Shown here piece after piece: positions 1 to 64,000 of a DNA stretch of 64,000 nucleotides. Below the pieces are notes generated by a model. The model was not told the DNA's origin, did not search any database, and was given only the letters and a program-made list of their open reading frames with translations. The position numbers and the translations under genes are program-made. The stretch covers positions 1 through 64,000 of the forward strand of contig SHUM01000013.1 in assembly GCA_009691245.1 (NCBI GenBank), read 5' to 3'. How positions within the stretch are numbered: the stretch's first letter is position 1; every line of letters begins with the position of its first letter. The DNA is from Acidobacteriota bacterium (GTDB lineage Bacteria > Acidobacteriota > Terriglobia > 2-12-FULL-54-10).

Positions 1-7
1 AGATATT

Positions 8-490
8 CTAAGCAACAATGCGCGCAAGGCCGCGCCGTACGGCAGGATGGCCATCAAGAAACTTCCGCGCCGCGGATACTCCCGTTCGCCGATCAGTGAC
101 ACCAGCGAGCGTCAATGTCACATAACCCTCTTGCGCAAGACGGCGCGCCTGGGCGCGGTGGCGCTCGTCTAGTTGTGCCTCGCGTGAATAGATGAGGATG
201 GCAGGGCATAGCCTGGCGATGGCAGGACGGGCCAAATACACCGGGAGCGTCGCACCCAAGGCCGGTATTTTGATCGTGCGAGTGACAATCTCCACCGACA
301 GGTTTCCTTGCGCATTTGGCAGGAATGAATCGCTGGAACCCGCAAGAAGTTTGCCTGGGTCAGCCGCTGTCAGTACCAGTCCCAACGCCTGCCCAATCGT
401 CTGCAATGCCCGGCGGCGCGTCCACCGACGTGGCTCTCGGGTTCCCTCGTCTCGATTTAGACTCGCAGTCATCTGGAATTGACTATTCAT
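8..490 (-). pseudogene. Truncated dienelactone-hydrolase-like protein with Tat-like signal
   Basis: The N-terminus carries a twin-arginine-like stretch (RRWTRRRALQTIG) followed by a hydrophobic segment, which suggests export. The region after about residue 60 (LPVYLARPA, then PAILIYSREAQLDERHRAQ and LAQEGYVTLTLAG) matches the first beta-alpha-beta part of the dienelactone hydrolase fold. The frame ends at a TAG at 8-10, just where the nucleophile motif should begin, so the catalytic residues are missing. That fits a frameshifted or truncated copy. The start is uncertain: the ATG at 490 gives the Tat-type N-terminus, while the open frame reaches back to 592. The window edge prevents a check of what follows. 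Confidence 0.45.
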
Positions 491-657
491 ACAGGTTGCC
501 GAATCACTGTTCGATACCGCTCCCTTCCAGCCGCGGAGTGGGCGGTAAACTAGGGAAAATATAGCCCACACTAGCTCAGCGCTAGGCAACAATAGATTGA
601 GTTCCCTTCCTGTGGGTGCTAGTATAGAGCCAGTTCAGATCTATAGGGGAGGTCAAC

Positions 658-960
658 ATGGAAGACAATAATTCCGGAACCAAATTTGTTTACTTTCTGA
701 CCGGCGTAAGCATCGGCGCGTTGGTAGGAATTCTGTTTGCCCCCAAGTCGGGACGCGAGACGCGCGAATACATCTCCAACAAGGCCGAAGAGGGTCGCGA
801 TATGCTGGCCAAGAAGAGCGCCGAGTATCGCGATCAGGCGACGGAATATTTGGAGCGCGGCAAGGGAGTCATCAGCCAGCAGAAAGAGCATCTGGCCGCT
901 GCAATCGAGGCGGGTAAGACTGCCTATCGCGCCGAAAGCAAGGCCAACTCAGGCCACTAA
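658..960 (+). CDS. YtxH domain-containing protein
   Basis: A 100-residue protein with one membrane segment near the N-terminus (about residues 8-28, FVYFLTGVSIGALVGILFAP), immediately followed by KSGRETR. This is the signature of YtxH/general-stress-type small membrane proteins. The rest is charged, helical and probably coiled coil. A strong ribosome site AGGGGAGG lies 5 nt before the ATG. Family members are anchored in the inner membrane and linked to stress responses, but their biochemical role is not established. It probably pairs functionally with the next membrane coiled-coil protein. Confidence 0.85.
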   Translation: MEDNNSGTKFVYFLTGVSIGALVGILFAPKSGRETREYISNKAEEGRDMLAKKSAEYRDQATEYLERGKGVISQQKEHLAAAIEAGKTAYRAESKANSGH

Positions 961-1096
961 GTGAGTCCGTTTCCGCTGCGACTCCCCCCTCGTAGCGCAA
1001 TTTGGCAGCCTTCTCCGGTGGGCTTGCAGACTGGCTCATCCGGTTGGCTGTAAGTGTGAGTTTTCGACAGGAAGATCACAACAGGCGGGCATCCTT

Positions 1097-1624
1097 ATGA
1101 ACAACGCAATCTCGGGATCACTTGAGGGCACCATCTTGTTTCTAGCCACCGTGGTCGTCGCCGTACTTGTCGCGCAGACCATTCTGATGGCGTTGTTCGT
1201 CATCGCCTTCCGCCGGTGGTCCGACAAAACCTCCGCCAAGCTCGACGCCATCGCCAATGTCACGGTCCCGGCCGTTCAATCGTTGCGCGAACTGGTTGAC
1301 GATAGCCGCCAGCGCTTCAACACCATCGGCGCGAATCTTGAAGAAATCTCTACGATGACCAGCAAGCAAGTACAACGAATCGACGGCGTGGTCAGTGACG
1401 CTTCCGAGCGCGCGCAGTATCAACTGGTGCGCCTCGACAGTCTGGTTTCTGACACCATCACCAAAGTGGAAGTTACGTCGGACGCCATTCAACGCGGCGT
1501 GGTGCGACCTGTGCAGGAGATATCCGCAATCCTGGCCGGCGTGAAAGTGGCAATCGACTTCCTGCGCCGCCGCAACCGCCACTCGATAGACCGCGCCACC
1601 CACGATGAAGAAATGTTCATCTGA
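1097..1624 (+). CDS. Membrane-anchored coiled-coil protein (DUF948-like)
   Basis: The protein has 175 residues. Residues about 10-38 form one long hydrophobic segment (GTILFLATVVVAVLVAQTIL), followed by RRW and a long amphipathic helical region with regularly spaced hydrophobics, as in DUF948 or methyl-accepting-like coiled coils. It ends with a basic patch (FLRRRNRH) and an acidic tail. No catalytic motif is visible. It lies 136 bp downstream of the YtxH gene on the same strand, and such pairs are common, so a shared envelope or stress role is inferred. No convincing Shine-Dalgarno sequence precedes the ATG. Confidence 0.6.
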   Translation: MNNAISGSLEGTILFLATVVVAVLVAQTILMALFVIAFRRWSDKTSAKLDAIANVTVPAVQSLRELVDDSRQRFNTIGANLEEISTMTSKQVQRIDGVVSDASERAQYQLVRLDSLVSDTITKVEVTSDAIQRGVVRPVQEISAILAGVKVAIDFLRRRNRHSIDRATHDEEMFI

Positions 1625-1657
1625 TCCGCCCGCTCACCAACCATCGGAACACAGTCC

Positions 1658-2383
1658 ATGCCACCCACAACAAAGGACGCACTCTGCGCTCCCGGTGAGG
1701 ATGTAGCCATTCTATTTGCCCGCGCCCCCGTGCCGGGCCAAGTGAAGACACGCCTTATTGACTCTGGCCCACAGCGTCTCAGCGCGGAGCAGGCCTGTGC
1801 GCTGCATGTAGCCTGCACCGGGGACGTAGCCGATCTATTGGATCGCGCTCTGCCTTCTGCTCGGAAATGGCTATTCTGGAGCAAAGCACCTAGCGCAGAA
1901 TATCCGCTTGCCGGGCTACGATTGCCGTCGTCATTTGGCATCACGCTGCAATCAGGTCTCGATCTCGGCGAGCGAATGGGCCGCGCCCTGGAGCGCACGT
2001 TACGCAGCGAGGCGGCCCGCGTGCTCCTGGTCGGCAGCGACAGCCCGACTCTGCCGGAGGCATATCTGCAGAAGGCTCTTGAACTCCTTGGCACATCCGA
2101 CGTTGTGCTGGGACCAAGCGAGGACGGTGGCTTTTACCTGATCGCCTGTCGCCGTTTTGATCGCGGCCTGTTTAACGAAGTCGAGTGGGGTGGCCCGGAT
2201 GTCTCCGCGCGAACGCAGACCAACGCGCGACATCTGGGAATTTCTCTGGGGATACTACCTCGCTGGTATGACCTCGATCAGTGGTCTAACGTAGAGCGAA
2301 TGATCGAGGAATCCCATGCGGGAGCACCGCTACCCTCACGGCTCGCCGAGTTCTTCGGTGCATCCAACACACAGTCGTCCTGA
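1658..2383 (+). CDS. TIGR04282/DUF2064 family transferase
   Basis: A 241-residue protein beginning with the nucleotidyl/glycosyl-transferase-like motif LFARAPVPGQVKTRL and carrying VLLVGSDSPTLPEAYL near residue 130, followed by LGPSEDGGFYLIA. These are hallmarks of the DUF2064 (TIGR04282) family, which has a GT-A fold and whose members are often annotated as arsenosugar-biosynthesis glycosyltransferases. The true substrate here is unknown and no arsenic gene is nearby. The last codons and the TGA stop lie inside a dispersed palindromic repeat (2374-2453), so that repeat insertion may have set the present C-terminus. Confidence 0.8.
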   Translation: MPPTTKDALCAPGEDVAILFARAPVPGQVKTRLIDSGPQRLSAEQACALHVACTGDVADLLDRALPSARKWLFWSKAPSAEYPLAGLRLPSSFGITLQSGLDLGERMGRALERTLRSEAARVLLVGSDSPTLPEAYLQKALELLGTSDVVLGPSEDGGFYLIACRRFDRGLFNEVEWGGPDVSARTQTNARHLGISLGILPRWYDLDQWSNVERMIEESHAGAPLPSRLAEFFGASNTQSS

Positions 2384-2453
2384 GCGAAGCGAGAACCTGC
2401 TGCTGATTTTCGTGGTGCGGGCAACATATCCTTCGCTGCGCTCAAGATGACAT
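2374..2453. repeat. Dispersed palindrome, family B (copy B1)
   Basis: The left arm starts GTCGTCCTGAGCGAAGCGAG and the right arm ends with a degenerate reverse complement (CTTCGCTGCGCTCAAGATGAC). It matches copies at 46860, 48255 and 56535. It overlaps the end of the upstream gene and supplies its TGA stop codon. Confidence 0.8.
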
Positions 2454-2503
2454 CAGAAAGGTACTATTAATTTCCTGGGAAGCCCTGAAGCCCAGCAGAC
2501 TGC

Positions 2504-2509
2504 TAGAAT
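2504..2509 (+). promoter_or_regulatory. Extended -10 box, near-leaderless start of the SirB1-type gene
   Basis: TGCTAGAAT has an upstream TGn and a -10 hexamer TAGAAT that ends 7 nt before the ATG at 2517. Transcription would begin at or next to the start codon, and no Shine-Dalgarno is visible. No good -35 is seen. Confidence 0.45.
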
Positions 2510-2516
2510 AATCACG

Positions 2517-3401
2517 ATGACACACTCCCTGCCCGAACATCCACTCTCGATTGATGACGAGTCTCTGCGCCAACTGCGCTCACTGCTGCGCCAGCCCGAG
2601 GAGCAGATTAGCCTGGCCGAGGTCGCGCTATGGATTGCCGCATGCGAGTACCCGCATCTCGACCGCGCGAAGTATCTCTCGCAACTCGATGCGCTGGCCG
2701 CACCGCTGCCCCCACACATCGCGGGCGAGACCGACCCGAACAAAAGCATCGCGGCCATCAATCAGCGGCTGTTCGTGGAAGAGGGCTTTCGCGGCAATTC
2801 GGAGGACTACTACGACGCGCGCAACAGCTATCTGAACGAAGTGATGGATCGCCACTGCGGCATTCCCATCATGCTCTCGACGATCTATCTGGAGGTAGCC
2901 AGTCGCATAAACTTCCCACTGGTCGGCGTGGGCATGCCGGGACATTTCCTGGTGAAGCACACCTATATCGACATCTTCATCGACCCCTACGAGCAGGGCA
3001 GCATCATCAGCGAAGCCGAGTGCGAACAGCGCATGCACAAGGCGCTCGGCAGGGAGATACCCTTTGACCGTGAGCTGCTCGCGCCCTCGCCCAAGCTGCG
3101 CACCGTGATGCGCATGTTGAACAACTTGCGCAACGTTTACGCAGGCACGCGGCAATTCACCCGCGCGTTGCGCATGACCGAACTGGCGTTGGCATTGAAC
3201 CCGGAGTCTGGCGGCGAGTGGACGCTGGTGTTGGCGAACGATCTACGCCAGAAGGCCGGCCTGCTAATGGAACTGCGCCTCTACTCACCTGCGCTGGCCG
3301 CGCTTGAGCGTTATCTGGAGATCATCCCCGAAGCCGACGACGCAGCTGACATCCGTAAAGCCGCCGTGAACATTCGCCGCACCCTTGCGCAGATGAATTA
3401 G
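2517..3401 (+). CDS. SirB1 family protein, transglutaminase-like fold with TPR tail
   Basis: A 294-residue protein containing the SirB1 core: NSYLNEVMDRHCGIPIMLST around residue 105-125, and GVGMPGHFLVKH about 25 residues later. The C-terminal third has tetratricopeptide character (TRALRMTELALALNPES, LYSPALAALERYLEIIPEA). SirB1/Transglut_core2 proteins are conserved and usually annotated as regulators, but their molecular activity is unproven. The start is the ATG at 2517, and the -10 box just upstream suggests a leaderless message. It stands alone on its strand between a repeat and the oxidase gene. Confidence 0.85.
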   Translation: MTHSLPEHPLSIDDESLRQLRSLLRQPEEQISLAEVALWIAACEYPHLDRAKYLSQLDALAAPLPPHIAGETDPNKSIAAINQRLFVEEGFRGNSEDYYDARNSYLNEVMDRHCGIPIMLSTIYLEVASRINFPLVGVGMPGHFLVKHTYIDIFIDPYEQGSIISEAECEQRMHKALGREIPFDRELLAPSPKLRTVMRMLNNLRNVYAGTRQFTRALRMTELALALNPESGGEWTLVLANDLRQKAGLLMELRLYSPALAALERYLEIIPEADDAADIRKAAVNIRRTLAQMN

Positions 3402-3445
3402 GTCCTCTGCAATTCTGCAATCGCCATCTACTCTCTCCCTATTCT

Positions 3446-3475
3446 CTTGAAAGCTCGCCGCGCCGGAGTGTAGAA
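3446..3475 (+). promoter_or_regulatory. Sigma70-like promoter of the hydroxyacid oxidase gene
   Basis: TTGAAA (3446-3451), an 18-nt spacer and TAGAAT (3470-3475) lie about 50 nt upstream of the preferred start at 3525. Confidence 0.5.
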
Positions 3476-3524
3476 TCGGCCCTGGATTTCCGTGGCGGAT
3501 ATTGCGCTTGTGGCGGAGGGGAAC

Positions 3525-4739
3525 ATGGATCGACGCGATGCACTGCAAACGATGGCTGGAGCCCTGGCTGGCATGGTGGCAGCGGGTACAACCGCAGCCA
3601 GTAAGGCCGCTGCGCAATCAACCAACGCAACTGCTCCCTCCTTCACCACCACGCATATTCCCGATACTGAGTTGCCGGTGAATGTACTTGAATACGAGCC
3701 GGCCGCGCAGAAGCGTATTTCGCAGATGGCCTACGACTATGTGGCTGGCGGCGCGGGAGATGAGATCACGCTGCGCGCCAACCGAAGTTCGTTTGACCGC
3801 ATTCGGCTGATGCCGCGCGCGCTGGTGGATGTGAGCAAGCTTGATACGAAGCTCAAGCTGCTCGGGCAGGACTTCGACTTCCCCATCATTCTCGCGCCCA
3901 CCGCGTATCACAAGCTGGTGCATCCGCAAGGCGAACTGGCCACGGCAGCGGGCGCGGCGGCGGCGGGAGTCACTTACACGGTCAGCACCTTCGCGACTAC
4001 TTCCATTGAGAAAATCGCGGCCTCCACGAAGGGCCGTCTATGGTTCCAACTTTACGTTCAGCCGGACCGCGACTTCACGCGCGACCTGATCCAAAAAGCC
4101 GAGGGACTCGGCTGCAAGGCGCTTGTAATTACCGTGGACACCCCGGTGCTGGGCGTGCGTGACCGCGAGAAGCGCTCGCGCTTCAACCTGCCGCCGGGGA
4201 TCGAGCGCGAGAATCTGGTGGGCCTCGGCTCGCCCGCCGCGCGCGCGCATAGTCCCACGGAGTCCGCCATCTTCTCCGCCGCGCTCGATCCCACGCTCAC
4301 CTGGGATGTAGTCAACTGGATACAGTCCATCGCCAAAGTGCCAGTGATTCTGAAAGGCATCATCAACCCTGCTGACGCGCGTCGCGCCGTCGAGCAAGGC
4401 GCGCACGCCATTCTGGTCTCCAATCACGGCGCGCGCAACCTGGACACTTCTCCGGCCACGATTGAGGCGCTGCCGCATGTGATAGAGGCTGTCGATGGAA
4501 AGATTCCAGTGCTGATGGATGGTGGCGTGCGCCGCGGGACGGACATCGTGAAAGCGCTGGCCATGGGCGCGAGCGCGGTGCTAATTGGTAGGCCCTATTT
4601 GTGGGCGCTCGGCCTGCAAGGAGCTGACGGCGTCCAGCGAGTGGTGAATATGCTGCGCACAGAACTGGCTGCGGCGATGGCGCTGTGCGGGACGACCAAC
4701 ATCAAGGAGATTGATAAGAAAGTATTGTGGCCGTATTGA
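3525..4739 (+). CDS. FMN-dependent alpha-hydroxyacid oxidase/dehydrogenase, Tat-exported
   Basis: A 404-residue member of the lactate/glycolate oxidase family, a TIM barrel with FMN. Family landmarks are ITVDTPVLGVRDREKR (middle), VPVILKGI with the flavin-contact lysine, VSNHGARNLDTSP with the active-site His, and LMDGGVRRGTDIVKALAMGA for FMN phosphate binding. The HGG of most relatives is HGA here. The preferred start is the ATG at 3525, preceded by GGAGGG; it exposes MDRRDALQTMAGALAG, a twin-arginine signal, implying a periplasmic flavoenzyme. A GTG at 3492 is an alternative. The substrate (lactate or another 2-hydroxyacid) cannot be told from sequence. Confidence 0.85.
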   Translation: MDRRDALQTMAGALAGMVAAGTTAASKAAAQSTNATAPSFTTTHIPDTELPVNVLEYEPAAQKRISQMAYDYVAGGAGDEITLRANRSSFDRIRLMPRALVDVSKLDTKLKLLGQDFDFPIILAPTAYHKLVHPQGELATAAGAAAAGVTYTVSTFATTSIEKIAASTKGRLWFQLYVQPDRDFTRDLIQKAEGLGCKALVITVDTPVLGVRDREKRSRFNLPPGIERENLVGLGSPAARAHSPTESAIFSAALDPTLTWDVVNWIQSIAKVPVILKGIINPADARRAVEQGAHAILVSNHGARNLDTSPATIEALPHVIEAVDGKIPVLMDGGVRRGTDIVKALAMGASAVLIGRPYLWALGLQGADGVQRVVNMLRTELAAAMALCGTTNIKEIDKKVLWPY

Positions 4740-4762
4740 GAACGCGCGACGTCAAACGCGTC

Positions 4763-4850
4763 ACAGAGCCGCGACCGTCAGGAAGCGGACACGCACAACG
4801 GGCATCGGATGCCTGCGAATGTGTCCGCTCCCTGACGGTCGCGGCTCTGT
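4763..4850. repeat. Large intergenic palindrome, family A (copy A1)
   Basis: The arms begin ACAGAGCCGCGACCGTCAGG and differ from their reverse complement at about one base over 30, with a loop of about 28 nt. The right end shares a base with the stop codon of erpA (TGA, 4852-4850), and it may act as a terminator for the two convergent genes. Confidence 0.85.
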
Positions 4851-5170
4851 CACACCGAAAATGAAGTCCCGCAGCCGCAGGTGCTCTTGGCGTTGGGGTT
4901 GTGAATCAGGAAAGTCTGCTGCATCAGGTCCGCCTTGTAGTCGAGCGTCATGCCATTCAGAATCTCCAGGCTCTTGGGATCAACGAAGACCTTCGCGCCA
5001 TCCAACTCGTAAACATTGTCGGTGGGCCGCTGCGTCTCATCAAACAGAATCGAGTAGCTGAATCCCGAGCAGCCGCCGCCGAGTACGCCCAGGCGCAGAC
5101 CCTTCAACTCCGGCTTGCCGGCGACCACATGCACAATGCGCTTGGCGGCGCTGGGTGTTAATTCAATCAT
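4850..5170 (-). CDS. erpA: Iron-sulfur cluster carrier, A-type (ErpA/IscA)
   Basis: A 106-residue A-type carrier that delivers Fe-S clusters to apoproteins. The three conserved cysteines are present: GGGCSGFSY near residue 34 and CGCG near the C-terminus. The start ATG follows GAGGTGG by about 6 nt. It lies downstream of the cysteine desulfurase on the same strand, separated by a large palindrome, so the two form a minimal Fe-S assembly pair. No iscU-type scaffold is in the window. Whether this is ErpA, IscA or SufA cannot be decided from sequence alone. Confidence 0.9.
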   Translation of the reverse strand: MIELTPSAAKRIVHVVAGKPELKGLRLGVLGGGCSGFSYSILFDETQRPTDNVYELDGAKVFVDPKSLEILNGMTLDYKADLMQQTFLIHNPNAKSTCGCGTSFSV

Positions 5171-5192
5171 TCATCCACCTCGTAAAATTCCG

Positions 5193-5284
5193 TATCAGAG
5201 CCCCGACCGCCAGGGAGGGGGCACGGTCAGTGGTCAGCAACATTCGGCGAGCGTGCCCCCTCCCTGGCGGTCGGGGCTCTGATA
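5193..5284. repeat. Large intergenic palindrome, family A (copy A2, CCCC subtype)
   Basis: The arms TATCAGAGCCCCGACCGCCA and their complement are near perfect for more than 30 bp. The element ends on the base next to the iscS stop codon (TAG, 5287-5285). Confidence 0.9.
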
Positions 5285-6466
5285 CTATCTTGCCGACGTG
5301 GGCACCAGTTCGCGCAGGCTGGCGACGGCCTCGACCATGCGCCGCGCGACGTAGTCCACTTCTTCTTCCGTCGTGAATCGCCCCAGCCCGAAGCGGATGG
5401 TGCAGAGCGCATAACGTTCATCCACGCCGAGCGCCTCAATCACGTGGCTGGCCTTAATGCTACCGGACAGGCACGCCGATCCGCTGGAAAGTGCAATGTC
5501 ATTCAGACTGAGCAGCAGCGTCTCGGCATCGAGATTCGCAAAGCTGATGCTCATATTGTTCGGCAGGCGATTGGTCTGGTGTCCGTTGACGACCACATCG
5601 CCAACGCCGCTGAGGATTGCCTGTTTCAACTTGTCGCGCAGCGCGGCCAGGCGCGCACCTTCCGCGGCCATTTCAATTTGATTGATGCGACAGGTCTCGC
5701 CCAGTCCCACAATGCCCGCGACGTTTAACGTGCCGCTGCGCACGCCTCCCTCCTGCCCGCCACCATCGGCGATGGGGGCGACAACATCACCGGGCCGCTC
5801 GCCACGGATATAAATTGCGCCGACGCCCTTGGGGCCGTACATCTTATGCGCAGTCAGAGAGAGCAGGTCAATGTTCATCGCGGCGACGTCCACGGAAACC
5901 TTGCCAACGGCCTGCGCCGCGTCCGTGTGCAGCAGGATGCCGCGCGCGCGAGTAATGCGACCGATCTCGGCAAGCGGCTCGATGGTGCCGACTTCGTTGC
6001 TGGCGGCGATCACGCTGACCAGCACCGTACGCGGAGTGATGGCGCGCTCGACCGCGACCGGGTCCACCATGCCGAAACGGTCAACGGGAAGAACCGTTAC
6101 TTCAAAGCCCTGCGCCTCGGCGCGCTTGCAGGATTCCAGAATCGCCTTGTGCTCGATGGCCGTAGTAATGATGTGCCCGTCGCGACCGGCGTTGCGAGCT
6201 ACCTGGTTCAGAACCACGCCCTTAATCGCAAGATTGTCTGACTCCGTCGCACCAGAGGTGAAATAGATTTCAGAGGGCTCCGAGTTGATCAGGCTGGCCA
6301 CCTGCTGTCGGGCACGTTCGACAGCTTCGCTGGCCTTCCAACCGAACGAGTGGCTGCGGCTGGCGGGATTGCCGAAAACTTCAGTGAAATAGGGCGTCAT
6401 GGCCGCAAGCACGCGGGGATCAATGGGCGTGGTGGCGTGATAATCCATGTAAATGGGTAACTGCAT
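5285..6466 (-). CDS. iscS: Cysteine desulfurase IscS/NifS
   Basis: A PLP enzyme of about 393 residues that removes sulfur from cysteine for Fe-S and thio-cofactor synthesis. Visible are MDYHATTPIDPRVLAAM at the N-terminus, TSGATESDNLAIKG, the cofactor lysine in LTAHKMYGPKGVGA, and the sulfur-carrying cysteine in SSGSACLSG. I chose the ATG at 6466 because AGAGG lies 6 nt before it and the N-terminus then aligns with IscS proteins; ATGs at 6481 and further upstream add only a short tail. It is followed by erpA on the same strand. Confidence 0.93.
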   Translation of the reverse strand: MQLPIYMDYHATTPIDPRVLAAMTPYFTEVFGNPASRSHSFGWKASEAVERARQQVASLINSEPSEIYFTSGATESDNLAIKGVVLNQVARNAGRDGHIITTAIEHKAILESCKRAEAQGFEVTVLPVDRFGMVDPVAVERAITPRTVLVSVIAASNEVGTIEPLAEIGRITRARGILLHTDAAQAVGKVSVDVAAMNIDLLSLTAHKMYGPKGVGAIYIRGERPGDVVAPIADGGGQEGGVRSGTLNVAGIVGLGETCRINQIEMAAEGARLAALRDKLKQAILSGVGDVVVNGHQTNRLPNNMSISFANLDAETLLLSLNDIALSSGSACLSGSIKASHVIEALGVDERYALCTIRFGLGRFTTEEEVDYVARRMVEAVASLRELVPTSAR

Positions 6467-6536
6467 GGGAAGCCTCTGCATTGATTCTAACACAGGGGGG
6501 ATTTATGGGAGTGCCCGGGTATTTCTTAGGATGGTT

Positions 6537-6627
6537 TAAGGGAGCCGCGACCGTTAGGAAGCGGACCGGCACGGCGATTGTCCGCGACTGCTGAATCGGT
6601 CCACTCCCTAGCTGTCGCGGTTCTGTT
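6537..6627. repeat. Large intergenic palindrome, family A (copy A3, degenerate)
   Basis: The left arm has GAGCCGCGACCGTTAGGAAG and the right arm TAGCTGTCGCGGTTCTGTTA, with several mismatches. It ends 4 nt before the stop codon of the minus-strand gene at 6632, and sits between that gene and iscS. Confidence 0.7.
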
Positions 6628-6631
6628 AAAC

Positions 6632-7186
6632 CTAGGTCAGCTTCCACCAAAGCAAATTGCGCCAACGGCGAAGGTAATAGAAGAAGGCGGTAAGCATCAG
6701 GAACAGCACCGTAAACGGAAACGCCACCGCACGCAGAAGTATCGCCGCACCGTGCCGCAGGTTCACGCCCCAGCGCGCACCGAGAAACGCCTTCAGCGTG
6801 CCGCGATTTTCCCAGCTCAACCAGAAAAAGTCGGCATTTTCATTGACGATAATAACCTTGGCAGGAATCAGCGCGAGCGCCAGCGTCCGCCACAGGGACA
6901 TCACCGCTTCGCCCGTACACAGAATGACCAGTACGGTGTAGCCATGGCGTCGGAACTTGCGTAGCAACCCAATCTTGGCGCTGCGCCCCAAATAGTCACC
7001 GACAGCGTACACTTGCGCGAAAGCCGGCGAAGCCCGATCAGGCCAGCAGGTTGCCAAGTGGTAAGGTGCATTCGGGTAGAGTCTCCGGAGGCTCCGGCAA
7101 GCGCGGTCGCTTATCTGCGGCGCGCCGCTTTCAATGATTAGGATGTCGCCCGATTGGGGAAACTTCTTGCCGAAGAAATACTTCAT
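6632..7186 (-). CDS. Unrecognised protein with C-terminal membrane segment
   Basis: From the ATG at 7186 (MKYFFGKKFPQSGDILIIESG) the product has about 184 residues. The first half has alternating strand-helix patterns (GDILIIESGAP, GYTVLVILCTGE, AKVIIVNENADFFWL) that recall the Rossmann-like half of glycosyltransferase-9/B-type enzymes. The end is a strongly hydrophobic segment (LLRAVAFPFTVLFLMLTAFF) followed by basic and aromatic residues, so the protein is probably anchored in the inner membrane. I do not recognise the family, and a cell-envelope sugar role is only a guess. The open frame extends to 7309, overlapping the next gene. Confidence 0.5.
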   Translation of the reverse strand: MKYFFGKKFPQSGDILIIESGAPQISDRACRSLRRLYPNAPYHLATCWPDRASPAFAQVYAVGDYLGRSAKIGLLRKFRRHGYTVLVILCTGEAVMSLWRTLALALIPAKVIIVNENADFFWLSWENRGTLKAFLGARWGVNLRHGAAILLRAVAFPFTVLFLMLTAFFYYLRRWRNLLWWKLT

Positions 7187-7215
7187 TCCTGCTCTCCCTT
7201 CCCTAATATTCGCAG

Positions 7216-7434
7216 CTAGTAGAAGTCCGAGCAGGAGAGGAAGAATCCACAGCGCGGGCAGACCATTTTGCAATGGATGTTCGATAGCGCCGCCGAGCAG
7301 TTGGGGCAAAAATCGGCGGGCACGTCGGCGGTGTCTTTAGCGGACCGGCCCAAAGCCGAAGTGGACTCAGGAGTCGCCGGGGACGGCACTGGCTTCTGGG
7401 GAAGAATGTAATGGTCCTGAATGGAGCAAGCCAT
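7216..7434 (-). CDS. Small zinc-ribbon protein
   Basis: A protein of about 72 residues whose C-terminal half holds [26 protein letters not shown] in outline: two CxxC knuckles plus extra cysteines, typical of zinc ribbons. The N-terminal half is low complexity. The start is uncertain (ATG 7434, or TTG 7467). It lies 29 bp upstream of the preceding minus-strand gene and is probably co-transcribed with it. Function unknown. Confidence 0.5.
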
Positions 7435-7489
7435 GAAGAGATTATAGGCTATGTGCCGGTTTACCAAAACCCAAAATCCTGGATCCCAA

Positions 7490-8218
7490 TTATTCCGGTT
7501 CCCGGCTCAGGGTGGGCCGCCGTTCGCTGCGCGGTACGACGAAGGTGCCGTCGTCCTTGCGCTCCAGGGCAACTTCCTGCATGGTGGGATTGAACGTCAG
7601 TGCGCGGTTCAACTCGAGAGTTAATTCGCTTCCTGGCGGCAAGTCGGCATTCTTGCCCCTCTTGAATATCCGCGCAATCACCGCCGCTGCAACAGCCGCG
7701 CCGGCGCCAATCGCAGCACCCTGCCCACCGCCCACATTAGCTCCGATAATGGTCCCCATGGTGGCGGCGGAGGCGATGCTGCGGACCTTGACGCCGTCCT
7801 TCCCAGATCCCTGGATAGTGCCTTCTCCGCCCAGTACTTCAGTGTTCTCGCCGGCCTTGCCGCCGGTGATGGCCGCCGAAAGCGGCAGCACATCGCCAGC
7901 CGGTGTGGTGATTTTTTCCGGCCGCAGTTGAATCTCCGCCTTGCCCGAAACACGCCCCGGCGCCTGCACACGAACAACCGTACCTTCGACTAGACAGCCA
8001 TGTGGGAGCGCCTGCGTGTCCTCCACGAACACCGGCATCACCAGACGCGCTTTGAATGGATCGCCCGACTGTGCGTCCTGAGTGTTCAGATGGGTTTCCA
8101 GAACCACTTCAAGCACTGTCCCGGCAGGCATGGTAACCACCTGCGCGCGGGCCGGTTGGTCCGTAGCCCAGACCAGGGCGCTTACTACCGCCATCATCCA
8201 TAGATGCTTCGTCTTCAT
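7490..8218 (-). CDS. Exported glycine-rich protein, TrbI/VirB10-like beta domain
   Basis: The ATG at 8218 follows AGGGAGG by 6 nt and gives a clear signal peptide ([18 protein letters not shown], with cleavage near ARAQ). The mature part begins [19 protein letters not shown], a beta-rich stretch resembling the TrbI/VirB10 C-terminal fold often seen in exported acidobacterial proteins. It is followed by a glycine/alanine-rich hydrophobic stretch ([20 protein letters not shown]) like a glycine-zipper and a basic linker. The total is 242 residues. No secretion genes are nearby, so a secretion role is not supported; it is an envelope protein of unknown job. Confidence 0.6.
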
Positions 8219-8351
8219 CGGCTGCCTCCCTGGCGCAGGCTGGAATTGCATGTTCATACATATCATAATGCGCGGATCTTGCCTACGGTTGCCTTAACTA
8301 TAGCAAAAACCACGGGAAAAACCCCGCGCCGTCCTAAAAATCAGGATGATA

Positions 8352-8422
8352 CGGCTACCTGAGCCTTGCCGCCCGCGCTTTGGTAGCCGCTTCAAGCGCG
8401 TTTCTTGGCGTGGGCTTTTTCG
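8352..8422. repeat. Intergenic inverted repeat plus dispersed repeat family C (copy C1)
   Basis: CGGCTACC (8352-8359) is the inverse of GGTAGCCG (8382-8389). From 8381 the sequence TGGTAGCCGCTTCAAGCG and onward to 8422 matches the reverse complement of 25211-25251 with only about five differences, so this is a dispersed element. Confidence 0.6.
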
Positions 8423-8464
8423 CTATCCCGCCGAAAATCCTGAATACGCCGCTCCCGCATTTGC

Positions 8465-8470
8465 TAGAAT
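8465..8470 (+). promoter_or_regulatory. Extended -10 box upstream of the aldolase gene
   Basis: TGCTAGAAT, identical to the element at 2501-2509, lies 39 nt before the aldolase ATG. No good -35 is seen. Confidence 0.4.
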
Positions 8471-8509
8471 AGCTATTCACCAACCTTGGACTAGTTGGAG
8501 TCATCGCCC

Positions 8510-9574
8510 ATGTCAAACGTTACGACGAAGATTGAAGAAATTCTCGGTGTCGACGGCGCCGCGCTGCTCACGCACCAGTGCAGGACCATTTCGAAGGACT
8601 TGCTGCACCTGCCCGGTCCAGACTTCATCGACCGCGTGATGGTGGGCACGGACCGCCCGGTAGCGACGCTGCGCAATTTAGGATATTTGTTCAATCACGG
8701 ACGCTTGAACGGGACCGGATACCTATCGATCCTGCCGGTCGATCAGGGTATCGAGCATTCCGCCGGAGCATCGTTCGCGCCCAACCCCATCTACTTCGAT
8801 CCAGAAAATATCGTACGCCTGGCGATTGAAGGTGGATGCAATGCGGTGGCCACCACGCTCGGCGTGCTGGGCTCGGTCGCGCGCAAGTACGCGCACAAGA
8901 TTCCGTTTATCCTGAAGTACAATCACAATGAGTTAATCTCCTACCCGAACCAGTTTGACCAGATCAAATTCGCCTCCGTCGATCAGGCGTTTGACCAGGG
9001 CTGCGTGGGCGTGGGTGCCACGATTTATTTTGGCTCAGAGGAGTCCAAGCGCCAGATACAAGAGGTTACCGAAACCTTTGCCTATGCGCATGAATTGGGA
9101 ATGTTCACGGTGCTATGGTGCTACCTGCGCAACCCCGCCTTCAAGACCAAGGAAAAGGACTACCACGTTGCCGCTGACCTGACTGGGCAGGCCAACCATC
9201 TTGGCGTCACCATTCAAGCCGACATCATTAAACAGAAACTGCCGGAGAACAACGGCGGATATACCGCGGTAGCGAACTTTGGCAAGACCCACAAGAAGGT
9301 CTATTCCGAGTTAAGTTCGGATCATCCAATCGACCTGACACGCTATCAGGTGGCCAACTGCTACATGGGCCGCTCCGGGCTGATTAACTCCGGCGGAGCC
9401 TCGGGCGACAACGACATTCAGGACGCCGTGCGAACCGCCGTCATCAACAAGCGCGCCGGTGGAACAGGGCTTATCTCCGGGCGCAAAGCCTTCCAGAAGC
9501 CCATGGCCGACGGCGTAAAGATTCTCAACGCCATTCAGGACGTCTATCTCGACAAGGGCATTACCGTAGCCTAA
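8510..9574 (+). CDS. fbaB: Class I fructose-bisphosphate aldolase (FbaB/DhnA type)
   Basis: A 354-residue Schiff-base aldolase of the archaeal/DhnA type, which cleaves fructose 1,6-bisphosphate in glycolysis and gluconeogenesis. Visible family features are [19 protein letters not shown] near residue 68, [21 protein letters not shown], and the C-terminal phosphate loop SGRKAFQKP. The chosen ATG has GGAG 9 nt upstream; a TTG at 8495 would add five residues. The gentisate dioxygenase start lies only 12 nt after the stop, so the two are probably one transcript. Confidence 0.9.
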
Positions 9575-9586
9575 CTTCACAGGGCG

Positions 9587-10744
9587 ATGTCTGCCGGAGA
9601 TTCCCGCGTGGCCTCGCAACTCTCATCCACGAAAACCACTGCCTCGCCAACCACCACGGCGGCGCGCGACACGTTTCGCGCCGAGATCGAGCAGTGGCAG
9701 ATGGGGCCGCTGTGGGAGATTTACCGCGCCGTGCTGACGCGCGAGCCGCAGCTACGCGAAGTGCCGTACCTGTGGCGCTGGAGCGTGGTGCGCCCGCGGC
9801 TGCTGCGTGCTGGTGAGCTGATCACCGCGCTCGAAGCGGAGCGCCGCGTACTGATGTTTCTGAATCCCAAGAATCCAGCTCGTATCGGCGCGACCGCCAC
9901 TCTCTACGCGGCGGCCCAACTCATCCTACCGGGCGAGACGGCGCGCGCGCATCGGCACTCGCCCGCCGCGCTGCGCTTCCTCATCGAGGGGCGCGGCGCA
10001 TACACGTCGGTCGAAGGCGAGAAAATTTTCATGGAGCCAGGAGACCTGATTCTGACACCGTCAGGTCAGTGGCACGATCACGGCAACGAGGGCAACGATC
10101 CGGTGATGTGGCTCGATGGGTTAGATATTCCCTTCACCGCATTTCTGAACAGCATGTTTCTGGAAGACGGTGCGGAATTGCATCAAGCCGTATCACTGCC
10201 TGCCAACCACTCGGAGACGCTCTACGGTCGCTCCTTGTTCCCCGCCGACTCTTCCGCCGGTGCGCGGCTTTCGCAACCGGGATCGGCATCGCCCGTGCTG
10301 GCTTATCGCTGGGGTGCCGCGCGCGAGGCGCTGGCGTTACTTGCCAAGAGTCAACCGCCTGATCCTTTCGATGGACATCTTCTGCGCTACGCCAACCCCG
10401 CCACCGGCAGCGAGGCGCTGCCCACCATGGGCTGCCGCATCCAGATGATACCCAAAGGTCTGCACACGCGCGCGCACCGGCACACCATCAGCACCGTCTA
10501 CCATGTAGCCGAAGGCAGCGGCTGGTCGGTCATCAACGGTGTGCGCTTTGACTGGCAGAATGGCGACACCCTCGCCGTGCCGACGTGGTGCTGGCATGAG
10601 CACGTGGCGGAGACCGCCGACGCCGTGCTGTTTTCCATAACCGATGAACCCATCCTAAAGCCTTTCGGGCAGATTCGTTGGCAGGAATTCATCGAATCAG
10701 AGCATCAATCCGTGCAATCCAAATTCAGCGAATCCGCGATCTAA
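9587..10744 (+). CDS. Gentisate 1,2-dioxygenase (bicupin)
   Basis: A 385-residue bicupin that opens the gentisate ring with Fe(II) and oxygen to give maleylpyruvate. The first cupin carries the iron-ligand pair in ARAHRHSPAALRFLIEG and the later HDHGN; the second has TRAHRHTISTVYHVAEG and a WHEHVA motif. Length and both cupins match the family. It directly follows the aldolase gene, which is unusual because the maleylpyruvate hydrolase or isomerase expected beside it is absent. A related 1-hydroxy-2-naphthoate or salicylate dioxygenase remains possible. Confidence 0.85.
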   Translation: MSAGDSRVASQLSSTKTTASPTTTAARDTFRAEIEQWQMGPLWEIYRAVLTREPQLREVPYLWRWSVVRPRLLRAGELITALEAERRVLMFLNPKNPARIGATATLYAAAQLILPGETARAHRHSPAALRFLIEGRGAYTSVEGEKIFMEPGDLILTPSGQWHDHGNEGNDPVMWLDGLDIPFTAFLNSMFLEDGAELHQAVSLPANHSETLYGRSLFPADSSAGARLSQPGSASPVLAYRWGAAREALALLAKSQPPDPFDGHLLRYANPATGSEALPTMGCRIQMIPKGLHTRAHRHTISTVYHVAEGSGWSVINGVRFDWQNGDTLAVPTWCWHEHVAETADAVLFSITDEPILKPFGQIRWQEFIESEHQSVQSKFSESAI

Positions 10745-10870
10745 CAAACCCGCCTCGCCAGCGAGCGAACCGGGTGGGACGAGCACGGTGTGCGGCGACT
10801 CGTGCATAAACCGCGCCGGGCGCTGGATTTGAGCGCCCCAGCCCGCTTGCTGACGAGCGCGGCTCTGTTA
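10742..10870. repeat. Degenerate large palindrome, family A (copy A4)
   Basis: The left arm TAACAAACCCGCCTCGCCAG and the right arm ending GAGCGCGGCTCTGTTA are degenerate complements around a longer loop. The left end is the TAA stop codon of the dioxygenase, and the right end overlaps the hemW -10 box. Confidence 0.6.
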
Positions 10871-10874
10871 CAGT
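10869..10874 (+). promoter_or_regulatory. -10 box 6 nt before hemW start
   Basis: TACAGT ends 6 nt before the ATG at 10881. With the usual 6-7 nt from -10 to transcription start, the mRNA would begin on the start codon. There is no Shine-Dalgarno. Confidence 0.4.
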
Positions 10875-10880
10875 AATCAC

Positions 10881-12056
10881 ATGGCCGCTGGTATCTATCT
10901 CAGCATTCCGTTCTGCCGGCAGAAGTGTACCTACTGCAACTTCGCCTCGGAGGCACGCGCCTTCTCTGCGCTGCCGTCCTACCTCTCTGCACTGAGCAAA
11001 GAAATAGCGCAGAGCTCCGCTCGCTGGGAGCAGGCCGGACTTCCGCGTTATGAAGGCGCGCCAGCTGACAGCATTTTCATGGGCGGCGGCACACCGGGAC
11101 TTCTGAACGGTGGTCAGCTACGGAATCTGATTCTGTCCATCTCGGCGCGATTCTCCCTGGAGCCGGATGCTGAAATCACCATCGAGGCCAGCCCGGAAAA
11201 TATAGGTTCCGAAGGAGGCGCCGAACGGGCCGCCGAGTGGGCCGCGGCGGGAGTGAATCGCGTCAGTATGGGAGTGCAGTCGATGGTTGAACGCGAGTTG
11301 CGCGCCGTCGGGCGCCAGCATACCGCCGCCACGGTAGCCGAGGCCTGCAACCATCTGCGGCAGGTGGGAATCTACAACATCAGCATCGACCTCATCGCCG
11401 GACTCCCGCACCAGACCGCAGAAAGTTGGCAGGGGTCCCTGGATGCGGCGTTGGCGTTGGGCGTTCCGCACATCTCCGTGTATATGTTGGAAGTGGACGA
11501 GAACAGCCGCTTGGGCGGCGAGCTGCTGCGCGCTGGTCCTCGCTACGGCGCCGGCGCTGTCCCGCCGGAAGAAGCGATCGTCGAATTCTATTTTCAAGCG
11601 ATGGCGCGACTCAATAGCAATGGATATGAACACTACGAAATATCCAACTTTGCCCAGCCAGGACGGGCCTCGCGGCATAATGAAAAGTATTGGACCGCGG
11701 CTCCCTACTTCGGATTCGGCGTGGATGCCCACTCTTACGATGGCCACCACCGCTGGGCCAACACCGATTCCATTGACAGCTATCTGCAAGGCATCGAGAG
11801 CAACGCGCTCATTTTCAATGAGCCCCGCGCCTTGAGCGACACGGAACGTCGTGAAGAAAGATTTTTCCTCGGCTTGCGCCGCCGCGAGGGGATTCAGCTT
11901 GACCATCGGGATGTAGAGAATGCGGAGGTGACAGCACAGATTAATAGCTGTATTGCATCCGGTTGGGTTGAGCGTAATGAGGGAAGAGTCCGCCTCACCA
12001 ATCAAGGTGTAGTTTTCTCAAACGAAGTTTTTGCGGGATTTCTGGGTATTGCCTGA
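10881..12056 (+). CDS. hemW: Radical SAM heme chaperone HemW
   Basis: A 391-residue radical SAM protein. The 4Fe-4S motif C12-x3-C16-x2-C19 followed by Asn-Phe (CRQKCTYCNF) is at the very N-terminus, then GGGTPGLL (SAM binding) and SMGVQSMVERELRAVGRQHT. The C-terminal domain has SRHNEKYWTAAPYFGFGVDAH, typical of HemW rather than coproporphyrinogen dehydrogenase HemN, since the extra HemN N-terminal extension is missing. HemW binds heme and inserts it into respiratory enzymes. It is monocistronic here. Confidence 0.9.
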   Translation: MAAGIYLSIPFCRQKCTYCNFASEARAFSALPSYLSALSKEIAQSSARWEQAGLPRYEGAPADSIFMGGGTPGLLNGGQLRNLILSISARFSLEPDAEITIEASPENIGSEGGAERAAEWAAAGVNRVSMGVQSMVERELRAVGRQHTAATVAEACNHLRQVGIYNISIDLIAGLPHQTAESWQGSLDAALALGVPHISVYMLEVDENSRLGGELLRAGPRYGAGAVPPEEAIVEFYFQAMARLNSNGYEHYEISNFAQPGRASRHNEKYWTAAPYFGFGVDAHSYDGHHRWANTDSIDSYLQGIESNALIFNEPRALSDTERREERFFLGLRRREGIQLDHRDVENAEVTAQINSCIASGWVERNEGRVRLTNQGVVFSNEVFAGFLGIA

Positions 12057-12121
12057 GGAAAGGAGAGCAGAACAGGAAACCTGGAAATAGAAATACGGCA
12101 CAGGAAGAAAGCGCGAGTACC

Positions 12122-12451
12122 TTAGTTTTCGCGGACAAACTCGTAGCGTTCGATAGTGGCTGCAATCCCCACATGTGAGGAGCTTCCGTTGCCATTCTGC
12201 GCGACACGCACAACCTTACCGATACACTTGATGCGCACCGGGCTCCCCTTGGTTAGCGGTTCGGGAAGAGTCATGAGGAACTCGACTGAGGTTCCCACAC
12301 TCATCGGCGACTGGAAATCAAAGTAGATCCCGCTGGAGCTTACATCGCGTGTCTGCACTGTCTGCGCGCCGTTCTTGGCATTCTCCGGTCGGATGGAGAC
12401 TGGCAGTTGCATCGGGAACCGACGGGCTCGGCGTTTGTCAGTGGCGTTCAT
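12122..12451 (-). CDS. PilZ domain protein
   Basis: A 109-residue single-domain PilZ protein. RRARRFPMQLPV at the N-terminus matches the RxxxR di-GMP contact, and TRDVSSSGIYFD matches the (D/N)xSxxG motif about 25 residues on. These together indicate cyclic di-GMP binding. It lies downstream of the helicase gene on the same strand with 227 bp between, so it may have its own promoter. No other c-di-GMP genes are nearby, so its output is unknown. Confidence 0.85.
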   Translation of the reverse strand: MNATDKRRARRFPMQLPVSIRPENAKNGAQTVQTRDVSSSGIYFDFQSPMSVGTSVEFLMTLPEPLTKGSPVRIKCIGKVVRVAQNGNGSSSHVGIAATIERYEFVREN

Positions 12452-12678
12452 GCAAGACCTCTCTGCCTGCTGTAATAATTTCTACTGCTACTTACACTTT
12501 CGATTCTCCGCTACACGTGGTCTTCACGCAATAGTCCGCTGGTCCTATTATGGGTAGGAGGTAACTAGTACTAATATCAGCTTGGAGCCCCTCGCCTAAA
12601 TCTACGGAACCTTCAGTGGATCATCAACTTATCACTGCTTGAGTTTGTCATGTATCCATTTGCCGATCCAGTTTTCGT

Positions 12679-15600
12679 TTAATTGTCGCGCTGCTCATGC
12701 TGAGGGCAAATGGGACGATAGGCGCAGTTGCGGCAAGTCATGAAACCGGGCTGGGCGGGAAACGACTCGGCGGAAATGCGCTGATGTGCATCCTTGAATT
12801 CATCCTCTAGTGCGATCAACTCATCCGCGCTGCGTGAGGTGTGGAGAAGCTCCTGTCCGGTCAAGTTACACAGGGCGATGGCCTCCGGCTTGACGCCCAG
12901 CACCTTGCGGCATGCTTCAGCATAGAGCGTCAACTGACGCATCTCATCGGTTTCCTTCTGCGTCTTCGGCCGCCCGGTCTTGAACTCCAGCAACTCCACC
13001 TCTCCTGCTTCATTGCGATGCACCTGATCGATTCTGCCGGTAACGCGGCAGCCTCCAAACTGCATCTCGAAAGGCTTTTCCTGGTGCAGTAGCTTGATCT
13101 TCCGCTCTTTCCACGCATCACGGAGTTGCTTAAGCTGCGCCATCCCCTGCTCGCGATACTTGGCCTCCTGAAGCGAATCGTCCATCGATACCTTGTCCCA
13201 ATGCTGATTCAGAATCGCTTCGACTTCGAGGTCGGATAAATCCTTGCGCATTTCGCAGACGAGACGAACCACTTCGCGCGCAGCGGCATGCATCACCGTC
13301 CCAAACAGCAGAGCGGGCGCGGCGGGAACGGGAATTTGCAGAACATAGCCAAAGTAGTATTTTAAGGGACAATCCAGGTAGCTTTCCAACTGCGAGATAC
13401 TCAGTGACACCGGGCGGGTGGCATCCTCGCGCCGTGGGACCAGACCAAGCGGCAACGATTGCGTGGCAGCATTCACCCGATCCAATGCAGCGTGTAGAAC
13501 GGGAGATACAATGGGCCGCGTCCAAACCAGATCGGAAGGCGGCACGTCCCGCAAGTCATCCACAAAAGGCGATGGCCGGCTGGCCTCATTCGACACGGTT
13601 ACCAACGTCAGTGACTCACGAGCCCGTGTGAGTGCGACATAGAACAGCCTCCGCTCCTCTTCCAGATGATAGTCACCCGTGGGCAGCGCCCCTTTCCACA
13701 GCTCCTCCGGAAGCGCGATCAATGGCTTGCGATTCGCTGTTGGGATTGATCGGCGTACCAACCTCCAGGCAAACACATGGTCGAATTCCAGCCCCTTCGA
13801 CGCATGAATCGTCATCAATTGCACGCGGCCCAAGGGATATTTACTTGCCTCCGCGGCGCCCCCGGAACTTATGCTTTCTCCGGCGAGTTCCCCGGCGGCG
13901 AACAGCTCCGTCTGTCCTCCGGCGGGCGCGGCCGGTTCACTGCGTCCGCGCTTTCCTCCCACCAAATTACGGGTGAACTCCGGTTCCTCATCATCCGGCA
14001 GAGTGATCCTGCCGCCTGCTTCCTCGAAGTAGCCAAAGTATTCGAGAAATTCCTCGAGCAATCCCGTCTCGCATTTTTCCTCATTCCATGTTTCGAAGAA
14101 CTCCCGGAAAGTCTTCAGCGGCGTGCGCTCTGACTCCGCACGCGGAAGGCCGATATCGTCGGCCAGCAGAGGAAACCACGCTGCTACGCGCACCTCCGTC
14201 GCGCGCTGGCGACAGCACAGGAGAAACTTTGTAAAATCGTCGCAGCCCGTCCATGCCGCTTTTGACGCCGCCAGCGAAAGACTTATCCGCTCACGGCTGG
14301 CGCGCTTGCAACACTCCGCGAACACTTCGTCCGGCATATTCCAGCGCGAACTGCGAGCGAATGATCGCAGCACTCGCGCCATGCTAACACTGTCTTGCGA
14401 ATCGCCGATGACGCGCAGAAACGCAATCAAGTCGCGCACCACGGGCAGATCGTTGATTGCCAACCCACGAATCGCAAACGGAATCCCCCGCTCACGCAAT
14501 GCATTGACCAGCAACTGGCGGTGCGCGTGCGCGCGATACAGCACGGCAAAGCTGGAATAGTCGATGACCTTGTCTACGCCAGTGGAATTGGCCTGCGCCT
14601 CCGTGACAGAGCGCGCGATCTCGTCCGCCGTGTGGCGAGCCTGCGCGTGCTCGTTGGCAAACTCCCACACTTCCACCTGCGGTCCGGCAGGCCTGCTGGC
14701 AATGAGTTTTTTGTCCGGCAGATAGCGATTCTTATTGCGAGAGATTGCGCTACCCGCCACGGAAAGAATTTTGTCGGTGGAGCGGTAGTTGCGGTCCAGC
14801 ACGACGCGCGCGTGCCCGGCGAACTGCTCGCGAAACTGATCGAAGCTGGCGAAGCTCGCCCCGCGAAACCGGTAGATCGCCTGATCATCATCGCCCACCA
14901 CGGTGATGTTGTGGGGCTCCCCCGCCAGTCGCCGCAGCAGTTCGAACTGCGCCGTGTTGGTGTCCTGGAATTCGTCCACCAAAATGAAGCGAAACTCCGC
15001 TCGCAGGCGCGAGAGCAACTCAGGGGAGTCATCGAGTAGGCGCACTGCGCGTGAGATCATCGCGCCATAACTCAGGTAGTTCTGTTGCTCCTGCATCTCC
15101 TCCAGCAATTGATAGACGCGCGCCACCTCACGCTGGCGCTTGAGTTCGGCCTCGAACTCCGCCACCGGATCAATCACCTTCTTCGGCTTGCGTTGCTTGC
15201 TTCCAATCGCTTCTGGCTCTGCTAGTGCGAGGGGCGGACCCGCCACTGCCAAGCGGTGAACATAGTCATTGTAATCGCCCGGAGAAACGAGGTTGTCGTG
15301 GCAGCGCGATGCAAAATCGACCAAGTCGCTCAGGAACTGCCCAGGGTTGGATACTTTGAAGTAATGATCGAGATCCAGCTTATCGAGATTACGGCGCAGA
15401 AATATCCACTGATCAATCTTGTCGAGCGGGCGACTGTCGGTCTCGCTGCCGATCAGATCATTGCAAAACGAATGGAACGTGGAGAATCGCGCCCCTGCCG
15501 CGGCTGACCCGAAGCGCTCGGCAGCGCGCTGGCGCATCTCCGAAGCGGCTTTGCGCGAGAACGTCAGCGCCAGGATGTTCTCCGGCTTGAGGCCCTTGAC

Positions 15601-15735
15601 CTCACTTAAAAGATGTCCGACACGCTCGATCAGCACACGCGTCTTACCCGTGCCCGCGCCGGCCACAATCAGCAACGGCCCTTCGCCGTATTCCACGGCC
15701 CGCCGCTGCTCGGCATTTAGTTTGATATTCGGCAT
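12679..15735 (-). CDS. Single-chain UvrD-type helicase fused to RecB-like nuclease
   Basis: The protein has 1018 residues. The superfamily 1A helicase motifs appear in order: AGAGTGKTRVLIERV (Walker A, residues 25-39), LVDEFQDTN, VGDDDQAIYRFRGA, VLDRNYRS, LMTIHASKGLEFDHVFAW and FYVALTRARESL. The C-terminal quarter is a PD-(D/E)xK nuclease with GRIDQVHR and LLEFKTGRPK as the metal/catalytic strand. A cysteine in YLDCPLKYYFGY and a C-terminal C-x2-C-x5-C (CRNCAYRPIC) form the Fe-S staple known from AddB. The architecture suggests a one-protein DNA end-processing enzyme replacing AddAB or RecBCD. TACAAT lies 12 nt before the start. Confidence 0.9.
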   Translation of the reverse strand: MPNIKLNAEQRRAVEYGEGPLLIVAGAGTGKTRVLIERVGHLLSEVKGLKPENILALTFSRKAASEMRQRAAERFGSAAAGARFSTFHSFCNDLIGSETDSRPLDKIDQWIFLRRNLDKLDLDHYFKVSNPGQFLSDLVDFASRCHDNLVSPGDYNDYVHRLAVAGPPLALAEPEAIGSKQRKPKKVIDPVAEFEAELKRQREVARVYQLLEEMQEQQNYLSYGAMISRAVRLLDDSPELLSRLRAEFRFILVDEFQDTNTAQFELLRRLAGEPHNITVVGDDDQAIYRFRGASFASFDQFREQFAGHARVVLDRNYRSTDKILSVAGSAISRNKNRYLPDKKLIASRPAGPQVEVWEFANEHAQARHTADEIARSVTEAQANSTGVDKVIDYSSFAVLYRAHAHRQLLVNALRERGIPFAIRGLAINDLPVVRDLIAFLRVIGDSQDSVSMARVLRSFARSSRWNMPDEVFAECCKRASRERISLSLAASKAAWTGCDDFTKFLLCCRQRATEVRVAAWFPLLADDIGLPRAESERTPLKTFREFFETWNEEKCETGLLEEFLEYFGYFEEAGGRITLPDDEEPEFTRNLVGGKRGRSEPAAPAGGQTELFAAGELAGESISSGGAAEASKYPLGRVQLMTIHASKGLEFDHVFAWRLVRRSIPTANRKPLIALPEELWKGALPTGDYHLEEERRLFYVALTRARESLTLVTVSNEASRPSPFVDDLRDVPPSDLVWTRPIVSPVLHAALDRVNAATQSLPLGLVPRREDATRPVSLSISQLESYLDCPLKYYFGYVLQIPVPAAPALLFGTVMHAAAREVVRLVCEMRKDLSDLEVEAILNQHWDKVSMDDSLQEAKYREQGMAQLKQLRDAWKERKIKLLHQEKPFEMQFGGCRVTGRIDQVHRNEAGEVELLEFKTGRPKTQKETDEMRQLTLYAEACRKVLGVKPEAIALCNLTGQELLHTSRSADELIALEDEFKDAHQRISAESFPAQPGFMTCRNCAYRPICPQHEQRDN

Positions 15736-15892
15736 GGGTCACCAATAATTGTACCGGGCGGAGGACAATTTTCGCGGTTAATTCCCGCTATATAATTCGA
15801 AAACGTAAGCCCGCGGTCGGCAGGCCTCCTACTCATGTAATTGTGTGTCCAAGCAACTCGGAATAGAGTGCTTTGTCCTGCCGCAAATTCGC

Positions 15893-15922
15893 TTGACATT
15901 ACACGAACGCAGGCAGCTTAAT
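15893..15922 (+). promoter_or_regulatory. Sigma70-like promoter upstream of the broken lipocalin-like gene
   Basis: A consensus TTGACA (15893-15898) is followed by an 18-nt spacer and CTTAAT (15917-15922), 71 nt before the GTG start. Confidence 0.4.
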
Positions 15923-15992
15923 TGTCAACGATAGGGGTCTGGAGCCCCTCCAGCCGTCGGCTTTGCCGCCGCATCACCGAAAGGAGATCACC

Positions 15993-16463
15993 GTGCGCGT
16001 ACACATCTTCGGAATCACCCTCGCGTTTATCCTGGCCAGCGGCAGTTTGCATGCCCAGCAGAACCCTCTTATGGGCACCTGAAAGACGAATCCGGCAAAA
16101 TCCAAGGTTTCCCTTGGCTCACCGGCTATTACGCAGGTGGCCAAATACGAGCCTGTTGGCGGTGGGGCCGTGAAGTACACGTCGGATCGGGTCGCCTCCG
16201 ACGGCACGAAAAGTCGCATCGAATTCACGGCCTTCATGAACGGGTCACTGGCCCCCTACAAGGGAGTGGCGGGCCGCGACGCGATCAAAATCAAGAAAAT
16301 CGACCCCAACACCTATGAGGTTTTCTACCTGAACGCCGGGCAGGTCGTTCAGATCAACTTCTGGATCGTTTCCCCGGACGGCAAGACAATGTCCACCGTC
16401 TCCACCGGCGTGGGTACCGACAACAAGGTTTATAGCCGCCTCGTGGTCGCCGACAAGCAATAG
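15993..16463 (+). pseudogene. Exported lipocalin-like protein interrupted by in-frame TGA
   Basis: A GTG start at 15993 follows AAGGAG by 6 nt and encodes a signal peptide (VRVHIFGITLAFILASG, then LHAQQ). Codon 30 (16080-16082) is TGA, and the same frame then continues open for another 127 codons to the stop at 16461-16463. The interrupted position is NPLMGT-stop-KTNPAKSK; the common acidobacterial exported family has GTWKLN at this spot, so a single TGG-to-TGA change explains it. The rest (YEPVGGGAVKYTSD, SPDGKTMSTVSTG) is well preserved, which suggests a very recent mutation or a sequencing error. TGA is a normal stop in this genome. The downstream half could restart at GTG 16137 but would lack the signal. 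Confidence 0.8.
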
Positions 16464-16615
16464 CAACATAGCGGATAGTTGGTAGCGTAGCCACGTCATC
16501 CCGGCTGGCTGGATTGCCGTGGCAGGTCATGCCGAATTCCGACACGGAACAAGATACCCTTGCTGTGCCGGAATCATTGCTGGGAAGGTGAGGATGGACC
16601 ATCGGGAGATCGTGC

Positions 16616-16621
16616 TACGAT
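16616..16621 (+). promoter_or_regulatory. -10 box 6 nt before the 2Fe-2S gene start
   Basis: TACGAT ends 6 nt before the ATG at 16628, the same geometry as at hemW and rsmA. There is no Shine-Dalgarno. Confidence 0.4.
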
Positions 16622-16627
16622 CAAGTC

Positions 16628-16978
16628 ATGGGTGCTGATCGCTTCAACGTGCCGCTCTACCGCCCTTTCGAAAAACTCATCTCCATCACGGTGCGTGGCA
16701 AGCAGATGCAGGTTCCGGAGAACCAGATACTGTTGCGCGCCTTTCAGTATCTCTGTCCCGAGACCATCCCTTATGGCCGCTATTGCTGGAACGAGGAGTG
16801 CCAGTACTGCCGCGTGGTGATCCGCAAGTCAGACAGCGACAAGGTTTCGCAGGCGCTCTCCTGCAAGCTGATGGCAGAAGAAGGTTTGCAAGTCATGGAA
16901 CTCGCCCCCGAGCTGCAATGGAACCTGAGCCAGTTGTTTCAGGAAACCGCTCAAGACCCCATGCCTACGGACGAATAG
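16628..16978 (+). CDS. Small 2Fe-2S ferredoxin-like protein
   Basis: A 116-residue protein with the ferredoxin/NuoG-type cluster motif C53-x4-C58-x2-C61-x17-C79 (CWNEECQYC, then LSC). A further cysteine is at C43. The beta-grasp start is seen in LISITVRGKQMQVPENQ. It resembles the 2Fe-2S domain found at the N-terminus of NuoG or formate dehydrogenase alpha subunits, but here it stands alone, so it is probably a soluble electron carrier of unknown partner. Its last 14 nt overlap the 3' end of the convergent GNAT gene. Confidence 0.75.
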   Translation: MGADRFNVPLYRPFEKLISITVRGKQMQVPENQILLRAFQYLCPETIPYGRYCWNEECQYCRVVIRKSDSDKVSQALSCKLMAEEGLQVMELAPELQWNLSQLFQETAQDPMPTDE

Positions 16979-18008
16979 CCAATCCGTCTACAAGTGACTC
17001 CTGTCCTTGCGAACCAGATTCCCAGGCAAATGCCGGAAAACTTTGCATCGTGGAGAACCCTGCTCTTCGATATAGATTCATGGCGCCGCCGTTGGCGTCG
17101 GTGGCGGTCAGGGTTACGGCCTGGAAGCCACGGGCGGCCAGCACGTCCAGCGCCCGCTGCAACAGACTGTACCCCACTCCAGCCCCCTGCTGTTCTGGGG
17201 AAACGCACAACTGGGTGATGTGCGCCACTCCCGGACTGACCACGCTGGTAAGCAACATTCCACACGGCTGGCCATCAAGATGCGCGAGGGGAGTCGCTTC
17301 TGGATCGTGCCCGCCGTCTCGATACGCCAGCAGCGACGCGGGCGGACAAAACTCCCCGCAGCCGGGATAGTGAATGATGTTGTCGAGAAAGCGTAATGCA
17401 CCAGCCTGGGTGCGGTATTGGTCGCTGACCTCGCAGTCCACGTGCCCTGCGTAGGAACGCGTAATAAGATTCGCGGAATCAAGAAATTTTCCGGCCTCCC
17501 ACTCGGAAATCACTAACCCGAAAGGCAAATGTGTGGCGGAGGCTGAGGGCACCGATGACAGCTTCAGCTTCAAAAAGCTACGTCCAAAGCAGGTGTACCC
17601 GCGCCCGGCGAACAGCGCGCGCACGGCGGGCGTATCGATGTGCAGCAACTGCGCCTCGATGCGTCGCACGCCGGGAATGGCCTCTAAAGTCTCCAGCGTG
17701 TGCGCGAGCAGAAGACTGTAGATGGCGTCATTGCGCCAGTCAGGGCAGGCAAACACATCGCCGACCAACCCCTTGCCCGCTTCGCAAACGTAGAAAGTGA
17801 AGCCCACGGCGCGACCGTTGCTCATCGCCGCGTAACCGGTCAGCGCACGCCCATCCAGGAAGCGCCGTATCATGCCGACGGTCGCCGTATAGTCCCACAG
17901 AAGGTTGTCCCGCCATGCGCGAGCCTCATCCGCCAGCAGCGACTCCATCGCTTCGGTGTGCAAATGGCGCAGATCAACTATTTCAACGGAATTTTCCATA
18001 ACAGACAT
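16965..18008 (-). CDS. Tandem GNAT acetyltransferase, last gene of the his operon
   Basis: A 347-residue protein with two GNAT-fold halves. The first has VGDVFACPDWRNDAIYSLLL around residue 80-100. The second has the acetyl-CoA loop in LCVSPEQQGAGVGYSLLQRA near residue 260 and ends with NLYRRAGFSTM. The second half has the complete Q/RxxGxG/A loop and is probably the active one. Its ATG shares one base with the hisA stop (TGATG), so translation is coupled. The substrate is unknown, and a direct role in histidine synthesis is not supported by known biochemistry. Confidence 0.8.
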   Translation of the reverse strand: MSVMENSVEIVDLRHLHTEAMESLLADEARAWRDNLLWDYTATVGMIRRFLDGRALTGYAAMSNGRAVGFTFYVCEAGKGLVGDVFACPDWRNDAIYSLLLAHTLETLEAIPGVRRIEAQLLHIDTPAVRALFAGRGYTCFGRSFLKLKLSSVPSASATHLPFGLVISEWEAGKFLDSANLITRSYAGHVDCEVSDQYRTQAGALRFLDNIIHYPGCGEFCPPASLLAYRDGGHDPEATPLAHLDGQPCGMLLTSVVSPGVAHITQLCVSPEQQGAGVGYSLLQRALDVLAARGFQAVTLTATDANGGAMNLYRRAGFSTMQSFPAFAWESGSQGQESLVDGLAIRP

Positions 18009-18694
18009 CAGGGTCGGGGAGCAACAAGTCGAAGCTTTCCGGTATAGACGGCCATGCCCACCGCGGCGTCCATACCCATCTGCTCAAGCGCATCGACCTC
18101 CTGCTGCGTGGTGATCCCCCCGGCGGCGATGATCGGTAGCCGCGTGGCCGCGCGCAGCCGGGCGAACCAGCGCAGGTTGGTGCCTTGCATCATTCCTTCT
18201 TTGTCGACATAGGTGCATAGCAGCCCGCCGCAATAGGGCTCAACCTGTGGGATTACGTCTTCCGCGCGCAACCCTGTACGCGCACGCCAGCCCCTGACAA
18301 CGATGCGGCCCCGGCTGGTATCGAGCGCCAGAACGATGCGCCGCTTCCCCGCCGCGCGGCGCACGGAGCGCAGAAACTTTTCGTTCACGCCATCCTCGCC
18401 GAAGGCCGCCGTGCCGATGATGATCTGCTGTGCGCCCAGCGCCACTAATTCGCGCACGCGCGCGACGCTTCGCACGCCCCCCCCCACACGCACCGGCCTG
18501 CGGCGGCAGAGTCGCGCCACCATCTTGTCGTTATTGCCCGTACCCAGCGCGGCATCCAGATCAATCACATTGATGACCGGGAAACCGCGAAACTTTCTGA
18601 GCATCACCATCGGGTCTACTTCGAGTTTTTTCTCACGACCGCGCACGAGCTGCACGGCCATCCCATCCATCAGATCAATGCACGGCACGATCAT
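18008..18694 (-). CDS. hisA: Phosphoribosylformimino-AICAR ribotide isomerase HisA
   Basis: A TIM barrel of about 228 residues catalysing the fourth step of histidine synthesis. The N-terminal catalytic aspartate is in IVPCIDLMDG, followed by VIDLDAALG, VRVGGGVRS and GAQQIIIGTAAF; the second catalytic aspartate is in VLALDTSRGRIVVRGW, then TYVDKEGMMQGTN and IIAAGGIT. I chose the ATG at 18694 (AAGGA 8 nt upstream) over the GTG at 18700. The protein belongs to a divergent HisA branch. It is separated from hisF by two non-his genes. Confidence 0.88.
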   Translation of the reverse strand: MIVPCIDLMDGMAVQLVRGREKKLEVDPMVMLRKFRGFPVINVIDLDAALGTGNNDKMVARLCRRRPVRVGGGVRSVARVRELVALGAQQIIIGTAAFGEDGVNEKFLRSVRRAAGKRRIVLALDTSRGRIVVRGWRARTGLRAEDVIPQVEPYCGGLLCTYVDKEGMMQGTNLRWFARLRAATRLPIIAAGGITTQQEVDALEQMGMDAAVGMAVYTGKLRLVAPRP

Positions 18695-18723
18695 AGGCAC
18701 GTTCCTTAGTGGAAATTACCGAC

Positions 18724-19389
18724 TTATTTAATGGCCCGGCCCGCGATCTGCGGCGCCACATGAGCAAGTGGCAGGCGGAAATGCTCGATCTCCACACGCG
18801 CGAATCCGGCGTCCTCAATGGCTTGCCATGTTTCGCGGTCGGGGTGGCATCCGTTGCCGATCCACATTTCGATCGGTCGCAGCCATCGCTGAACCTTGCG
18901 CAATCGTGTGCCCAGCGGGGCGGCGACATGCTCCAGAAACACAAACTGCCCGCCCGGCTTCAGCACCCGGCGTATTTCGTTTAACACCTGTTCCGGATTA
19001 GCCACCGAGCACAAAACCAGCGTGCTGACAACTGCATCCTGGCTCGCATCTTCGACGGGCAGCCTCTCCGCGTATCCATGTCGAAGATCAGCCACCACGC
19101 CCGCATCCATGATCGCGCGCGCGAGATGGCGATCCATGTGGACGTTGGGCTCGACGCCAGTCCAGATATTGTCGCGCGAGTAGTAACGCAGGTTCGGGCC
19201 TGTGCCCGGCCCTATCTCCAGTATCTTCCCGCGCAGGCCGCCGAGCAGCACGCGTTTGCGTTCCGCCGTCAACGCATCATACCTTGGCCCGGCATGCGAC
19301 ATCAGCCAGGCATGGAACCGCGCGCCCATATCGTTCCTCATTCGCGGCGCCGCTGTATTCCCATCTGGTGACGACTCAGCAGCGCTCAT
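18724..19389 (-). CDS. Class I SAM-dependent methyltransferase
   Basis: A 221-residue protein with the Rossmann SAM motif ILEIGPGTGPNLRYYS near residue 56, the acidic strand end GVEPNVHMD, and the post-motifs DAVVSTLVLCSVANPEQVL and LKPGGQFVFLEH. This is a UbiE/Methyltransf_11-type enzyme whose substrate is not evident. It lies inside the his operon between DUF2087 and hisA and is probably co-transcribed. The 75-bp space upstream is filled largely by a 17-nt tandem repeat. Confidence 0.8.
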   Translation of the reverse strand: MSAAESSPDGNTAAPRMRNDMGARFHAWLMSHAGPRYDALTAERKRVLLGGLRGKILEIGPGTGPNLRYYSRDNIWTGVEPNVHMDRHLARAIMDAGVVADLRHGYAERLPVEDASQDAVVSTLVLCSVANPEQVLNEIRRVLKPGGQFVFLEHVAAPLGTRLRKVQRWLRPIEMWIGNGCHPDRETWQAIEDAGFARVEIEHFRLPLAHVAPQIAGRAIK

Positions 19390-19413
19390 GACGCATCATT
19401 CAGATCACATCGC

Positions 19414-19464
19414 TCACTGCGTCCCTCTACTCAGTGCGTCACGTTGCTCAGTGCGTCCCGTTGC
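19414..19464. repeat. Tandem repeat, three 17-nt units
   Basis: Units TCACTGCGTCCCTCTAC, TCAGTGCGTCACGTTGC and TCAGTGCGTCCCGTTGC stand head to tail. The array ends exactly at the DUF2087 stop codon (19465-19467). Confidence 0.85.
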
Positions 19465-19887
19465 TCATGGCTGCTTATTTCGAAACGCTTCGCGCTTGGC
19501 GGCAGCCTCAAGAATGGCGTCGTTTACCACGGCGGACTGGTCGATGGCGCTGATCTCCGGGGCGAACAGCGCGGCATTCGTGTCCGCGATCAACTCATAC
19601 ATCCGGCCATCCGCCGAGCGGCTCAAATATTTCTCGTCGATCAAATTGCGACGCAGTGCGGCGTGATCCACCTGCATCGTATTTCCCACCGCACCACTCC
19701 ATGCTGTAAGCGCCGTCTTCAAGTCCATCTCGGAGTACACCCGACCCGGCTCCAGCGTCAGAGCGATGGACTTCAAGACTATCGAGCGGTCGCGCGGTTT
19801 GCGCGGCAGATCGCTCGACCGGCCCGTAGTGCAGAGTTGCGCGAGGCGCTTGCGAAATTCATCAGCGGTGATACTCTCGTCCGGCAT
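19465..19887 (-). CDS. DUF2087 domain protein
   Basis: A protein of about 140 residues with the DUF2087 pattern: LPRKPRDRSIVLKSIAL, then GRVYSEMDLKTALTAW, VDHAALRRNLIDEKYLSR and DGRMYE. Such domains often occur alone or fused to helix-turn-helix regulators and probably bind nucleic acid, but no function is proven. The chosen ATG at 19887 has GAGGAG 9 nt upstream; a TTG at 19917 is the alternative. It follows hisF by 34 bp on the same strand and so belongs to the his transcript. Confidence 0.75.
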   Translation of the reverse strand: MPDESITADEFRKRLAQLCTTGRSSDLPRKPRDRSIVLKSIALTLEPGRVYSEMDLKTALTAWSGAVGNTMQVDHAALRRNLIDEKYLSRSADGRMYELIADTNAALFAPEISAIDQSAVVNDAILEAAAKREAFRNKQP

Positions 19888-19921
19888 TGCTGAGAACTCC
19901 TCGGTAAATTGGTACAAGAAG

Positions 19922-20707
19922 CTACAATCGCACGGGAATTCCGCGCGACTTTAGATGATTTTTGAGGTCGCTGACGCGAACCTTGCCATAGTGGAAGATC
20001 GACGCGGCTAACGCAGCGTCGGCCTCACCGCGCGATAGCACGTCGGCAAAATGCTCCGCCGATCCCGCTCCGCCCGAGGCGATCACCGGAATCCTAACGG
20101 CGCGGGAAACGGCGCTCGTTAATTCGCAGTCAAAACCCGCTTCTGTGCCATCGCAATCCATGGAAGTCAGTAGAATCTCTCCAGCGCCCAACTGTTCGCC
20201 TTGAGCGGCCCACTCGATCGCCGACAACTCCACGGGCCTGCGACCTCCGTAGGTGAATACGCGCCAACCACTGGTGCTCGATTGCAGCTCCACGGGCCGC
20301 TCACACTCGCGGCGAGCGTCAATGGCTAATATCACCGCTTGCGCACCGAACTCCTCGGACAACTCGGTGATCAGCGCGGGCCGCTCCACGGCGGCAGTAT
20401 TTACCGACACTTTATCCGCGCCCGAAGTGAGAATGGCACGCGCGTCCGCTACCGACCGAATCCCGCCACCCACGGAGAGCGGAATAAAAACCTTCTGCGC
20501 GGTGCGGGCAACGGTCTCGGCAATCAACTTGCGACGCTCATGCGAGGCGGTGATGTCGAGGAAGACAACTTCATCTACGCCTTCGAGATTATAGGCCGAG
20601 GCTAATTCAGCAGGATCACCCGCGTCGCGCAGCTCAAGAAAATTGATGCCCTTCACGACGCGGCCATCCTTCACGTCCAGACACGCAATCACTCGTTTAG
20701 CCAGCAT
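19922..20707 (-). CDS. hisF: Imidazole glycerol phosphate synthase cyclase subunit HisF
   Basis: A TIM barrel of about 261 residues that uses ammonia from HisH to form imidazole glycerol phosphate and AICAR. Catalytic aspartates are in [15 protein letters not shown] and [10 protein letters not shown], and phosphate loops in [10 protein letters not shown] and [11 protein letters not shown]. The ATG at 20707 gives the standard HisF N-terminus; the frame is open to 20746, inside hisH. Start and hisH stop overlap by 11 nt, consistent with coupled synthesis of the two partner subunits. Confidence 0.95.
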
Positions 20708-21380
20708 GTAAACCTCGTGCGCTGACCGCCCCGGATAACTGCGCACACAGCGCCGCGAAATTGCTCACCACTTGCAACCCCAGGTTGCCGGACTTTTCCG
20801 GATGAAACTGTGTGCCAAATACGTTGCCTATTTCGAGCGCGGCAATGAACTCCCCGCCATAGTCGGCCACCGCCGCAGCCAATGGCCTTCCATCGGCGGC
20901 AGGAGAGGCAGCAAGTTCGCGCGGCAGGAAGTAGGAGTGCGCGAAATAGACGAAGGGCCGAGAAGCCATCCCCGCGAAAAGTCTGCTGTGCGGCGCGAGA
21001 TCTAATTGATTCCAGCCCATGTGCGGAACTTTGAACCCCGCAGGCATGTCCTCGGGAAAACGGCGAACCGAGCCGGGAAAGATCCCGAGGCCCGCGTACT
21101 CCGGGGCTTCGTCGCTGCCCTCGAACAACGCATGCATGCCCAGGCAGATTCCCAGATACGGAATCCCCGCGCGTATGCGGTCGCGCAGCACACCGATGAC
21201 CGCCATCTGATCAAGTGAGCGCATCATCTGCCCAAAGTGGCCCACCCCGGGCAACAGAATCGCCGACGCTGCGGCCACATCCTGGGCAGAATAGGTAACG
21301 CGGTGGGGAACGCTCAGAAACTTCAGCGTGTTCTCTACCGAGCGCAAGTTGCCCGCGCCGTAATCAATCACCGTAATCAT
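20697..21380 (-). CDS. hisH: Imidazole glycerol phosphate synthase glutaminase subunit HisH
   Basis: A 227-residue class I glutamine amidotransferase that feeds ammonia to HisF. The triad is visible: the nucleophile cysteine in [15 protein letters not shown], and the His-Glu pair in [26 protein letters not shown] is the typical N-terminus. The C-terminal tail after the Glu is slightly longer than usual. It lies between hisB and hisF. Confidence 0.95.
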
Positions 21381-21419
21381 GCGTGTTCCCTGCCCTGCGA
21401 TTTATTTCTACAGCAGACA

Positions 21420-22085
21420 CTAGAGCAAACCCTTGGTACTGGGCATCTCGGACTTTAGGCGCGCGTCCATGGACGCCGCCATCTTCAGCGCGCGCGCGAA
21501 GGTCTTGAAGATTGCCTCCACCGCGTGATGCGTGGAACGCGCACCGAGCAACTTCAGATGCACATTGGCTCGCGCCTGATTGGCAAAACCACCGAAAAAA
21601 TCTTCTACCAGTTCGGTTTGTAAATCGCCGACGATGCGCTGGCGAAACTTCGCGTTAAAACCCAGGTACGGTCGACCGGAGAGGTCCACGGCAGCCACAG
21701 CCAGAGCCTCGTCCAGCGGCATGATGAAGTAACCGGCGCGATTGATGCCGCGCTTGTCACCCAGGGCCTCGCGCACGCACTCTCCCAGCACAATTCCGAC
21801 ATCTTCCACGGTGTGGTGTTGGTCAATGTCCAGATCACCAGTGGCCTGCAAATCAAGATCGAAGCCGCCGTGGCGGGCAAACAGCTCCAACATGTGGTCA
21901 AAGAACCGGATGCCGGTGGAGATTTGGTAGCGTCCCTTTCCTTCAATAGTCAAATGAGCGCGGATCTGAGTTTCGGTGGTATTGCGCTCGATCATCGCGT
22001 CGCGCAGCTTACCGCTTCGCTGCTTAATGACGCGCGAACCGATGGCGGCGGATTTAGTTTTGACTGGTTTCTTTACAAGACTCAT
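21420..22085 (-). CDS. hisB: Imidazoleglycerol-phosphate dehydratase HisB
   Basis: A monofunctional dehydratase without an attached phosphatase domain. The manganese-binding histidine clusters are in [13 protein letters not shown] and [13 protein letters not shown], and [18 protein letters not shown] is diagnostic. The ATG at 22085 overlaps the stop of the preceding HAD gene (ATGA), which supports this start. It gives a basic 30-residue N-terminal extension compared with usual HisB, which would begin near the ATG at 21995 ([11 protein letters not shown]). Confidence 0.94.
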
Positions 22086-22762
22086 GGCAGGACACGCTCC
22101 AGTTCATTGATGTCGGAAATTACGGCGCGCGCGCCCTGATCGCGGAACCATTGTCCCAGTTCTTCGCTTAGTCCGTTGCCGGATTTCACGACACCGATGA
22201 ACGGAACCTCGGCGGCCTGCGCGGCGCGGAAGTCATCCATCACGTCGCCGATATAGAAAACCTCGGCGGGCGAGACTTCCTTCATGATCTTGAAGATGCC
22301 CTCCGGGTCAGGCTTCTCGCGCGACACTTCCTCCATGCCGATCAATGGCTCAAAGCGCATGGTGGGGGCAAACTTGGAGAGTGTAAACTTCGCCTCCCAG
22401 CTCTCGCGCCCCGTGAACAGGGCAAAGCGAAATTTTTCCGCGAGACGCTCCAGCAGTCCCACCCTTGGCAGCCAGCGCTCGCGCGAGATCATGCCCGAGC
22501 AGTTTTCACCAAGGTAAAACTTTTGAAAGATGGCAATCACTTCGTCGCGTTCCATGCTGCTGCCGTGCTCACGCGCGATTTCCATAGTCAGGTCCCAGTC
22601 GTTGTTGGAGTTGCCGCGATTCTTGTATCGTTGAATGTCAGCCTGCGTAATCTCCGCGCCGCAGATTTCTTTCACAGAAGTGATAATCGATGCGCGGTAG
22701 GAATTGGTCACGTCCACCAACACGCCATCCATGTCGAATATCAGCAAACGTCCGCTACTCAT
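22082..22762 (-). CDS. HAD-superfamily phosphatase in his operon, candidate histidinol-phosphatase
   Basis: A 226-residue subfamily IA HAD hydrolase. Motif I is [17 protein letters not shown], motif [16 protein letters not shown], and motif [18 protein letters not shown] followed by [15 protein letters not shown]. It is held between hisC and hisB by ATGA overlaps on both sides, so it is translationally coupled to both. No other histidinol-phosphatase (HisB N-domain, HisK/PHP or HisN) is in the window, and this HAD branch (TIGR01548-like) is known to neighbour his genes. Histidinol-phosphate hydrolysis is therefore the best guess. A generic phosphoglycolate-type activity cannot be excluded. 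Confidence 0.75.
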
Positions 22763-23868
22763 CGCGAGCCGCCTTGAGCGGAAAGTTGCCGGACTGCCCG
22801 GCGCAACGCGCGAATCAACGTGCGCGTCTGCATGAGCGTGCCCACAGTGAAGCGCACGTTGCCAGAGATTTCGTAGTCGCGGTCGCGGACCAGGATGCCA
22901 CGTTCAGCCAGCAGGTCGCGAATAGCGCGATGCTGCTCGCCAAAATCGATCAGCACGAAATTCGCGTCGCTTGATCCATAACTCAGGCCCAGCCGCTTCA
23001 GCTCATCGCAGAGCAGCTTGCGCGAGGCGAACATCTCGGCCACATATTTTTTGACATAGCCGGGATCTTTGATCGCTTCGAGCGCCGCGATCACCGCCAC
23101 GGCATTTACGCTGTAAGGCGACTGTCCCTTGCGGATCGCGGAGATATTCTCCGCTTGCGAGAACAGGCAGCCGATTCGCAGCGCGGCAAGCCCGAAGGCT
23201 TTCGAGAAAGTCCGCGAGACGAACAGGTTCGGAAACTTGCCGAGCCAGCCGATGGCGGTCTGTCCGAAAAACTCGAAGTAAGCTTCATCCACCAACACGG
23301 CGGCCTGCGGCGCGGCGCGCAGGATCGCGCGCAGTTGCTCGGAAGATGCCGAGGTGCCAGTGGGATTATTGGGATTGGCGATGAGTACAGCGCACGTACG
23401 CCGCCCGACGGGAGTCTCGAGATGCTTCACGATGGCGTGTGCCGGGAAGCTCAGGTCGGGACGAAAGTCGATCTCGTCCACAATGCCACCCATGACCTGT
23501 GCGTAAAAGCGGTACATCGCATAGCTGGGGCGCAGAATCAGCACTCGGTCGCCGGGATCAACGTAAGTATTGATTATGAGCTGAATCGCCTCGTCGGTAC
23601 CGTTGGTGAGCGCCAATTCTTCCCGCTTCACATGGAAGAAGAGCGCCAGCGCGGGAACCGCATCATCATATTCCGGATAGGCAGCCAAGTCGGCAGGCCG
23701 AAGCTTCGCTAGACGCTTCACCACATGAGGTGAACAACCCACGGTGTTCTCGTTGAAGTCGAGACGCATCTTGCCGCTGCGCCCGCTGGACGGCGGGTGA
23801 TAGGGCGTCATGCGGGCAATGGCGCGGCGGGGCTTCAACAATGAGGTGGCACTTTTCTTCACTGGCAT
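22759..23868 (-). CDS. hisC: Histidinol-phosphate aminotransferase HisC
   Basis: A 369-residue PLP aminotransferase of fold type I. Key elements are LDFNENTVGCSPHV, the NPNNPTG substrate/PLP loop, VLVDEAYFEFFG, and the cofactor lysine in SRTFSKAFGLAALRIG. An N-terminal basic extension of about 30 residues precedes the normal start, and no better ATG is evident except one near residue 20. It is 8 bp downstream of hisD and overlaps the HAD gene by 4 bp. Confidence 0.93.
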   Translation of the reverse strand: MPVKKSATSLLKPRRAIARMTPYHPPSSGRSGKMRLDFNENTVGCSPHVVKRLAKLRPADLAAYPEYDDAVPALALFFHVKREELALTNGTDEAIQLIINTYVDPGDRVLILRPSYAMYRFYAQVMGGIVDEIDFRPDLSFPAHAIVKHLETPVGRRTCAVLIANPNNPTGTSASSEQLRAILRAAPQAAVLVDEAYFEFFGQTAIGWLGKFPNLFVSRTFSKAFGLAALRIGCLFSQAENISAIRKGQSPYSVNAVAVIAALEAIKDPGYVKKYVAEMFASRKLLCDELKRLGLSYGSSDANFVLIDFGEQHRAIRDLLAERGILVRDRDYEISGNVRFTVGTLMQTRTLIRALRRAVRQLSAQGGSR

Positions 23869-23876
23869 GATGGCAA

Positions 23877-25178
23877 CTATTTCTTCCTTGTTATAGAACT
23901 TGTCTTCATACGGATTTCCACGGAGCGTGCATGCGCCTCCAACCCTTCAGAGCGGGCAATGGTGGTGATAGTCGGAGTGATGCGCGCCAGCCCGGCGCGA
24001 TCCAGTTGCTGCACAGTGACAACCTTCAGGTAGTCGAGCACAGAGAGTCCGCCGCGCAAACGCGCCATGCCGCTGGTGGGCAGCACGTGATTCGGTCCCG
24101 AAGCATAGTCGCCCGCGGCCTCCGGACTGTATGGCCCCACGAAGATGCTCCCGGCGTTCTGTATCGCGCGTAGCGGAAATCCAACGGGCACGCAGAGATG
24201 CTCGGGTGCAAAGCGATTGGCCAGCCTAATGGCTTCGTCGCGGTTCTTGATAACGATGATCGCTCCGTTGTTGCGGAGTGACTCAGTCGCGGGAGTTCCT
24301 TTCGGCAATGTCGCGAGTTGCGCTGCAAGCGCGCGAGCGATGCGCTCTGCGAGACGACGCGAATCCACCAGCACAATTGCTGCCGCATCCACATCGTGCT
24401 CGGCCTGCGCCAGCATGTCGGCTGCGATGAATTCAGAATTCGCCTCACGGCCCTCTGCGATGATCAATACCTCAGTGGGTCCGGCGACAAAGTCAATCGA
24501 CACGTCGCGCGAGACGAGCCGCTTGGCGGCAGCCACGTAGGCGTTTCCGGGACCAACAATCTTGGCGACTCGGGCGATGGTCTTCGTTCCATACGCCAGA
24601 GCCGCGATGGCTTGCGCCCCGCCCACGGTATAGAGTTCGGTGATGCCGAGCTCATGGGCAACGGCGAGAATCTCCGGCACCAGCTTCGGCGTGCAGACTA
24701 CAATGCGTGGCACGCCGGCCACTTGCGCCGGGATGGCCGTCATCAGCAGAGTGGACGGCAGTGGGTAGCGGCCTGCGGGAATGTAGCAGCCGACGCTGTC
24801 GAGCGGGCGGATGAGCTGTCCGGCGCGAATGCCCGGAGCGAGTTGCTTGCGCCACTCGCGCGGCATCTGCAGGCGGGCGAACGTTCGGATGTTGCGCGCC
24901 GCTTGCGTTACAGCGCGGCGGAAAGCGGGCGAGACCTCGCGCGCGGCGGCAGCGATGTCATCGGCGGATACGGCAAAGCCAGCAGCGGTCTTGCCCGCAT
25001 AGCGATCCCACTGACGCGCGTAGCGCACCAACGCGGCGTCGCCAGCGCGATGGACGGCCTCGATCACCGGCTGCACCGTGCGCTCGGCATCCTCGAGGCG
25101 CACGGCGCGCCGCGCGAAGACGCGGTTGACGGCGCGGGTGTCGCTGCTATCGATGATGCGGATCAGGGGTTGGGGCAT
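23877..25178 (-). CDS. hisD: Histidinol dehydrogenase HisD
   Basis: A 433-residue NAD-dependent enzyme oxidising histidinol to histidine in two steps. Visible are PRIVVCTPK, VGPGNAYVAAAKRLV, DFVAGPTEVLIIAEG, the zinc-ligand region LAQAEHDVDAAAI, FAPEHLCV with the catalytic Glu-His pair, and GPNHVLPTSG near the C-terminus. Length and motif order match the family. It is separated from hisG by 109 bp containing a 10-bp hairpin and repeat C2. Confidence 0.95.
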   Translation of the reverse strand: MPQPLIRIIDSSDTRAVNRVFARRAVRLEDAERTVQPVIEAVHRAGDAALVRYARQWDRYAGKTAAGFAVSADDIAAAAREVSPAFRRAVTQAARNIRTFARLQMPREWRKQLAPGIRAGQLIRPLDSVGCYIPAGRYPLPSTLLMTAIPAQVAGVPRIVVCTPKLVPEILAVAHELGITELYTVGGAQAIAALAYGTKTIARVAKIVGPGNAYVAAAKRLVSRDVSIDFVAGPTEVLIIAEGREANSEFIAADMLAQAEHDVDAAAIVLVDSRRLAERIARALAAQLATLPKGTPATESLRNNGAIIVIKNRDEAIRLANRFAPEHLCVPVGFPLRAIQNAGSIFVGPYSPEAAGDYASGPNHVLPTSGMARLRGGLSVLDYLKVVTVQQLDRAGLARITPTITTIARSEGLEAHARSVEIRMKTSSITRKK

Positions 25179-25210
25179 AAACTTATATCATGCGCTACAA
25201 ACAGCTCGAC

Positions 25211-25251
25211 CGAAAATCCCGCGCCAAGAAAATCGCTTGACGCGGCTACCA
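25211..25251 (-). repeat. Dispersed repeat family C (copy C2)
   Basis: On the minus strand this reads TGGTAGCCGCGTCAAGCG followed by a TTTTCTTGGCGCGGG-like stretch. It is nearly identical to 8381-8422 upstream of the aldolase gene. Confidence 0.7.
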
Positions 25252-25263
25252 GTGCACAAATCT

Positions 25264-25286
25264 CACGGCACAACAATTGTGCCGTG
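25264..25286. repeat. Perfect hairpin between hisG and hisD
   Basis: CACGGCACAA, a 3-nt loop CAA and TTGTGCCGTG form a perfect 10-bp stem. It starts 1 nt after the hisG stop codon. No T-run follows, so it is more likely an RNA-stability or partial-termination element than a full terminator. Confidence 0.75.
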
Positions 25287-25287
25287 G

Positions 25288-26160
25288 CTACATCACGATC
25301 TTGTTCAGTGGGTACTCGACGATTCCTTGCGCGCCAGCGCCCTTCAGGCGCGGGATGATGACGCGCACCAGCTTTTCTTCGAGAATGGTGTTCACCGCGA
25401 TCCAGCCGGTTTCGCTGAGCTGCGAGATAGTCGGTTGTTTCAGCGCGGGCAGCACGGCAAGTACGGCCTTGAGATTATCTTGATGCACGTTCAGCATCAG
25501 GCCCACGCGCCCGTGCGCCAGCATCGCACCTTCCAGCAACATCTTGATGTTGGCGAGTTTCTCCTGCTTCCAAGCGTCCTGCCATGATTGCTTATTGGCG
25601 ATCAACACGGTGTTCGACTCGAGCACCGTGTCGACAATTTTCAGCTTGTTGGCGCGCAACGACGAGCCGGTCTCGGTTACCTCCACGATGGCATCGGCCA
25701 GCAGCGGCGGCTTCACTTCGGTCGCGCCCCAGGAAAATTCCACTTTCGCGGTTACGCCGTGGCGGGCCAGATATTTCTCTGTGGCCTTCACCAACTCGGT
25801 GGCCACGATCTTGCCTTGCAGGTCCTTCGGACCTTGGATGTTGGAACTCTCGGGCACGGCCAGCACCCAGCGCACTTTGCCGAAGCTGGCCTTCGAGTAA
25901 ACCAGATTTGTTACTACGACGATGTCGGCATCATTTTCGATGACCCAGTCGTGGCCGGTGAGACCCGCATCGAGCACGCCGTCTTCCACATAGCGCGCCA
26001 TCTCCTGCGCGCGGATCAGCACGCACTCGATCTCGTCGTCGTCGATATTCGGATAGTAGGAACGGGAGCCCACGGTGATCTTGAAACCGGCGCGAGCGAA
26101 CAACTCGATGGTGGCGTCCTGCAAACTTCCCTTGGGGATACCCAGCTTGAGCTTGCTCAT
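25288..26160 (-). CDS. hisG: ATP phosphoribosyltransferase HisG (long form)
   Basis: A 290-residue HisG_L enzyme that starts histidine synthesis and is normally feedback inhibited by histidine through its C-terminal ACT-like domain. The N-terminus [22 protein letters not shown] and [12 protein letters not shown], plus [17 protein letters not shown] (PRPP loop), are clear. The last 75 residues form the regulatory domain, so no HisZ is needed. The start is the base immediately after the hisI stop, indicating tight coupling. Confidence 0.95.
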
Positions 26161-26577
26161 TTACTTGGCCTCCTTGGCCAGTGCGGCGGGTTTCGGCGCA
26201 TAGTACGCCTTAGGATCATAGGACCGCGGCTCAACCTCTACCAGCTTGCCGTCTTCCACGCGTCGAAAAAAACAGGAGTAGTAGCCTTCATGGCAGGTGC
26301 CTGGGCCGAGCTGGTCGGCGACGCAGAGGATCGTGTCGAGGTCGCAATCGACAAGCACCTCACGGACCTTCAGCACATGCCCGGAGGTTTCCCCCTTCAT
26401 CCACAGCTTGTTCTGGGAGCGGCTGAAGAAGGTTACGTTACCCGAGGCGAGGGTCTTGTCGAACGCCTCCTGGTTCATGTAGCCAAGCATGAGCACCTTA
26501 CCCGTGCCGGTCTCCTGCACCACGGCGGGGATCATGCCGCCGCTTTTCTTGAAATCCAGTTGGAACTCTGTGCTCAT
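26161..26577 (-). CDS. hisI: Phosphoribosyl-AMP cyclohydrolase HisI, first structural gene of the operon
   Basis: A 138-residue monofunctional cyclohydrolase (third step). Visible are VLMLGYMNQEAFDKTL, TFFSRSQNKLWMKGETSGH, the metal site VDCDLDTILCVADQLGPGTCH, and GYYSCFFRR. The phosphoribosyl-ATP pyrophosphatase domain (HisE) that is often fused is absent, and no separate hisE lies in the window. The start ATG is about 150 nt downstream of the his leader peptide and attenuator, so expression is probably controlled by attenuation. Confidence 0.95.
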   Translation of the reverse strand: MSTEFQLDFKKSGGMIPAVVQETGTGKVLMLGYMNQEAFDKTLASGNVTFFSRSQNKLWMKGETSGHVLKVREVLVDCDLDTILCVADQLGPGTCHEGYYSCFFRRVEDGKLVEVEPRSYDPKAYYAPKPAALAKEAK

Positions 26578-26619
26578 TTCCTTCGCTCAACTTTCTGTAA
26601 CAATGCGATGCCGGGGTCC

Positions 26620-26638
26620 TATCAGAGCCGCGACCGGG
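26620..26638. repeat. Half of a family A palindrome (copy A5)
   Basis: TATCAGAGCCGCGACCGGG matches one arm of the large intergenic palindromes, but no second arm is found nearby. It lies between the his attenuator and hisI. Confidence 0.6.
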
Positions 26639-26649
26639 AAAATGGCCGC

Positions 26650-26680
26650 AAAAAAACCCGCCAGTTGGGAAGCTAGCGGG
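26650..26680 (-). terminator. his attenuator (intrinsic terminator in the leader)
   Basis: Read on the minus strand: CCCGCTAG, an 8-nt loop, CTGGCGGG, then seven T. The 8-bp stem has one G-T pair. It starts 47 nt after the stop codon of the His-rich leader peptide and ends about 70 nt before hisI, the standard place for an attenuator. Confidence 0.85.
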
Positions 26681-26727
26681 CCGCTTGGTACCGAGATAAA
26701 TTCTATGCGCTGGCTGAAACGGCTCCG

Positions 26728-26796
26728 CTATGTCACACAATGGTGTGCGTGGTGGTGGACGTGCCCAGAGTCGTATTGAATCCGTTGTATAACCAT
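26728..26796 (-). CDS. hisL: his operon leader peptide (six histidines)
   Basis: A 22-residue ORF, ATG to TAG, that encodes MVIQRIQYDSG followed by HVHHHAHHCVT: six histidines within eight residues (positions 12-19). It lies between a consensus promoter and an intrinsic terminator directly ahead of hisI, so it is a classical attenuation leader. Scarcity of charged tRNA-His would stall the ribosome on these codons and should prevent the terminator from forming. It has no Shine-Dalgarno; the predicted transcription start is at or just before the ATG, so it would be read as a leaderless message. Confidence 0.88.
   Translation of the reverse strand: MVIQRIQYDSGHVHHHAHHCVT
26734..26747 (-). promoter_or_regulatory. 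Small hairpin over the His codons (candidate pause stem)
   Basis: On the minus strand CACAC, CATT and GTGTG form a 5-bp stem that covers the last His codons and the Cys-Val codons of the leader peptide. It would be opened or blocked by a ribosome stalled there. The competing antiterminator was not worked out. Confidence 0.45.
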
Positions 26797-26804
26797 GAAT
26801 TTAC

Positions 26805-26833
26805 AAAATATCGCACCCGGAGCATTCTGTCAA
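26805..26833 (-). promoter_or_regulatory. his operon promoter
   Basis: Consensus TTGACA (26833-26828), a 17-nt spacer and TATTTT (26810-26805). The -10 box ends 8 nt before the leader peptide ATG. Confidence 0.75.
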
Positions 26834-26897
26834 CCGTTACCGCTCTATTCGAAATTTGTTATAGTTACGCATTGTTGGACCGTACGAAGGACGCGCT

Positions 26898-27080
26898 ATG
26901 GGGGGACTCGACTTGAAGGAGACTTTGTTGAGCATTGCCTTGATGGTGGGAATCCTTGGCGCGAGCTGGTTCTTCACGGAATGGTTTACGCGCAAGATGT
27001 ATTATCGCTGCCGCAACTGCATCACCATTAACGCCAAGCGCCGCTCGCACTGCCGCAAATGCGGCCATCCCCTGCCGTAA
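26898..27080 (+). CDS. Small membrane protein with C-terminal zinc ribbon
   Basis: A 60-residue protein with one membrane helix (about residues 8-28, LLSIALMVGILGASWFF), then RKMYYRCRNC and a second knuckle CRKCG, giving four cysteines in a zinc-ribbon arrangement on the cytoplasmic side. AAGGA lies 8 nt before the ATG. It is divergent from the his operon and 38 bp upstream of argS, so probably co-transcribed with it. Function unknown. Confidence 0.65.
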   Translation: MGGLDLKETLLSIALMVGILGASWFFTEWFTRKMYYRCRNCITINAKRRSHCRKCGHPLP

Positions 27081-27118
27081 GCCCAATAGGCGCGTGATAT
27101 AGTGAAGTTTTTGCAAGG

Positions 27119-29137
27119 ATGGAGAAGCCCGTCTTGTATCTCGCAACACAATCTCGAATTCAGCAGGCCGTGCGCGACTTCGCGCAGCGACAGTGGCAGC
27201 TCGATGTGAATGTGCTGATTAGCGTGCCGCCGCAGCCCGCGATGGGCGACATGGCGCTGGTGCTGGCCATGGAATTGGCGCGCAAGCTGCGCCGCCCGCC
27301 AAAGCAGATCGCAGAGGAAATTGCCACCGAGGCGCGCTTGGTGCCTGGCGTCGCACGCGTCGAGGTAGCAGGCGCGGGTTACGTGAACATCTTTCTCAAC
27401 CGCGCAGCCTATGCGAGTCGCATGATGGCGGCGCCTATCGCCAAAACTCAAGTCTCGACTGCGCTCCCGCTCGCGGAAAAAATTATCGTTGAGCACACCA
27501 ACATAAATCCCAATAAGGCGGCGCACATCGGACATTTGCGCAACGCGGCGCTGGGCGACACTTTTGTCCGCCTGCTGCGCGCGCGCGGGGCTCCGGTGGA
27601 GGTGCAAAACTACATCGACAACACCGGCGTGCAGGTGGCCGACGTGGTCGCTGGCTTCCTGCACATGGAAATGAAATCTCCGGATGATGTCGCGCGGCTG
27701 ATCGCTGATCCCACGATTCGTTTCGACTACTACTGTTGGGATTTGTACGCGCGCGTCTCCAAGATCTTTGAGGAAGATAAGTCTCGGCTGGAGTTGCGCC
27801 GGCGGACGCTGCAAGAGATCGAGCATGGCGAGGGCGACACGGCCAGAGTGGCCGAGATGGTGGCAACGGAGATTGTCCGCTATCATCTGCGCACCATGCT
27901 GCGGCTGGGCGTGGAGTACGACGTGCTGCCGCGCGAAAGCGAAATTCTGCACCTGCGGTTTTGGGATCAGGCCTTTGAATTACTCAAACAGCGGGAAGCG
28001 ATCTACCTGGAAAGCGTAGGTAAGAACGCCGGCTGCTGGGTGATGCGGCAAAAGGGAGCTGCGGAGACCGCTGCAAAGGAGATTGACTCGGCAGCCGCAG
28101 CAGCCACAGTGGATGACACCAAGGTCATTGTTCGGTCCAACGGCACCGTTACCTATGTGGGCAAGGACATCGCCTATCAATTGTGGAAATTTGGGTTGTT
28201 GGGGCGCGACTTCCACTATCAGCCATTCCATACCTACCCAGACGGCAGAGTGCTCTGGGTGAGCAGCATGACGAGCGGGCAAGCGGGCGCGCCCGCCTTC
28301 GGCCAGGGACAGAAAGTCTACAACGTCATTGATGTCCGGCAATCGTATCTACAGGACATTGTCGCGCAGGGACTGCGCGCGCTGGGCTATGAGAGCGAGG
28401 CGGATCGCTCGATTCACTTCTCCTATGAGATGGTCGCGCTATCGCCGCGCACTTGCGAACTGATGGGTATCGAGCTGAGTGCGGAGGATAAGGCGCGTCC
28501 GTTTGTGGAAGTGTCTGGACGCAAAGGACTGGGCATCAAGGCGGACGACTTGATCGACCGACTGATTGACGAGGCCCGGCGTGAGGTGGACTCCCGCCAC
28601 CCGGATACTCCGGACGAAAAGCGGGCCGAGATCGCTCAGAAGATCGCTATTGGAGCGCTGCGCTACTTCCTGCTGAAGTTCACCTGCACGTCGGTGATCG
28701 CCTTTGATCTGAAAGATGCGCTGAGTTTTGAAGGCGAAACGGGACCGTACGTGCAGTACGCCGTAGTGCGCGCCCGCAACATTTTCCGCAAACTGTCCGA
28801 TGAAGGCGGCCGTTTCGATTTGAGCAGAATTACACCGGAGCTGCTGGCGTCGTCGTTGAACTCGCCGGAAGGAGATAGCTTCTGGCAACTGCTATATTTG
28901 TCCAGCCGATGGGAATTTGCAGTCGAGCAGGCCGTGGCGACATCGGAGCCTGCCGCGATGGCCAAATATTCATTCCAACTGGCTCAGGCCTTCAACTACT
29001 TCTACCACCAGCATCGCATCCTGATCGAGCCGGATGCGGACCGCAAGATGTTTCTGCTCTGGCTGGTCTCCGTGCTGGATAGCCACCTCACCCACGCGAT
29101 CGAGCTGCTGGGCATCGAAGTCCCCGCCGCGATGTAG
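27119..29137 (+). CDS. argS: Arginyl-tRNA synthetase
   Basis: A 672-residue class I synthetase. The HIGH signature is NPNKAAHIGHLRNAALGD. The KMSKS position is a divergent loop SGRKGLGIKADDLID, as is normal for ArgS. The N-terminal tRNA-recognition domain and the C-terminal DALR anticodon-binding helices (FNYFYHQHRIL) are present. It is roughly 100 residues longer than the Escherichia coli enzyme, with extra sequence in the middle including an alanine-rich stretch. The ATG at 27119 is only weakly supported by a ribosome site. Confidence 0.93.
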   Translation: MEKPVLYLATQSRIQQAVRDFAQRQWQLDVNVLISVPPQPAMGDMALVLAMELARKLRRPPKQIAEEIATEARLVPGVARVEVAGAGYVNIFLNRAAYASRMMAAPIAKTQVSTALPLAEKIIVEHTNINPNKAAHIGHLRNAALGDTFVRLLRARGAPVEVQNYIDNTGVQVADVVAGFLHMEMKSPDDVARLIADPTIRFDYYCWDLYARVSKIFEEDKSRLELRRRTLQEIEHGEGDTARVAEMVATEIVRYHLRTMLRLGVEYDVLPRESEILHLRFWDQAFELLKQREAIYLESVGKNAGCWVMRQKGAAETAAKEIDSAAAAATVDDTKVIVRSNGTVTYVGKDIAYQLWKFGLLGRDFHYQPFHTYPDGRVLWVSSMTSGQAGAPAFGQGQKVYNVIDVRQSYLQDIVAQGLRALGYESEADRSIHFSYEMVALSPRTCELMGIELSAEDKARPFVEVSGRKGLGIKADDLIDRLIDEARREVDSRHPDTPDEKRAEIAQKIAIGALRYFLLKFTCTSVIAFDLKDALSFEGETGPYVQYAVVRARNIFRKLSDEGGRFDLSRITPELLASSLNSPEGDSFWQLLYLSSRWEFAVEQAVATSEPAAMAKYSFQLAQAFNYFYHQHRILIEPDADRKMFLLWLVSVLDSHLTHAIELLGIEVPAAM

Positions 29138-29318
29138 CGTGGCTGATCTTCAATCAATGCATCACCTAATTGATGGATACCCGCATAGGATTGATGGAAG
29201 AACAGCGTGTAACTGTGTCCACAGTCCTAGTGAAAGAACGGGACTGGAGGCACATTGGCAGAAGTATCACACACCCACATAATGGAAACAGACTAAGCGA
29301 AAGTCCTTTAAGCGCGGC

Positions 29319-29348
29319 AACCGGCTCTCTCCTCTCCGACAGCCGGTT
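29319..29348. terminator. Possible terminator stem between argS and the TPR gene
   Basis: AACCGGCT and AGCCGGTT form an 8-bp stem around a 14-nt pyrimidine-rich loop between the two convergent genes. No T-run follows on either strand, so the assignment is weak. Confidence 0.3.
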
Positions 29349-29411
29349 CCCCGCCAAGGACGACAAAGAAAGCCTTCTAGCAATCTTCTGATTGGGCTTC
29401 TGGTTTGGCTT

Positions 29412-30320
29412 CTAGTTTGGGTTGAATGCCTCGGGCGAGGGCAAGTTGCTCCGCGAAACAACTGAACTGGGATCGATCGCAACCTTCCCTTCGGGCTCGA
29501 GCAAGTAGGGCACTCCCGTGGGATCGACGGGCACTGAGGACAACAGTCCGGCAAGGACCAACTCTTGTAAATTATTGGGCCAGCGCTTTTCACGCTGCTG
29601 AAATTCGCGAGCAAGTCGTTCGAGCTCATCGACGTCATCGGCTGCCTTCAGTATCTTGAGTTGAAGCTCCGCATTGGCACGAATGGTTTCGTCCTGTGTA
29701 GTGGCATGAATCTCCGACCACAAGTAGCGGGAGATGTCCCGGTTGCCGCCTTTGGCGGAGATCGCGGCGGCCATCACCTTCATCCATGGCTGGGCTTTGG
29801 GGTTTTTGCTACCCTCCAGATAGGATTTCGCGGCCTGCTCGAAATCACCGAGTTCCCAGTAATAAGTAAATCCCAGGTAATGCCATAGACGCCACGCATC
29901 CGGGTTCGCGGCAATGCCCCGGCGCAGCAGTTCCACCGCGTGATCCGGGCGTCCCGCTCCACGCGGTGCCGGAGTTGACAGGAAAAAATTACCGACGGAA
30001 TAGACCACCAAAAGTTGGGGGTCCAGCTCAACTGCAGTGTTCAGGAGCGGGAAGAGAAGCGAAAAATCCTCTTGGTGATTCACCCGCTGCGTGCCGAAAT
30101 ACTGTACGGCACGGGTCCAATAGAAGTCGGCGAGTAAGCCATTTTGGCCCATGCTCAACGAACGAAGGACCGTTCCCGGCAATACGTAGTCGATAGGCTG
30201 CGATTGATTCCTTAGCACATCCAGATGGAGATCAATTTTCTGCTGGACGGCGGCAGACGCCAGCAAAACGCAGAGCACTACCGGCAGGATGATCTTAGTC
30301 TGCAAGCCTTGCTGGGGCAT
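29412..30320 (-). CDS. TPR-like membrane-anchored protein, third gene of ABC exporter operon
   Basis: From the ATG at 30320 the product has 302 residues: an N-terminal hydrophobic anchor (IILPVVLCVLLASAAVQQK), then repeats with tetratricopeptide character (HAVELLRRGIAANPDAWRLW, GDFEQAAKSYLEGSKNP) and a C-terminal segment rich in Pro and Ser. The start overlaps the permease stop (TAATG), so translation is coupled. It probably assists or scaffolds the exporter at the periplasmic face. I do not recognise a named family. Confidence 0.65.
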   Translation of the reverse strand: MPQQGLQTKIILPVVLCVLLASAAVQQKIDLHLDVLRNQSQPIDYVLPGTVLRSLSMGQNGLLADFYWTRAVQYFGTQRVNHQEDFSLLFPLLNTAVELDPQLLVVYSVGNFFLSTPAPRGAGRPDHAVELLRRGIAANPDAWRLWHYLGFTYYWELGDFEQAAKSYLEGSKNPKAQPWMKVMAAAISAKGGNRDISRYLWSEIHATTQDETIRANAELQLKILKAADDVDELERLAREFQQREKRWPNNLQELVLAGLLSSVPVDPTGVPYLLEPEGKVAIDPSSVVSRSNLPSPEAFNPN

Positions 30321-31102
30321 TACTTCAAATCCTTCCGGCTGAACATGAGGACAGACGCCAGCAGCAGCACGCTTCCATAGCAGATCGCGTAAACAGTGTT
30401 GCTGACAATCAATGAAGCAGCCACAGGCTGACCGTTTGACACCCAGGCGGAAACGCGGAAGTTGCTGAAATTGGGCAGGAGGTAGTAGACGAATTGCACG
30501 AGGGAACGAATCAGAGGGTTCTCCGACATGGTGGCAAACATCCGGACATCCTGGGCGAAGGAGCCGATGAAATAAAGCAAGAAGGTATAGAGCGCGGCCA
30601 ACACGGGGGTGGTGAAACAGGAAAAGAACATGCACAACGCGCTCACCAGGATCAGCTCCAAAACTATGAAATAGATGGCGGCCCAGATGGAAACATCCTG
30701 AGCCTCATAGTTGTGCACGAGATAGAAGAGCGTCGCCCACAAGCCCGCTGTCATCACCGCCGTGTTCACCAGCACAGTAAAATTCAGGCCAGCAAATTTT
30801 CCCACCACAAATTGCCAGCGGCGGATCGGCTTACTGAGGAGCGGATACAGGCTGCGTTTGTCGATTTCTTTATGCACCGAACCAATCCCCAAAAAGATGG
30901 CAATGACCAAACCAAACATGGAGATGGCACTTAACCCGATATTGATGATGATGATTTTATGAATGCCGATGGATATCTGGCCGAAAAGCAGCGCTGACCC
31001 GATCATGATTACCGCGAAGGCAACCAGGTTATAGAGCACGCGATCGCGCACCGCTTCGCGGAAGGTGTTGCGGGCGATGGCCAGTGTCTGCGCTACAATC
31101 AT
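30320..31102 (-). CDS. ABC-2 type exporter permease
   Basis: A 260-residue polytopic protein with six predicted membrane segments, for example LVAFAVIMIGSALLFGQISI, MFGLVIAIFLGIGSV and VSALCMFFSCFTTPVLAALY. The sequence KEIDKRSLYPLLSKPIRRWQ is the coupling-helix region typical of ABC-2 (NosY/GldF-like) permeases. It lies 16 bp after the ATPase gene and overlaps the TPR gene by one base. The exported substrate is not apparent. Confidence 0.82.
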   Translation of the reverse strand: MIVAQTLAIARNTFREAVRDRVLYNLVAFAVIMIGSALLFGQISIGIHKIIIINIGLSAISMFGLVIAIFLGIGSVHKEIDKRSLYPLLSKPIRRWQFVVGKFAGLNFTVLVNTAVMTAGLWATLFYLVHNYEAQDVSIWAAIYFIVLELILVSALCMFFSCFTTPVLAALYTFLLYFIGSFAQDVRMFATMSENPLIRSLVQFVYYLLPNFSNFRVSAWVSNGQPVAASLIVSNTVYAICYGSVLLLASVLMFSRKDLK

Positions 31103-31118
31103 CGTCGTTCCACCCTTA

Positions 31119-32078
31119 TCAAGAATGCGGCCCGGTCCTATCGACCGCGGCAGGAGCGGAGCGATCCAGCAGGCCGACGAAATAGTCTTCCAAGCTGAAG
31201 CGAAGCGGGTTCAGCGAAATCAGGTGAGCCCGCCCGGCAGCACAGATCGCATGTAATTCCCTCACCCTGTCCTCGCCAACCTCCAGACGGAAATGGCCGC
31301 CTGAACTCACTGCCGGCATACTGGCGAGCGCCTCCAACTTTCTTTTAGTTTCTGGCTCGTCGCACTCCACGATGGCTTCATATCCAGATTCGCGGCGCAA
31401 AAGATCGGCAATCCGTCCGACGCCGACCAGCTTACCCCTGCCCAGAATCGCCACGCGGTCGCAAAGCGCCTCGGCGTCGGACAGTATGTGTGTGCTGAAG
31501 AAAATCGTTTTGCCCTGCTGCTTGAGATGCAGAATCAGATTGCGCACGTCGCGCCGGCCAACGGGGTCCAGCCCGGACATGGGTTCGTCGAGCAGCACAA
31601 TTTGCGGATCATGCAGAACGGCTTGCGCGATGCCGATTCGTTGCAGCATACCCTTGGAAAACTTCCGTAGAGCGGTGCCCCGAAACTCCTTGAGACCGAC
31701 TTGATCCAATACGGTCTCTCGCCGCTCGTGGCGCTGGGCGGCTGTCATAGGAAAAAACCGGCCAAAATAGTCCAGCAACTCGTCTGGCGTTAGGTAGTCG
31801 TAGAAATAGGGATTCTCGGGCAGATAGCCGACCTGATTAAAAGTCTCCGGAGTGCCGATGGGCGAGCCCAAAATACTCGCGGTACCTTCAGTGGGGGCAA
31901 TCAGACTGGTAAGAATTTTGAGAGTGGTGGTCTTGCCAGCACCGTTATGGCCCAGAAAGCCGAAAACCTCGCCGGTCTCCACAGATAGCGTGAGGCCATC
32001 GAGGACGCGGCGCGGCCTCTTTCGCCAAAAACCGGTCAAGTAATCTTTGCTGAGTCCGATGATCTCAATTGCTGCCAT
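31119..32078 (-). CDS. ABC transporter ATP-binding protein
   Basis: A 319-residue ATPase with Walker [16 protein letters not shown], signature [14 protein letters not shown], Walker [15 protein letters not shown] and the H-loop [13 protein letters not shown]. The C-terminal domain after residue 230 is typical of NodI/CcmA-type exporters. A perfect TATAAT (minus strand 32102-32097) lies 18 nt before the ATG at 32078. It heads the operon with the ABC-2 permease and the TPR protein. Confidence 0.9.
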
Positions 32079-32197
32079 AATAACCAACCAGGAATTATTA
32101 TAATCAGTCCGCAACCAGCTTGGGAATGACACCAGTGTATTACCTGTTTACTAATTGAATTCGTCCGCCCAGTGAATTCGGGATTCTCCCCCTGCGC

Positions 32198-32203
32198 TAC
32201 AAT
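32198..32203 (+). promoter_or_regulatory. -10 box 6 nt before rsmA start
   Basis: TACAAT ends 6 nt before the ATG at 32210, predicting a leaderless transcript, though an AGGA lies 2 nt before the ATG. Confidence 0.4.
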
Positions 32204-32209
32204 CAGGAT

Positions 32210-33052
32210 ATGGCACGCTCAATTTCCTCTGCGCCTTCCTCCAAGACCGGTGCGCCACTGGGGCAGCACTTTCTCGTCGATCGCCGCATCGAACAGCGGA
32301 TATTTGAGGCCGTGCGCCCGACCTCCCGTTCCGTGGTGCTGGAAATAGGCGGCGGCCCTGGCAATATGACCCGCCTGCTGGCTGAACGCGCAGCGCGGGT
32401 GGTCTCGGTGGAAATCGACCGCAAACTCGCCGCGAAACTGGAAGAACAGTTCGCCGATGATTTCCGAGTGGAAATTCTAACCGGAGATATTCTAAAGGTC
32501 CCCATTGATGAGATCGCACAGCGTTACGGCGTCGCGCGATTGCTGGTTTTTGGCAACCTGCCGTACTACATCACCTCGCCGATTTTGATGAGGCTATTCG
32601 CCAACATGCAAGTGATCGACCGCATCGTAGTGATGATGCAGTACGAGGTCGCCATGCGCATCATCGCCACGCCGGGCACTTCGGAGTATGGCCTGCTCTC
32701 GGTAACCTGCCAATACTATACCGAGCCCAAACTTCTGTTCCCCATCCCGGCACACGCGTTCAATCCACCACCCAAAGTGGTATCGGCGCTGGTGAGTATG
32801 CCGGTCTGTCCGCAGAAGCTGAGCCTGGGCATTCAGGACGAAGCCGATTTCTGGCTATGGATGCGGGCCGCATTCGCGCAAAAACGGAAGACGCTCGTGA
32901 ATAACTGGAAAACTCTCGCGCCCGCCCCGGTCATCATGGCTGCGATCGGCAAGGAAGGATTCGACTCGCGCATTCGCGCCGAAGACCTTTCTCTGCGAGA
33001 GCTGGCCATATTGTACCGAAACACCAGTCACACCATCCACCACCAAGGCTAG
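32210..33052 (+). CDS. rsmA: 16S rRNA dimethyladenosine transferase RsmA (KsgA)
   Basis: A 280-residue SAM methyltransferase that dimethylates two adjacent adenines in helix 45 of 16S rRNA late in 30S assembly. It shows QHFLVDRRIEQRI, motif I VVLEIGGGPGNMTRLLAERA, the acidic strand SVEID, and motif IV FGNLPYYITSPIL. The basic C-terminal helical domain is complete. It stands just before the phoH-ybeY-CNNM-era cluster, which also concerns ribosome maturation. Confidence 0.95.
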   Translation: MARSISSAPSSKTGAPLGQHFLVDRRIEQRIFEAVRPTSRSVVLEIGGGPGNMTRLLAERAARVVSVEIDRKLAAKLEEQFADDFRVEILTGDILKVPIDEIAQRYGVARLLVFGNLPYYITSPILMRLFANMQVIDRIVVMMQYEVAMRIIATPGTSEYGLLSVTCQYYTEPKLLFPIPAHAFNPPPKVVSALVSMPVCPQKLSLGIQDEADFWLWMRAAFAQKRKTLVNNWKTLAPAPVIMAAIGKEGFDSRIRAEDLSLRELAILYRNTSHTIHHQG

Positions 33053-33225
33053 GCTCTCGATTCACTTGCGCCTCGGCGCCCTTGCTCTGTTGTCTCTTTT
33101 CTCCGGAGCGAAAGAACCTGTCAGCGATTGACCGCGCGGGACAAGCTTGCTAAGGTTTAGATTGGTTGCGAAATCCTTGCGGGACTCGCCCGCCATGTTT
33201 CACCCCATTGCCGCTTGCTCCTTGA

Positions 33226-34236
33226 ATGAAGAAAGACGTCAAACTTAGTTCTGGCATCGAAACCCTGTTTGGCACCCGGGATGAAAACCTGCGGCTGCTG
33301 GAATCCGAACTTCGCCTGACCCTCCAGCTCAAGAACGAAGCCATCGAAATTGACGGGGAGCCGCTCGATGTGGAGCGCATGGAGCGCCTGCTCGACGATT
33401 ACGACAAGCTGATGCAGGAAGGCGTTATTTTTTCCAATGGCGACCTGCGCGGCTTCCTTAAAATCGTCGCCGATGATCCCTCCGCCAGTCTGCACAGCCT
33501 GGTAACCAGCAGCCGGAATCGCAATTTAGGCAAGAAGGCGGTCGTGCCCAAGAGCCTTCATCAGCGTATCTACATGGAGTCGATTGATCGCAATGACATG
33601 GTCTTCGGTATTGGTCCCGCCGGCACCGGCAAGACCTATCTAGCCGTAAGCATGGCGGTATCCTATCTGCTCGCGCGCCGCGTGAACCGGATCGTCTTGG
33701 CACGTCCGGCAGTAGAAGCCGGCGAGCGGCTAGGCTTCCTGCCCGGCACGCTCCAGGAAAAGGTGGATCCGTTTCTTCGTCCTCTTTACGATGCGCTGTA
33801 CGACCTGCTGGAAGCCGAGAAAGTCGAGCGGTTTCTCGAAAAAGGAGCCATCGAGATTGCGCCCATCGCCTTCATGCGCGGACGCACATTAAACGACAGC
33901 TTCGTGATTCTTGATGAAGCGCAGAACACTACCGGCGAGCAGATGAAGATGTTTCTCACTCACCTCGGCTTCAATTCCAAGATGGTCATCACGGGCGACA
34001 TCACCCAGATTGATCTGCCCGGCGACAAACGTAGCGGCCTGCTCTCTGCGATGGATGTGGTCCAAAAAGTGGAGGGGATCAGTTTTACCTATTTTGATGA
34101 ACGCGATGTGGTGCGCCACCATCTGGTGCAGAAAATTGTCCGGGCCTACGATGCTTATTCGCAAGCAACCGCGCAGACCAGCGCGGATCAGGAGCGCTTC
34201 CGGTTTGCGGGCGAGCCGGGAAGCCATCAGACTTGA
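33226..34236 (+). CDS. PhoH family ATPase (YbeZ-like)
   Basis: A 336-residue protein with an N-terminal KH-like segment and a P-loop ATPase: Walker A GIGPAGTGKTYLAVSMAVSY near residue 128, then the family stretch RIVLARPAVEAGERLGFLPG, and Walker B FVILDEAQNTTGEQMKMFLT. PhoH/YbeZ proteins partner with the RNase YbeY in rRNA processing and stress response. The stop overlaps the open frame of ybeY and the two starts are close, indicating an operon. Confidence 0.93.
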   Translation: MKKDVKLSSGIETLFGTRDENLRLLESELRLTLQLKNEAIEIDGEPLDVERMERLLDDYDKLMQEGVIFSNGDLRGFLKIVADDPSASLHSLVTSSRNRNLGKKAVVPKSLHQRIYMESIDRNDMVFGIGPAGTGKTYLAVSMAVSYLLARRVNRIVLARPAVEAGERLGFLPGTLQEKVDPFLRPLYDALYDLLEAEKVERFLEKGAIEIAPIAFMRGRTLNDSFVILDEAQNTTGEQMKMFLTHLGFNSKMVITGDITQIDLPGDKRSGLLSAMDVVQKVEGISFTYFDERDVVRHHLVQKIVRAYDAYSQATAQTSADQERFRFAGEPGSHQT

Positions 34237-34241
34237 AAGCC

Positions 34242-34775
34242 ATGGAAGTCGCCCTATTGAACCAGCAGCGTAGTATTCAGATCGACTGCGCTCGCCTTCG
34301 CAGCTATCTACACAGACTAGGCGCGGAACTCTCGCCTGCTCCTTTTACCGTGGCGTTGGTATCCGATGTCGCCATCCGCCGCCTGAACCTGGCCTTCCGA
34401 CATAAGGACTCCACCACGGATGTCCTGTCCTTCCATTCCGGCGACGCCGAGAGGAAAAAACTTCGGATAGGGCATGGAGAGAGAGCCCCCAACATTGAGG
34501 AAACTGTCGGCTTGGGCGACATCGTGATAGCCGCGCCCACCGCTTCCCGTGCCGCCGGACAATTTGGCTGGACCCTCACGCAGGAGCTTCAGGCGCTCGC
34601 GCTGCATGGACTGTTGCATTTAATGGGGTATGATCATGAAACGGATCATGGGGAGATGGCTCGGGCTGAGCGACGATGGGGACGGCGATTTGGATTGCCG
34701 CAAACGCTGCTCTCGCGCCAGTACACGAAGTCGCGCCGGCCAAAAGAATTCCGCCGGAAAGCCGTGCAGTCCTAG
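34242..34775 (+). CDS. ybeY: Endoribonuclease YbeY
   Basis: A 177-residue metalloprotein that matures 16S rRNA ends. The zinc motif H-x3-H-x5-H is intact in LHGLLHLMGYDHETDHGEM, and the upstream strand RHKDSTTDVLSF is diagnostic. An unusual 20-residue insertion of charged and proline residues follows SFHSGD compared with shorter YbeY proteins. The ATG at 34242 is preferred; a TTG at 34233 overlaps the phoH-like stop. The basic tail may bind RNA. Confidence 0.92.
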   Translation: MEVALLNQQRSIQIDCARLRSYLHRLGAELSPAPFTVALVSDVAIRRLNLAFRHKDSTTDVLSFHSGDAERKKLRIGHGERAPNIEETVGLGDIVIAAPTASRAAGQFGWTLTQELQALALHGLLHLMGYDHETDHGEMARAERRWGRRFGLPQTLLSRQYTKSRRPKEFRRKAVQS

Positions 34776-34790
34776 TTCCGCGTCAACATT

Positions 34791-36125
34791 ATGCACCTGC
34801 TGATTACCACGCTCTTTATCATCTGCTCGCTGCTGCTGGCGCTGTTCGTCTTCGTCAGCCGCCTTGCCCTGGGACGGGGACGATTTGCCGTCCGTGGCGC
34901 TAAAAATGATCTGCCGTATTTCACCGAGATGATCGAGCCCAAGCTGGGCCTCTCCGAGGAGCGCGCGCAGTGGACGTTTCCCGTGCTGGTCCAAGCAACG
35001 ATCTCCCTGCAAGGGTTTTTGCTGGCGGCCTGGAACATGGGACAACCATTTGATTGGGAGACACTGCTCCAGCAGGCCGCCATCCTGCTTCTGAACGTGA
35101 TTCTCTTCGGTCAGGTCATTCCTTATGTCCTGCTGACGCACACCGACGGACGCTGGCTTGTCCATAGTCTGGGGATTCTGCGCGCCTCCATACTGGCTTC
35201 CATGCCGCTGGTGGCCATTAGCCAATTTTTGCATCACATCGCCACCCTCGGTGGCCCCGCGGAAGAGGACCGCGAGCCAGCCACTGCAACGGAAAATATC
35301 GAAGCTCTGATTGAGGCCGGCGAAGAAGAAGGCCTCATCGAGAAAGACGACCGGCGGCTCATCCAGTCCGTGGTCGAGTTCGGCGACAAGACCGTGCGCG
35401 ACGTCATGACGCCGCGCCCGGAGATCATCGCCGTCCCACACAGGACCACGCTCAGCGACCTGCGGCAGATACTCGCCGAGCATCGCTTCACTCGGCTCCC
35501 GGTTTACGAACAGGATATTGACCACATTATCGGATTCATTCACGCCGGCGATCTATTCGCCGTCGCCGAGGACGAGCACTCCGAGCGCACCGTGCAGCAG
35601 TTGTTGCGCTCGGTGCCCTTCGTCCCGGAAACCAAACGCATCTCGGAGCTGCTACAGGATCTTCAGACCGGCTCACAGATGGCCATCGTGGTGGACGAGT
35701 ACGGCTCGGTCGCCGGACTGGCCACGGTGGAGGACATGGTCGAGGAGATCGTCGGCGAAATCCGCGACGAGCACGACGAAATGGACGTGCTCCCGCGCGG
35801 CGAAAACAGTTGGAGCGTTCCCGGCGGATTAAGTTTGGATCGCTTGCAGGGCCTGTTTGACATTACTCTGGGAGAGGCGGGCGAAGCGTCCACGGTGGCG
35901 GGCTTGATCACGCACACGCTCGGACGCGTCCCGGCAACCGGCGAAACATTGGAGCGCGATGGTCTGCGCTATCGCATCACGGAATCGAACGGACGGCGCA
36001 TTACGCGGCTGGATGTCAGCAGCCTGGCCATCCCGCAGGGCGATGGCCAGGGCACGCTATTTGAAACTCAATCTGGTGGAGATACAGCGCCACGATCAAC
36101 TGAAGATTCGGCCGGGATGCATTAG
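34791..36125 (+). CDS. CNNM/CBS-domain membrane protein (hemolysin C/CorC family)
   Basis: The protein has 444 residues. The N-terminal third is membrane-spanning (LLITTLFIICSLLLALFVFV and later LLQQAAILLLNVILFGQVIP). This is followed by two CBS motifs (VRDVMTPRPEIIAVPHRTTL, and MAIVVDEYGSVAGLATVEDM) and a CorC_HlyC C-terminal domain (NSWSVPGGLSLDRLQGLF). The family is linked to magnesium/cobalt efflux or adenosine-ligand sensing. It lies 15 bp after ybeY and in many genomes sits in the same ribosome-maturation operon. Confidence 0.88.
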   Translation: MHLLITTLFIICSLLLALFVFVSRLALGRGRFAVRGAKNDLPYFTEMIEPKLGLSEERAQWTFPVLVQATISLQGFLLAAWNMGQPFDWETLLQQAAILLLNVILFGQVIPYVLLTHTDGRWLVHSLGILRASILASMPLVAISQFLHHIATLGGPAEEDREPATATENIEALIEAGEEEGLIEKDDRRLIQSVVEFGDKTVRDVMTPRPEIIAVPHRTTLSDLRQILAEHRFTRLPVYEQDIDHIIGFIHAGDLFAVAEDEHSERTVQQLLRSVPFVPETKRISELLQDLQTGSQMAIVVDEYGSVAGLATVEDMVEEIVGEIRDEHDEMDVLPRGENSWSVPGGLSLDRLQGLFDITLGEAGEASTVAGLITHTLGRVPATGETLERDGLRYRITESNGRRITRLDVSSLAIPQGDGQGTLFETQSGGDTAPRSTEDSAGMH

Positions 36126-36198
36126 CCAGCGCCGCGATCCAGCTTCATCCAGCCTGCTGAGCGAGACTCGAAAACAAATAAAGGAATTATTTGAAATT

Positions 36199-37365
36199 AT
36201 GCCCACTCGAAAGAAATTTCGATACTACCCGCCCATCGTGCCACCGCTGGCGACGGAATTAATATCTCAAAGTGGGATCAGTCGAATGGGCCGCCTGGCC
36301 GCTTCGGCAGGATCAGGCGGGCCGGCGACAAAGATACGCAGCGGGTTCGTGACCATCCTCGGGCGTCCTAATGTCGGGAAGTCCACGCTACTGAATGCAT
36401 TGGTCGGATCGAAGATCGCCATTGTCGCCGATCGCCCGCAGACCACGCGTGCGGCATTAACCGGCGTTGTCACCATTGACTCAACCTATCGCTACGCCGA
36501 GGAGCTGCTGAAGTCCCTGCCGCGCGTGGATACTCCGCCCCCCACCGCTGCGGCCACGAACAAGGGCCAAGCTACGGGCAAAGACAAGGGCAAAGCCGCC
36601 CAGCCCGCACAGGAAAAGCCTATCGCTCAGGTTGTATTTCTAGACACGCCCGGCATCCATGATCCTGAAAATCGCATGGGCAAGCACATGATGGATCAAG
36701 TGCGCGAGTCGCTGGCCGAACGCGACCTGTTGCTCTACCTGATGGACTGCTCGCAGTCATTTACGAAGCGCGATGAAGAGGCGCTCGATTGGGTACGCCG
36801 CGCCGCGGCCCCGTCGTTTCTGGTTCTTTCCAAGATTGACCGAGTATCAAAATCGGAGCTGCTCCCGCTGCTCGATCAATACAGCAAGCTGCTCGACTTC
36901 AAGGAGATTATTCCCATCGCGGCGCAAACCGGAGTGAATCTGCCCCGGCTGGTCGAGCGCATCGTGGCCTACATGCCCGAGGGACCGCTCTACTTCCCCA
37001 CCGACCAGATCACGGAACAGCCCATGCGCTTCCTGGCCGGCGAGATCGTCCGGGAAAAAATCATTCGGCACACCCAGCAGGAGCTGCCCTATACCAACGC
37101 CGTGCTGGTTACACAGTATGAGGAAAAACCAGCGCTGGTGCACATCGCCGCGGAGATTTTTGTCGAGCGGGACGGGCAGAAGGGCATCATCATCGGCGCG
37201 GGCGGAGCCATGCTGAAAATCATCGGCACGGAGGCGCGCGTGGAGTTGGAGACCATCATCGGCCAGAAAGTTTTCCTGGAGATTCACGTGCGTGTCCGTG
37301 AAGGTTGGCGCGACGACGAGCATTTCCTGCAAGGATTGGACTGGCGCAAGATGGCCGGCCAGTAA
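36199..37365 (+). CDS. era: GTPase Era with a large insertion in the G domain
   Basis: Era binds the 3' end of 16S rRNA through a C-terminal KH domain and helps 30S assembly. G1 is ILGRPNVGKSTLLNALVG, G3 VFLDTPGIHDPENRMG, and G4 VLSKIDRV; the KH part has KGIIIGAGGAMLKIIGTEAR. About 50 extra residues rich in Ala, Lys, Gln and Pro separate G2 from G3 (DNA 36475-36626), a place where Era normally has only a few residues. The start is uncertain: the ATG at 36199 has AAGGA 13 nt upstream, while the ATG at 36286 has GTGGGA at 8 nt and would remove a 29-residue basic extension. Confidence 0.9.
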   Translation: MPTRKKFRYYPPIVPPLATELISQSGISRMGRLAASAGSGGPATKIRSGFVTILGRPNVGKSTLLNALVGSKIAIVADRPQTTRAALTGVVTIDSTYRYAEELLKSLPRVDTPPPTAAATNKGQATGKDKGKAAQPAQEKPIAQVVFLDTPGIHDPENRMGKHMMDQVRESLAERDLLLYLMDCSQSFTKRDEEALDWVRRAAAPSFLVLSKIDRVSKSELLPLLDQYSKLLDFKEIIPIAAQTGVNLPRLVERIVAYMPEGPLYFPTDQITEQPMRFLAGEIVREKIIRHTQQELPYTNAVLVTQYEEKPALVHIAAEIFVERDGQKGIIIGAGGAMLKIIGTEARVELETIIGQKVFLEIHVRVREGWRDDEHFLQGLDWRKMAGQ

Positions 37366-37374
37366 ATTATTTAG

Positions 37375-37454
37375 ACCAGCCGCGACCGGAAAGGGCGGTT
37401 CCCCAACGAACACACCAGCCTGCGCCGAACCGCTCCTTCCGATCGCGGCTCGGT
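37375..37454. repeat. Large intergenic palindrome, family A (copy A6)
   Basis: The left arm ACCAGCCGCGACCGGAAAGG pairs imperfectly with the right arm ending GATCGCGGCTCGGT. It lies between the convergent era and ntrX genes and may serve as a bidirectional terminator. Confidence 0.75.
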
Positions 37455-37460
37455 TACACC

Positions 37461-38864
<1,404 letters not shown>

Positions 38865-38923
38865 CGCTCGTTACTCACCTTTTTTTTACAGAGCCGCGCG
38901 CAATACGGTTCCCACTATGGCTG

Positions 38924-41209
38924 CTAGGAAATGTTTACTGGCAACTCCACGATGAACCGCGTGCCCAGCGGAGCGTTTTCCTCCACGCGGATGACCCCAT
39001 TATGTTCCGCCACGATGCGGTTGACGATGGCCAGCCCCAATCCCGTGCCGCGATCCTTTGTGGAATAGTACGGAAGAAAAAGCCTTTCTTTGTCTTCGGG
39101 CGAAACGCCGCAGCCGGTGTCGGCAATCTCGGTTTCCACCACCAAACGTTCCGCGTCGGTTCGCGTGGAAATCACGATCTCCTTCACCAGCGAACCACCC
39201 ATGGCCTCCGCGGCGTTGTCCATCAGATTCACCACCACGCGGCGGAACAACTCGGGATCAACGGAAACCAGCGGCAGGTCCTGCGCAAGACGCGTCGAGA
39301 TGCGAATCCCTTCGAGCCGCCCATTGAAAGAGCCGAGCGCGCTTTCGACGATCTGGTTCAGGTCCGCCGGCGCGGGCCGCGCTTGCGGGAAGCGAGCAAA
39401 CTGCGAGAATTCGTCCACCAACTTTTTCAGCGTTTCGACCTCTTTGCCAATCAGCTCGCAGGACTCCTCCACCACACGCGTCAATTCACTGGAACCCGGT
39501 AGCGTCTTCGGCTGACGATCCAGCCACCAGCGAATGCGCTCGGCCGAGAGCGCGATGGGAGTCAACGGATTCTTGATCTCGTGCGCCACGCGCTGGGATA
39601 CTTCACCCCAGGCCGCTGCCTTCTGCGCCGCCAGCAGGTCGCTCAAATCCTCTACCACCACCACGAACCAGCCATTCTGCGAAACGTCAGCCGCCGCTCC
39701 CGGAGGGGCCCCCGGCAACGAGGTCATGGTAACGGCCAGATTCATGCGCCGCCCCGTCCCCGGAACCTCGCGGGGCATCTCCAGGTTACGGGTGGACTGG
39801 CCGAGCCTCCCGGCGCGCTTCAGCAGATAATTCCACTCCTCCCAATCCTCGCTGTCGAATAGCTTCTCGAAGGGCATGCCATCGCTCAAGCGCTCGCCGA
39901 ACAGCCGTCGCGCCGCCGGATTGCTGCCAAGGATGGCGCCGTCTGATGAGACCGAGATGACGCCGGTGGGAATGCTCTCCAGAATCGCCTCCGTGAAGCG
40001 ATGGCGCAGGTCAATCAGGCGATTGGCTTCTTCCAGCGTCAACCGCGCGTGCTCGCGCTCAGTCCGCCCAGCGGCAAGCTGCGCGGTCATCTCGTTAAAG
40101 TTATTCACCAAAATGCCCAGCTCATCGGCGGCGAGCGTCTGCACGCGGAAGTCGAGATTGCCGCGCGCCACTTCCTGCGTGGCTTCGGCCAGAGCCTGAA
40201 TCGGCGTGGTCAACTGGCGGGAGAGTATCAGCGCGAACCAGGTCGCAATGAACAAAGTAACGATGGCCAGCAGCCACAAGATCGAGAGAAACGTGCTGCG
40301 CACAGTACGCCGCTCACGCGCCAGTTGCCCGTATTCCAGGCTCGCGGCATCCAGCCGTTGCGCGGCGGCGGTTAAGTTGGCGGGCAACAGCGTGCCCACG
40401 ATTACGATGGCTTCCTGGCCATCGCTTAGATCAAACCACTGGCGGCTGAGCGCGACATTCGACTCCTTCCACACCGCCATCCGCGCGCCCTCCGACGACG
40501 CCGACAGCAACTCGCCGCCGGGGTCAATCTCCGGCAGCGTCATCGGCGTGCTGGGCCGGCTGACCTCCGCCATGATGCCACCCTGCGCATTGACCACCGC
40601 GAGGTAATCCAAATCCTCCAATCTCAAGAGCCGGCGCAGCTCGGCCTGGAGAGCCGGTCGCGCCTTACTCCACTGGGCAGAGGAGGCCGCCAGATCATCG
40701 GTCACGCGCAGCACGTCGCCGGCATTCTTGCGCTGGGCAAACTGATCGAGGCCATTGGCCAGCTCCCGCGCATCGCGGCTCATGGTCTCCACGGGACGGC
40801 TGAACCATTTGTCGAGCGCGCGATTGACCAGGCTGTACGAAAAGAGGAACAGGAAGATAACGGGGATGACCGACAGCCCAATCGCGCCAGCCACCAGCTT
40901 GGTCTTGAACTTTGCGCCGAGTTGGTTGGCACGCCGCTCCAGGTAAAGTTTCAACAGGCTGCGGAACAGGATGAAGCCGAAGATAACCAGTCCTAGAAAA
41001 ATAATGGACGACAGTGTAAACAGCAGCAGAGTCTGGCGAGAGTCGTTCGGCGCGATGAAGGGCAGGTTGAGCGACGTCAGTCCGAACAGGCTGACTACCA
41101 GCACCACCATCAGAACGCTGCTGCCGATGATGAATCCGGGGCGCATGCGCAGGTCGCGCGAGGCCGGCGCCGGGTTATGCGGGGGGGAGGATGAAGTTGG
41201 TTCTGTCAT
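38924..41209 (-). CDS. ntrY: NtrY-type membrane sensor histidine kinase
   Basis: The protein has 761 residues from the ATG at 41209. N-terminal membrane segments (MVVLVVSLFGLTSLNLPF, LSSIIFLGLVIFGFILF, GAIGLSVIPVIFLFLFSYSL) and a periplasmic loop are followed by another membrane segment, HAMP (SRQLTTPIQALAEATQEVAR) and PAS (FTEAILESIPTGVISV). Next comes the HisKA dimerisation helix with the phospho-His in RVAHEIKNPLTPIALSAER, and the ATPase boxes VVNLMDNAAEAMG, IADTGCGVS and GTGLGLAIVNRIV. This order is characteristic of NtrY. It is transcribed ahead of ntrX. Confidence 0.9.
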   Translation of the reverse strand: MTEPTSSSPPHNPAPASRDLRMRPGFIIGSSVLMVVLVVSLFGLTSLNLPFIAPNDSRQTLLLFTLSSIIFLGLVIFGFILFRSLLKLYLERRANQLGAKFKTKLVAGAIGLSVIPVIFLFLFSYSLVNRALDKWFSRPVETMSRDARELANGLDQFAQRKNAGDVLRVTDDLAASSAQWSKARPALQAELRRLLRLEDLDYLAVVNAQGGIMAEVSRPSTPMTLPEIDPGGELLSASSEGARMAVWKESNVALSRQWFDLSDGQEAIVIVGTLLPANLTAAAQRLDAASLEYGQLARERRTVRSTFLSILWLLAIVTLFIATWFALILSRQLTTPIQALAEATQEVARGNLDFRVQTLAADELGILVNNFNEMTAQLAAGRTEREHARLTLEEANRLIDLRHRFTEAILESIPTGVISVSSDGAILGSNPAARRLFGERLSDGMPFEKLFDSEDWEEWNYLLKRAGRLGQSTRNLEMPREVPGTGRRMNLAVTMTSLPGAPPGAAADVSQNGWFVVVVEDLSDLLAAQKAAAWGEVSQRVAHEIKNPLTPIALSAERIRWWLDRQPKTLPGSSELTRVVEESCELIGKEVETLKKLVDEFSQFARFPQARPAPADLNQIVESALGSFNGRLEGIRISTRLAQDLPLVSVDPELFRRVVVNLMDNAAEAMGGSLVKEIVISTRTDAERLVVETEIADTGCGVSPEDKERLFLPYYSTKDRGTGLGLAIVNRIVAEHNGVIRVEENAPLGTRFIVELPVNIS

Positions 41210-41252
41210 GCGTTGAACTATGGCCCCAGAACGGCCCCAGAGCGGACGGAGC

Positions 41253-41342
41253 AACAGAGCCGCGACCGGAAGGGAGCGGTCGTCGGCAGCCTAACTAATC
41301 CGGTAAGCCCGCAAACCCCGCCCTTCCGGTCGCGGCTCTGTT
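41253..41342. repeat. Large intergenic palindrome, family A (copy A7)
   Basis: AACAGAGCCGCGACCGGAAG and its complement form long arms. It lies in the 322-bp divergent space between ntrY and the dppB-like gene; apart from it I see nothing convincing in that space. Confidence 0.85.
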
Positions 41343-41531
41343 TACCAAGGTCTGCCAAACGGGGTCAGTATATCATGATGCACGCCAGATGAACCCCAGC
41401 GGGCCGGACCTGTCTGCTATACTCGCTCACCGTGGGACAATTTAGTGGTGGGTAGTGGTAGGTACTGGCGGGACACCTTCGGCTGCCCCAACCCGTCCAC
41501 AATATTCTGGTCCGCGAACTTTCCGGGACAC

Positions 41532-42470
41532 ATGAGCGCTCCTCGATCACTCGCCGCCAATATCGTCCAACGACTGCTGTACACCCTGCCGGTCGTCTGG
41601 ATCGTCGTCAGCCTGGTCTTCCTGCTGATCCATCTGGTGCCGGGGGATCCCGTCGAACAGATGCTCGGTGAGCGCGCGCAGCCCGCCGAGCTCGATCAAC
41701 TGCGCCACCAGATGGGGCTCGACCTACCGCTTGGCCAGCAATATATCAACTACTGGAAGGCTCTGCTGCACGGTGATCTGGGAACCTCCTTCCGCTTTAA
41801 TGCTCCAGTGGGCGGACTGATCGCGGCTCGCTATCCCTCGACGCTGCTGCTTTCGCTGGCGGCATTGCTGGTAGCGCTCGCGCTGGCAGTGCCCGCCGGA
41901 ATTCACTCGGCCGTGCATAAGGGCAAGTGGCCGGACCGCCTGCTGGGATTCTTGAGTTTGCTGGGCCTATCATTTCCGGGATTCGCGCTGGGACCGGTGC
42001 TGATCCTGATCTTCTCGATCTATCTCGGCTGGTTGCCGGTCTCTGGATCAGGCGGACTCGCCTATCTGGTGCTGCCCGCTCTGACCATGGGCTCCGCGTT
42101 GGCGGCCATCCTCACGCGCATGGTGCGCACGGCGATGCTGGAAGAGTTGAATCAGGATTATGTGCGCACGGCGCGCGCCAAGGGTCTGACCGAACGCATC
42201 GTGCTCTATAAGCACACGCTGCGCAACGGACTGATCTCGGTGATCACGGTGGTTGGCCTGCAATTCGGCGCGTTGCTCGCTGGAGCGATGGTTACGGAAA
42301 CAATTTTCTCCTGGCCGGGGATTGGGCGCCTGACCTTGCAGGCCATCAACTCGCGCGACTATCCATTGGTGCAGGGGTGCTTTCTAACCATCTCCATCAC
42401 CTACATTCTGGTGAATCTAATTACTGATCTGATGTACGCGCAGGCCGATCCGCGCCTGCGCGAAATTTAG
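41532..42470 (+). CDS. Dipeptide/oligopeptide ABC permease (DppB-like)
   Basis: A 312-residue permease with six membrane segments and the OppB/DppB layout: RLLYTLPVVWIVVSLVFLLI at the N-terminus, then HLVPGDPVEQMLG, and the EAA loop DYVRTARAKGLTERIVLYKH followed by GAMVTETIFSWPGIGR. The start is the ATG at 41532; the frame is open upstream to 41445 without support. Its partner permease lies 1.6 kb downstream, with an exported protein between. No solute-binding protein or ATPase gene is in the window. Confidence 0.9.
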   Translation: MSAPRSLAANIVQRLLYTLPVVWIVVSLVFLLIHLVPGDPVEQMLGERAQPAELDQLRHQMGLDLPLGQQYINYWKALLHGDLGTSFRFNAPVGGLIAARYPSTLLLSLAALLVALALAVPAGIHSAVHKGKWPDRLLGFLSLLGLSFPGFALGPVLILIFSIYLGWLPVSGSGGLAYLVLPALTMGSALAAILTRMVRTAMLEELNQDYVRTARAKGLTERIVLYKHTLRNGLISVITVVGLQFGALLAGAMVTETIFSWPGIGRLTLQAINSRDYPLVQGCFLTISITYILVNLITDLMYAQADPRLREI

Positions 42471-42493
42471 GCATTACGGAAACAGGAGGAACG

Positions 42494-43939
42494 ATGTTGG
42501 CAACTCGATTCCATCACTTCGCACGAATCGCGCAAGTTCGCGCACTCGCGCCGCTGCTCACGCTGGGCTGCATGATGATATTTTGCCCGACTGGAGCAAC
42601 GGCGCAGATGCCGAATAAAGCCGAGAGCAAGAATATGGAGTTAGTCGGCACCAGCGATCTGCAAGGGCGACCCGCCTATCAGCCGGTGATCCACCAGCAC
42701 GGCAACCGTTGGATTGCCTACATTGGTCTGCATGTCGGCGCGGCTCCCAATCCATTGACCGGCGTGGTCGAGGGCAACGGCACGATGATCGTGGATGTTA
42801 CCAACCCGCGCCAGCCGCGCGCGTTGGCGCATATTCCCGGCGACCGGCTGAACACCAACCAGCCGTCGGAGGCCCAGATGGTGCGCGTCTGCGACATCGC
42901 CGGTGGAACCTATCTGCTGCGCGACGGCGGCAGCCGCACGCGCCATGAGGTGTGGAACGTAACTGACCCGGCGGCACCCAAGTTCACCTCCACCGTCGTC
43001 GACGGACTATGCGGCACGCACAAGAACTGGTGGGAGTGCGATACCGGCGTGGCCTATCTGCCTTCGCAGGACCCGCGCTGGCGCAATCGCATGACCAAGA
43101 TTTACGACCTCTCCGATCCCGCGCATCCGAAATTCATCCGCGACTTCGGCCTGCCGGGGCAGGAGCCCGGCGCCACGTCGGAGCCTGCGCCGCCGCTGAT
43201 TCACGGGTCTATCTCTTATAAGGGCCGTGTCTATATGGCGTATGGGTCATCCAACCACGGCGTCATTCAAATCCTGGATCGCGAGAAACTCATCAAAGGC
43301 CCCGCCGAGCCAACGGCGGAGAATCTGCGCGCGCCGCAGATTGGCCGCATCGACATGCCCGTTTATTGGGGCGGACACACCGCCTATCCGATGCTCAGCG
43401 TCGCCATGCCCGGCTACGAAAACCAGGCCGAAGGAAAACTGCGCGACATCCTCATCGTGGCCTCCGAGACCACCCGCAACGACTGCACCGGCCCGCGCCA
43501 CCCGCTGTTCATGATGGACATCACCAACCCCGAGACGCCGTTTCCCATCTCCAGCTACCAGCTTCCCGACGCGGGCGGCAACTTCTGCGACCGCGGCGGC
43601 CGCTTCGGCGCGCACTCGGTGAATGAGTCATTCGCTCCGGTCTACTACGGCAAACTTAGTTTTGTTTCCTACTTCAACGCGGGCGTGCGCGCTCTGGATG
43701 TTCGCGATCCATTCAACCCCACCGAGGTCGGCCACTACATTCCGCCGCGCTCGGATCGCACCCAGCCCACCTGCACCGTGGTGGTGGGCCAGCCGCCCAC
43801 GGGCTGCAAGACCGCCGTTCAAACCAATAACGTCGAGACCGATCCGCGCGGCTATATCTACATCGTGGACCGCGCCGGCACCGGCATGCACATACTGCAA
43901 CTATCAGGCGACGCGAAGTCCATGGCCGGCGGAAAGTAG
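42494..43939 (+). CDS. Exported LVIVD-like beta-propeller protein
   Basis: A 481-residue protein with a signal peptide (ALAPLLTLGCMMIF, then ATAQM). Repeated blade-like motifs such as TMIVDVTNPRQPRALAHI, VWNVTDPAAPKFTSTV, IYDLSDPAHPKFIRDF, MMDITNPETPFPISSY and ALDVRDPFNPTEVGHY are typical of LVIVD repeats. Several cysteines (VCDIAGG, GLCGTH, WECDTG, NFCDRGG) may form disulfides, which fits a periplasmic location. It sits between the two DppB/DppC permease genes, 23 bp after the first, so it is likely co-transcribed. A role as binding component is speculative. Confidence 0.7.
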   Translation: MLATRFHHFARIAQVRALAPLLTLGCMMIFCPTGATAQMPNKAESKNMELVGTSDLQGRPAYQPVIHQHGNRWIAYIGLHVGAAPNPLTGVVEGNGTMIVDVTNPRQPRALAHIPGDRLNTNQPSEAQMVRVCDIAGGTYLLRDGGSRTRHEVWNVTDPAAPKFTSTVVDGLCGTHKNWWECDTGVAYLPSQDPRWRNRMTKIYDLSDPAHPKFIRDFGLPGQEPGATSEPAPPLIHGSISYKGRVYMAYGSSNHGVIQILDREKLIKGPAEPTAENLRAPQIGRIDMPVYWGGHTAYPMLSVAMPGYENQAEGKLRDILIVASETTRNDCTGPRHPLFMMDITNPETPFPISSYQLPDAGGNFCDRGGRFGAHSVNESFAPVYYGKLSFVSYFNAGVRALDVRDPFNPTEVGHYIPPRSDRTQPTCTVVVGQPPTGCKTAVQTNNVETDPRGYIYIVDRAGTGMHILQLSGDAKSMAGGK

Positions 43940-44027
43940 TCAGAGCCCCGACCGCCAGGAAGGGGGCACCTTCATCGGAAAGTTGCAATCGGCAAACGTG
44001 CCCCCTTCCTGGCGGTCGGGGCTCTGA
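43940..44027. repeat. Large intergenic palindrome, family A (copy A8, CCCC subtype)
   Basis: The arms TCAGAGCCCCGACCGCCAGG and their complement form 30 nearly perfect pairs. It starts on the base directly after the TAG stop of the LVIVD-like gene. Confidence 0.9.
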
Positions 44028-44060
44028 AGTAATGCCGCACAGCACGGGACAATCTTCGGA

Positions 44061-44867
44061 ATGAAGCGCAACCCACTGACCATCTCGAGCTTGATTATCA
44101 TCGCAGGGCTGCTGCTGTGTGCGCTGGCCGCGCCGTGGCTGGCGCCCGCCGACCCTGCCGCGCAAGAGCTACCGCAGCGACTCACAACTCCCAGCGCGCA
44201 AAACTGGCTGGGCATGGATGAGCTGGGCCGCGACGTGCTCTCGCGATTGATCTACGGAGCGCGAATTTCCGTGCAAGTTGGCGTCTCAGTGGTGGCCGTC
44301 TCGCTTCTGGTGGGCCTGCTGATCGGCTCCGTGGCCGGTTACTACGGCGGCCTGCTGGATCGCTTCATCAATCTATTCGTCATCAACTCACTTCAGGCCT
44401 TTCCAGGAATACTGTTGGCGCTGGCCATCGTGGCCTTTCTGGGACCGGGGCTGGGCAAGCTGATCTTCGCGCTGTGCATCGGCGGCTGGATCGGCTACGC
44501 ACGCCTGGTGCGCGGCGAAGTGTTGAAGGCGCGCGAGCGCGATTACGTGCAGGCCGCTCGCGCGCTGGGCGTTCGCGATGTACGACTGCTCGTCCGGCAC
44601 ATCTGGCCCAACATAATCGCTCCGGTAATTGTGCAGGCGGCCATCGGCCTGGGTGGCGCAATTCTGGCGGAGGCCACTCTAAGCTTCCTGGGCCTCGGCG
44701 TTCCGCCGCCCGCGCCCAGTTGGGGCAGCATGTTGAACGATGGCCGGGCCCACCTGTTCGACGCGCCGCATCTGGTCCTCTTCCCCGCCCTCGCCGTGAT
44801 GCTGGCCGTGCTGGCCTTCAACTTCCTCGGCGACGCCCTGCGCGACCGCCTCGACCCCCGCGCGTGA
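44061..44867 (+). CDS. Dipeptide/oligopeptide ABC permease (DppC-like)
   Basis: A 268-residue permease of the OppC/DppC type. An N-terminal membrane anchor is followed by the periplasmic stretch NWLGMDELGRDVLSRLIYGA, and later the EAA loop ERDYVQAARALGVRDVRLLV and AEATLSFLGLGVPPPAPSWG. It forms the second half of the permease with the gene at 41532. It is 121 bp after the LVIVD-like gene, with palindrome A8 in between. Confidence 0.9.
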   Translation: MKRNPLTISSLIIIAGLLLCALAAPWLAPADPAAQELPQRLTTPSAQNWLGMDELGRDVLSRLIYGARISVQVGVSVVAVSLLVGLLIGSVAGYYGGLLDRFINLFVINSLQAFPGILLALAIVAFLGPGLGKLIFALCIGGWIGYARLVRGEVLKARERDYVQAARALGVRDVRLLVRHIWPNIIAPVIVQAAIGLGGAILAEATLSFLGLGVPPPAPSWGSMLNDGRAHLFDAPHLVLFPALAVMLAVLAFNFLGDALRDRLDPRA

Positions 44868-44895
44868 TGGCGCGCGGCCGCACCGGAAGATTTTT

Positions 44896-44919
44896 TGATA
44901 TATACTTATGATATATACT
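44896..44919 (+). promoter_or_regulatory. Direct-repeat operator/promoter of vapBC
   Basis: TGATATATACT occurs twice (44896-44906 and 44909-44919), spaced 13 nt apart, and each copy contains a TATACT -10-like hexamer. This fits autoregulation by the AbrB-type antitoxin. Confidence 0.55.
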
Positions 44920-44937
44920 AAACAGTGGAGGGTTGCG

Positions 44938-45180
44938 ATGCCGAAACGGGTGATTGCCAAATTATTCCAAAACGGGCGCAGCCAAGCAGTGCGCCTGCCG
45001 CGGGAATTTCGATTTGAAGGGGACCGCGTGCGGGTGCGCAGAGTTGCCGGGGGAGTTCTGTTGGAGCCTGTCATTTCCGATGTAGACAAGTGGTTCGCGG
45101 CGATGGACCGATTCAGGGAGGAACCGATTCTGAAAACGGGCCGCCAACAACCGAAGGCGCCGAAACGCAGGATTTTCTAG
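44938..45180 (+). CDS. vapB: AbrB/MazE-type antitoxin VapB
   Basis: An 80-residue protein with the swapped-hairpin AbrB fold, [20 protein letters not shown], followed by [14 protein letters not shown]. The C-terminal half ([17 protein letters not shown]) is the usual toxin-binding tail. GGAGGG lies 5 nt before the ATG. The stop codon overlaps the GTG start of the toxin gene by one base (TAGTG), the classic coupled arrangement. Confidence 0.9.
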
Positions 45181-45590
45181 TGACCTATCTGCTGGATACC
45201 AATGCCTGCATCGCGCTCATGAATGGCAAGCCTGCCTCCGTGAGCTCTCGATTCCAGAAGGCCGCCGAAGCCGGCTCGCAGTTCTTCGTGCCGAGCGTGG
45301 TGGCCTTTGAGCTGTGGTATGGGGTTGCCAAAAGCAGGCGGCCCGCTTTCAATACTTCGCGCGTGGAAACTTTCTTCCGGGGGCCGGTGCAGTTGCTGAC
45401 GTTTGATGAACAAGACGCCAGGACAACGGGAAGCGTCCGCGCGGCGATGGAAGCGATTGGTCGTCCCCTCGGGGCGTATGATCTGCTGATCGCAGGGCAA
45501 GCCCTCCGCCACAAAATGACGCTGATTACCGCGAATGTCAAAGAATTCAGCCGCGTGAAGGGGCTGCTGCGGGAAGATTGGGCCGCGTGA
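45180..45590 (+). CDS. vapC: PIN-domain toxin VapC
   Basis: A 136-residue PIN ribonuclease, start GTG at 45180. Acidic metal ligands are in TYLLDTNACIALMNG, in VVAFELWYGVA, and in LGAYDLLIAGQAL, followed by TLITANVKEFSRVKGL. VapC toxins usually cleave initiator tRNA or rRNA and are held inactive by VapB. An in-frame extension to 45090 overlaps vapB and is not credible. Confidence 0.92.
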   Translation: MTYLLDTNACIALMNGKPASVSSRFQKAAEAGSQFFVPSVVAFELWYGVAKSRRPAFNTSRVETFFRGPVQLLTFDEQDARTTGSVRAAMEAIGRPLGAYDLLIAGQALRHKMTLITANVKEFSRVKGLLREDWAA

Positions 45591-45640
45591 CAGCGCCGCG
45601 CACACGGCGCAATCACGAAAACATATATTTACATTTTTAG

Positions 45641-45654
45641 TTAATGCATATTAA
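45641..45654. promoter_or_regulatory. Inverted repeat in AT-rich promoter region of the multicopper oxidase
   Basis: TTAAT-GCAT-ATTAA lies directly before TATACT (45655-45660), about 60 nt upstream of the oxidase start. It is a possible operator for the nearby DtxR/MntR-type regulator. Confidence 0.35.
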
Positions 45655-45718
45655 TATACTCTCTGAACTTCGTTTTTCACTAGTTGGAAACTGAGGCTGA
45701 TATCGGAGGGTGGTTCTT

Positions 45719-46819
45719 ATGTCGCGTAAACAGGCTGGGTGGTTTTCCCTATGCGTGTTGGCGCTTACGGCTGGCACGGCGGCGGTGCTGTTGCTGAATC
45801 AGCGCCTTGTCGCGCAAACAGGCGCGCAACCAGGCGCACAGCAGGGGAATCCCGCCGACTCCTCCACCGCTGCGGCGGCTGCCGCTGCGCACGCACGCCA
45901 CCTACCACCGACCAAGGGCAGTCACCGCTATCAATACGCAACTCCCAGCGACGAGCAGCGCTTCGATGCCAGTCAGGTGTACGACCCGCACATTCCACCG
46001 CCCACCGTCGCGCCCAACGGCATTCGGGAATTCACGCTGGTGATTGAAGAGGGCGTTCCGCATGAAGTAGCGCCCGGCGTGAGCATTCCGTCCTGGACCA
46101 TCAACGGAACCGTGCCCGGCCCCGTGCTGCGCGCCACCGAGGGCGACCGGCTGCGCATCACTCTGATCAACAAAGGTAGCCTCCCGCATACGCTGCACTT
46201 CCACGGCATTCACGCCGCTACGATGGACGGCGTGTTCGAGTTGGTCCCGCCGGGCGGCAGCTACGTCTACGAATTTGTCGCGGGGCCATACGGCATTCTC
46301 CCTTATCACTGCCACGCCATGCCCGCTTCGCAGCATATCCAGAATGGGTTGTATGGCATGCTCATCGTCGATCCCAAAGTAGGCCGCAAGCCCATGAAGG
46401 AACTGGCCATGGTGATGAGCGCATTCGACATTGACCGCGACGGCGAAGCCGACTTCTACACATGGAATGGGCGGGCCTTCCAGTACGCCGACAACCCAAT
46501 TCCCATTGAGCAGGGTGATCCGGTGCGCATGTACGTCCTGAACATGTTCGAGGAGACTATGGTGCCGCACCTGCACGGAAATTTCTTTCAGGTCTACCCC
46601 TCCGGCACCACGCTGAAGCCAACAGAGTACACCGACGTGAAGTCACTGAACATCGCCGAGCGGGCGATTCTGGAATTCCAATATGACTTCCCCGGCGCGT
46701 ACATGTTCCAGTGCCACATCAGCGAACATATGGAGCAGGGCCTAATGGGCTGGTTGCAGGTTGCTCCGCGCACGGCGCTCACGCAGACGCGCAGCGCACC
46801 TGCAACGCGGATGCCGTAG
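45719..46819 (+). CDS. Two-domain multicopper oxidase, exported
   Basis: A 366-residue protein with an N-terminal signal or anchor (WFSLCVLALTAGTAAVLLL). Domain 1 has LPHTLHFHGIHAATMDGV and the copper motif LPYHCHAMPASQHIQNGL; domain 2 has VPHLHGNFFQVY and YMFQCHISEHMEQGLMGWL. Both domains therefore carry His-Cys-His type 1 ligands, like two-domain laccases or copper nitrite reductases. It may oxidise metals or small phenolics in the periplasm. The chosen ATG has GGAGG 9 nt upstream (GTG at 45710 is the alternative). It precedes a ZIP-like transporter and a metal regulator. Confidence 0.85.
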   Translation: MSRKQAGWFSLCVLALTAGTAAVLLLNQRLVAQTGAQPGAQQGNPADSSTAAAAAAAHARHLPPTKGSHRYQYATPSDEQRFDASQVYDPHIPPPTVAPNGIREFTLVIEEGVPHEVAPGVSIPSWTINGTVPGPVLRATEGDRLRITLINKGSLPHTLHFHGIHAATMDGVFELVPPGGSYVYEFVAGPYGILPYHCHAMPASQHIQNGLYGMLIVDPKVGRKPMKELAMVMSAFDIDRDGEADFYTWNGRAFQYADNPIPIEQGDPVRMYVLNMFEETMVPHLHGNFFQVYPSGTTLKPTEYTDVKSLNIAERAILEFQYDFPGAYMFQCHISEHMEQGLMGWLQVAPRTALTQTRSAPATRMP

Positions 46820-46859
46820 TACGGTGTCGCGGAACTGTTTTATGTTGTCATCTATTAGG

Positions 46860-46950
46860 TTGTCATCCTGAGCGCAGCGAAGGATATGCTTTCTCCGGCG
46901 GTTTGGAGGAAATGCGAAAAGCATATCCTTCGCTGCGCTCAGGATGACAA
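46860..46950. repeat. Dispersed palindrome, family B (copy B2, perfect)
   Basis: Two perfect 30-nt arms (TTGTCATCCTGAGCGCAGCG and onward) around a 31-nt loop, between the oxidase and transporter genes. Confidence 0.95.
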
Positions 46951-46976
46951 TTTCCGAGAGCAATTTTCGAGAGTCT

Positions 46977-48227
46977 ATGACTACACCGACAGAGAATAAC
47001 TCGAAAAGCTTTTCGCGCCCCGCGGTGGTCGCCAGCGCGCTGCTGCCCGTCGCGGCGGTCGTGGGGACTATTCTGCTCTTCCTGTCGCGCGGCACGGGAC
47101 TCAGCCTGCAATCACCCGCGCCGATTGAGAATATTGCTTTCGAGCGCATCATCCTGCATCCGGGCGAGATTGAGGCCCACGTGCTCAACACTGGGCCCGA
47201 GCCACTGACCATCGCGCAGGTTCAAGTGGGTTGGACGAATCGCGCCAGTTGGGAATTTGAAGTTGAACCAAGTCCCACCATCAGCCGCCTCGAACGGGCT
47301 ACGGTGCTCATCCCCTACCATTGGATACCGGGCGAGCCTTACGAGGTGGTGCTGATTACCGCCAACAGTTTGCTGTTTACCCATGACATTGAGATCGCCG
47401 CCGAGACGCCTCGCATGAGCGCGGAGATGTTCGGCAGCTTCGCGTTGCTGGGAATCTACGTCGGCGTGCTGCCCGTGTTTCTGGGCATCGGCTGGCTGCC
47501 ATTTCTGAGAGCGCTGCCGCGCCGCTGGTATTACTTCCTGCTCAGCCTGACCTCCGGCCTGCTCGTCTTCCTCGGCGTGGACGCACTGCAGGAAGCGCTC
47601 GAAAATTCTGCCGATGTCCCCGGTCCATATCAGGGAGTGGGGATCATACTCATCGGAGTCCTGTTGAGCATCGGAATGCTCTACTCCGTCTCCGGCTGGA
47701 TGAAGCGCAAGCAACAGAACTCCGGGGCGGGTCCCACTCCGGAGTCGCCATTGTTTCTGGCTTACTCCATCGCCTTCGGCATCGGCGTGCATAACCTGGG
47801 CGAAGGACTGGCCATCGGCGGCGCGTATGCGCTCGGCGAATTTGCCGCCGGAACCATGCTGGTGCTGGGCTTCACGCTGCACAATCTGACCGAGGGTGTG
47901 GCGGTCGTCGCCCCGCTCATCGCCCCGCAGGCCCCACCGGAAAGCGGCGCGGCGCGGCCGCGCTGGATACATCTGTTGTGGCTGGGAAGCCTGGCGGGCC
48001 TGCCCACCATCATCGGCACGCTGCTCGGCGCCATGGCCTTTAGCGCCACCTGGGCCGTTTTATTTCTGGCGATTGGCGCGGGCGCAGTGTTCCAGGTGGT
48101 AATCGAGATTACTCGTCATCAGATCCGCAAGCAGGGCGCGGGATCAATGTTCACGGCTCATAATCTGGCGGGCTTTGCCGCGGGCCTGGCGATCATGTAT
48201 GTTACGGGACTGTTCGTTACGATTTAG
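46977..48227 (+). CDS. ZIP family metal transporter with extracytoplasmic N-terminal domain
   Basis: The protein has 416 residues. After a first membrane segment (VVASALLPVAAVVGTILLFL), about 110 residues form a beta-rich domain (IILHPGEIEAHVLNTGPEPL, EVEPSPTISRLERATVLIP). Then come about seven membrane segments with the ZIP signatures FGIGVHNLGEGLAIGGAYAL and FTLHNLTEGVAVVAPLIA, whose His/Asn/Glu residues form the binuclear metal site. The extra domain is not part of ordinary bacterial ZIP proteins. Placed between a copper oxidase and a DtxR-type regulator, it probably handles manganese, iron, zinc or copper. Confidence 0.8.
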   Translation: MTTPTENNSKSFSRPAVVASALLPVAAVVGTILLFLSRGTGLSLQSPAPIENIAFERIILHPGEIEAHVLNTGPEPLTIAQVQVGWTNRASWEFEVEPSPTISRLERATVLIPYHWIPGEPYEVVLITANSLLFTHDIEIAAETPRMSAEMFGSFALLGIYVGVLPVFLGIGWLPFLRALPRRWYYFLLSLTSGLLVFLGVDALQEALENSADVPGPYQGVGIILIGVLLSIGMLYSVSGWMKRKQQNSGAGPTPESPLFLAYSIAFGIGVHNLGEGLAIGGAYALGEFAAGTMLVLGFTLHNLTEGVAVVAPLIAPQAPPESGAARPRWIHLLWLGSLAGLPTIIGTLLGAMAFSATWAVLFLAIGAGAVFQVVIEITRHQIRKQGAGSMFTAHNLAGFAAGLAIMYVTGLFVTI

Positions 48228-48254
48228 CAGATAGATGAAATACTCTATCGTCAT

Positions 48255-48355
48255 CGTCGTCATTCCGAGCGCAGCGAGGAACCTGCTTTGCTTTTTGAAC
48301 GGACATCTGCTGGGCGTTGAAAAGCAGGTTCCTCGCTGCGCTCGGAATGACGACG
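48255..48355. repeat. Dispersed palindrome, family B (copy B3)
   Basis: Near-perfect 35-nt arms (CGTCGTCATTCCGAGCGCAG and its complement) between the transporter and regulator genes. It is a variant with CATTCCG instead of CATCCTG. Confidence 0.92.
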
Positions 48356-48437
48356 AATTGTAGATTGACGCCCCCCAAAGATGGACGGACGGCAAATGGT
48401 GCGGAGATGACCGCGCTATACTTGGTTGAACTTACTT

Positions 48438-49106
48438 ATGCCCACGATTGCATCGGAAAATTTGCTGAAGGCCATACTCGAGCTGAGCGAGAACGGCGAA
48501 GCGGTGATCGCCGCACGGCTGGCGCAGTTCCTGCGCATCTCGCCCGCCGCGGTCAGCATGGCGCTGAAGCGTCTGCTGCACAGGAAGGACATCCGCTTCA
48601 CTCCCCGCAAGACCATCCTGCTAACCACCAAAGGCTTTGAGCAGGCCTGCGCGCTGGTGCGCAAGCATCGTCTGGTGGAGCGGCTCCTGGTGGACGTGCT
48701 GCATATGCCGTGGGAAAAAGTTCACGACGAGGCCGAGAAACTGGAGCACGCCATCTCGCCCGAACTGGAGGCTCGTCTGCTGGAATTGTTTGGCGCCGCC
48801 GGGACCTGTCCGCACGGCAGCCCATTTACGCCGCAGATGCCGCTGGGACAGCATCGCGATGAGGTCGCGCTCGCCGACGCACCGGTCAACCAGCCACTCC
48901 GCGTGGTGCGTATCGCCGAGCTGCATGAGCACGAGGAGAATTTCCTCGAATCGCTGGCGGCTCTGCATTTGAAGCCGGGAACCACGGTTCATGTCGCGCG
49001 AAAAACTTTTGATGGGATTCTGGAAATCAAGACCGGCGGCAAGAACGTTTCAGTGTCCCAACTGACCGGCTCGCGCATTTGGGTGCGCCATTCCGCAGTC
49101 GTTTGA
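48438..49106 (+). CDS. DtxR/MntR-family metal-dependent regulator with FeoA-like domain
   Basis: A 222-residue protein with a winged helix-turn-helix in the first 65 residues (AARLAQFLRISPAAVSMALK), a metal-binding/dimerisation helix region (HRLVERLLVDVLHMPWEKVH, with ISPELEARLLELFG), and a C-terminal SH3/FeoA-like domain (LAALHLKPGTTVHVARK). GTCPHGSPF near residue 125 is family-typical. It likely controls the adjacent ZIP-like transporter and multicopper oxidase in response to Mn or Fe. TATACT lies 15 nt before the ATG; a TTG at 48426 is an alternative start. Confidence 0.88.
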   Translation: MPTIASENLLKAILELSENGEAVIAARLAQFLRISPAAVSMALKRLLHRKDIRFTPRKTILLTTKGFEQACALVRKHRLVERLLVDVLHMPWEKVHDEAEKLEHAISPELEARLLELFGAAGTCPHGSPFTPQMPLGQHRDEVALADAPVNQPLRVVRIAELHEHEENFLESLAALHLKPGTTVHVARKTFDGILEIKTGGKNVSVSQLTGSRIWVRHSAVV

Positions 49107-49280
49107 CAGTGCCGCGTGCCAGTGTTGCGTGACAGTGCCGCGCGCGTCAGCAAGCGGACACGCCCGCACCGGCACACGGTTTAATGTCACGCCACGGCAT
49201 GAATGGGAGCGGGATTTGCGCGAGTCGGGCATCGTAACACCGCCGAGCGTGTCCGCTTGCTCACGCGCGCGGCACTGTGA
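49104..49280. repeat. Long degenerate palindrome, family A related (copy A9)
   Basis: GACAGTGCCGCGCGCGTCAG in the left arm pairs with GCTCACGCGCGCGGCACTGT on the right, around a loop of about 80 nt. The first arm copy (GACAGTGCCGCG) overlaps the TGA stop of the regulator gene and is partly duplicated at 49131. Confidence 0.75.
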
Positions 49281-49286
49281 CGGCGC

Positions 49287-49865
49287 TTAACCGTTGCGGA
49301 GTTCGTTGAGGACCAGGCGGGAGATTTCCTTGATGGTCTCGAAGACGCCCTCGCCCTTGTAGGCCACCGCTTCAATGACTGACTCATCCTTGCGGCACAG
49401 TTCCTTCTTGAGGACATTCACGGGCAGCGCATTGGGCAGGTCGCGCTTATTGAGTTGCAGGACGTAGGGCAACTTCATCAGATCGTAGCCGTGCTCTTGA
49501 GGATTCTCGACCAGGTTGTCAATGCTTTCAAGATTCGCTTCGAGGCGCTCCTCCTGCGAGTCGGCGACAAACACCACGCCATCCACGCCGCGCAGGATCA
49601 GCTTGCGACTGGCATCGTAGAACACCTGTCCGGGAACGGTATAGAGGTGGAAGCGCGTCTTAAAGCCGCGTACCGTGCCCAGGTCGAGCGGCAGGAAATC
49701 GAAGAAGAGCGTGCGGTCGGTTTCCGTGGCCAGCGAAATCATCTTGCCCTTGTTGGGAGCCATCTCGAACACCTTCTCGAGATTGGTGGTCTTGCCTCCC
49801 AGGCCGGCGCCGTAATAGACCAGCTTGCAGTTGATTTCCTTGGCGGCAAAGTTGATAAAACTCAA
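49287..49865 (-). CDS. mglA: MglA-like small GTPase
   Basis: A 192-residue Ras-like GTPase of the MglA family (motility and polarity switch in myxobacteria). P-loop [19 protein letters not shown], switch/G3 region [18 protein letters not shown], and G4 QLNKRDL are present. The aligned start is a TTG at 49865 ([18 protein letters not shown]); no ATG is available in frame without a stop between. The usual partner MglB (roadblock domain) is not adjacent. Its job here could be cell polarity or type IV pilus control. Confidence 0.9.
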
Positions 49866-50063
49866 TCGAAATCCATAAGTCCCTGAAAAGGATAGATACC
49901 GCTACGCAACACTAATGAATGCCAGATTACACCATCCTGTGCGCTTATATCACGGAGATTTTGCCCGGAACAAGTCACCAAACCGGTTCAAGCTCCAGCG
50001 AATCAAGCCTTCATGATTCCATACAGGCGACTCCCAACCGGCGCTTGCGGACGCTCACTTGCG

Positions 50064-50103
50064 CCTGCGAATGCTTACCTCTTCCTGCGAATGGTTACCT
50101 CAT
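50064..50103. repeat. 20-nt tandem duplication at the end of the RNase HI gene
   Basis: CCTGCGAATGCTTACCTCTT is followed directly by CCTGCGAATGGTTACCTCAT. The duplication shifts frame and creates the present stop codon of the RNase gene. Confidence 0.8.
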
Positions 50104-50722
50104 AGTCCTGGCCTTCTTCTAACGCCGGCAAGGGAGCCACCGGCCGGAGGCGCCCTTTTTCAGCAACTGCCAAAAAATTGATCACCGGCTCCGGGGCGTT
50201 GGCAATAGGTGGGGCGATGGGACGCAGTGGTGCTGCCGGAGTCGTGGTAATCTGCCCAAACCCGCCGGAGCGCGCGCGGTCCATCGCCAGATTGGCCAGC
50301 CGGTCGGCATCGGCGTTGCGTTCCCTCGGCACGTGGTGGATGGAAAACCGTGGAAATCCAGAGGCCAGCCGCTTCACTTGATCGAAGATCGGCTTCAGGT
50401 CTGGACTCTTGACCTTGTAAACACCCTGCATTTGCCGGACAACCAGCTCGGAGTCGCAGTAAACTTTCACGCCGCGCGCTTGGTGCGCCTTGGCATATTC
50501 GAGCGCGGCAAGCAGTCCGCGATACTCGGCGACATTGTTGGTCGCGATGCCGATGAATTCAGATAACTCGGCGATGGTCCATCCCGCGGTGTCCCGAACC
50601 ATCGCTCCATATCCAGCCGGCCCAGGATTCCCGCGCGATCCGCCGTCCACATGAAACACCAGTTCCGCAGGCCCGCCGTGGCCCGGATTGGCTGGGTCAA
50701 AACCTAGCGAAGCCTGACTCAT
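50075..50722 (-). CDS. Ribonuclease HI family protein
   Basis: A 215-residue protein whose first 140 residues form an RNase H fold with the four acidic catalytic positions: FHVDGGSRGNPGPAGYG, VAEYRGLLAALEYA, VYCDSELVVRQM and ERNADADRLANLA. It degrades RNA in RNA-DNA hybrids. The C-terminal 70 residues are proline-rich and not conserved, ending in a short tail altered by a 20-nt duplication. The ATG overlaps the stop of the zinc-ribbon gene (ATGA), so the two are translated together. Confidence 0.9.
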   Translation of the reverse strand: MSQASLGFDPANPGHGGPAELVFHVDGGSRGNPGPAGYGAMVRDTAGWTIAELSEFIGIATNNVAEYRGLLAALEYAKAHQARGVKVYCDSELVVRQMQGVYKVKSPDLKPIFDQVKRLASGFPRFSIHHVPRERNADADRLANLAMDRARSGGFGQITTTPAAPLRPIAPPIANAPEPVINFLAVAEKGRLRPVAPLPALEEGQDYEVTIRRKR

Positions 50723-51531
50723 AATGTCGGATACTCAGAGAGAGCTTGTGCGCGGGCGCGTTGGGCGGCCTCGGGATCTTCTGGCGCGCTCTCTTCCACA
50801 TTTCCAGGCACGGCTTCAGGGGCAAAGTACAACATGCGGTCGCAGCTCTCGCAATGGACGATCAGCTCGCCGGATAGCACCTGGCTGACGGCATGCGGTC
50901 GCATGTGAACATGGCAGGCAGAGCAGCAACTTCCCTTGACGATCGGCACCACGGCCAACCCTTTGCGGACCTTCAACACACGCTCGTAGCGCTCAAATAG
51001 ACCGATCTCGATTCCAGTCTTCAATTCTTCCCGCCGCTGGCGCTGGCCCAGCAACTTTCTTTCGTCCTCCGCCTTGCGCGCGCGCGCCTCGGCAACCTGC
51101 TTGGTGACCTCGACGCGCTCCACGGCCAGACTGCGCTCGGCTTCCTTCAGCTTGGCGTCGAGCGACTCGGAGGCTTCCATCTCCGCCAGAATCTGATCCT
51201 CGGTCTGGCGAATCTGCTGCTCGTGATACTCCACTTCGTGCAGCAGAGCTTTGTACTGTTCGTTGGTTTTCACCTGAAGCGATTGCGACTTGAAGTGCGA
51301 GATTTTCTCGCGGAACGTGGCGATGTCCCCCTCGCGCTTGCGGCGACTCAACTGATTGTCGGCGAGCGCCTTCTTGTCCGCCTCGACGCGCGCGACGTGC
51401 TGCGCCAGCGTGGACTCGATCTGGGCCACCTCGCGCGGCAGACGGTCGATCTCGGCGACCAGATCGCGGATCACCAAGTCCAATTGTTGCAGCTCGACCA
51501 GTCGTTGCAGCGTGGCGTTCATTTGCGGCAT
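50719..51531 (-). CDS. C4-type zinc-ribbon coiled-coil protein (DUF164 family)
   Basis: The product has about 270 residues. Residues 1-180 are a long helical hairpin rich in Glu, Arg and Ala (VEADKKALADNQLSRRKREG, LKEAERSLAVERVEVTKQVA). The C-terminal part holds a zinc ribbon, CCSACHVHMRPHAVSQ with HCESCDRML. This is the conserved CT398/DUF164 layout, thought to bind nucleic acid or RNA-processing partners. Coupling to an RNase HI gene by ATGA overlap is common for the family. The start is uncertain among GTG 51558, ATG 51531 and ATG 51522. Confidence 0.85.
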   Translation of the reverse strand: MPQMNATLQRLVELQQLDLVIRDLVAEIDRLPREVAQIESTLAQHVARVEADKKALADNQLSRRKREGDIATFREKISHFKSQSLQVKTNEQYKALLHEVEYHEQQIRQTEDQILAEMEASESLDAKLKEAERSLAVERVEVTKQVAEARARKAEDERKLLGQRQRREELKTGIEIGLFERYERVLKVRKGLAVVPIVKGSCCSACHVHMRPHAVSQVLSGELIVHCESCDRMLYFAPEAVPGNVEESAPEDPEAAQRARAQALSEYPTL

Positions 51532-51652
51532 TTGAGGCACAAAGGCCCAACCGTTCACAGAAGTTCGGCGCGGAACACCAGGGAATCAGCACACCGGCCG
51601 GGCCTTCATGTTACCACAATCCCGCCGCCGGTAAGTATTCAGCGCGCGTCAT

Positions 51653-51703
51653 GCTGTGGTATTAGGCTGTGGTATTAGCCTGTGGTATTGGCTGTGGTAT
51701 AAG
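51653..51703. repeat. Short tandem repeat, four units of about 13 nt
   Basis: GCTGTGGTATTAG is repeated (51653-51665, 51666-51678), followed by a 12-nt variant CCTGTGGTATTG and GCTGTGGTATAAG. It lies in the space upstream of the zinc-ribbon/RNase HI operon and just past the PIN toxin gene. Confidence 0.85.
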
Positions 51704-51743
51704 GCTGGTAAACGCCTCGCCTGCCTCCGGATTCCCACGTGTT

Positions 51744-52193
51744 TCAGCGGGCCTCGGTTGGTTCGCCGCGCTCAGCTTCCTTAAGAATCTCGATCATTGC
51801 GGCGGGAGTAACAATCCGGGTGGATTTGTGCTGTTTCAGGGATAAGAGTTCCTTGTCGCCGGTGACCAGAAACTCGGCCTGGCCGGCTTCAGCCAGCGCC
51901 AGCAGGTAGATGTCCTTGGGGTCCGGGGCGACGGGCCCGCCCGACTCTGATTCGAGGTTCCGGCAAAAGAAAGAGAAATCCCGAAGGCCCGCCGCGAGCA
52001 ACTCGGCCGCGCTGGCGCGCAGTCTCGTCCGGAAAAACGGTCGGCCAAGCACATTGCGGAGTTCCGCTATGAGCGCGTCGCTGGCAACCAGCATGAACGC
52101 CTTGCGCTCCCAGGCGTCGACCAGCGTAGCCGGTGCGCCCAAGGGCGGAAGCAGGGCGGAGAGCAGGACATTGGTATCCAGGATTAGGCGCAT
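51744..52193 (-). CDS. PIN-domain toxin (TIGR00305-type)
   Basis: A PIN protein of about 149 residues, start ATG 52193. Acidic residues are in RLILDTNVLLSALLPP, in LIAELRNVLGRPFF, in APDPKDIYLLALAEAG, and in FLVTGDKELLSL. This PIN branch is annotated as a putative toxin component. It lies 28 bp downstream of a ribbon-helix-helix-like gene on the same strand and forms a toxin-antitoxin pair distinct from the vapBC at 45 kb. The frame extends upstream into the antitoxin gene but without a plausible start. Confidence 0.82.
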   Translation of the reverse strand: MRLILDTNVLLSALLPPLGAPATLVDAWERKAFMLVASDALIAELRNVLGRPFFRTRLRASAAELLAAGLRDFSFFCRNLESESGGPVAPDPKDIYLLALAEAGQAEFLVTGDKELLSLKQHKSTRIVTPAAMIEILKEAERGEPTEAR

Positions 52194-52221
52194 TGATTTA
52201 ACGCATTGTGGTTGAGGCGCA

Positions 52222-52494
52222 TCAGGATCGCATGGCGCGTTCCCGATACTGTTTCGCGCGAACGTCTTCGACGGACTCGTCAATCATCTTCTGTAGCTCG
52301 TCCGGAGAGACATCGGCGAAAGCATCGCTGGCTTCGCGCACCGTCTGATGAAAGATGCGCCAGCGGACCGCTTCCTCAATGAATTTCGAAATGTCGCCCT
52401 TGCGCATCCCCTGCGCCCCCAAAAAACAGCGCAAGGCATGATCCGCCTGCTTGGACCAAGTGATGGTCAAGCGAGTGGTTTCAGGCTCGGACAT
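52222..52494 (-). CDS. Ribbon-helix-helix-like antitoxin
   Basis: A 90-residue protein from the ATG at 52494, preceded by AAAGG. The core TTRLTITWSKQADHALRCFL followed by KGDISKFIEEAVRWRIFHQ fits a ribbon-helix-helix DNA-binding unit. The C-terminal DVSPDELQKMIDESVEDVRA is a typical acidic toxin-binding tail. An alternative ATG at 52509 would lie within the upstream operator palindrome, so the inner start is preferred. Confidence 0.7.
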   Translation of the reverse strand: MSEPETTRLTITWSKQADHALRCFLGAQGMRKGDISKFIEEAVRWRIFHQTVREASDAFADVSPDELQKMIDESVEDVRAKQYRERAMRS

Positions 52495-52508
52495 GGCGCC
52501 TTTAGTCA

Positions 52509-52530
52509 TATAAGCATATATCCGCTTATA
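52509..52530. promoter_or_regulatory. Palindromic operator of the RHH-PIN module
   Basis: TATAAGC (52509-52515) and GCTTATA (52524-52530) form a perfect 7-bp inverted repeat with an 8-nt spacer directly upstream of the antitoxin start. Confidence 0.55.
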
Positions 52531-52672
52531 AGTGTAACGGGATGCCGTTCGGTAATGTGGCGCTCCCGCTCCTTGGTCAACTCGACCGCACCCTTCAGAT
52601 AGGGGCAAGGAAAAACCGAAAAACCTGGCACGGAGGGGACGTTTTCCATCGTATTTTACTTTATAAAGCTCC

Positions 52673-53635
52673 TTAATGGTCGAAGTGGGGGACTTCCTTG
52701 CCGTCCAGAAAGTCGAGCAGGACGCTGCACGCCGCGGCGGCGAAGCGGCGGTAGCCGTCGTCGGTGGGGTAGCCGATGTGCGGCGTGAGCACGACGTTCG
52801 GGAGCTTTGTTAGCGGGTGGCCGGGCGGGAGCGGCTCTTGATCGAAAACGTCGAGGCCGGCGCCGGCGATGCGCCTTGTGGCGAGCGCGGCGATGAGTGC
52901 GGGTTCATCGACGATTGGCCCGCGCGCGGTGTTGATCAGGTACGCGGTGGGTTTCATCATGGCCAGACGCCGGGCGTCCAGCAGGCCGCGCGAGGTGGCA
53001 GTGAGTGAGGTGTGAATGGATACGACGTCGGACTCCGCGAGCAGATCGTCCAGTTCGCGCCGCTCGGCGCCGGCGGCCTGCGCGGCGGCGGCGGTGAGAT
53101 TGCGGCTCCAGCCGAGCACGCGCATCCCAAACGCCAGCGCGATGCGCGCGACGTGCTGTCCGACCTGGCCGAGGCCGACGATGCCCAACGTCTTGCCGTG
53201 CAGCACGGGCGTCGCGGGCGTGGTCCACTCGCCGCGGCGCACGGCGGCGTCGTTCGCGGGAATCTGGCGCATCACGGCGAGCGCGAGCGCCAGCGCCAGC
53301 TCCGCCGCGCCGATCGAGCCTCCCGCCGAGGCCTTGGCAATGACGATGCCGCAATCATGGGCGGCGGCGAAGTCGATGTGGTTGGCGTGATTGCCGGTCT
53401 GCACGATGATGCGGACGCCGGTTAGTTGCGCCAGCAGTTCGCGCGTGAAGCGGGTGCGCTCGCGGTTGGCGATGAGGGCGTCGCAGCCGCGCAGCGCGGA
53501 GGGGTCGCCGAACGGCGCGGTGAAGATGTGTACGTCGATAGGCTTGCCGTGCGGATCGGCGCGCTCACGCAGACGGCGCACGCCGTCGGTCGCGTCCCAC
53601 GCGTTGTGAATGTCGTCGAGGATGGCGATGCGCAT
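52673..53635 (-). CDS. D-2-hydroxyacid dehydrogenase
   Basis: A 320-residue NAD(P)-dependent enzyme. The Rossmann motif is LGIVGLGQVGQHVARIALAF, the substrate arginine is in YLINTARGPIVDE, the glutamate in AGLDVFDQEPLPPGHPL, and the general-base histidine in VLTPHIGYPTDDG. It belongs to the 3-phosphoglycerate/glycerate dehydrogenase-like group; the exact substrate is open. It is the last gene of a minus-strand cluster with a MatC-like carrier and an MmgE/PrpD protein, separated from the carrier by palindrome A10, suggesting catabolism of a hydroxy-dicarboxylate. Confidence 0.88.
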   Translation of the reverse strand: MRIAILDDIHNAWDATDGVRRLRERADPHGKPIDVHIFTAPFGDPSALRGCDALIANRERTRFTRELLAQLTGVRIIVQTGNHANHIDFAAAHDCGIVIAKASAGGSIGAAELALALALAVMRQIPANDAAVRRGEWTTPATPVLHGKTLGIVGLGQVGQHVARIALAFGMRVLGWSRNLTAAAAQAAGAERRELDDLLAESDVVSIHTSLTATSRGLLDARRLAMMKPTAYLINTARGPIVDEPALIAALATRRIAGAGLDVFDQEPLPPGHPLTKLPNVVLTPHIGYPTDDGYRRFAAAACSVLLDFLDGKEVPHFDH

Positions 53636-53649
53636 GTGGGAATGGCCTT

Positions 53650-53740
53650 TATCAGAGCCCCGACCGCGAGGGAGGGGGCACGCTCAACGGAAATGGATAT
53701 TCGGCAATCGTGCCCCCTCCCTGGCGGTCGGGGCTCTGAT
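53650..53740. repeat. Large intergenic palindrome, family A (copy A10, CCCC subtype)
   Basis: The arms TATCAGAGCCCCGACCG and their complement exceed 30 bp. The right end is the base adjacent to the stop codon (53743-53741) of the carrier gene. Confidence 0.9.
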
Positions 53741-54982
53741 CTACCCGAACAATATCCAGCACAATACCGCGCCGACCACAGACATGGATAGGCCCCAGAC
53801 GAGCAGCCCGTTGAATAGTTTTCTTACGTCGGTGCCGGGGGCCGCGCCGGCAATGTAGAGCGCGCCGACGGTGGAGAGCGACGACAGATCCACCAGGCTC
53901 GATCCGACGTTCATTGACCAGGCGATGCTCAGCGGCGGTATGCCGCCGAGCTTATGCGCCAGATCAGGCACCATCGGCAGGAACGCGGGCAGCACCACGC
54001 CGGAGGTGCTGCTGTATACCGACACGATGCCGGTGCCAAAGGCCACCACCGCTTCCACTGATCCGGGTGTGGAGACGTTGGCGATGAAGCTGGTGATCAG
54101 CGCGAGGCCCTGCACTTCCTGCATTAGAGCGATGAGCACGGTAACACCCGTTACCATCAGGATGACGCCCCAGGGCATGCGCTGGATGGCTTTCGACTCC
54201 TCCACCGTGCGCAGCAGAATCAGCGCGGCGGAGAGGATCAACCCCATCATGCCGACGTGCAGTTTTAATCCCGCCACGGTGGCAATGAGAACGACGATGG
54301 CGATGGTGGTCAGCCAGTGGCGCGTCTCCATCGCGCCCGCGTCCTGCTCCTCCACCTTCACGGATTTATCGTGATGAACGAATAGCTTCCATCCGCCGAG
54401 CAGCAGGAATCCGCCGAAGCCGACCAGCGTGTGCGCCAGCGCGTTATACGCAAACGTCTGCCACTCGACGCCACCCAGGCCGATGCGCGCCATCACGCCG
54501 TGCGCCACGATGCCTGTCGGCGCAAAGGGCGACAACGTCCCGGCGAGCGCGCCGTTGCCGGTCATAATGACCATCAGCAGCGGAGGAACTCCCGCGCGCG
54601 CGGCGACGGCCATCGCCGCCGGAGCCAGCAGCGCGCTGGCCGGCGTGGCTCCCGCGCCGATGGTGGCCAGGATGAAGCCAATCACAAAAAACAGAATGGG
54701 CAGCACGCCCGCATGGCCTCGGCACAAGCGCGTGGCCTTCGCCGTCAGACGCGCAAGCGTGCCGTTGCACTCGGCGATGGCGAACAGCAGCGTCACGCCC
54801 ACCAGGGTGATGAACAGGTCAGTCGGAAACCCTTCCACAATTTGGGCCACCTTCATATCGCCAAGAAACACGCCGACGATCAGCGCCATCGCCATGGCCA
54901 GAACGCCGACGTTGATGCTGGTCACGCAACTCAACGTAACAACGAGTATCAGTGCGCCGACTGAGATCCATGCAAGGTTCAT
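53741..54982 (-). CDS. MatC-like dicarboxylate carrier (SLC13-type permease)
   Basis: A 413-residue protein with about ten to eleven membrane segments, for example LILVVTLSCVTSINVGVLAM, DLFITLVGVTLLFAIAECNG and ILFFVIGFILATIGAGATPA. The N-terminal 150 residues match the MatC dicarboxylate carrier type, and GNGALAGTLSPFAPTG plus YSSTSGVVLPAFLPM are likely substrate hairpins. It overlaps the MmgE/PrpD stop by ATGA, so the carrier and enzyme are co-expressed. Likely substrates are malonate, tartrate or related dicarboxylates. Confidence 0.8.
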   Translation of the reverse strand: MNLAWISVGALILVVTLSCVTSINVGVLAMAMALIVGVFLGDMKVAQIVEGFPTDLFITLVGVTLLFAIAECNGTLARLTAKATRLCRGHAGVLPILFFVIGFILATIGAGATPASALLAPAAMAVAARAGVPPLLMVIMTGNGALAGTLSPFAPTGIVAHGVMARIGLGGVEWQTFAYNALAHTLVGFGGFLLLGGWKLFVHHDKSVKVEEQDAGAMETRHWLTTIAIVVLIATVAGLKLHVGMMGLILSAALILLRTVEESKAIQRMPWGVILMVTGVTVLIALMQEVQGLALITSFIANVSTPGSVEAVVAFGTGIVSVYSSTSGVVLPAFLPMVPDLAHKLGGIPPLSIAWSMNVGSSLVDLSSLSTVGALYIAGAAPGTDVRKLFNGLLVWGLSMSVVGAVLCWILFG

Positions 54983-56418
54983 CGTTTCACCACCTCTGCG
55001 GAGTTCTTCATCACCTTTACCAGATCCCTGATGTCGGACATATTTTCGAGCGACTCCACCATATTAAATATCTCCATCACGCGCGACTCAGGCAGCACCA
55101 GGGACGCGCAGTCGCTGAATTTCTCGTAGAGATCCTCGCGCGTGAACGGCAGGTCGGGACCGCCGCGATAGCGCTCGTCGGCTTGTTGAACAAGAGTTCG
55201 CCCGTCCTCCAGGTCCACTTCCACTGTGCTGCGAATCTTCTCCCAACCCTTGGCCTCGATCTCTGGATCGAGTACTCGCTCCACTTTTCTCATCATCTCT
55301 TGTACCGGCGCAGATTGCACGAACTCATCGTTGAACTCACGGATGCCCGCCTTGCGGCGCAGCGCGATGGCGCTGACCATGAAAGCGGGGCAGAACTTGG
55401 CTTCGAGTTCGTTATGGGCAATCGGATAGCGCAGAGGGTTCAGGATGTTCGACCCGGCGCGCACGCGGATGGCCCGTATCTGTTCGGGCCGGACATCATG
55501 GTCGATCACCAGACGGCGCATAGCGTCCATGGTGGGATGGCCGAGCACGCCGCAGGGGTACGGCTTGATCGAGACACCCGGCCAGACGATCACATGAGGG
55601 TTGCCGAGTTTTCCGACAATACGGTCCCCGTCAAAACCATTGCCGTGACTGAAGACCTGCATGAATCCCCACGGTGGATCCAGCGCATCCTTGCCGCCCG
55701 AGAAGCCTCGCGCGGCCAACTCCGCCGCGATAACTCCGTTCTGCGCCGCGCGCCCCACGTGCAGCGGCTTGGTCATAGTGCCGAAGTTCACGCGAATGCC
55801 CGCCGCGCTGCTGGCGGCGATGGCCAGCGCGTGCGCGGTCTTGCCAGCGTCCAACCCCATCAGCTTGGCAGCGGCCACCGCAGCGCCGAACGTGCCGATG
55901 GTGCCGGAGGAGTGGAAGCCCTTCATATAATGATTCGGATGGATGGCCTCGGCGATTTTGCACTCAACCTCAAAGCCGGTTAGAAACGCTTCGAGAAACT
56001 GTTGGCCACTCACGCTCTGCCGTTCACCGATGGCCAACGCGGCGACCAGGGGAGGGATGGTCGGATGTGTCAGCAGGCCGAAGATGCGGTCGGCGCTGGT
56101 GGCGAGCTGGGTGTCGTCCCAGTCGAGCGCGTGCCCGCTGGTGCCGTTAAGCAGCGCCGCCGCTGCTGCGCCGGTGCGGAAGGCCTGCGGGCCGAACGCG
56201 GTGGACTCATCGCGGCTGTCGGACTCGCGCAGGTAGCCGCGCAGAATGTTGCTCGCGTCCTGCGTGGAGCCAGCCAGCATCACGCCCAGCCCGTCGATGA
56301 CGCAGCGCTTGGCCGTGGCCACGGCCGCAGAAGGAAAATTCTGCCACGCGGCCTTGCCGATGAATTCGACGATTCCGTCCGTAACCCGCGCGTCCGTAAC
56401 GCGCACCTGCTCAGTCAT
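54979..56418 (-). CDS. MmgE/PrpD family dehydratase-like protein
   Basis: A 479-residue member of the MmgE/PrpD family (2-methylcitrate dehydratase, cis-aconitate decarboxylase and relatives). Characteristic stretches are CVIDGLGVMLAGS, GTSGHALDWDDTQ, AFLTGFEVECKIAEAIHP, KGFHSSGTIGTFGAAVAAAK, and the phosphate/citrate-binding KPYPCGVLGHPTMDA. The start ATG at 56418 is plausible. No prpB or prpC is nearby, so methylcitrate-cycle function is not supported; co-transcription with a dicarboxylate carrier points to use of an imported acid. Confidence 0.85.
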   Translation of the reverse strand: MTEQVRVTDARVTDGIVEFIGKAAWQNFPSAAVATAKRCVIDGLGVMLAGSTQDASNILRGYLRESDSRDESTAFGPQAFRTGAAAAALLNGTSGHALDWDDTQLATSADRIFGLLTHPTIPPLVAALAIGERQSVSGQQFLEAFLTGFEVECKIAEAIHPNHYMKGFHSSGTIGTFGAAVAAAKLMGLDAGKTAHALAIAASSAAGIRVNFGTMTKPLHVGRAAQNGVIAAELAARGFSGGKDALDPPWGFMQVFSHGNGFDGDRIVGKLGNPHVIVWPGVSIKPYPCGVLGHPTMDAMRRLVIDHDVRPEQIRAIRVRAGSNILNPLRYPIAHNELEAKFCPAFMVSAIALRRKAGIREFNDEFVQSAPVQEMMRKVERVLDPEIEAKGWEKIRSTVEVDLEDGRTLVQQADERYRGGPDLPFTREDLYEKFSDCASLVLPESRVMEIFNMVESLENMSDIRDLVKVMKNSAEVVKR

Positions 56419-56534
56419 GTTGTTAGAATCCTAATCTCCGGTCCCGCGCCATCATAGATCATAACCCTAATGGCCGCTACTGGCCTCTACGGGAAATGTG
56501 GCGGCAGCGGCCGGTAGTGGGCCAGTTTGAATCA

Positions 56535-56624
56535 TTGTCATCCTGAGGAGCGCAGCGACGAAGGATATGCTGTGCGACTGCGCAGAAATTAAAAGCAGAT
56601 CCTTCGCTCCGCTCAGGATGACAA
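56535..56624. repeat. Dispersed palindrome, family B (copy B4)
   Basis: The left arm TTGTCATCCTGAGGAGCGCA and the right arm ending GCTCAGGATGACAA are near complements, upstream of the MmgE/PrpD gene. Confidence 0.9.
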
Positions 56625-57044
56625 CATTATTTCATGATTAGGAATTTCAAACTGAGCCACTATCGGGGAAATCTACAATGATTTTCTTAAATACCAATTG
56701 ACGACAATAATTATTTAAAATAGAACGACAAATTCCATGCCTTGTCAATCTGGTCAGAGTGGTCAGAACCGTGAAAGTGTGCACTTTGGTCAGAACCGCG
56801 AATTTCGCATCTGCCGATTCTTCCGCAAGAACCGCAAATTTGGCGGCGGCGCAGGCGGGAATTAGGCGAGGTCCAGGCCGCCAAGCTTTCCACATAAATA
56901 GTCCCCAGGGAGGGGTGATCGAATTGACTCCAGGATGGTGCATGGGCCATGATGGAGGCAATGCCTTCATGGGGTCGTCCGGGACTATCCGGCTGACGCC
57001 GAAGTCAGAGATTGGCCCAAGGCAGATGAGGAGATGAACCCGCT
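56625..57044. other. Gene-free stretch with weak promoter and short direct repeats
   Basis: I see no gene here. The first half is AT-rich for this genome. On the minus strand TTGACA (56748-56743), an 18-nt spacer and TCTATT could serve the MmgE/PrpD operon, though with a long leader. GGTCAGAACCGYGAA occurs at 56761 and 56788, and a related CAAGAACCGCAAATTT at 56826; no ORF in any frame over them looks real. Confidence 0.4.
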
Positions 57045-57347
57045 ATGGCAGGCACACCGCAGCAGCCCGAGATTCAGTTGAACGCCCTGCCCGAGTACCG
57101 TGAGGGCTACGCCAATAGCGTCCAGATAAGGGCCAGTGTGTGGGACTTCCTGCTCACCTTCGGCACCATGGCGCAGCTCGCGCCGGACAAGCTGCAGATC
57201 AATAGCTTTCAGGGCGTCTACCTCAGCCCACAGCAGGCCAAGGCGCTCGCCGGGTTGCTCACCCAGAACATTGCGCAGTACGAGAGCGCGTTCGGCGAGA
57301 TCAAGCTCGATCCGCGCGGGCAGCACGGCACGCTTTCCGTGCAGTAG
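57045..57347 (+). CDS. DUF3467 domain protein
   Basis: A 100-residue protein with the DUF3467 pattern: YREGYANSVQIRASVWDFLL, followed by GVYLSPQQAKALAGLLTQNI. It has no membrane segment and is probably a small cytoplasmic protein of unknown role. GAGGAG lies about 11 nt before the ATG. It precedes the trigger factor gene by 56 bp and may be co-transcribed with the tig-clpP-clpX group, which hints at protein quality control but does not prove it. Confidence 0.8.
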   Translation: MAGTPQQPEIQLNALPEYREGYANSVQIRASVWDFLLTFGTMAQLAPDKLQINSFQGVYLSPQQAKALAGLLTQNIAQYESAFGEIKLDPRGQHGTLSVQ

Positions 57348-57403
57348 CCTGGACACCTATAAACAAAGGGTTTCGATGAGAGTTCGACCAAGGAGAATGC
57401 GTA

Positions 57404-58672
57404 GTGGCGGACAGTTGTCTACGAACGATGGAGATTGAAGTACCGGCCGATGTGGTCCAGAAGAAAGTGCAGAAGATTGCGCTGGATTATCAGCGCCACG
57501 CGCGGCTCCCGGGCTTTCGTCAAGGCAAGGCTCCACTGTCCTTGATTCAGCGGCGCTATGAAGAGGACATTCGCGGCCAGGCATTGCAGGACCTGGTTCC
57601 GGAGTATGTGGAGGCGCAGGTCCGCGAGAAGAAGTGGAATCCCGTGGGCACGCCGTCGGTAACCAATGTGGAGTTCTCCGCCGACGCTCCGCTCCGTTTC
57701 AAGGCCAGCGTGGAGGTGATGCCCGAGATCACCTTGGGCGACTACGCGGGACTCCATATTCATGCGGAGAAGACCACGGTCTCCGACGAGGAGATCGCAG
57801 ACACACTGAAGCGCATGCAGGCCGAGGGCGCCAGCTACGTGAACGTCGAAGAGCCGCGCCCCGTGCAGGATGGCGACTTCGCGAGCCTCGCCGTGGTGGG
57901 CAGCGATCCATCGACCGCGGCGGACCCGGACAAGCCCGCCGTTACGCTGGATGACGTGCTGTGCGAGATCGGTGGACAGGACACCGTGCAGGAGTTCAGC
58001 GACCATCTGCGCGGCGCAAACGCCGGCGATATGCGCACCTTCGACGTGGCCTACGCGGCGGACTTCCGCGACTCGCGGCTGGCAGGCAAGACGCTCTCGT
58101 ATCAGGTGAAGGTGCTGGGCATCAAGAAGAAGCAGGTGCCCGATCTAGACGATGAGTTTGCCAAGGAAATGGGGCCGTTCGAATCGCTCGAGGCGCTGCG
58201 CACACGCATCCGCGAGGACCTGGGCCTCCACAAGCAGCACGAAGCCGACGAAGACGCGCGCCGCCGTCTGCGCAAGAGTCTGAATGAGCTGCACGACTTC
58301 CCCGTCCCTGAGACTCTGGTCGAGAAGCAGACCGACCGGCGCATGGACCGCCTGCGTCGCCAACTGGCGTCCCAGGGAATGGAGCAGCAGTTCGGTTCAG
58401 TGGATTGGCCCAAGGTGCGCACGGCGCAGCGCGAGGAAGCGGAGCAGGAGATAAAAACTTCATTGATTCTCGAGCAGATTGCCGATAAGGAGAACTTGGA
58501 AGTAACGCAGGCGGAAGTGGACGCGGAGATTGAGAAACTGGCAACATCCACGGGAACGCAGGCGGCTCAGGTGCGGGCGCGGTTGAGCAGTCCAGAGGCC
58601 ATCGATAGGATAAAGGACCAACTGCGGATCGGCAAAGCGCTCGATTTTGTTCTACAGGCCGCCAGCAAGTAA
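57404..58672 (+). CDS. tig: Trigger factor
   Basis: A 422-residue ribosome-associated chaperone. The ribosome-binding loop is in RLPGFRQGKAPLSLIQRRY. The PPIase domain follows (DGDFASLAVVG and later SDHLRGANAGDMRTFDVAY), with a long helical C-terminal arm. The GTG at 57404 follows AAGGAG by 8 nt. This start gives an N-terminus about one beta strand shorter than most trigger factors, since an in-frame TGA lies eight codons upstream. Gene order tig-clpP-clpX-lon is the common quality-control block. Confidence 0.93.
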   Translation: MADSCLRTMEIEVPADVVQKKVQKIALDYQRHARLPGFRQGKAPLSLIQRRYEEDIRGQALQDLVPEYVEAQVREKKWNPVGTPSVTNVEFSADAPLRFKASVEVMPEITLGDYAGLHIHAEKTTVSDEEIADTLKRMQAEGASYVNVEEPRPVQDGDFASLAVVGSDPSTAADPDKPAVTLDDVLCEIGGQDTVQEFSDHLRGANAGDMRTFDVAYAADFRDSRLAGKTLSYQVKVLGIKKKQVPDLDDEFAKEMGPFESLEALRTRIREDLGLHKQHEADEDARRRLRKSLNELHDFPVPETLVEKQTDRRMDRLRRQLASQGMEQQFGSVDWPKVRTAQREEAEQEIKTSLILEQIADKENLEVTQAEVDAEIEKLATSTGTQAAQVRARLSSPEAIDRIKDQLRIGKALDFVLQAASK

Positions 58673-58804
58673 AGAGCTGCTGGAGAAGCAGTTAGCACCC
58701 AACGCGGACGTTCAGGCGCGCTGGATTGAGGGACCCGCTGGCGACGGTTTCACAATATACAGGATCAGGAATAGACACAACTCCAACGAAGAGGGATTTC
58801 CGAC

Positions 58805-59392
58805 ATGGCTTTGGTTCCAATGGTGGTCGAGCAAACCAACCGCGGCGAGCGAGCGTATGACATTTACTCCCGCCTGCTGAAGGACAATATCATCTTTATC
58901 GGTACTCCCATAGACGATAACATTGCCAATCTAGTTACCGCGCAACTGCTCTTTCTGGAAGCGGAAGACCCGGAGAAAGACGTATATTTGTACATCAACA
59001 GCCCGGGCGGATCGATCACGGCTGGCATGGCCATTTACGACACCATGCAGTTTGTGCGGCCCGATGTCTCCACCATCTGCATCGGTCAGGCGGCCAGCAT
59101 GGCGGCGCTGCTGTTGACGGCGGGCGCGGCCGGCAAGCGGTTCTCGCTGCCGAATACGCGGGTGCTGATTCATCAGCCCTCAGCCGATAGAATCTCCGGC
59201 CAGGCGACGGATATCGATCTGGCGGCCAAAGAGATATTGCGGATGCGTATGAACACGAATAATCTATTGGCAAAGCATACAGGACAGCCCGTCGAGAAGG
59301 TCGCCGTTGACGTGGAACGCGATTACATTATGAATGCCGAGCAGGCCAAGACGTACGGCATCATCGACGAGATCATCACCAAGCATAAGTAA
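58805..59392 (+). CDS. clpP: ATP-dependent Clp protease proteolytic subunit
   Basis: A 195-residue serine protease that forms a tetradecameric chamber with ClpX. Catalytic Ser is in [17 protein letters not shown], catalytic His in [18 protein letters not shown], and the Asp lies further on in [32 protein letters not shown] is the oxyanion strand region. GAGGG lies 9 nt before the ATG. It is 132 bp after tig and 29 bp before clpX. Confidence 0.96.
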
Positions 59393-59421
59393 GATTACTG
59401 TCAGACTTTAGGGAGCAACCA

Positions 59422-60675
59422 GTGAAACGCAACGGGACCGAGGAAGCGCTGCATTGTTCGTTCTGCCACAAGGCACAGGATGCCGTAGGGAAACTCATTT
59501 CCTCACCTGGTGATGCGCCTCGCGCGTTCATCTGCGATGAATGCGTAACCGTGTGCAATGCGATCCTGGAAGAGGATCGCACGGAAGCTCCGGCGGGCGC
59601 GCAGAGCAAACTCCCCAAGCCCGCCGAGATCAAGGACTTCCTCGATCAGTACGTAATCGGCCAGGCCATCACCAAGAAGAAGCTTGCCGTAGCGGTCTAT
59701 AACCATTACAAGCGCATTCAGCTGAATAAGCAGAAGAACTCCGAGGTCGAGCTGGCCAAGAGCAACATTCTGCTGATCGGCCCCACCGGCACGGGCAAGA
59801 CGTTGCTTGCTCAAACGCTGGCGCGCTTGTTAGATGTGCCCTTCGCCATTGTTGATGCCACCACTCTTACCGAGGCGGGTTACGTCGGCGAGGACGTGGA
59901 GAACATCATACTGAAACTATTGCAGGCTGCCGGCGGCGATGTCACCCGCGCGCAGCAGGGCATCATCTATATCGACGAGATCGACAAGATATCGCGCAAG
60001 GATGAGAACCCGTCCATCACCCGCGACGTGTCGGGGGAAGGCGTGCAGCAGGCGCTACTTAAGATTCTGGAAGGCACCGTGGCCTCAGTCCCCCCGCAGG
60101 GCGGCCGCAAGCATCCGCATCAGGAGTTCATCTCCGTTGATACCACGAACATTCTGTTCATCTGCGGTGGTGCGTTCGTGGGACTGGATAAAGTAATCAA
60201 GCGGCGCGTGGGCGCCAAGTCCGTCGGCTTCCGCGCGGACAAGAAGGAAATCACCTCGGCGCGCGTGGATGTTGATCTGCTCGGAAAGCTTCAGCCCGGC
60301 GACTTGATTCGCTATGGACTGATTCCCGAATTTGTGGGCCGGCTCCCGGTGGTTGGCACGCTCGAAGATCTGGATCGGGCGGCGCTGATTGAGATTCTCA
60401 CCAAGCCCAAGAACGCCCTGATCAAGCAGTATCAGACCCTGTTCGACTATGAGAATGTGCGTCTGAAGTTCCTGGATTCGGCGCTGGAAGCGATTGCCGA
60501 CAAAGCCATTGAGCGCAAGGTAGGCGCGCGCGGTCTGCGCATGGTTCTCGAAGACTTGATGCTGGACCTGATGTACCACCTTCCGTCCCAAAAACGCGTG
60601 CGCGACGTCCTGGTCACAAAAGAGATGGTCCAAAACAAGGAAATCAGCATCCAATATTTTGAGAAGGCCGGCTAA
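59422..60675 (+). CDS. clpX: ATP-dependent Clp protease ATP-binding subunit ClpX
   Basis: A 417-residue AAA+ unfoldase. The N-terminal zinc domain has C12SFC15 and [12 protein letters not shown]. Walker A is [20 protein letters not shown], Walker [15 protein letters not shown], and sensor 2 lies in [20 protein letters not shown]. The ClpP-docking IGF-type loop is less obvious. The start is GTG with GGGAG 6 nt upstream. It directly follows clpP and precedes lon by 218 bp; that gap holds a weak GGTTCC/GGAACC stem and no gene. Confidence 0.96.
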
Positions 60676-60893
60676 GAGCCGGTTCCCGTTTGCACCGGTC
60701 GCTATCCTTGCAAGGAACCGCGCCCATTCGGGATTACCTTTCTCTACTCCAGCCATCCGGAAGTCCTGCGTAGTTTCCTTGTAGGAGACGTTCCTGGTTA
60801 AGATGCCAGTGTAGGGTAATTGTGTAGCCGGAATTGCCCAGCAGGCCAACGCAAGAGAAAGATTGCCCACAATTGAAGGAGGCCAACCCAGAC

Positions 60894-63311
60894 ATGCTGA
60901 CCACCAAGGAAAAACCAGAATCCCGGCGGATGCCCATGATGCCTATTCGGGACATGGTCGTCTTCCCACACATGATGACGCCGTTCGTGGTGGGACGCGA
61001 GAGCTCCGTGCGCGCCCTCGAAGAGGCCCTGGCTGGCGACAAGAAGATCTTTCTGGCCACCCAGCACGACGCCTCCATAGATGAGCCCAAGCCCAACGAG
61101 ATTTATCAGGTCGGCATCATTGCCAACATCGTTCAGAGCTTGCGCCTGCCCGACAACAACGTGAAGGTGCTGGTGGAAGGCGTTGAACGCGGTCGCATCC
61201 TGAGCATGAATGACGAGGACGGCTTCTTCCACGCCGTGGTCCGCCCCATCCCGCAGAAGGTAGAGCCCACGCCGCAGACCGAGGCCCTCATTAGCCGTGT
61301 GAATTCGCTGTTTGAGCAGTACGTCAAAGTCAGCCAAAGCCTGAATTACGAAACCATGATCGCGGCCGTGCGCGGCGAGGACGCGGCAAAGTTGAGCGAC
61401 ACGATCGCGGCCAACCTCAGCATCGGGATTGAAGAGAAGCAGGAGTTGCTGGAAATCCTTGATCCCAACGACCGCCTGACGCGGATCGCGGACATCCTCG
61501 ATATCGAAATCGAGAAGCTCAACATGGACCGCTCGATTCAAGGGCGCGTCAAAAAGCAAATGGAGCGCGCGCAACGCGAGTACTATCTCAACGAGAAGAT
61601 GAAGGCCATCCAGAAGGAACTGGGCCGCGGCGAGAAGAACGAGCTCGAAGAGCTGAAGAAGAAAATCGAAACAGCGGGCATGACTGCCGACGCCAAGGAA
61701 AAGGCGTTGCAGGAGCTGAAGCGGCTGGAAATGATGCCGCCCATGTCGGCCGAGTCCACCGTGTCGCGCAACTATCTGGACTGGCTGCTCGCTGTGCCGT
61801 GGAAGAAGAAGAGCCGCGAGATTCGGAATATCGAGCGCGCCGAGCAGGTGCTCGAAGAAGAGCATTTTGGCCTGGAGAAGATCAAAGAGCGCATCATCGA
61901 ATATCTCGCCGTGCGCCGTCTGGTGAAAGAGCCCAAGGGCTCAATCCTGTGCTTTGTCGGTCCTCCGGGAGTGGGCAAGACTTCGCTCGGCATGTCCATC
62001 GCGCGCGCCACGGGCAGGCAGTTTGTTCGCCTCTCGCTGGGCGGAGTGCGCGATGAGGCGGAGATTCGCGGCCACCGCCGCACTTATATCGGCGCGCTGC
62101 CTGGCCAGATTCTTCAGATGATGAAGAAGGCCGGCACTAAGAATCCCGTCTTCATGCTCGATGAAATCGAAAAGATGAGCATGGATTTTCGCGGCGACCC
62201 GTCGGCCGCGCTGCTGGAAGTTCTGGACCCCGAGCAGAACTACATGTTCGTGGATCACTACCTGGACGTGGAGTACGATCTCTCGCAGGTCTTCTTCATC
62301 GCCACGGCCAACGTGATTCACACCATCCCGCCCGCTCTGCTCGATCGCATGGAAGTCCTCCGCCTCTCCGGTTACACAGAGCCCGAGAAGGTCGAAATCG
62401 CCAAGCGGTTCCTAATCAAGAAGCAGCGCACGGAATCCGGGTTGACGGACAAGAACTTGCAATTCACCGATTCCGGCGTTAGCGGCATCATCCAGAGCTT
62501 CACGCGCGAGTCCGGAGTCCGCAATCTGGAGCGAGAGATCGCCAACGTCTGCCGCAAAGTCGCGCGCAAGGTGGTTAAAGAAGGTCCCGAAGTTTCCGCC
62601 ACGATAACCGGTGAGAACGTCTCCGAGTACCTGGGCGTCATTAAGTACCGCGACCAGACCGCGGAGAAAACCAGCGAAATTGGCCTGTCCACGGGACTCG
62701 CATGGACCGAAGTGGGCGGCTCCATCCTCTCCATCGAAGCGACACTGATGGACGGCAAAGGAAAGCTGACTCTCACCGGAAAGCTCGGTGATGTGATGCA
62801 GGAGTCAGCACAGGCGGCCATGAGCTACATCCGCTCACGCAGCCACCAGCTGGGCTTGGACCGCGAGTTCTACCGCCACCTTGATATTCACATCCATGTC
62901 CCGGAGGGCGCCATTCCCAAGGACGGGCCGTCCGCGGGAATCACGCTGGCCACCACCCTCGCCAGCGCTCTCACCAAAAACCCAGTGCGCCGCGATGTGG
63001 CCATGACCGGTGAAATAACGCTGCGCGGGAAGGTGCTCCCCATCGGCGGCCTGAAGGAAAAATTGCTCGCCGCACAGCGCGCCGGCATCCGCACCGTAAT
63101 CCTTCCGAAGGACAATCAGAAGGACATGGCTGATATTCCTGCTACTATTCATCAGGATTTTACGCTACACTTTGTCGAGACCATGGACGAGGTCTTGAAG
63201 ATCGCGCTGGAGCGTCCGGTGGACCCGCTCGCAGCGGTTGCCATTGAGCCGCCTCTGCGGACTGATTTTTCAGCCGGAGACAGCGCCGATCAGGATTCGG
63301 TAACGCACTAG
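60894..63311 (+). CDS. lon: ATP-dependent protease Lon
   Basis: A 805-residue LonA protease. N-terminal substrate domain [23 protein letters not shown]+ domain with Walker [21 protein letters not shown] and Walker [18 protein letters not shown]; protease domain with the catalytic Ser in [19 protein letters not shown] and Lys in [17 protein letters not shown]. The ATG at 60894 has AGGAGG 11 nt upstream; the frame is open to 60834 with only a TTG start there. It degrades misfolded and regulatory proteins and complements ClpXP in this block. Confidence 0.95.
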
Positions 63312-63463
63312 GATTCGCAGCGGCTGGAAGCGACCGCAGTATTGCTGCCCTCACAGCCTTGCGCATCATTATGATTCAATCAATTTCGATCTTTTGAAGG
63401 ATTGGCACGCGCCCGCGTTGCGCTTTCTCGCGCATTGCGGGGTTGCATCTTGCCTGATTTACT

Positions 63464-64000
63464 ATGCCCATTAAAAATGGTTCTACCCAGACTCACAGCG
63501 GTCGTGGTGAGCGCAAAAGCTCACCTCCGCCTCCGCCGCCGCCCCCTCAAGACAGTAGTGCGCCCGAGTCTTCCGCGCCGGTAAATGTCGCGGGGCAGCC
63601 TCCCGCGCCGCCTGCTACTCCCCCTGCCGCGCCAAACGCCCCCGCGCCTTCGCCGGTAGCCGCCAAGGGTCGCATGGCGCTGGCCGAGCTGAAGCAGATG
63701 AACATAGCGCGACTCGCGCAAGTGGCCAAGGACCTCGATATTCCAAAAGCCTCCACCATGCGCAAGCATGAACTGGTGTTCCGCATCCTACAGGCGCAGG
63801 CGGAAAAGGATGGACTCGTCTTCTCCGAAGGCGTGCTCGAAGCGCTCCCGGAAGGCTACGGATTCCTGCGCGCGCCGGATTACAACTACCTTCCATCCCC
63901 CGATGACATCTACGTTTCGCCGTCGCAGATACGGCGGTTTGATCTGCGCACGGGGGACACCATCTCGGGGCAGGTGCGGCAGCCCAAGGAGGGCGAGAAT
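63464..64000 (+). CDS. rho: Transcription termination factor Rho, 5' part (runs off the window)
   Basis: The frame is open for 179 codons to the window edge. After a proline/alanine-rich extension of about 65 residues (SSPPPPPPPQDSS, GQPPAPPATPPAAPNAP), the Rho N-terminal helical domain begins (MALAELKQMNIARLAQVAKD). It is followed by the RNA-binding cold-shock-like domain (VLEALPEGYGFLRAP, NYLPSPDDIYVSPSQIRRFD, LRTGDTISGQVRQP). The ATPase core lies beyond the window. The start ATG at 63464 has no strong ribosome site. Rho is the RNA helicase that ends transcription at unstructured C-rich RNA. Confidence 0.93.
   Translation, partial: MPIKNGSTQTHSGRGERKSSPPPPPPPPQDSSAPESSAPVNVAGQPPAPPATPPAAPNAPAPSPVAAKGRMALAELKQMNIARLAQVAKDLDIPKASTMRKHELVFRILQAQAEKDGLVFSEGVLEALPEGYGFLRAPDYNYLPSPDDIYVSPSQIRRFDLRTGDTISGQVRQPKEGEN

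Follow-up and report, generated by a model that had tools for sequence, protein, structure and literature searches.

The his operon of an acidobacterial genome is preceded by a short element that we read, with a probability of about 90%, as a ribosome-mediated transcription attenuator with a leaderless leader peptide. The window, by which we mean the whole stretch of 64,000 nucleotides analysed, represents nearly the whole of a contig of 64021 bp from a genome of 3.43 Mb belonging to class Terriglobia of Acidobacteriota, and the closest named relatives of this source genome are Bryobacterales and Terriglobia, in agreement with the acidobacterial origin held probable in an earlier reading of the letters alone (hereafter, the sequence-only reading). 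Every predicted attenuator feature that can be tested on a sequence is present, the one exception being a weak protecting 1:2 hairpin in the source genome (for coordinates see Table 1), and the sequence-only reading, which had proposed ribosome-mediated his attenuation, is supported at this level.

Table 1. Features of the putative his attenuator and of the downstream his operon in the window
Feature	Position	Strand	Basis or remark
-35 box TTGACA	26828..26833	-	sequence; matching site filled in 48/49 leaders
-10 box TATTTT	26805..26810	-	box end 8 nt 5' of leader ATG; spacer to -35 of 17
Predicted transcription start	26796..26798	-	7-9 nt past -10 box; at, or 1-2 nt before, A of leader ATG
Leader peptide ORF, hisL-like, MVIQRIQYDSGHVHHHAHHCVT	26728..26796	-	22 codons; stop TAG 26730-26728
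Segment 1 (AACGGATTC)	26778..26786	-	pairs with segment 2; supported across genomes, not individually in window
Regulatory His codons (CAC GTC CAC CAC CAC GCA CAC CAT)	26740..26763	-	6 His in 8; His cluster kept in relatives
Small local hairpin CACAC-N4-GTGTG over last His codons	26734..26747	-	sequence; fold
Segment 2 (TAGCGGaGCCG, stop codon included), antiterminator 5' half	26720..26730	-	duplex with segment 3
Segment 3 (CGGCCCGCTA)	26674..26683	-	common to antiterminator (2:3) and terminator (3:4)
Intrinsic terminator	26650..26682	-	stem 26682-26673/26664-26655; T7 tract 26656-26650
hisI, phosphoribosyl-AMP cyclohydrolase, first operon gene	26161..26577	-	NF000768 above cut-off
hisG	25288..26160	-	TIGR00070/TIGR03455
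hisD	23877..25178	-	TIGR00069
hisC	22759..23868	-	TIGR01141
HAD-family phosphatase, candidate histidinol-phosphate phosphatase	22082..22762	-	role inferred from position
hisB, imidazoleglycerol-phosphate dehydratase	21420..22085	-	profile match
hisH	20697..21380	-	TIGR01855
hisF	19922..20746	-	TIGR00735
hisA	18008..18700	-	PF00977; best NCBIfam TIGR00007, below its cut-off

Leader ORF and competing RNA pairings in the window

The promoter-like sequence TTGACA-N17-TATTTT, noted by the sequence-only reading on the minus strand, is present at its place and is followed by the 22-residue ORF with six His in eight residues, which turned out to be the sole site within 64 kb that carries at least six His codons in eight. 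The transcription start is predicted from this promoter geometry, which is conserved across genomes. The element was described as lying in 184 bp ahead of hisI; it does span 184 bp, and the start of hisI lies a further 73 nt on, at 26577. Its position at the head of at least nine his-related genes was borne out, since nine were found (hisI, G, D, C, a HAD phosphatase-like gene, B, H, F and A). Between hisF and hisA, one gene for a DUF2087 protein and another for a SAM methyltransferase are inserted (window 18724-19917, minus strand). No clear candidate for phosphoribosyl-ATP pyrophosphatase (hisE, PRA-PH) came up: none was seen among the operon genes, and the genome as a whole gave a single, weak PF01503 match (22.4 bits, C47:21838-22023). 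A divergent small ORF (MGGLDLKETLL...CRKCGHPLP; window about 26900-27080, plus strand), with a hydrophobic segment and a zinc-ribbon-like tail, occupies the same intergenic region as the his promoter.

The stem-loop of the intrinsic terminator, GGCCCGCTAG-cttcccaa-CTGGCGGGTT (26682-26655), has an energy of -15.2 kcal/mol and, if G-U is counted, 10 pairs instead of the 8-bp stem first described; its T7 tract is as reported. The hairpin said to lie over the His codons exists as a small local one, and covers only the last two of them (CACAC/GTGTG, 26747-26734). Folding for mutually exclusive antiterminator and terminator, which the sequence-only reading had suggested as a check, gave the expected alternation: with a ribosome stalled on the His codons (masked fold, full length) the antiterminator is present and the terminator absent, and with the ribosome masked at the stop codon the complete terminator appears in the best fold. 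The partial transcript free of ribosome favours the antiterminator. The 2:3 duplex of the window amounts to -17.9 kcal/mol (p=0.005 against shuffles), and the location of the stop codon inside segment 2 fits ribosome release at the stop. The energy z-score of the whole leader (-0.57) is uninformative, as expected of a switch.

The two pairings were then compared, genome by genome (48 genomes), with dinucleotide shuffles of the same leaders, since the positions of segments 1 and 2 vary from leader to leader; for the same reason, RNAalifold on the 48-leader alignment recovered the terminator alone and missed the other pairings. The mean energy of the 2:3 duplex was -17.4 against -12.6 kcal/mol after shuffling (Fisher p=1.6e-22, kinship ignored). 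Pairing of the 5' part of the ORF with the stretch that follows the His codons is likewise backed across genomes, with a mean 1:2 duplex of -23.0 against -17.3 shuffled (Fisher p=5e-23 over 48 genomes, kinship ignored), whereas in the window by itself it does not exceed the shuffles (p=0.52). As a control for codon and base composition, partners were swapped between genomes, and the cognate partners were found to pair better both for 1:2 (Wilcoxon p=2e-8 and 7e-4) and for 2:3 (p=3e-4 and 4e-5), again with kinship ignored. In ribosome-masked folds, the antiterminator formed in 48/48 stalled cases before the 3' arm of the terminator was made; with the ribosome at the stop, segment 3 was still paired upstream in 14/48 leaders under the fold model.

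Conservation in Terriglobia and the start of the leader peptide

A search for HisI covered 61 genomes of the class; the upstream DNA was read in 49, of which 39 carry a His-clustered short ORF before hisI. When only those genomes with hisI not located behind hisF are counted, the His-rich short ORF is present in 39/40, and the search upstream of hisI in relatives, proposed by the sequence-only reading, also gave terminators in 49/49 leaders. Nine loci without the leader (L042-L050; families f3, f7 and f8) have hisI or hisIE behind other sequence, mostly hisF-like coding, and one more (L016) has a cut contig with hisI behind another gene. A separate collection of named Terriglobia gave ten more leaders, and an eleventh that has fewer His codons (L062); the loci L056 and L063, named Terriglobia or Bryobacterales, carry no leader. 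The terminator lies 18-49 nt past the leader stop, in 48/49 by the automatic scan and in the 49th by eye. In the Bryobacterales-type leaders L008, L009, L055, L057 and L058, a run of GAAAGGAC is conserved directly 5' of the terminator stem.

Comparison with a genome of the same genus indicated an identity of 97% for the promoter, 99% for the ORF (68/69 bases), 93% for the spacer between ORF and segment 3, and 100% for the terminator (35/35 bases), dropping to 47% for the spacer between terminator and hisI and 76% for hisI itself. Since the identity is higher in the regulatory DNA than in hisI, the regulatory DNA is under stronger constraint than the enzyme. Conservation of the peptide is confined to the His run, and the codons at its 3' end track RNA segment 2.

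The ORFs were selected on their His content and not on promoter, terminator or pairing, so that these three features are independent of the selection. In 44/49 leaders a TANNNT sequence has its end 7-12 nt 5' of the start codon, while controls shifted upstream gave 0-5; the commonest gap is 8 nt (19 leaders, and the window as well), followed by 9 nt (11 leaders). TTGACA or TTGAC at the matching distance, or an extended -10 (TGn), accompanies it in 48/49 leaders, and in the remaining one (L008), whose start was misplaced for this tally, TGCTATACT stands 8 nt 5' of the ATG. An SD-like 4-mer precedes 3/49 leaders, against 28/48 hisI starts. Transcription starts are known for their initiator base preference, and a pyrimidine is found at -1 in 38/49 leaders and at -2 in 38/49, the pattern to be expected of transcripts that begin with the A of ATG. 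Given the close -10 box and the near-absence of SD sequences, the mRNA from which the leader peptide is translated is probably leaderless, a feature missed by the sequence-only reading. The average proportion of leaderless genes predicted in three Acidobacteria is 13.3% (PMC3160421). The full range of the gap between -10 and ATG is 7 to 16 nt, and with gaps up to 16 nt some leaders may have a 5' UTR of several nt.

Proposed switch and alternative readings

On this basis, RNA polymerase would start at 26798-26796, leaving the RNA 5' end at the AUG or not more than 2 nt from it, and we infer that the ribosome loads at this 5' end without a Shine-Dalgarno sequence. With ample His-tRNA, the ribosome would reach the stop codon inside segment 2 and cover that segment, the 3:4 pairing would form, and transcription would end at the T7 tract near 26650. 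With scarce His-tRNA, it would stall in the His run (26763-26740), 5' of segment 2, and the 2:3 pairing would then block the terminator so that the polymerase continues into hisI-G-D-C-(HAD)-B-H-F-A.

The same attenuator might operate with a leader that is not leaderless, either because transcription starts further upstream or because a usable 5' UTR carries a weak or SD-independent ribosome site. Gaps of 11-16 nt, which would leave a 5' UTR of about 4-9 nt in some leaders, and an AAGGAG ahead of the ATG in L029 speak for this arrangement, which we nevertheless regard as quite unlikely: the close TANNNT with its matching -35 or extended -10, and the scarcity of SD-like 4-mers, hold for the leaders at large (44/49 and all but three of 49, respectively), and no second promoter is conserved further upstream.

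Explanations that dispense with attenuation fare worse against the same data. His-rich peptides can bind metals, and the His content of the leader ORF would also suit an unrelated micropeptide, for instance a metal-binding one, next to a constitutive terminator. Against this stand the lack of conservation outside the His run, the 3' codons that track segment 2, the antiterminator pairing, the preference for cognate partners and the constant place before his genes, and we take it to be very improbable. Control by a T-box or a small-molecule riboswitch, with the His ORF incidental, has a precedent: T-box regulation of his genes occurs in Firmicutes and in some Actinobacteria (PMC9413887). This explanation is hardly credible here, for the His codons are the constant feature, the element measures only about 150 nt from start to terminator and is filled by the ORF and hairpins, in the window no Rfam family reached its gathering score, and the leader yielded no T-box at E up to 10. 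The Rfam scans (window, and leader with E up to 10) returned a weak terminator-like sX5 (19 bits) and one chance match. The ribosome-mediated attenuator with a leaderless leader peptide is thus the reading that we retain.

Distribution and comparison with known systems

A covariance model (R1) built on the Terriglobia leaders matches 41/43 listed genomes of the Terriglobia family f9 and, at E<=0.01 with strict filters, 83/396 genomes of the phylum, including a few chance or non-his matches. Outside the class R1 performs poorly, and direct reading of upstream regions was used in its place; leaders were found before hisI in families f32, f54, f41, f23, f52 and f66 outside the class, and, in other classes of the phylum, before hisG in f13 and f75 and before hisZ in f29. 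No leader was seen at hisI in those upstream regions, read in other classes, where hisI is placed behind hisF or fused. Beyond the phylum, three Acidimicrobiia genomes, one of them named Ferrithrix thermotolerans, have leaders before hisI (L280), hisD (L282) and hisG (L285), each composed of a His-rich short ORF starting with GTG or ATG 6-10 nt past the -10 box and a terminator. An Armatimonadetes MAG (L066) carries before hisI a GTG-started His-rich ORF (GTG AGA AAC TTC TCC CAT CGC CAT CTG CAT CAC ...) with a strong terminator behind it, possibly another leaderless leader. One may speculate, as a tentative and on balance doubtful extension, that there is a class of leaderless his attenuators across Acidobacteriota, with isolated members in genomes named Actinomycetota (Acidimicrobiia) or Armatimonadota, in which the first ribosome would have to load directly at the RNA 5' end, so that the switch would read the capacity for leaderless initiation in addition to His-tRNA charging.

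A second attenuator-like element was noticed in the source genome before hisS-aspS (G000:C1:109382-109555; L161, L183). It consists of TTGACA, a -10 box, an ATG about 10 nt on, the leader MSMNRHNHANEDANRNASLRCRSC with five Asn and two His, and a terminator with T6; it was not found upstream of hisS in relatives of the family.

The combination of a leaderless leader with a his attenuator in Acidobacteriota appears to be undescribed in the open literature: no his attenuator of Acidobacteria was found described in open full-text publications. If functional, the leaderless his leader, which occurs in many genera and is absent from Rfam, would offer a natural system for the start of transcription-translation coupling on mRNA without 5' UTR, and a simple regulatory annotation of histidine genes in a major soil phylum.

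The enterobacterial layout invoked by the sequence-only reading applies in part. A His-rich leader and a competing antiterminator and intrinsic terminator before his biosynthesis genes are common to the window and enterobacterial hisL (RF00514), but the RF00514 His_leader model, which scores 131.1 bits on the E. coli control, matched neither the window nor any of six Acidobacteriota loci. The leader in the window lacks a Shine-Dalgarno sequence, has its start codon at the predicted transcription start, 8 nt past the -10 box against about 38 nt past a -10-like box for E. coli hisL (by sequence), and follows a simpler three-hairpin scheme of the trp type; the first gene of the operon is hisI, in contrast to hisG in the enterobacterial his operon. 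The trp attenuator of E. coli has the hairpin order 1:2, 2:3 and 3:4 with the stop codon near segment 2. The window shares this segment order and stop position, and differs from the trp type in having the His codons between segments 1 and 2 and a leaderless start.

The sequence-only reading regarded attenuators of this kind as mainly proteobacterial, which is too narrow: known or predicted his attenuators extend over Proteobacteria and Firmicutes, and among the latter his leaders have been predicted for the Bacillus cereus group, for Peptostreptococcaceae and for Erysipelotrichales (PMC9413887). These Firmicutes attenuators likewise combine a His leader, a terminator and an antiterminator and lack a match to RF00514, yet belong to narrow lineages of another phylum, and no leaderless geometry is reported in the passages of that paper that were consulted. 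Non-his amino-acid leaders occur in Actinobacteria (PMC1262725, PMC8079986), and those of Streptomyces and Corynebacterium (PMC8079986, PMC5784534) likewise involve leaderless transcripts of amino-acid genes; they concern Leu, Trp, Ilv and others but not his, and several are without a clear intrinsic terminator. The trpL of Sinorhizobium meliloti (rnTrpL, PMC10117765) likewise has an RNA starting at the leader AUG; it responds to another amino acid, Trp, in an alphaproteobacterium, and its leaderless start has been shown by experiment, whereas that of the Acidobacteriota leader is predicted from sequence.
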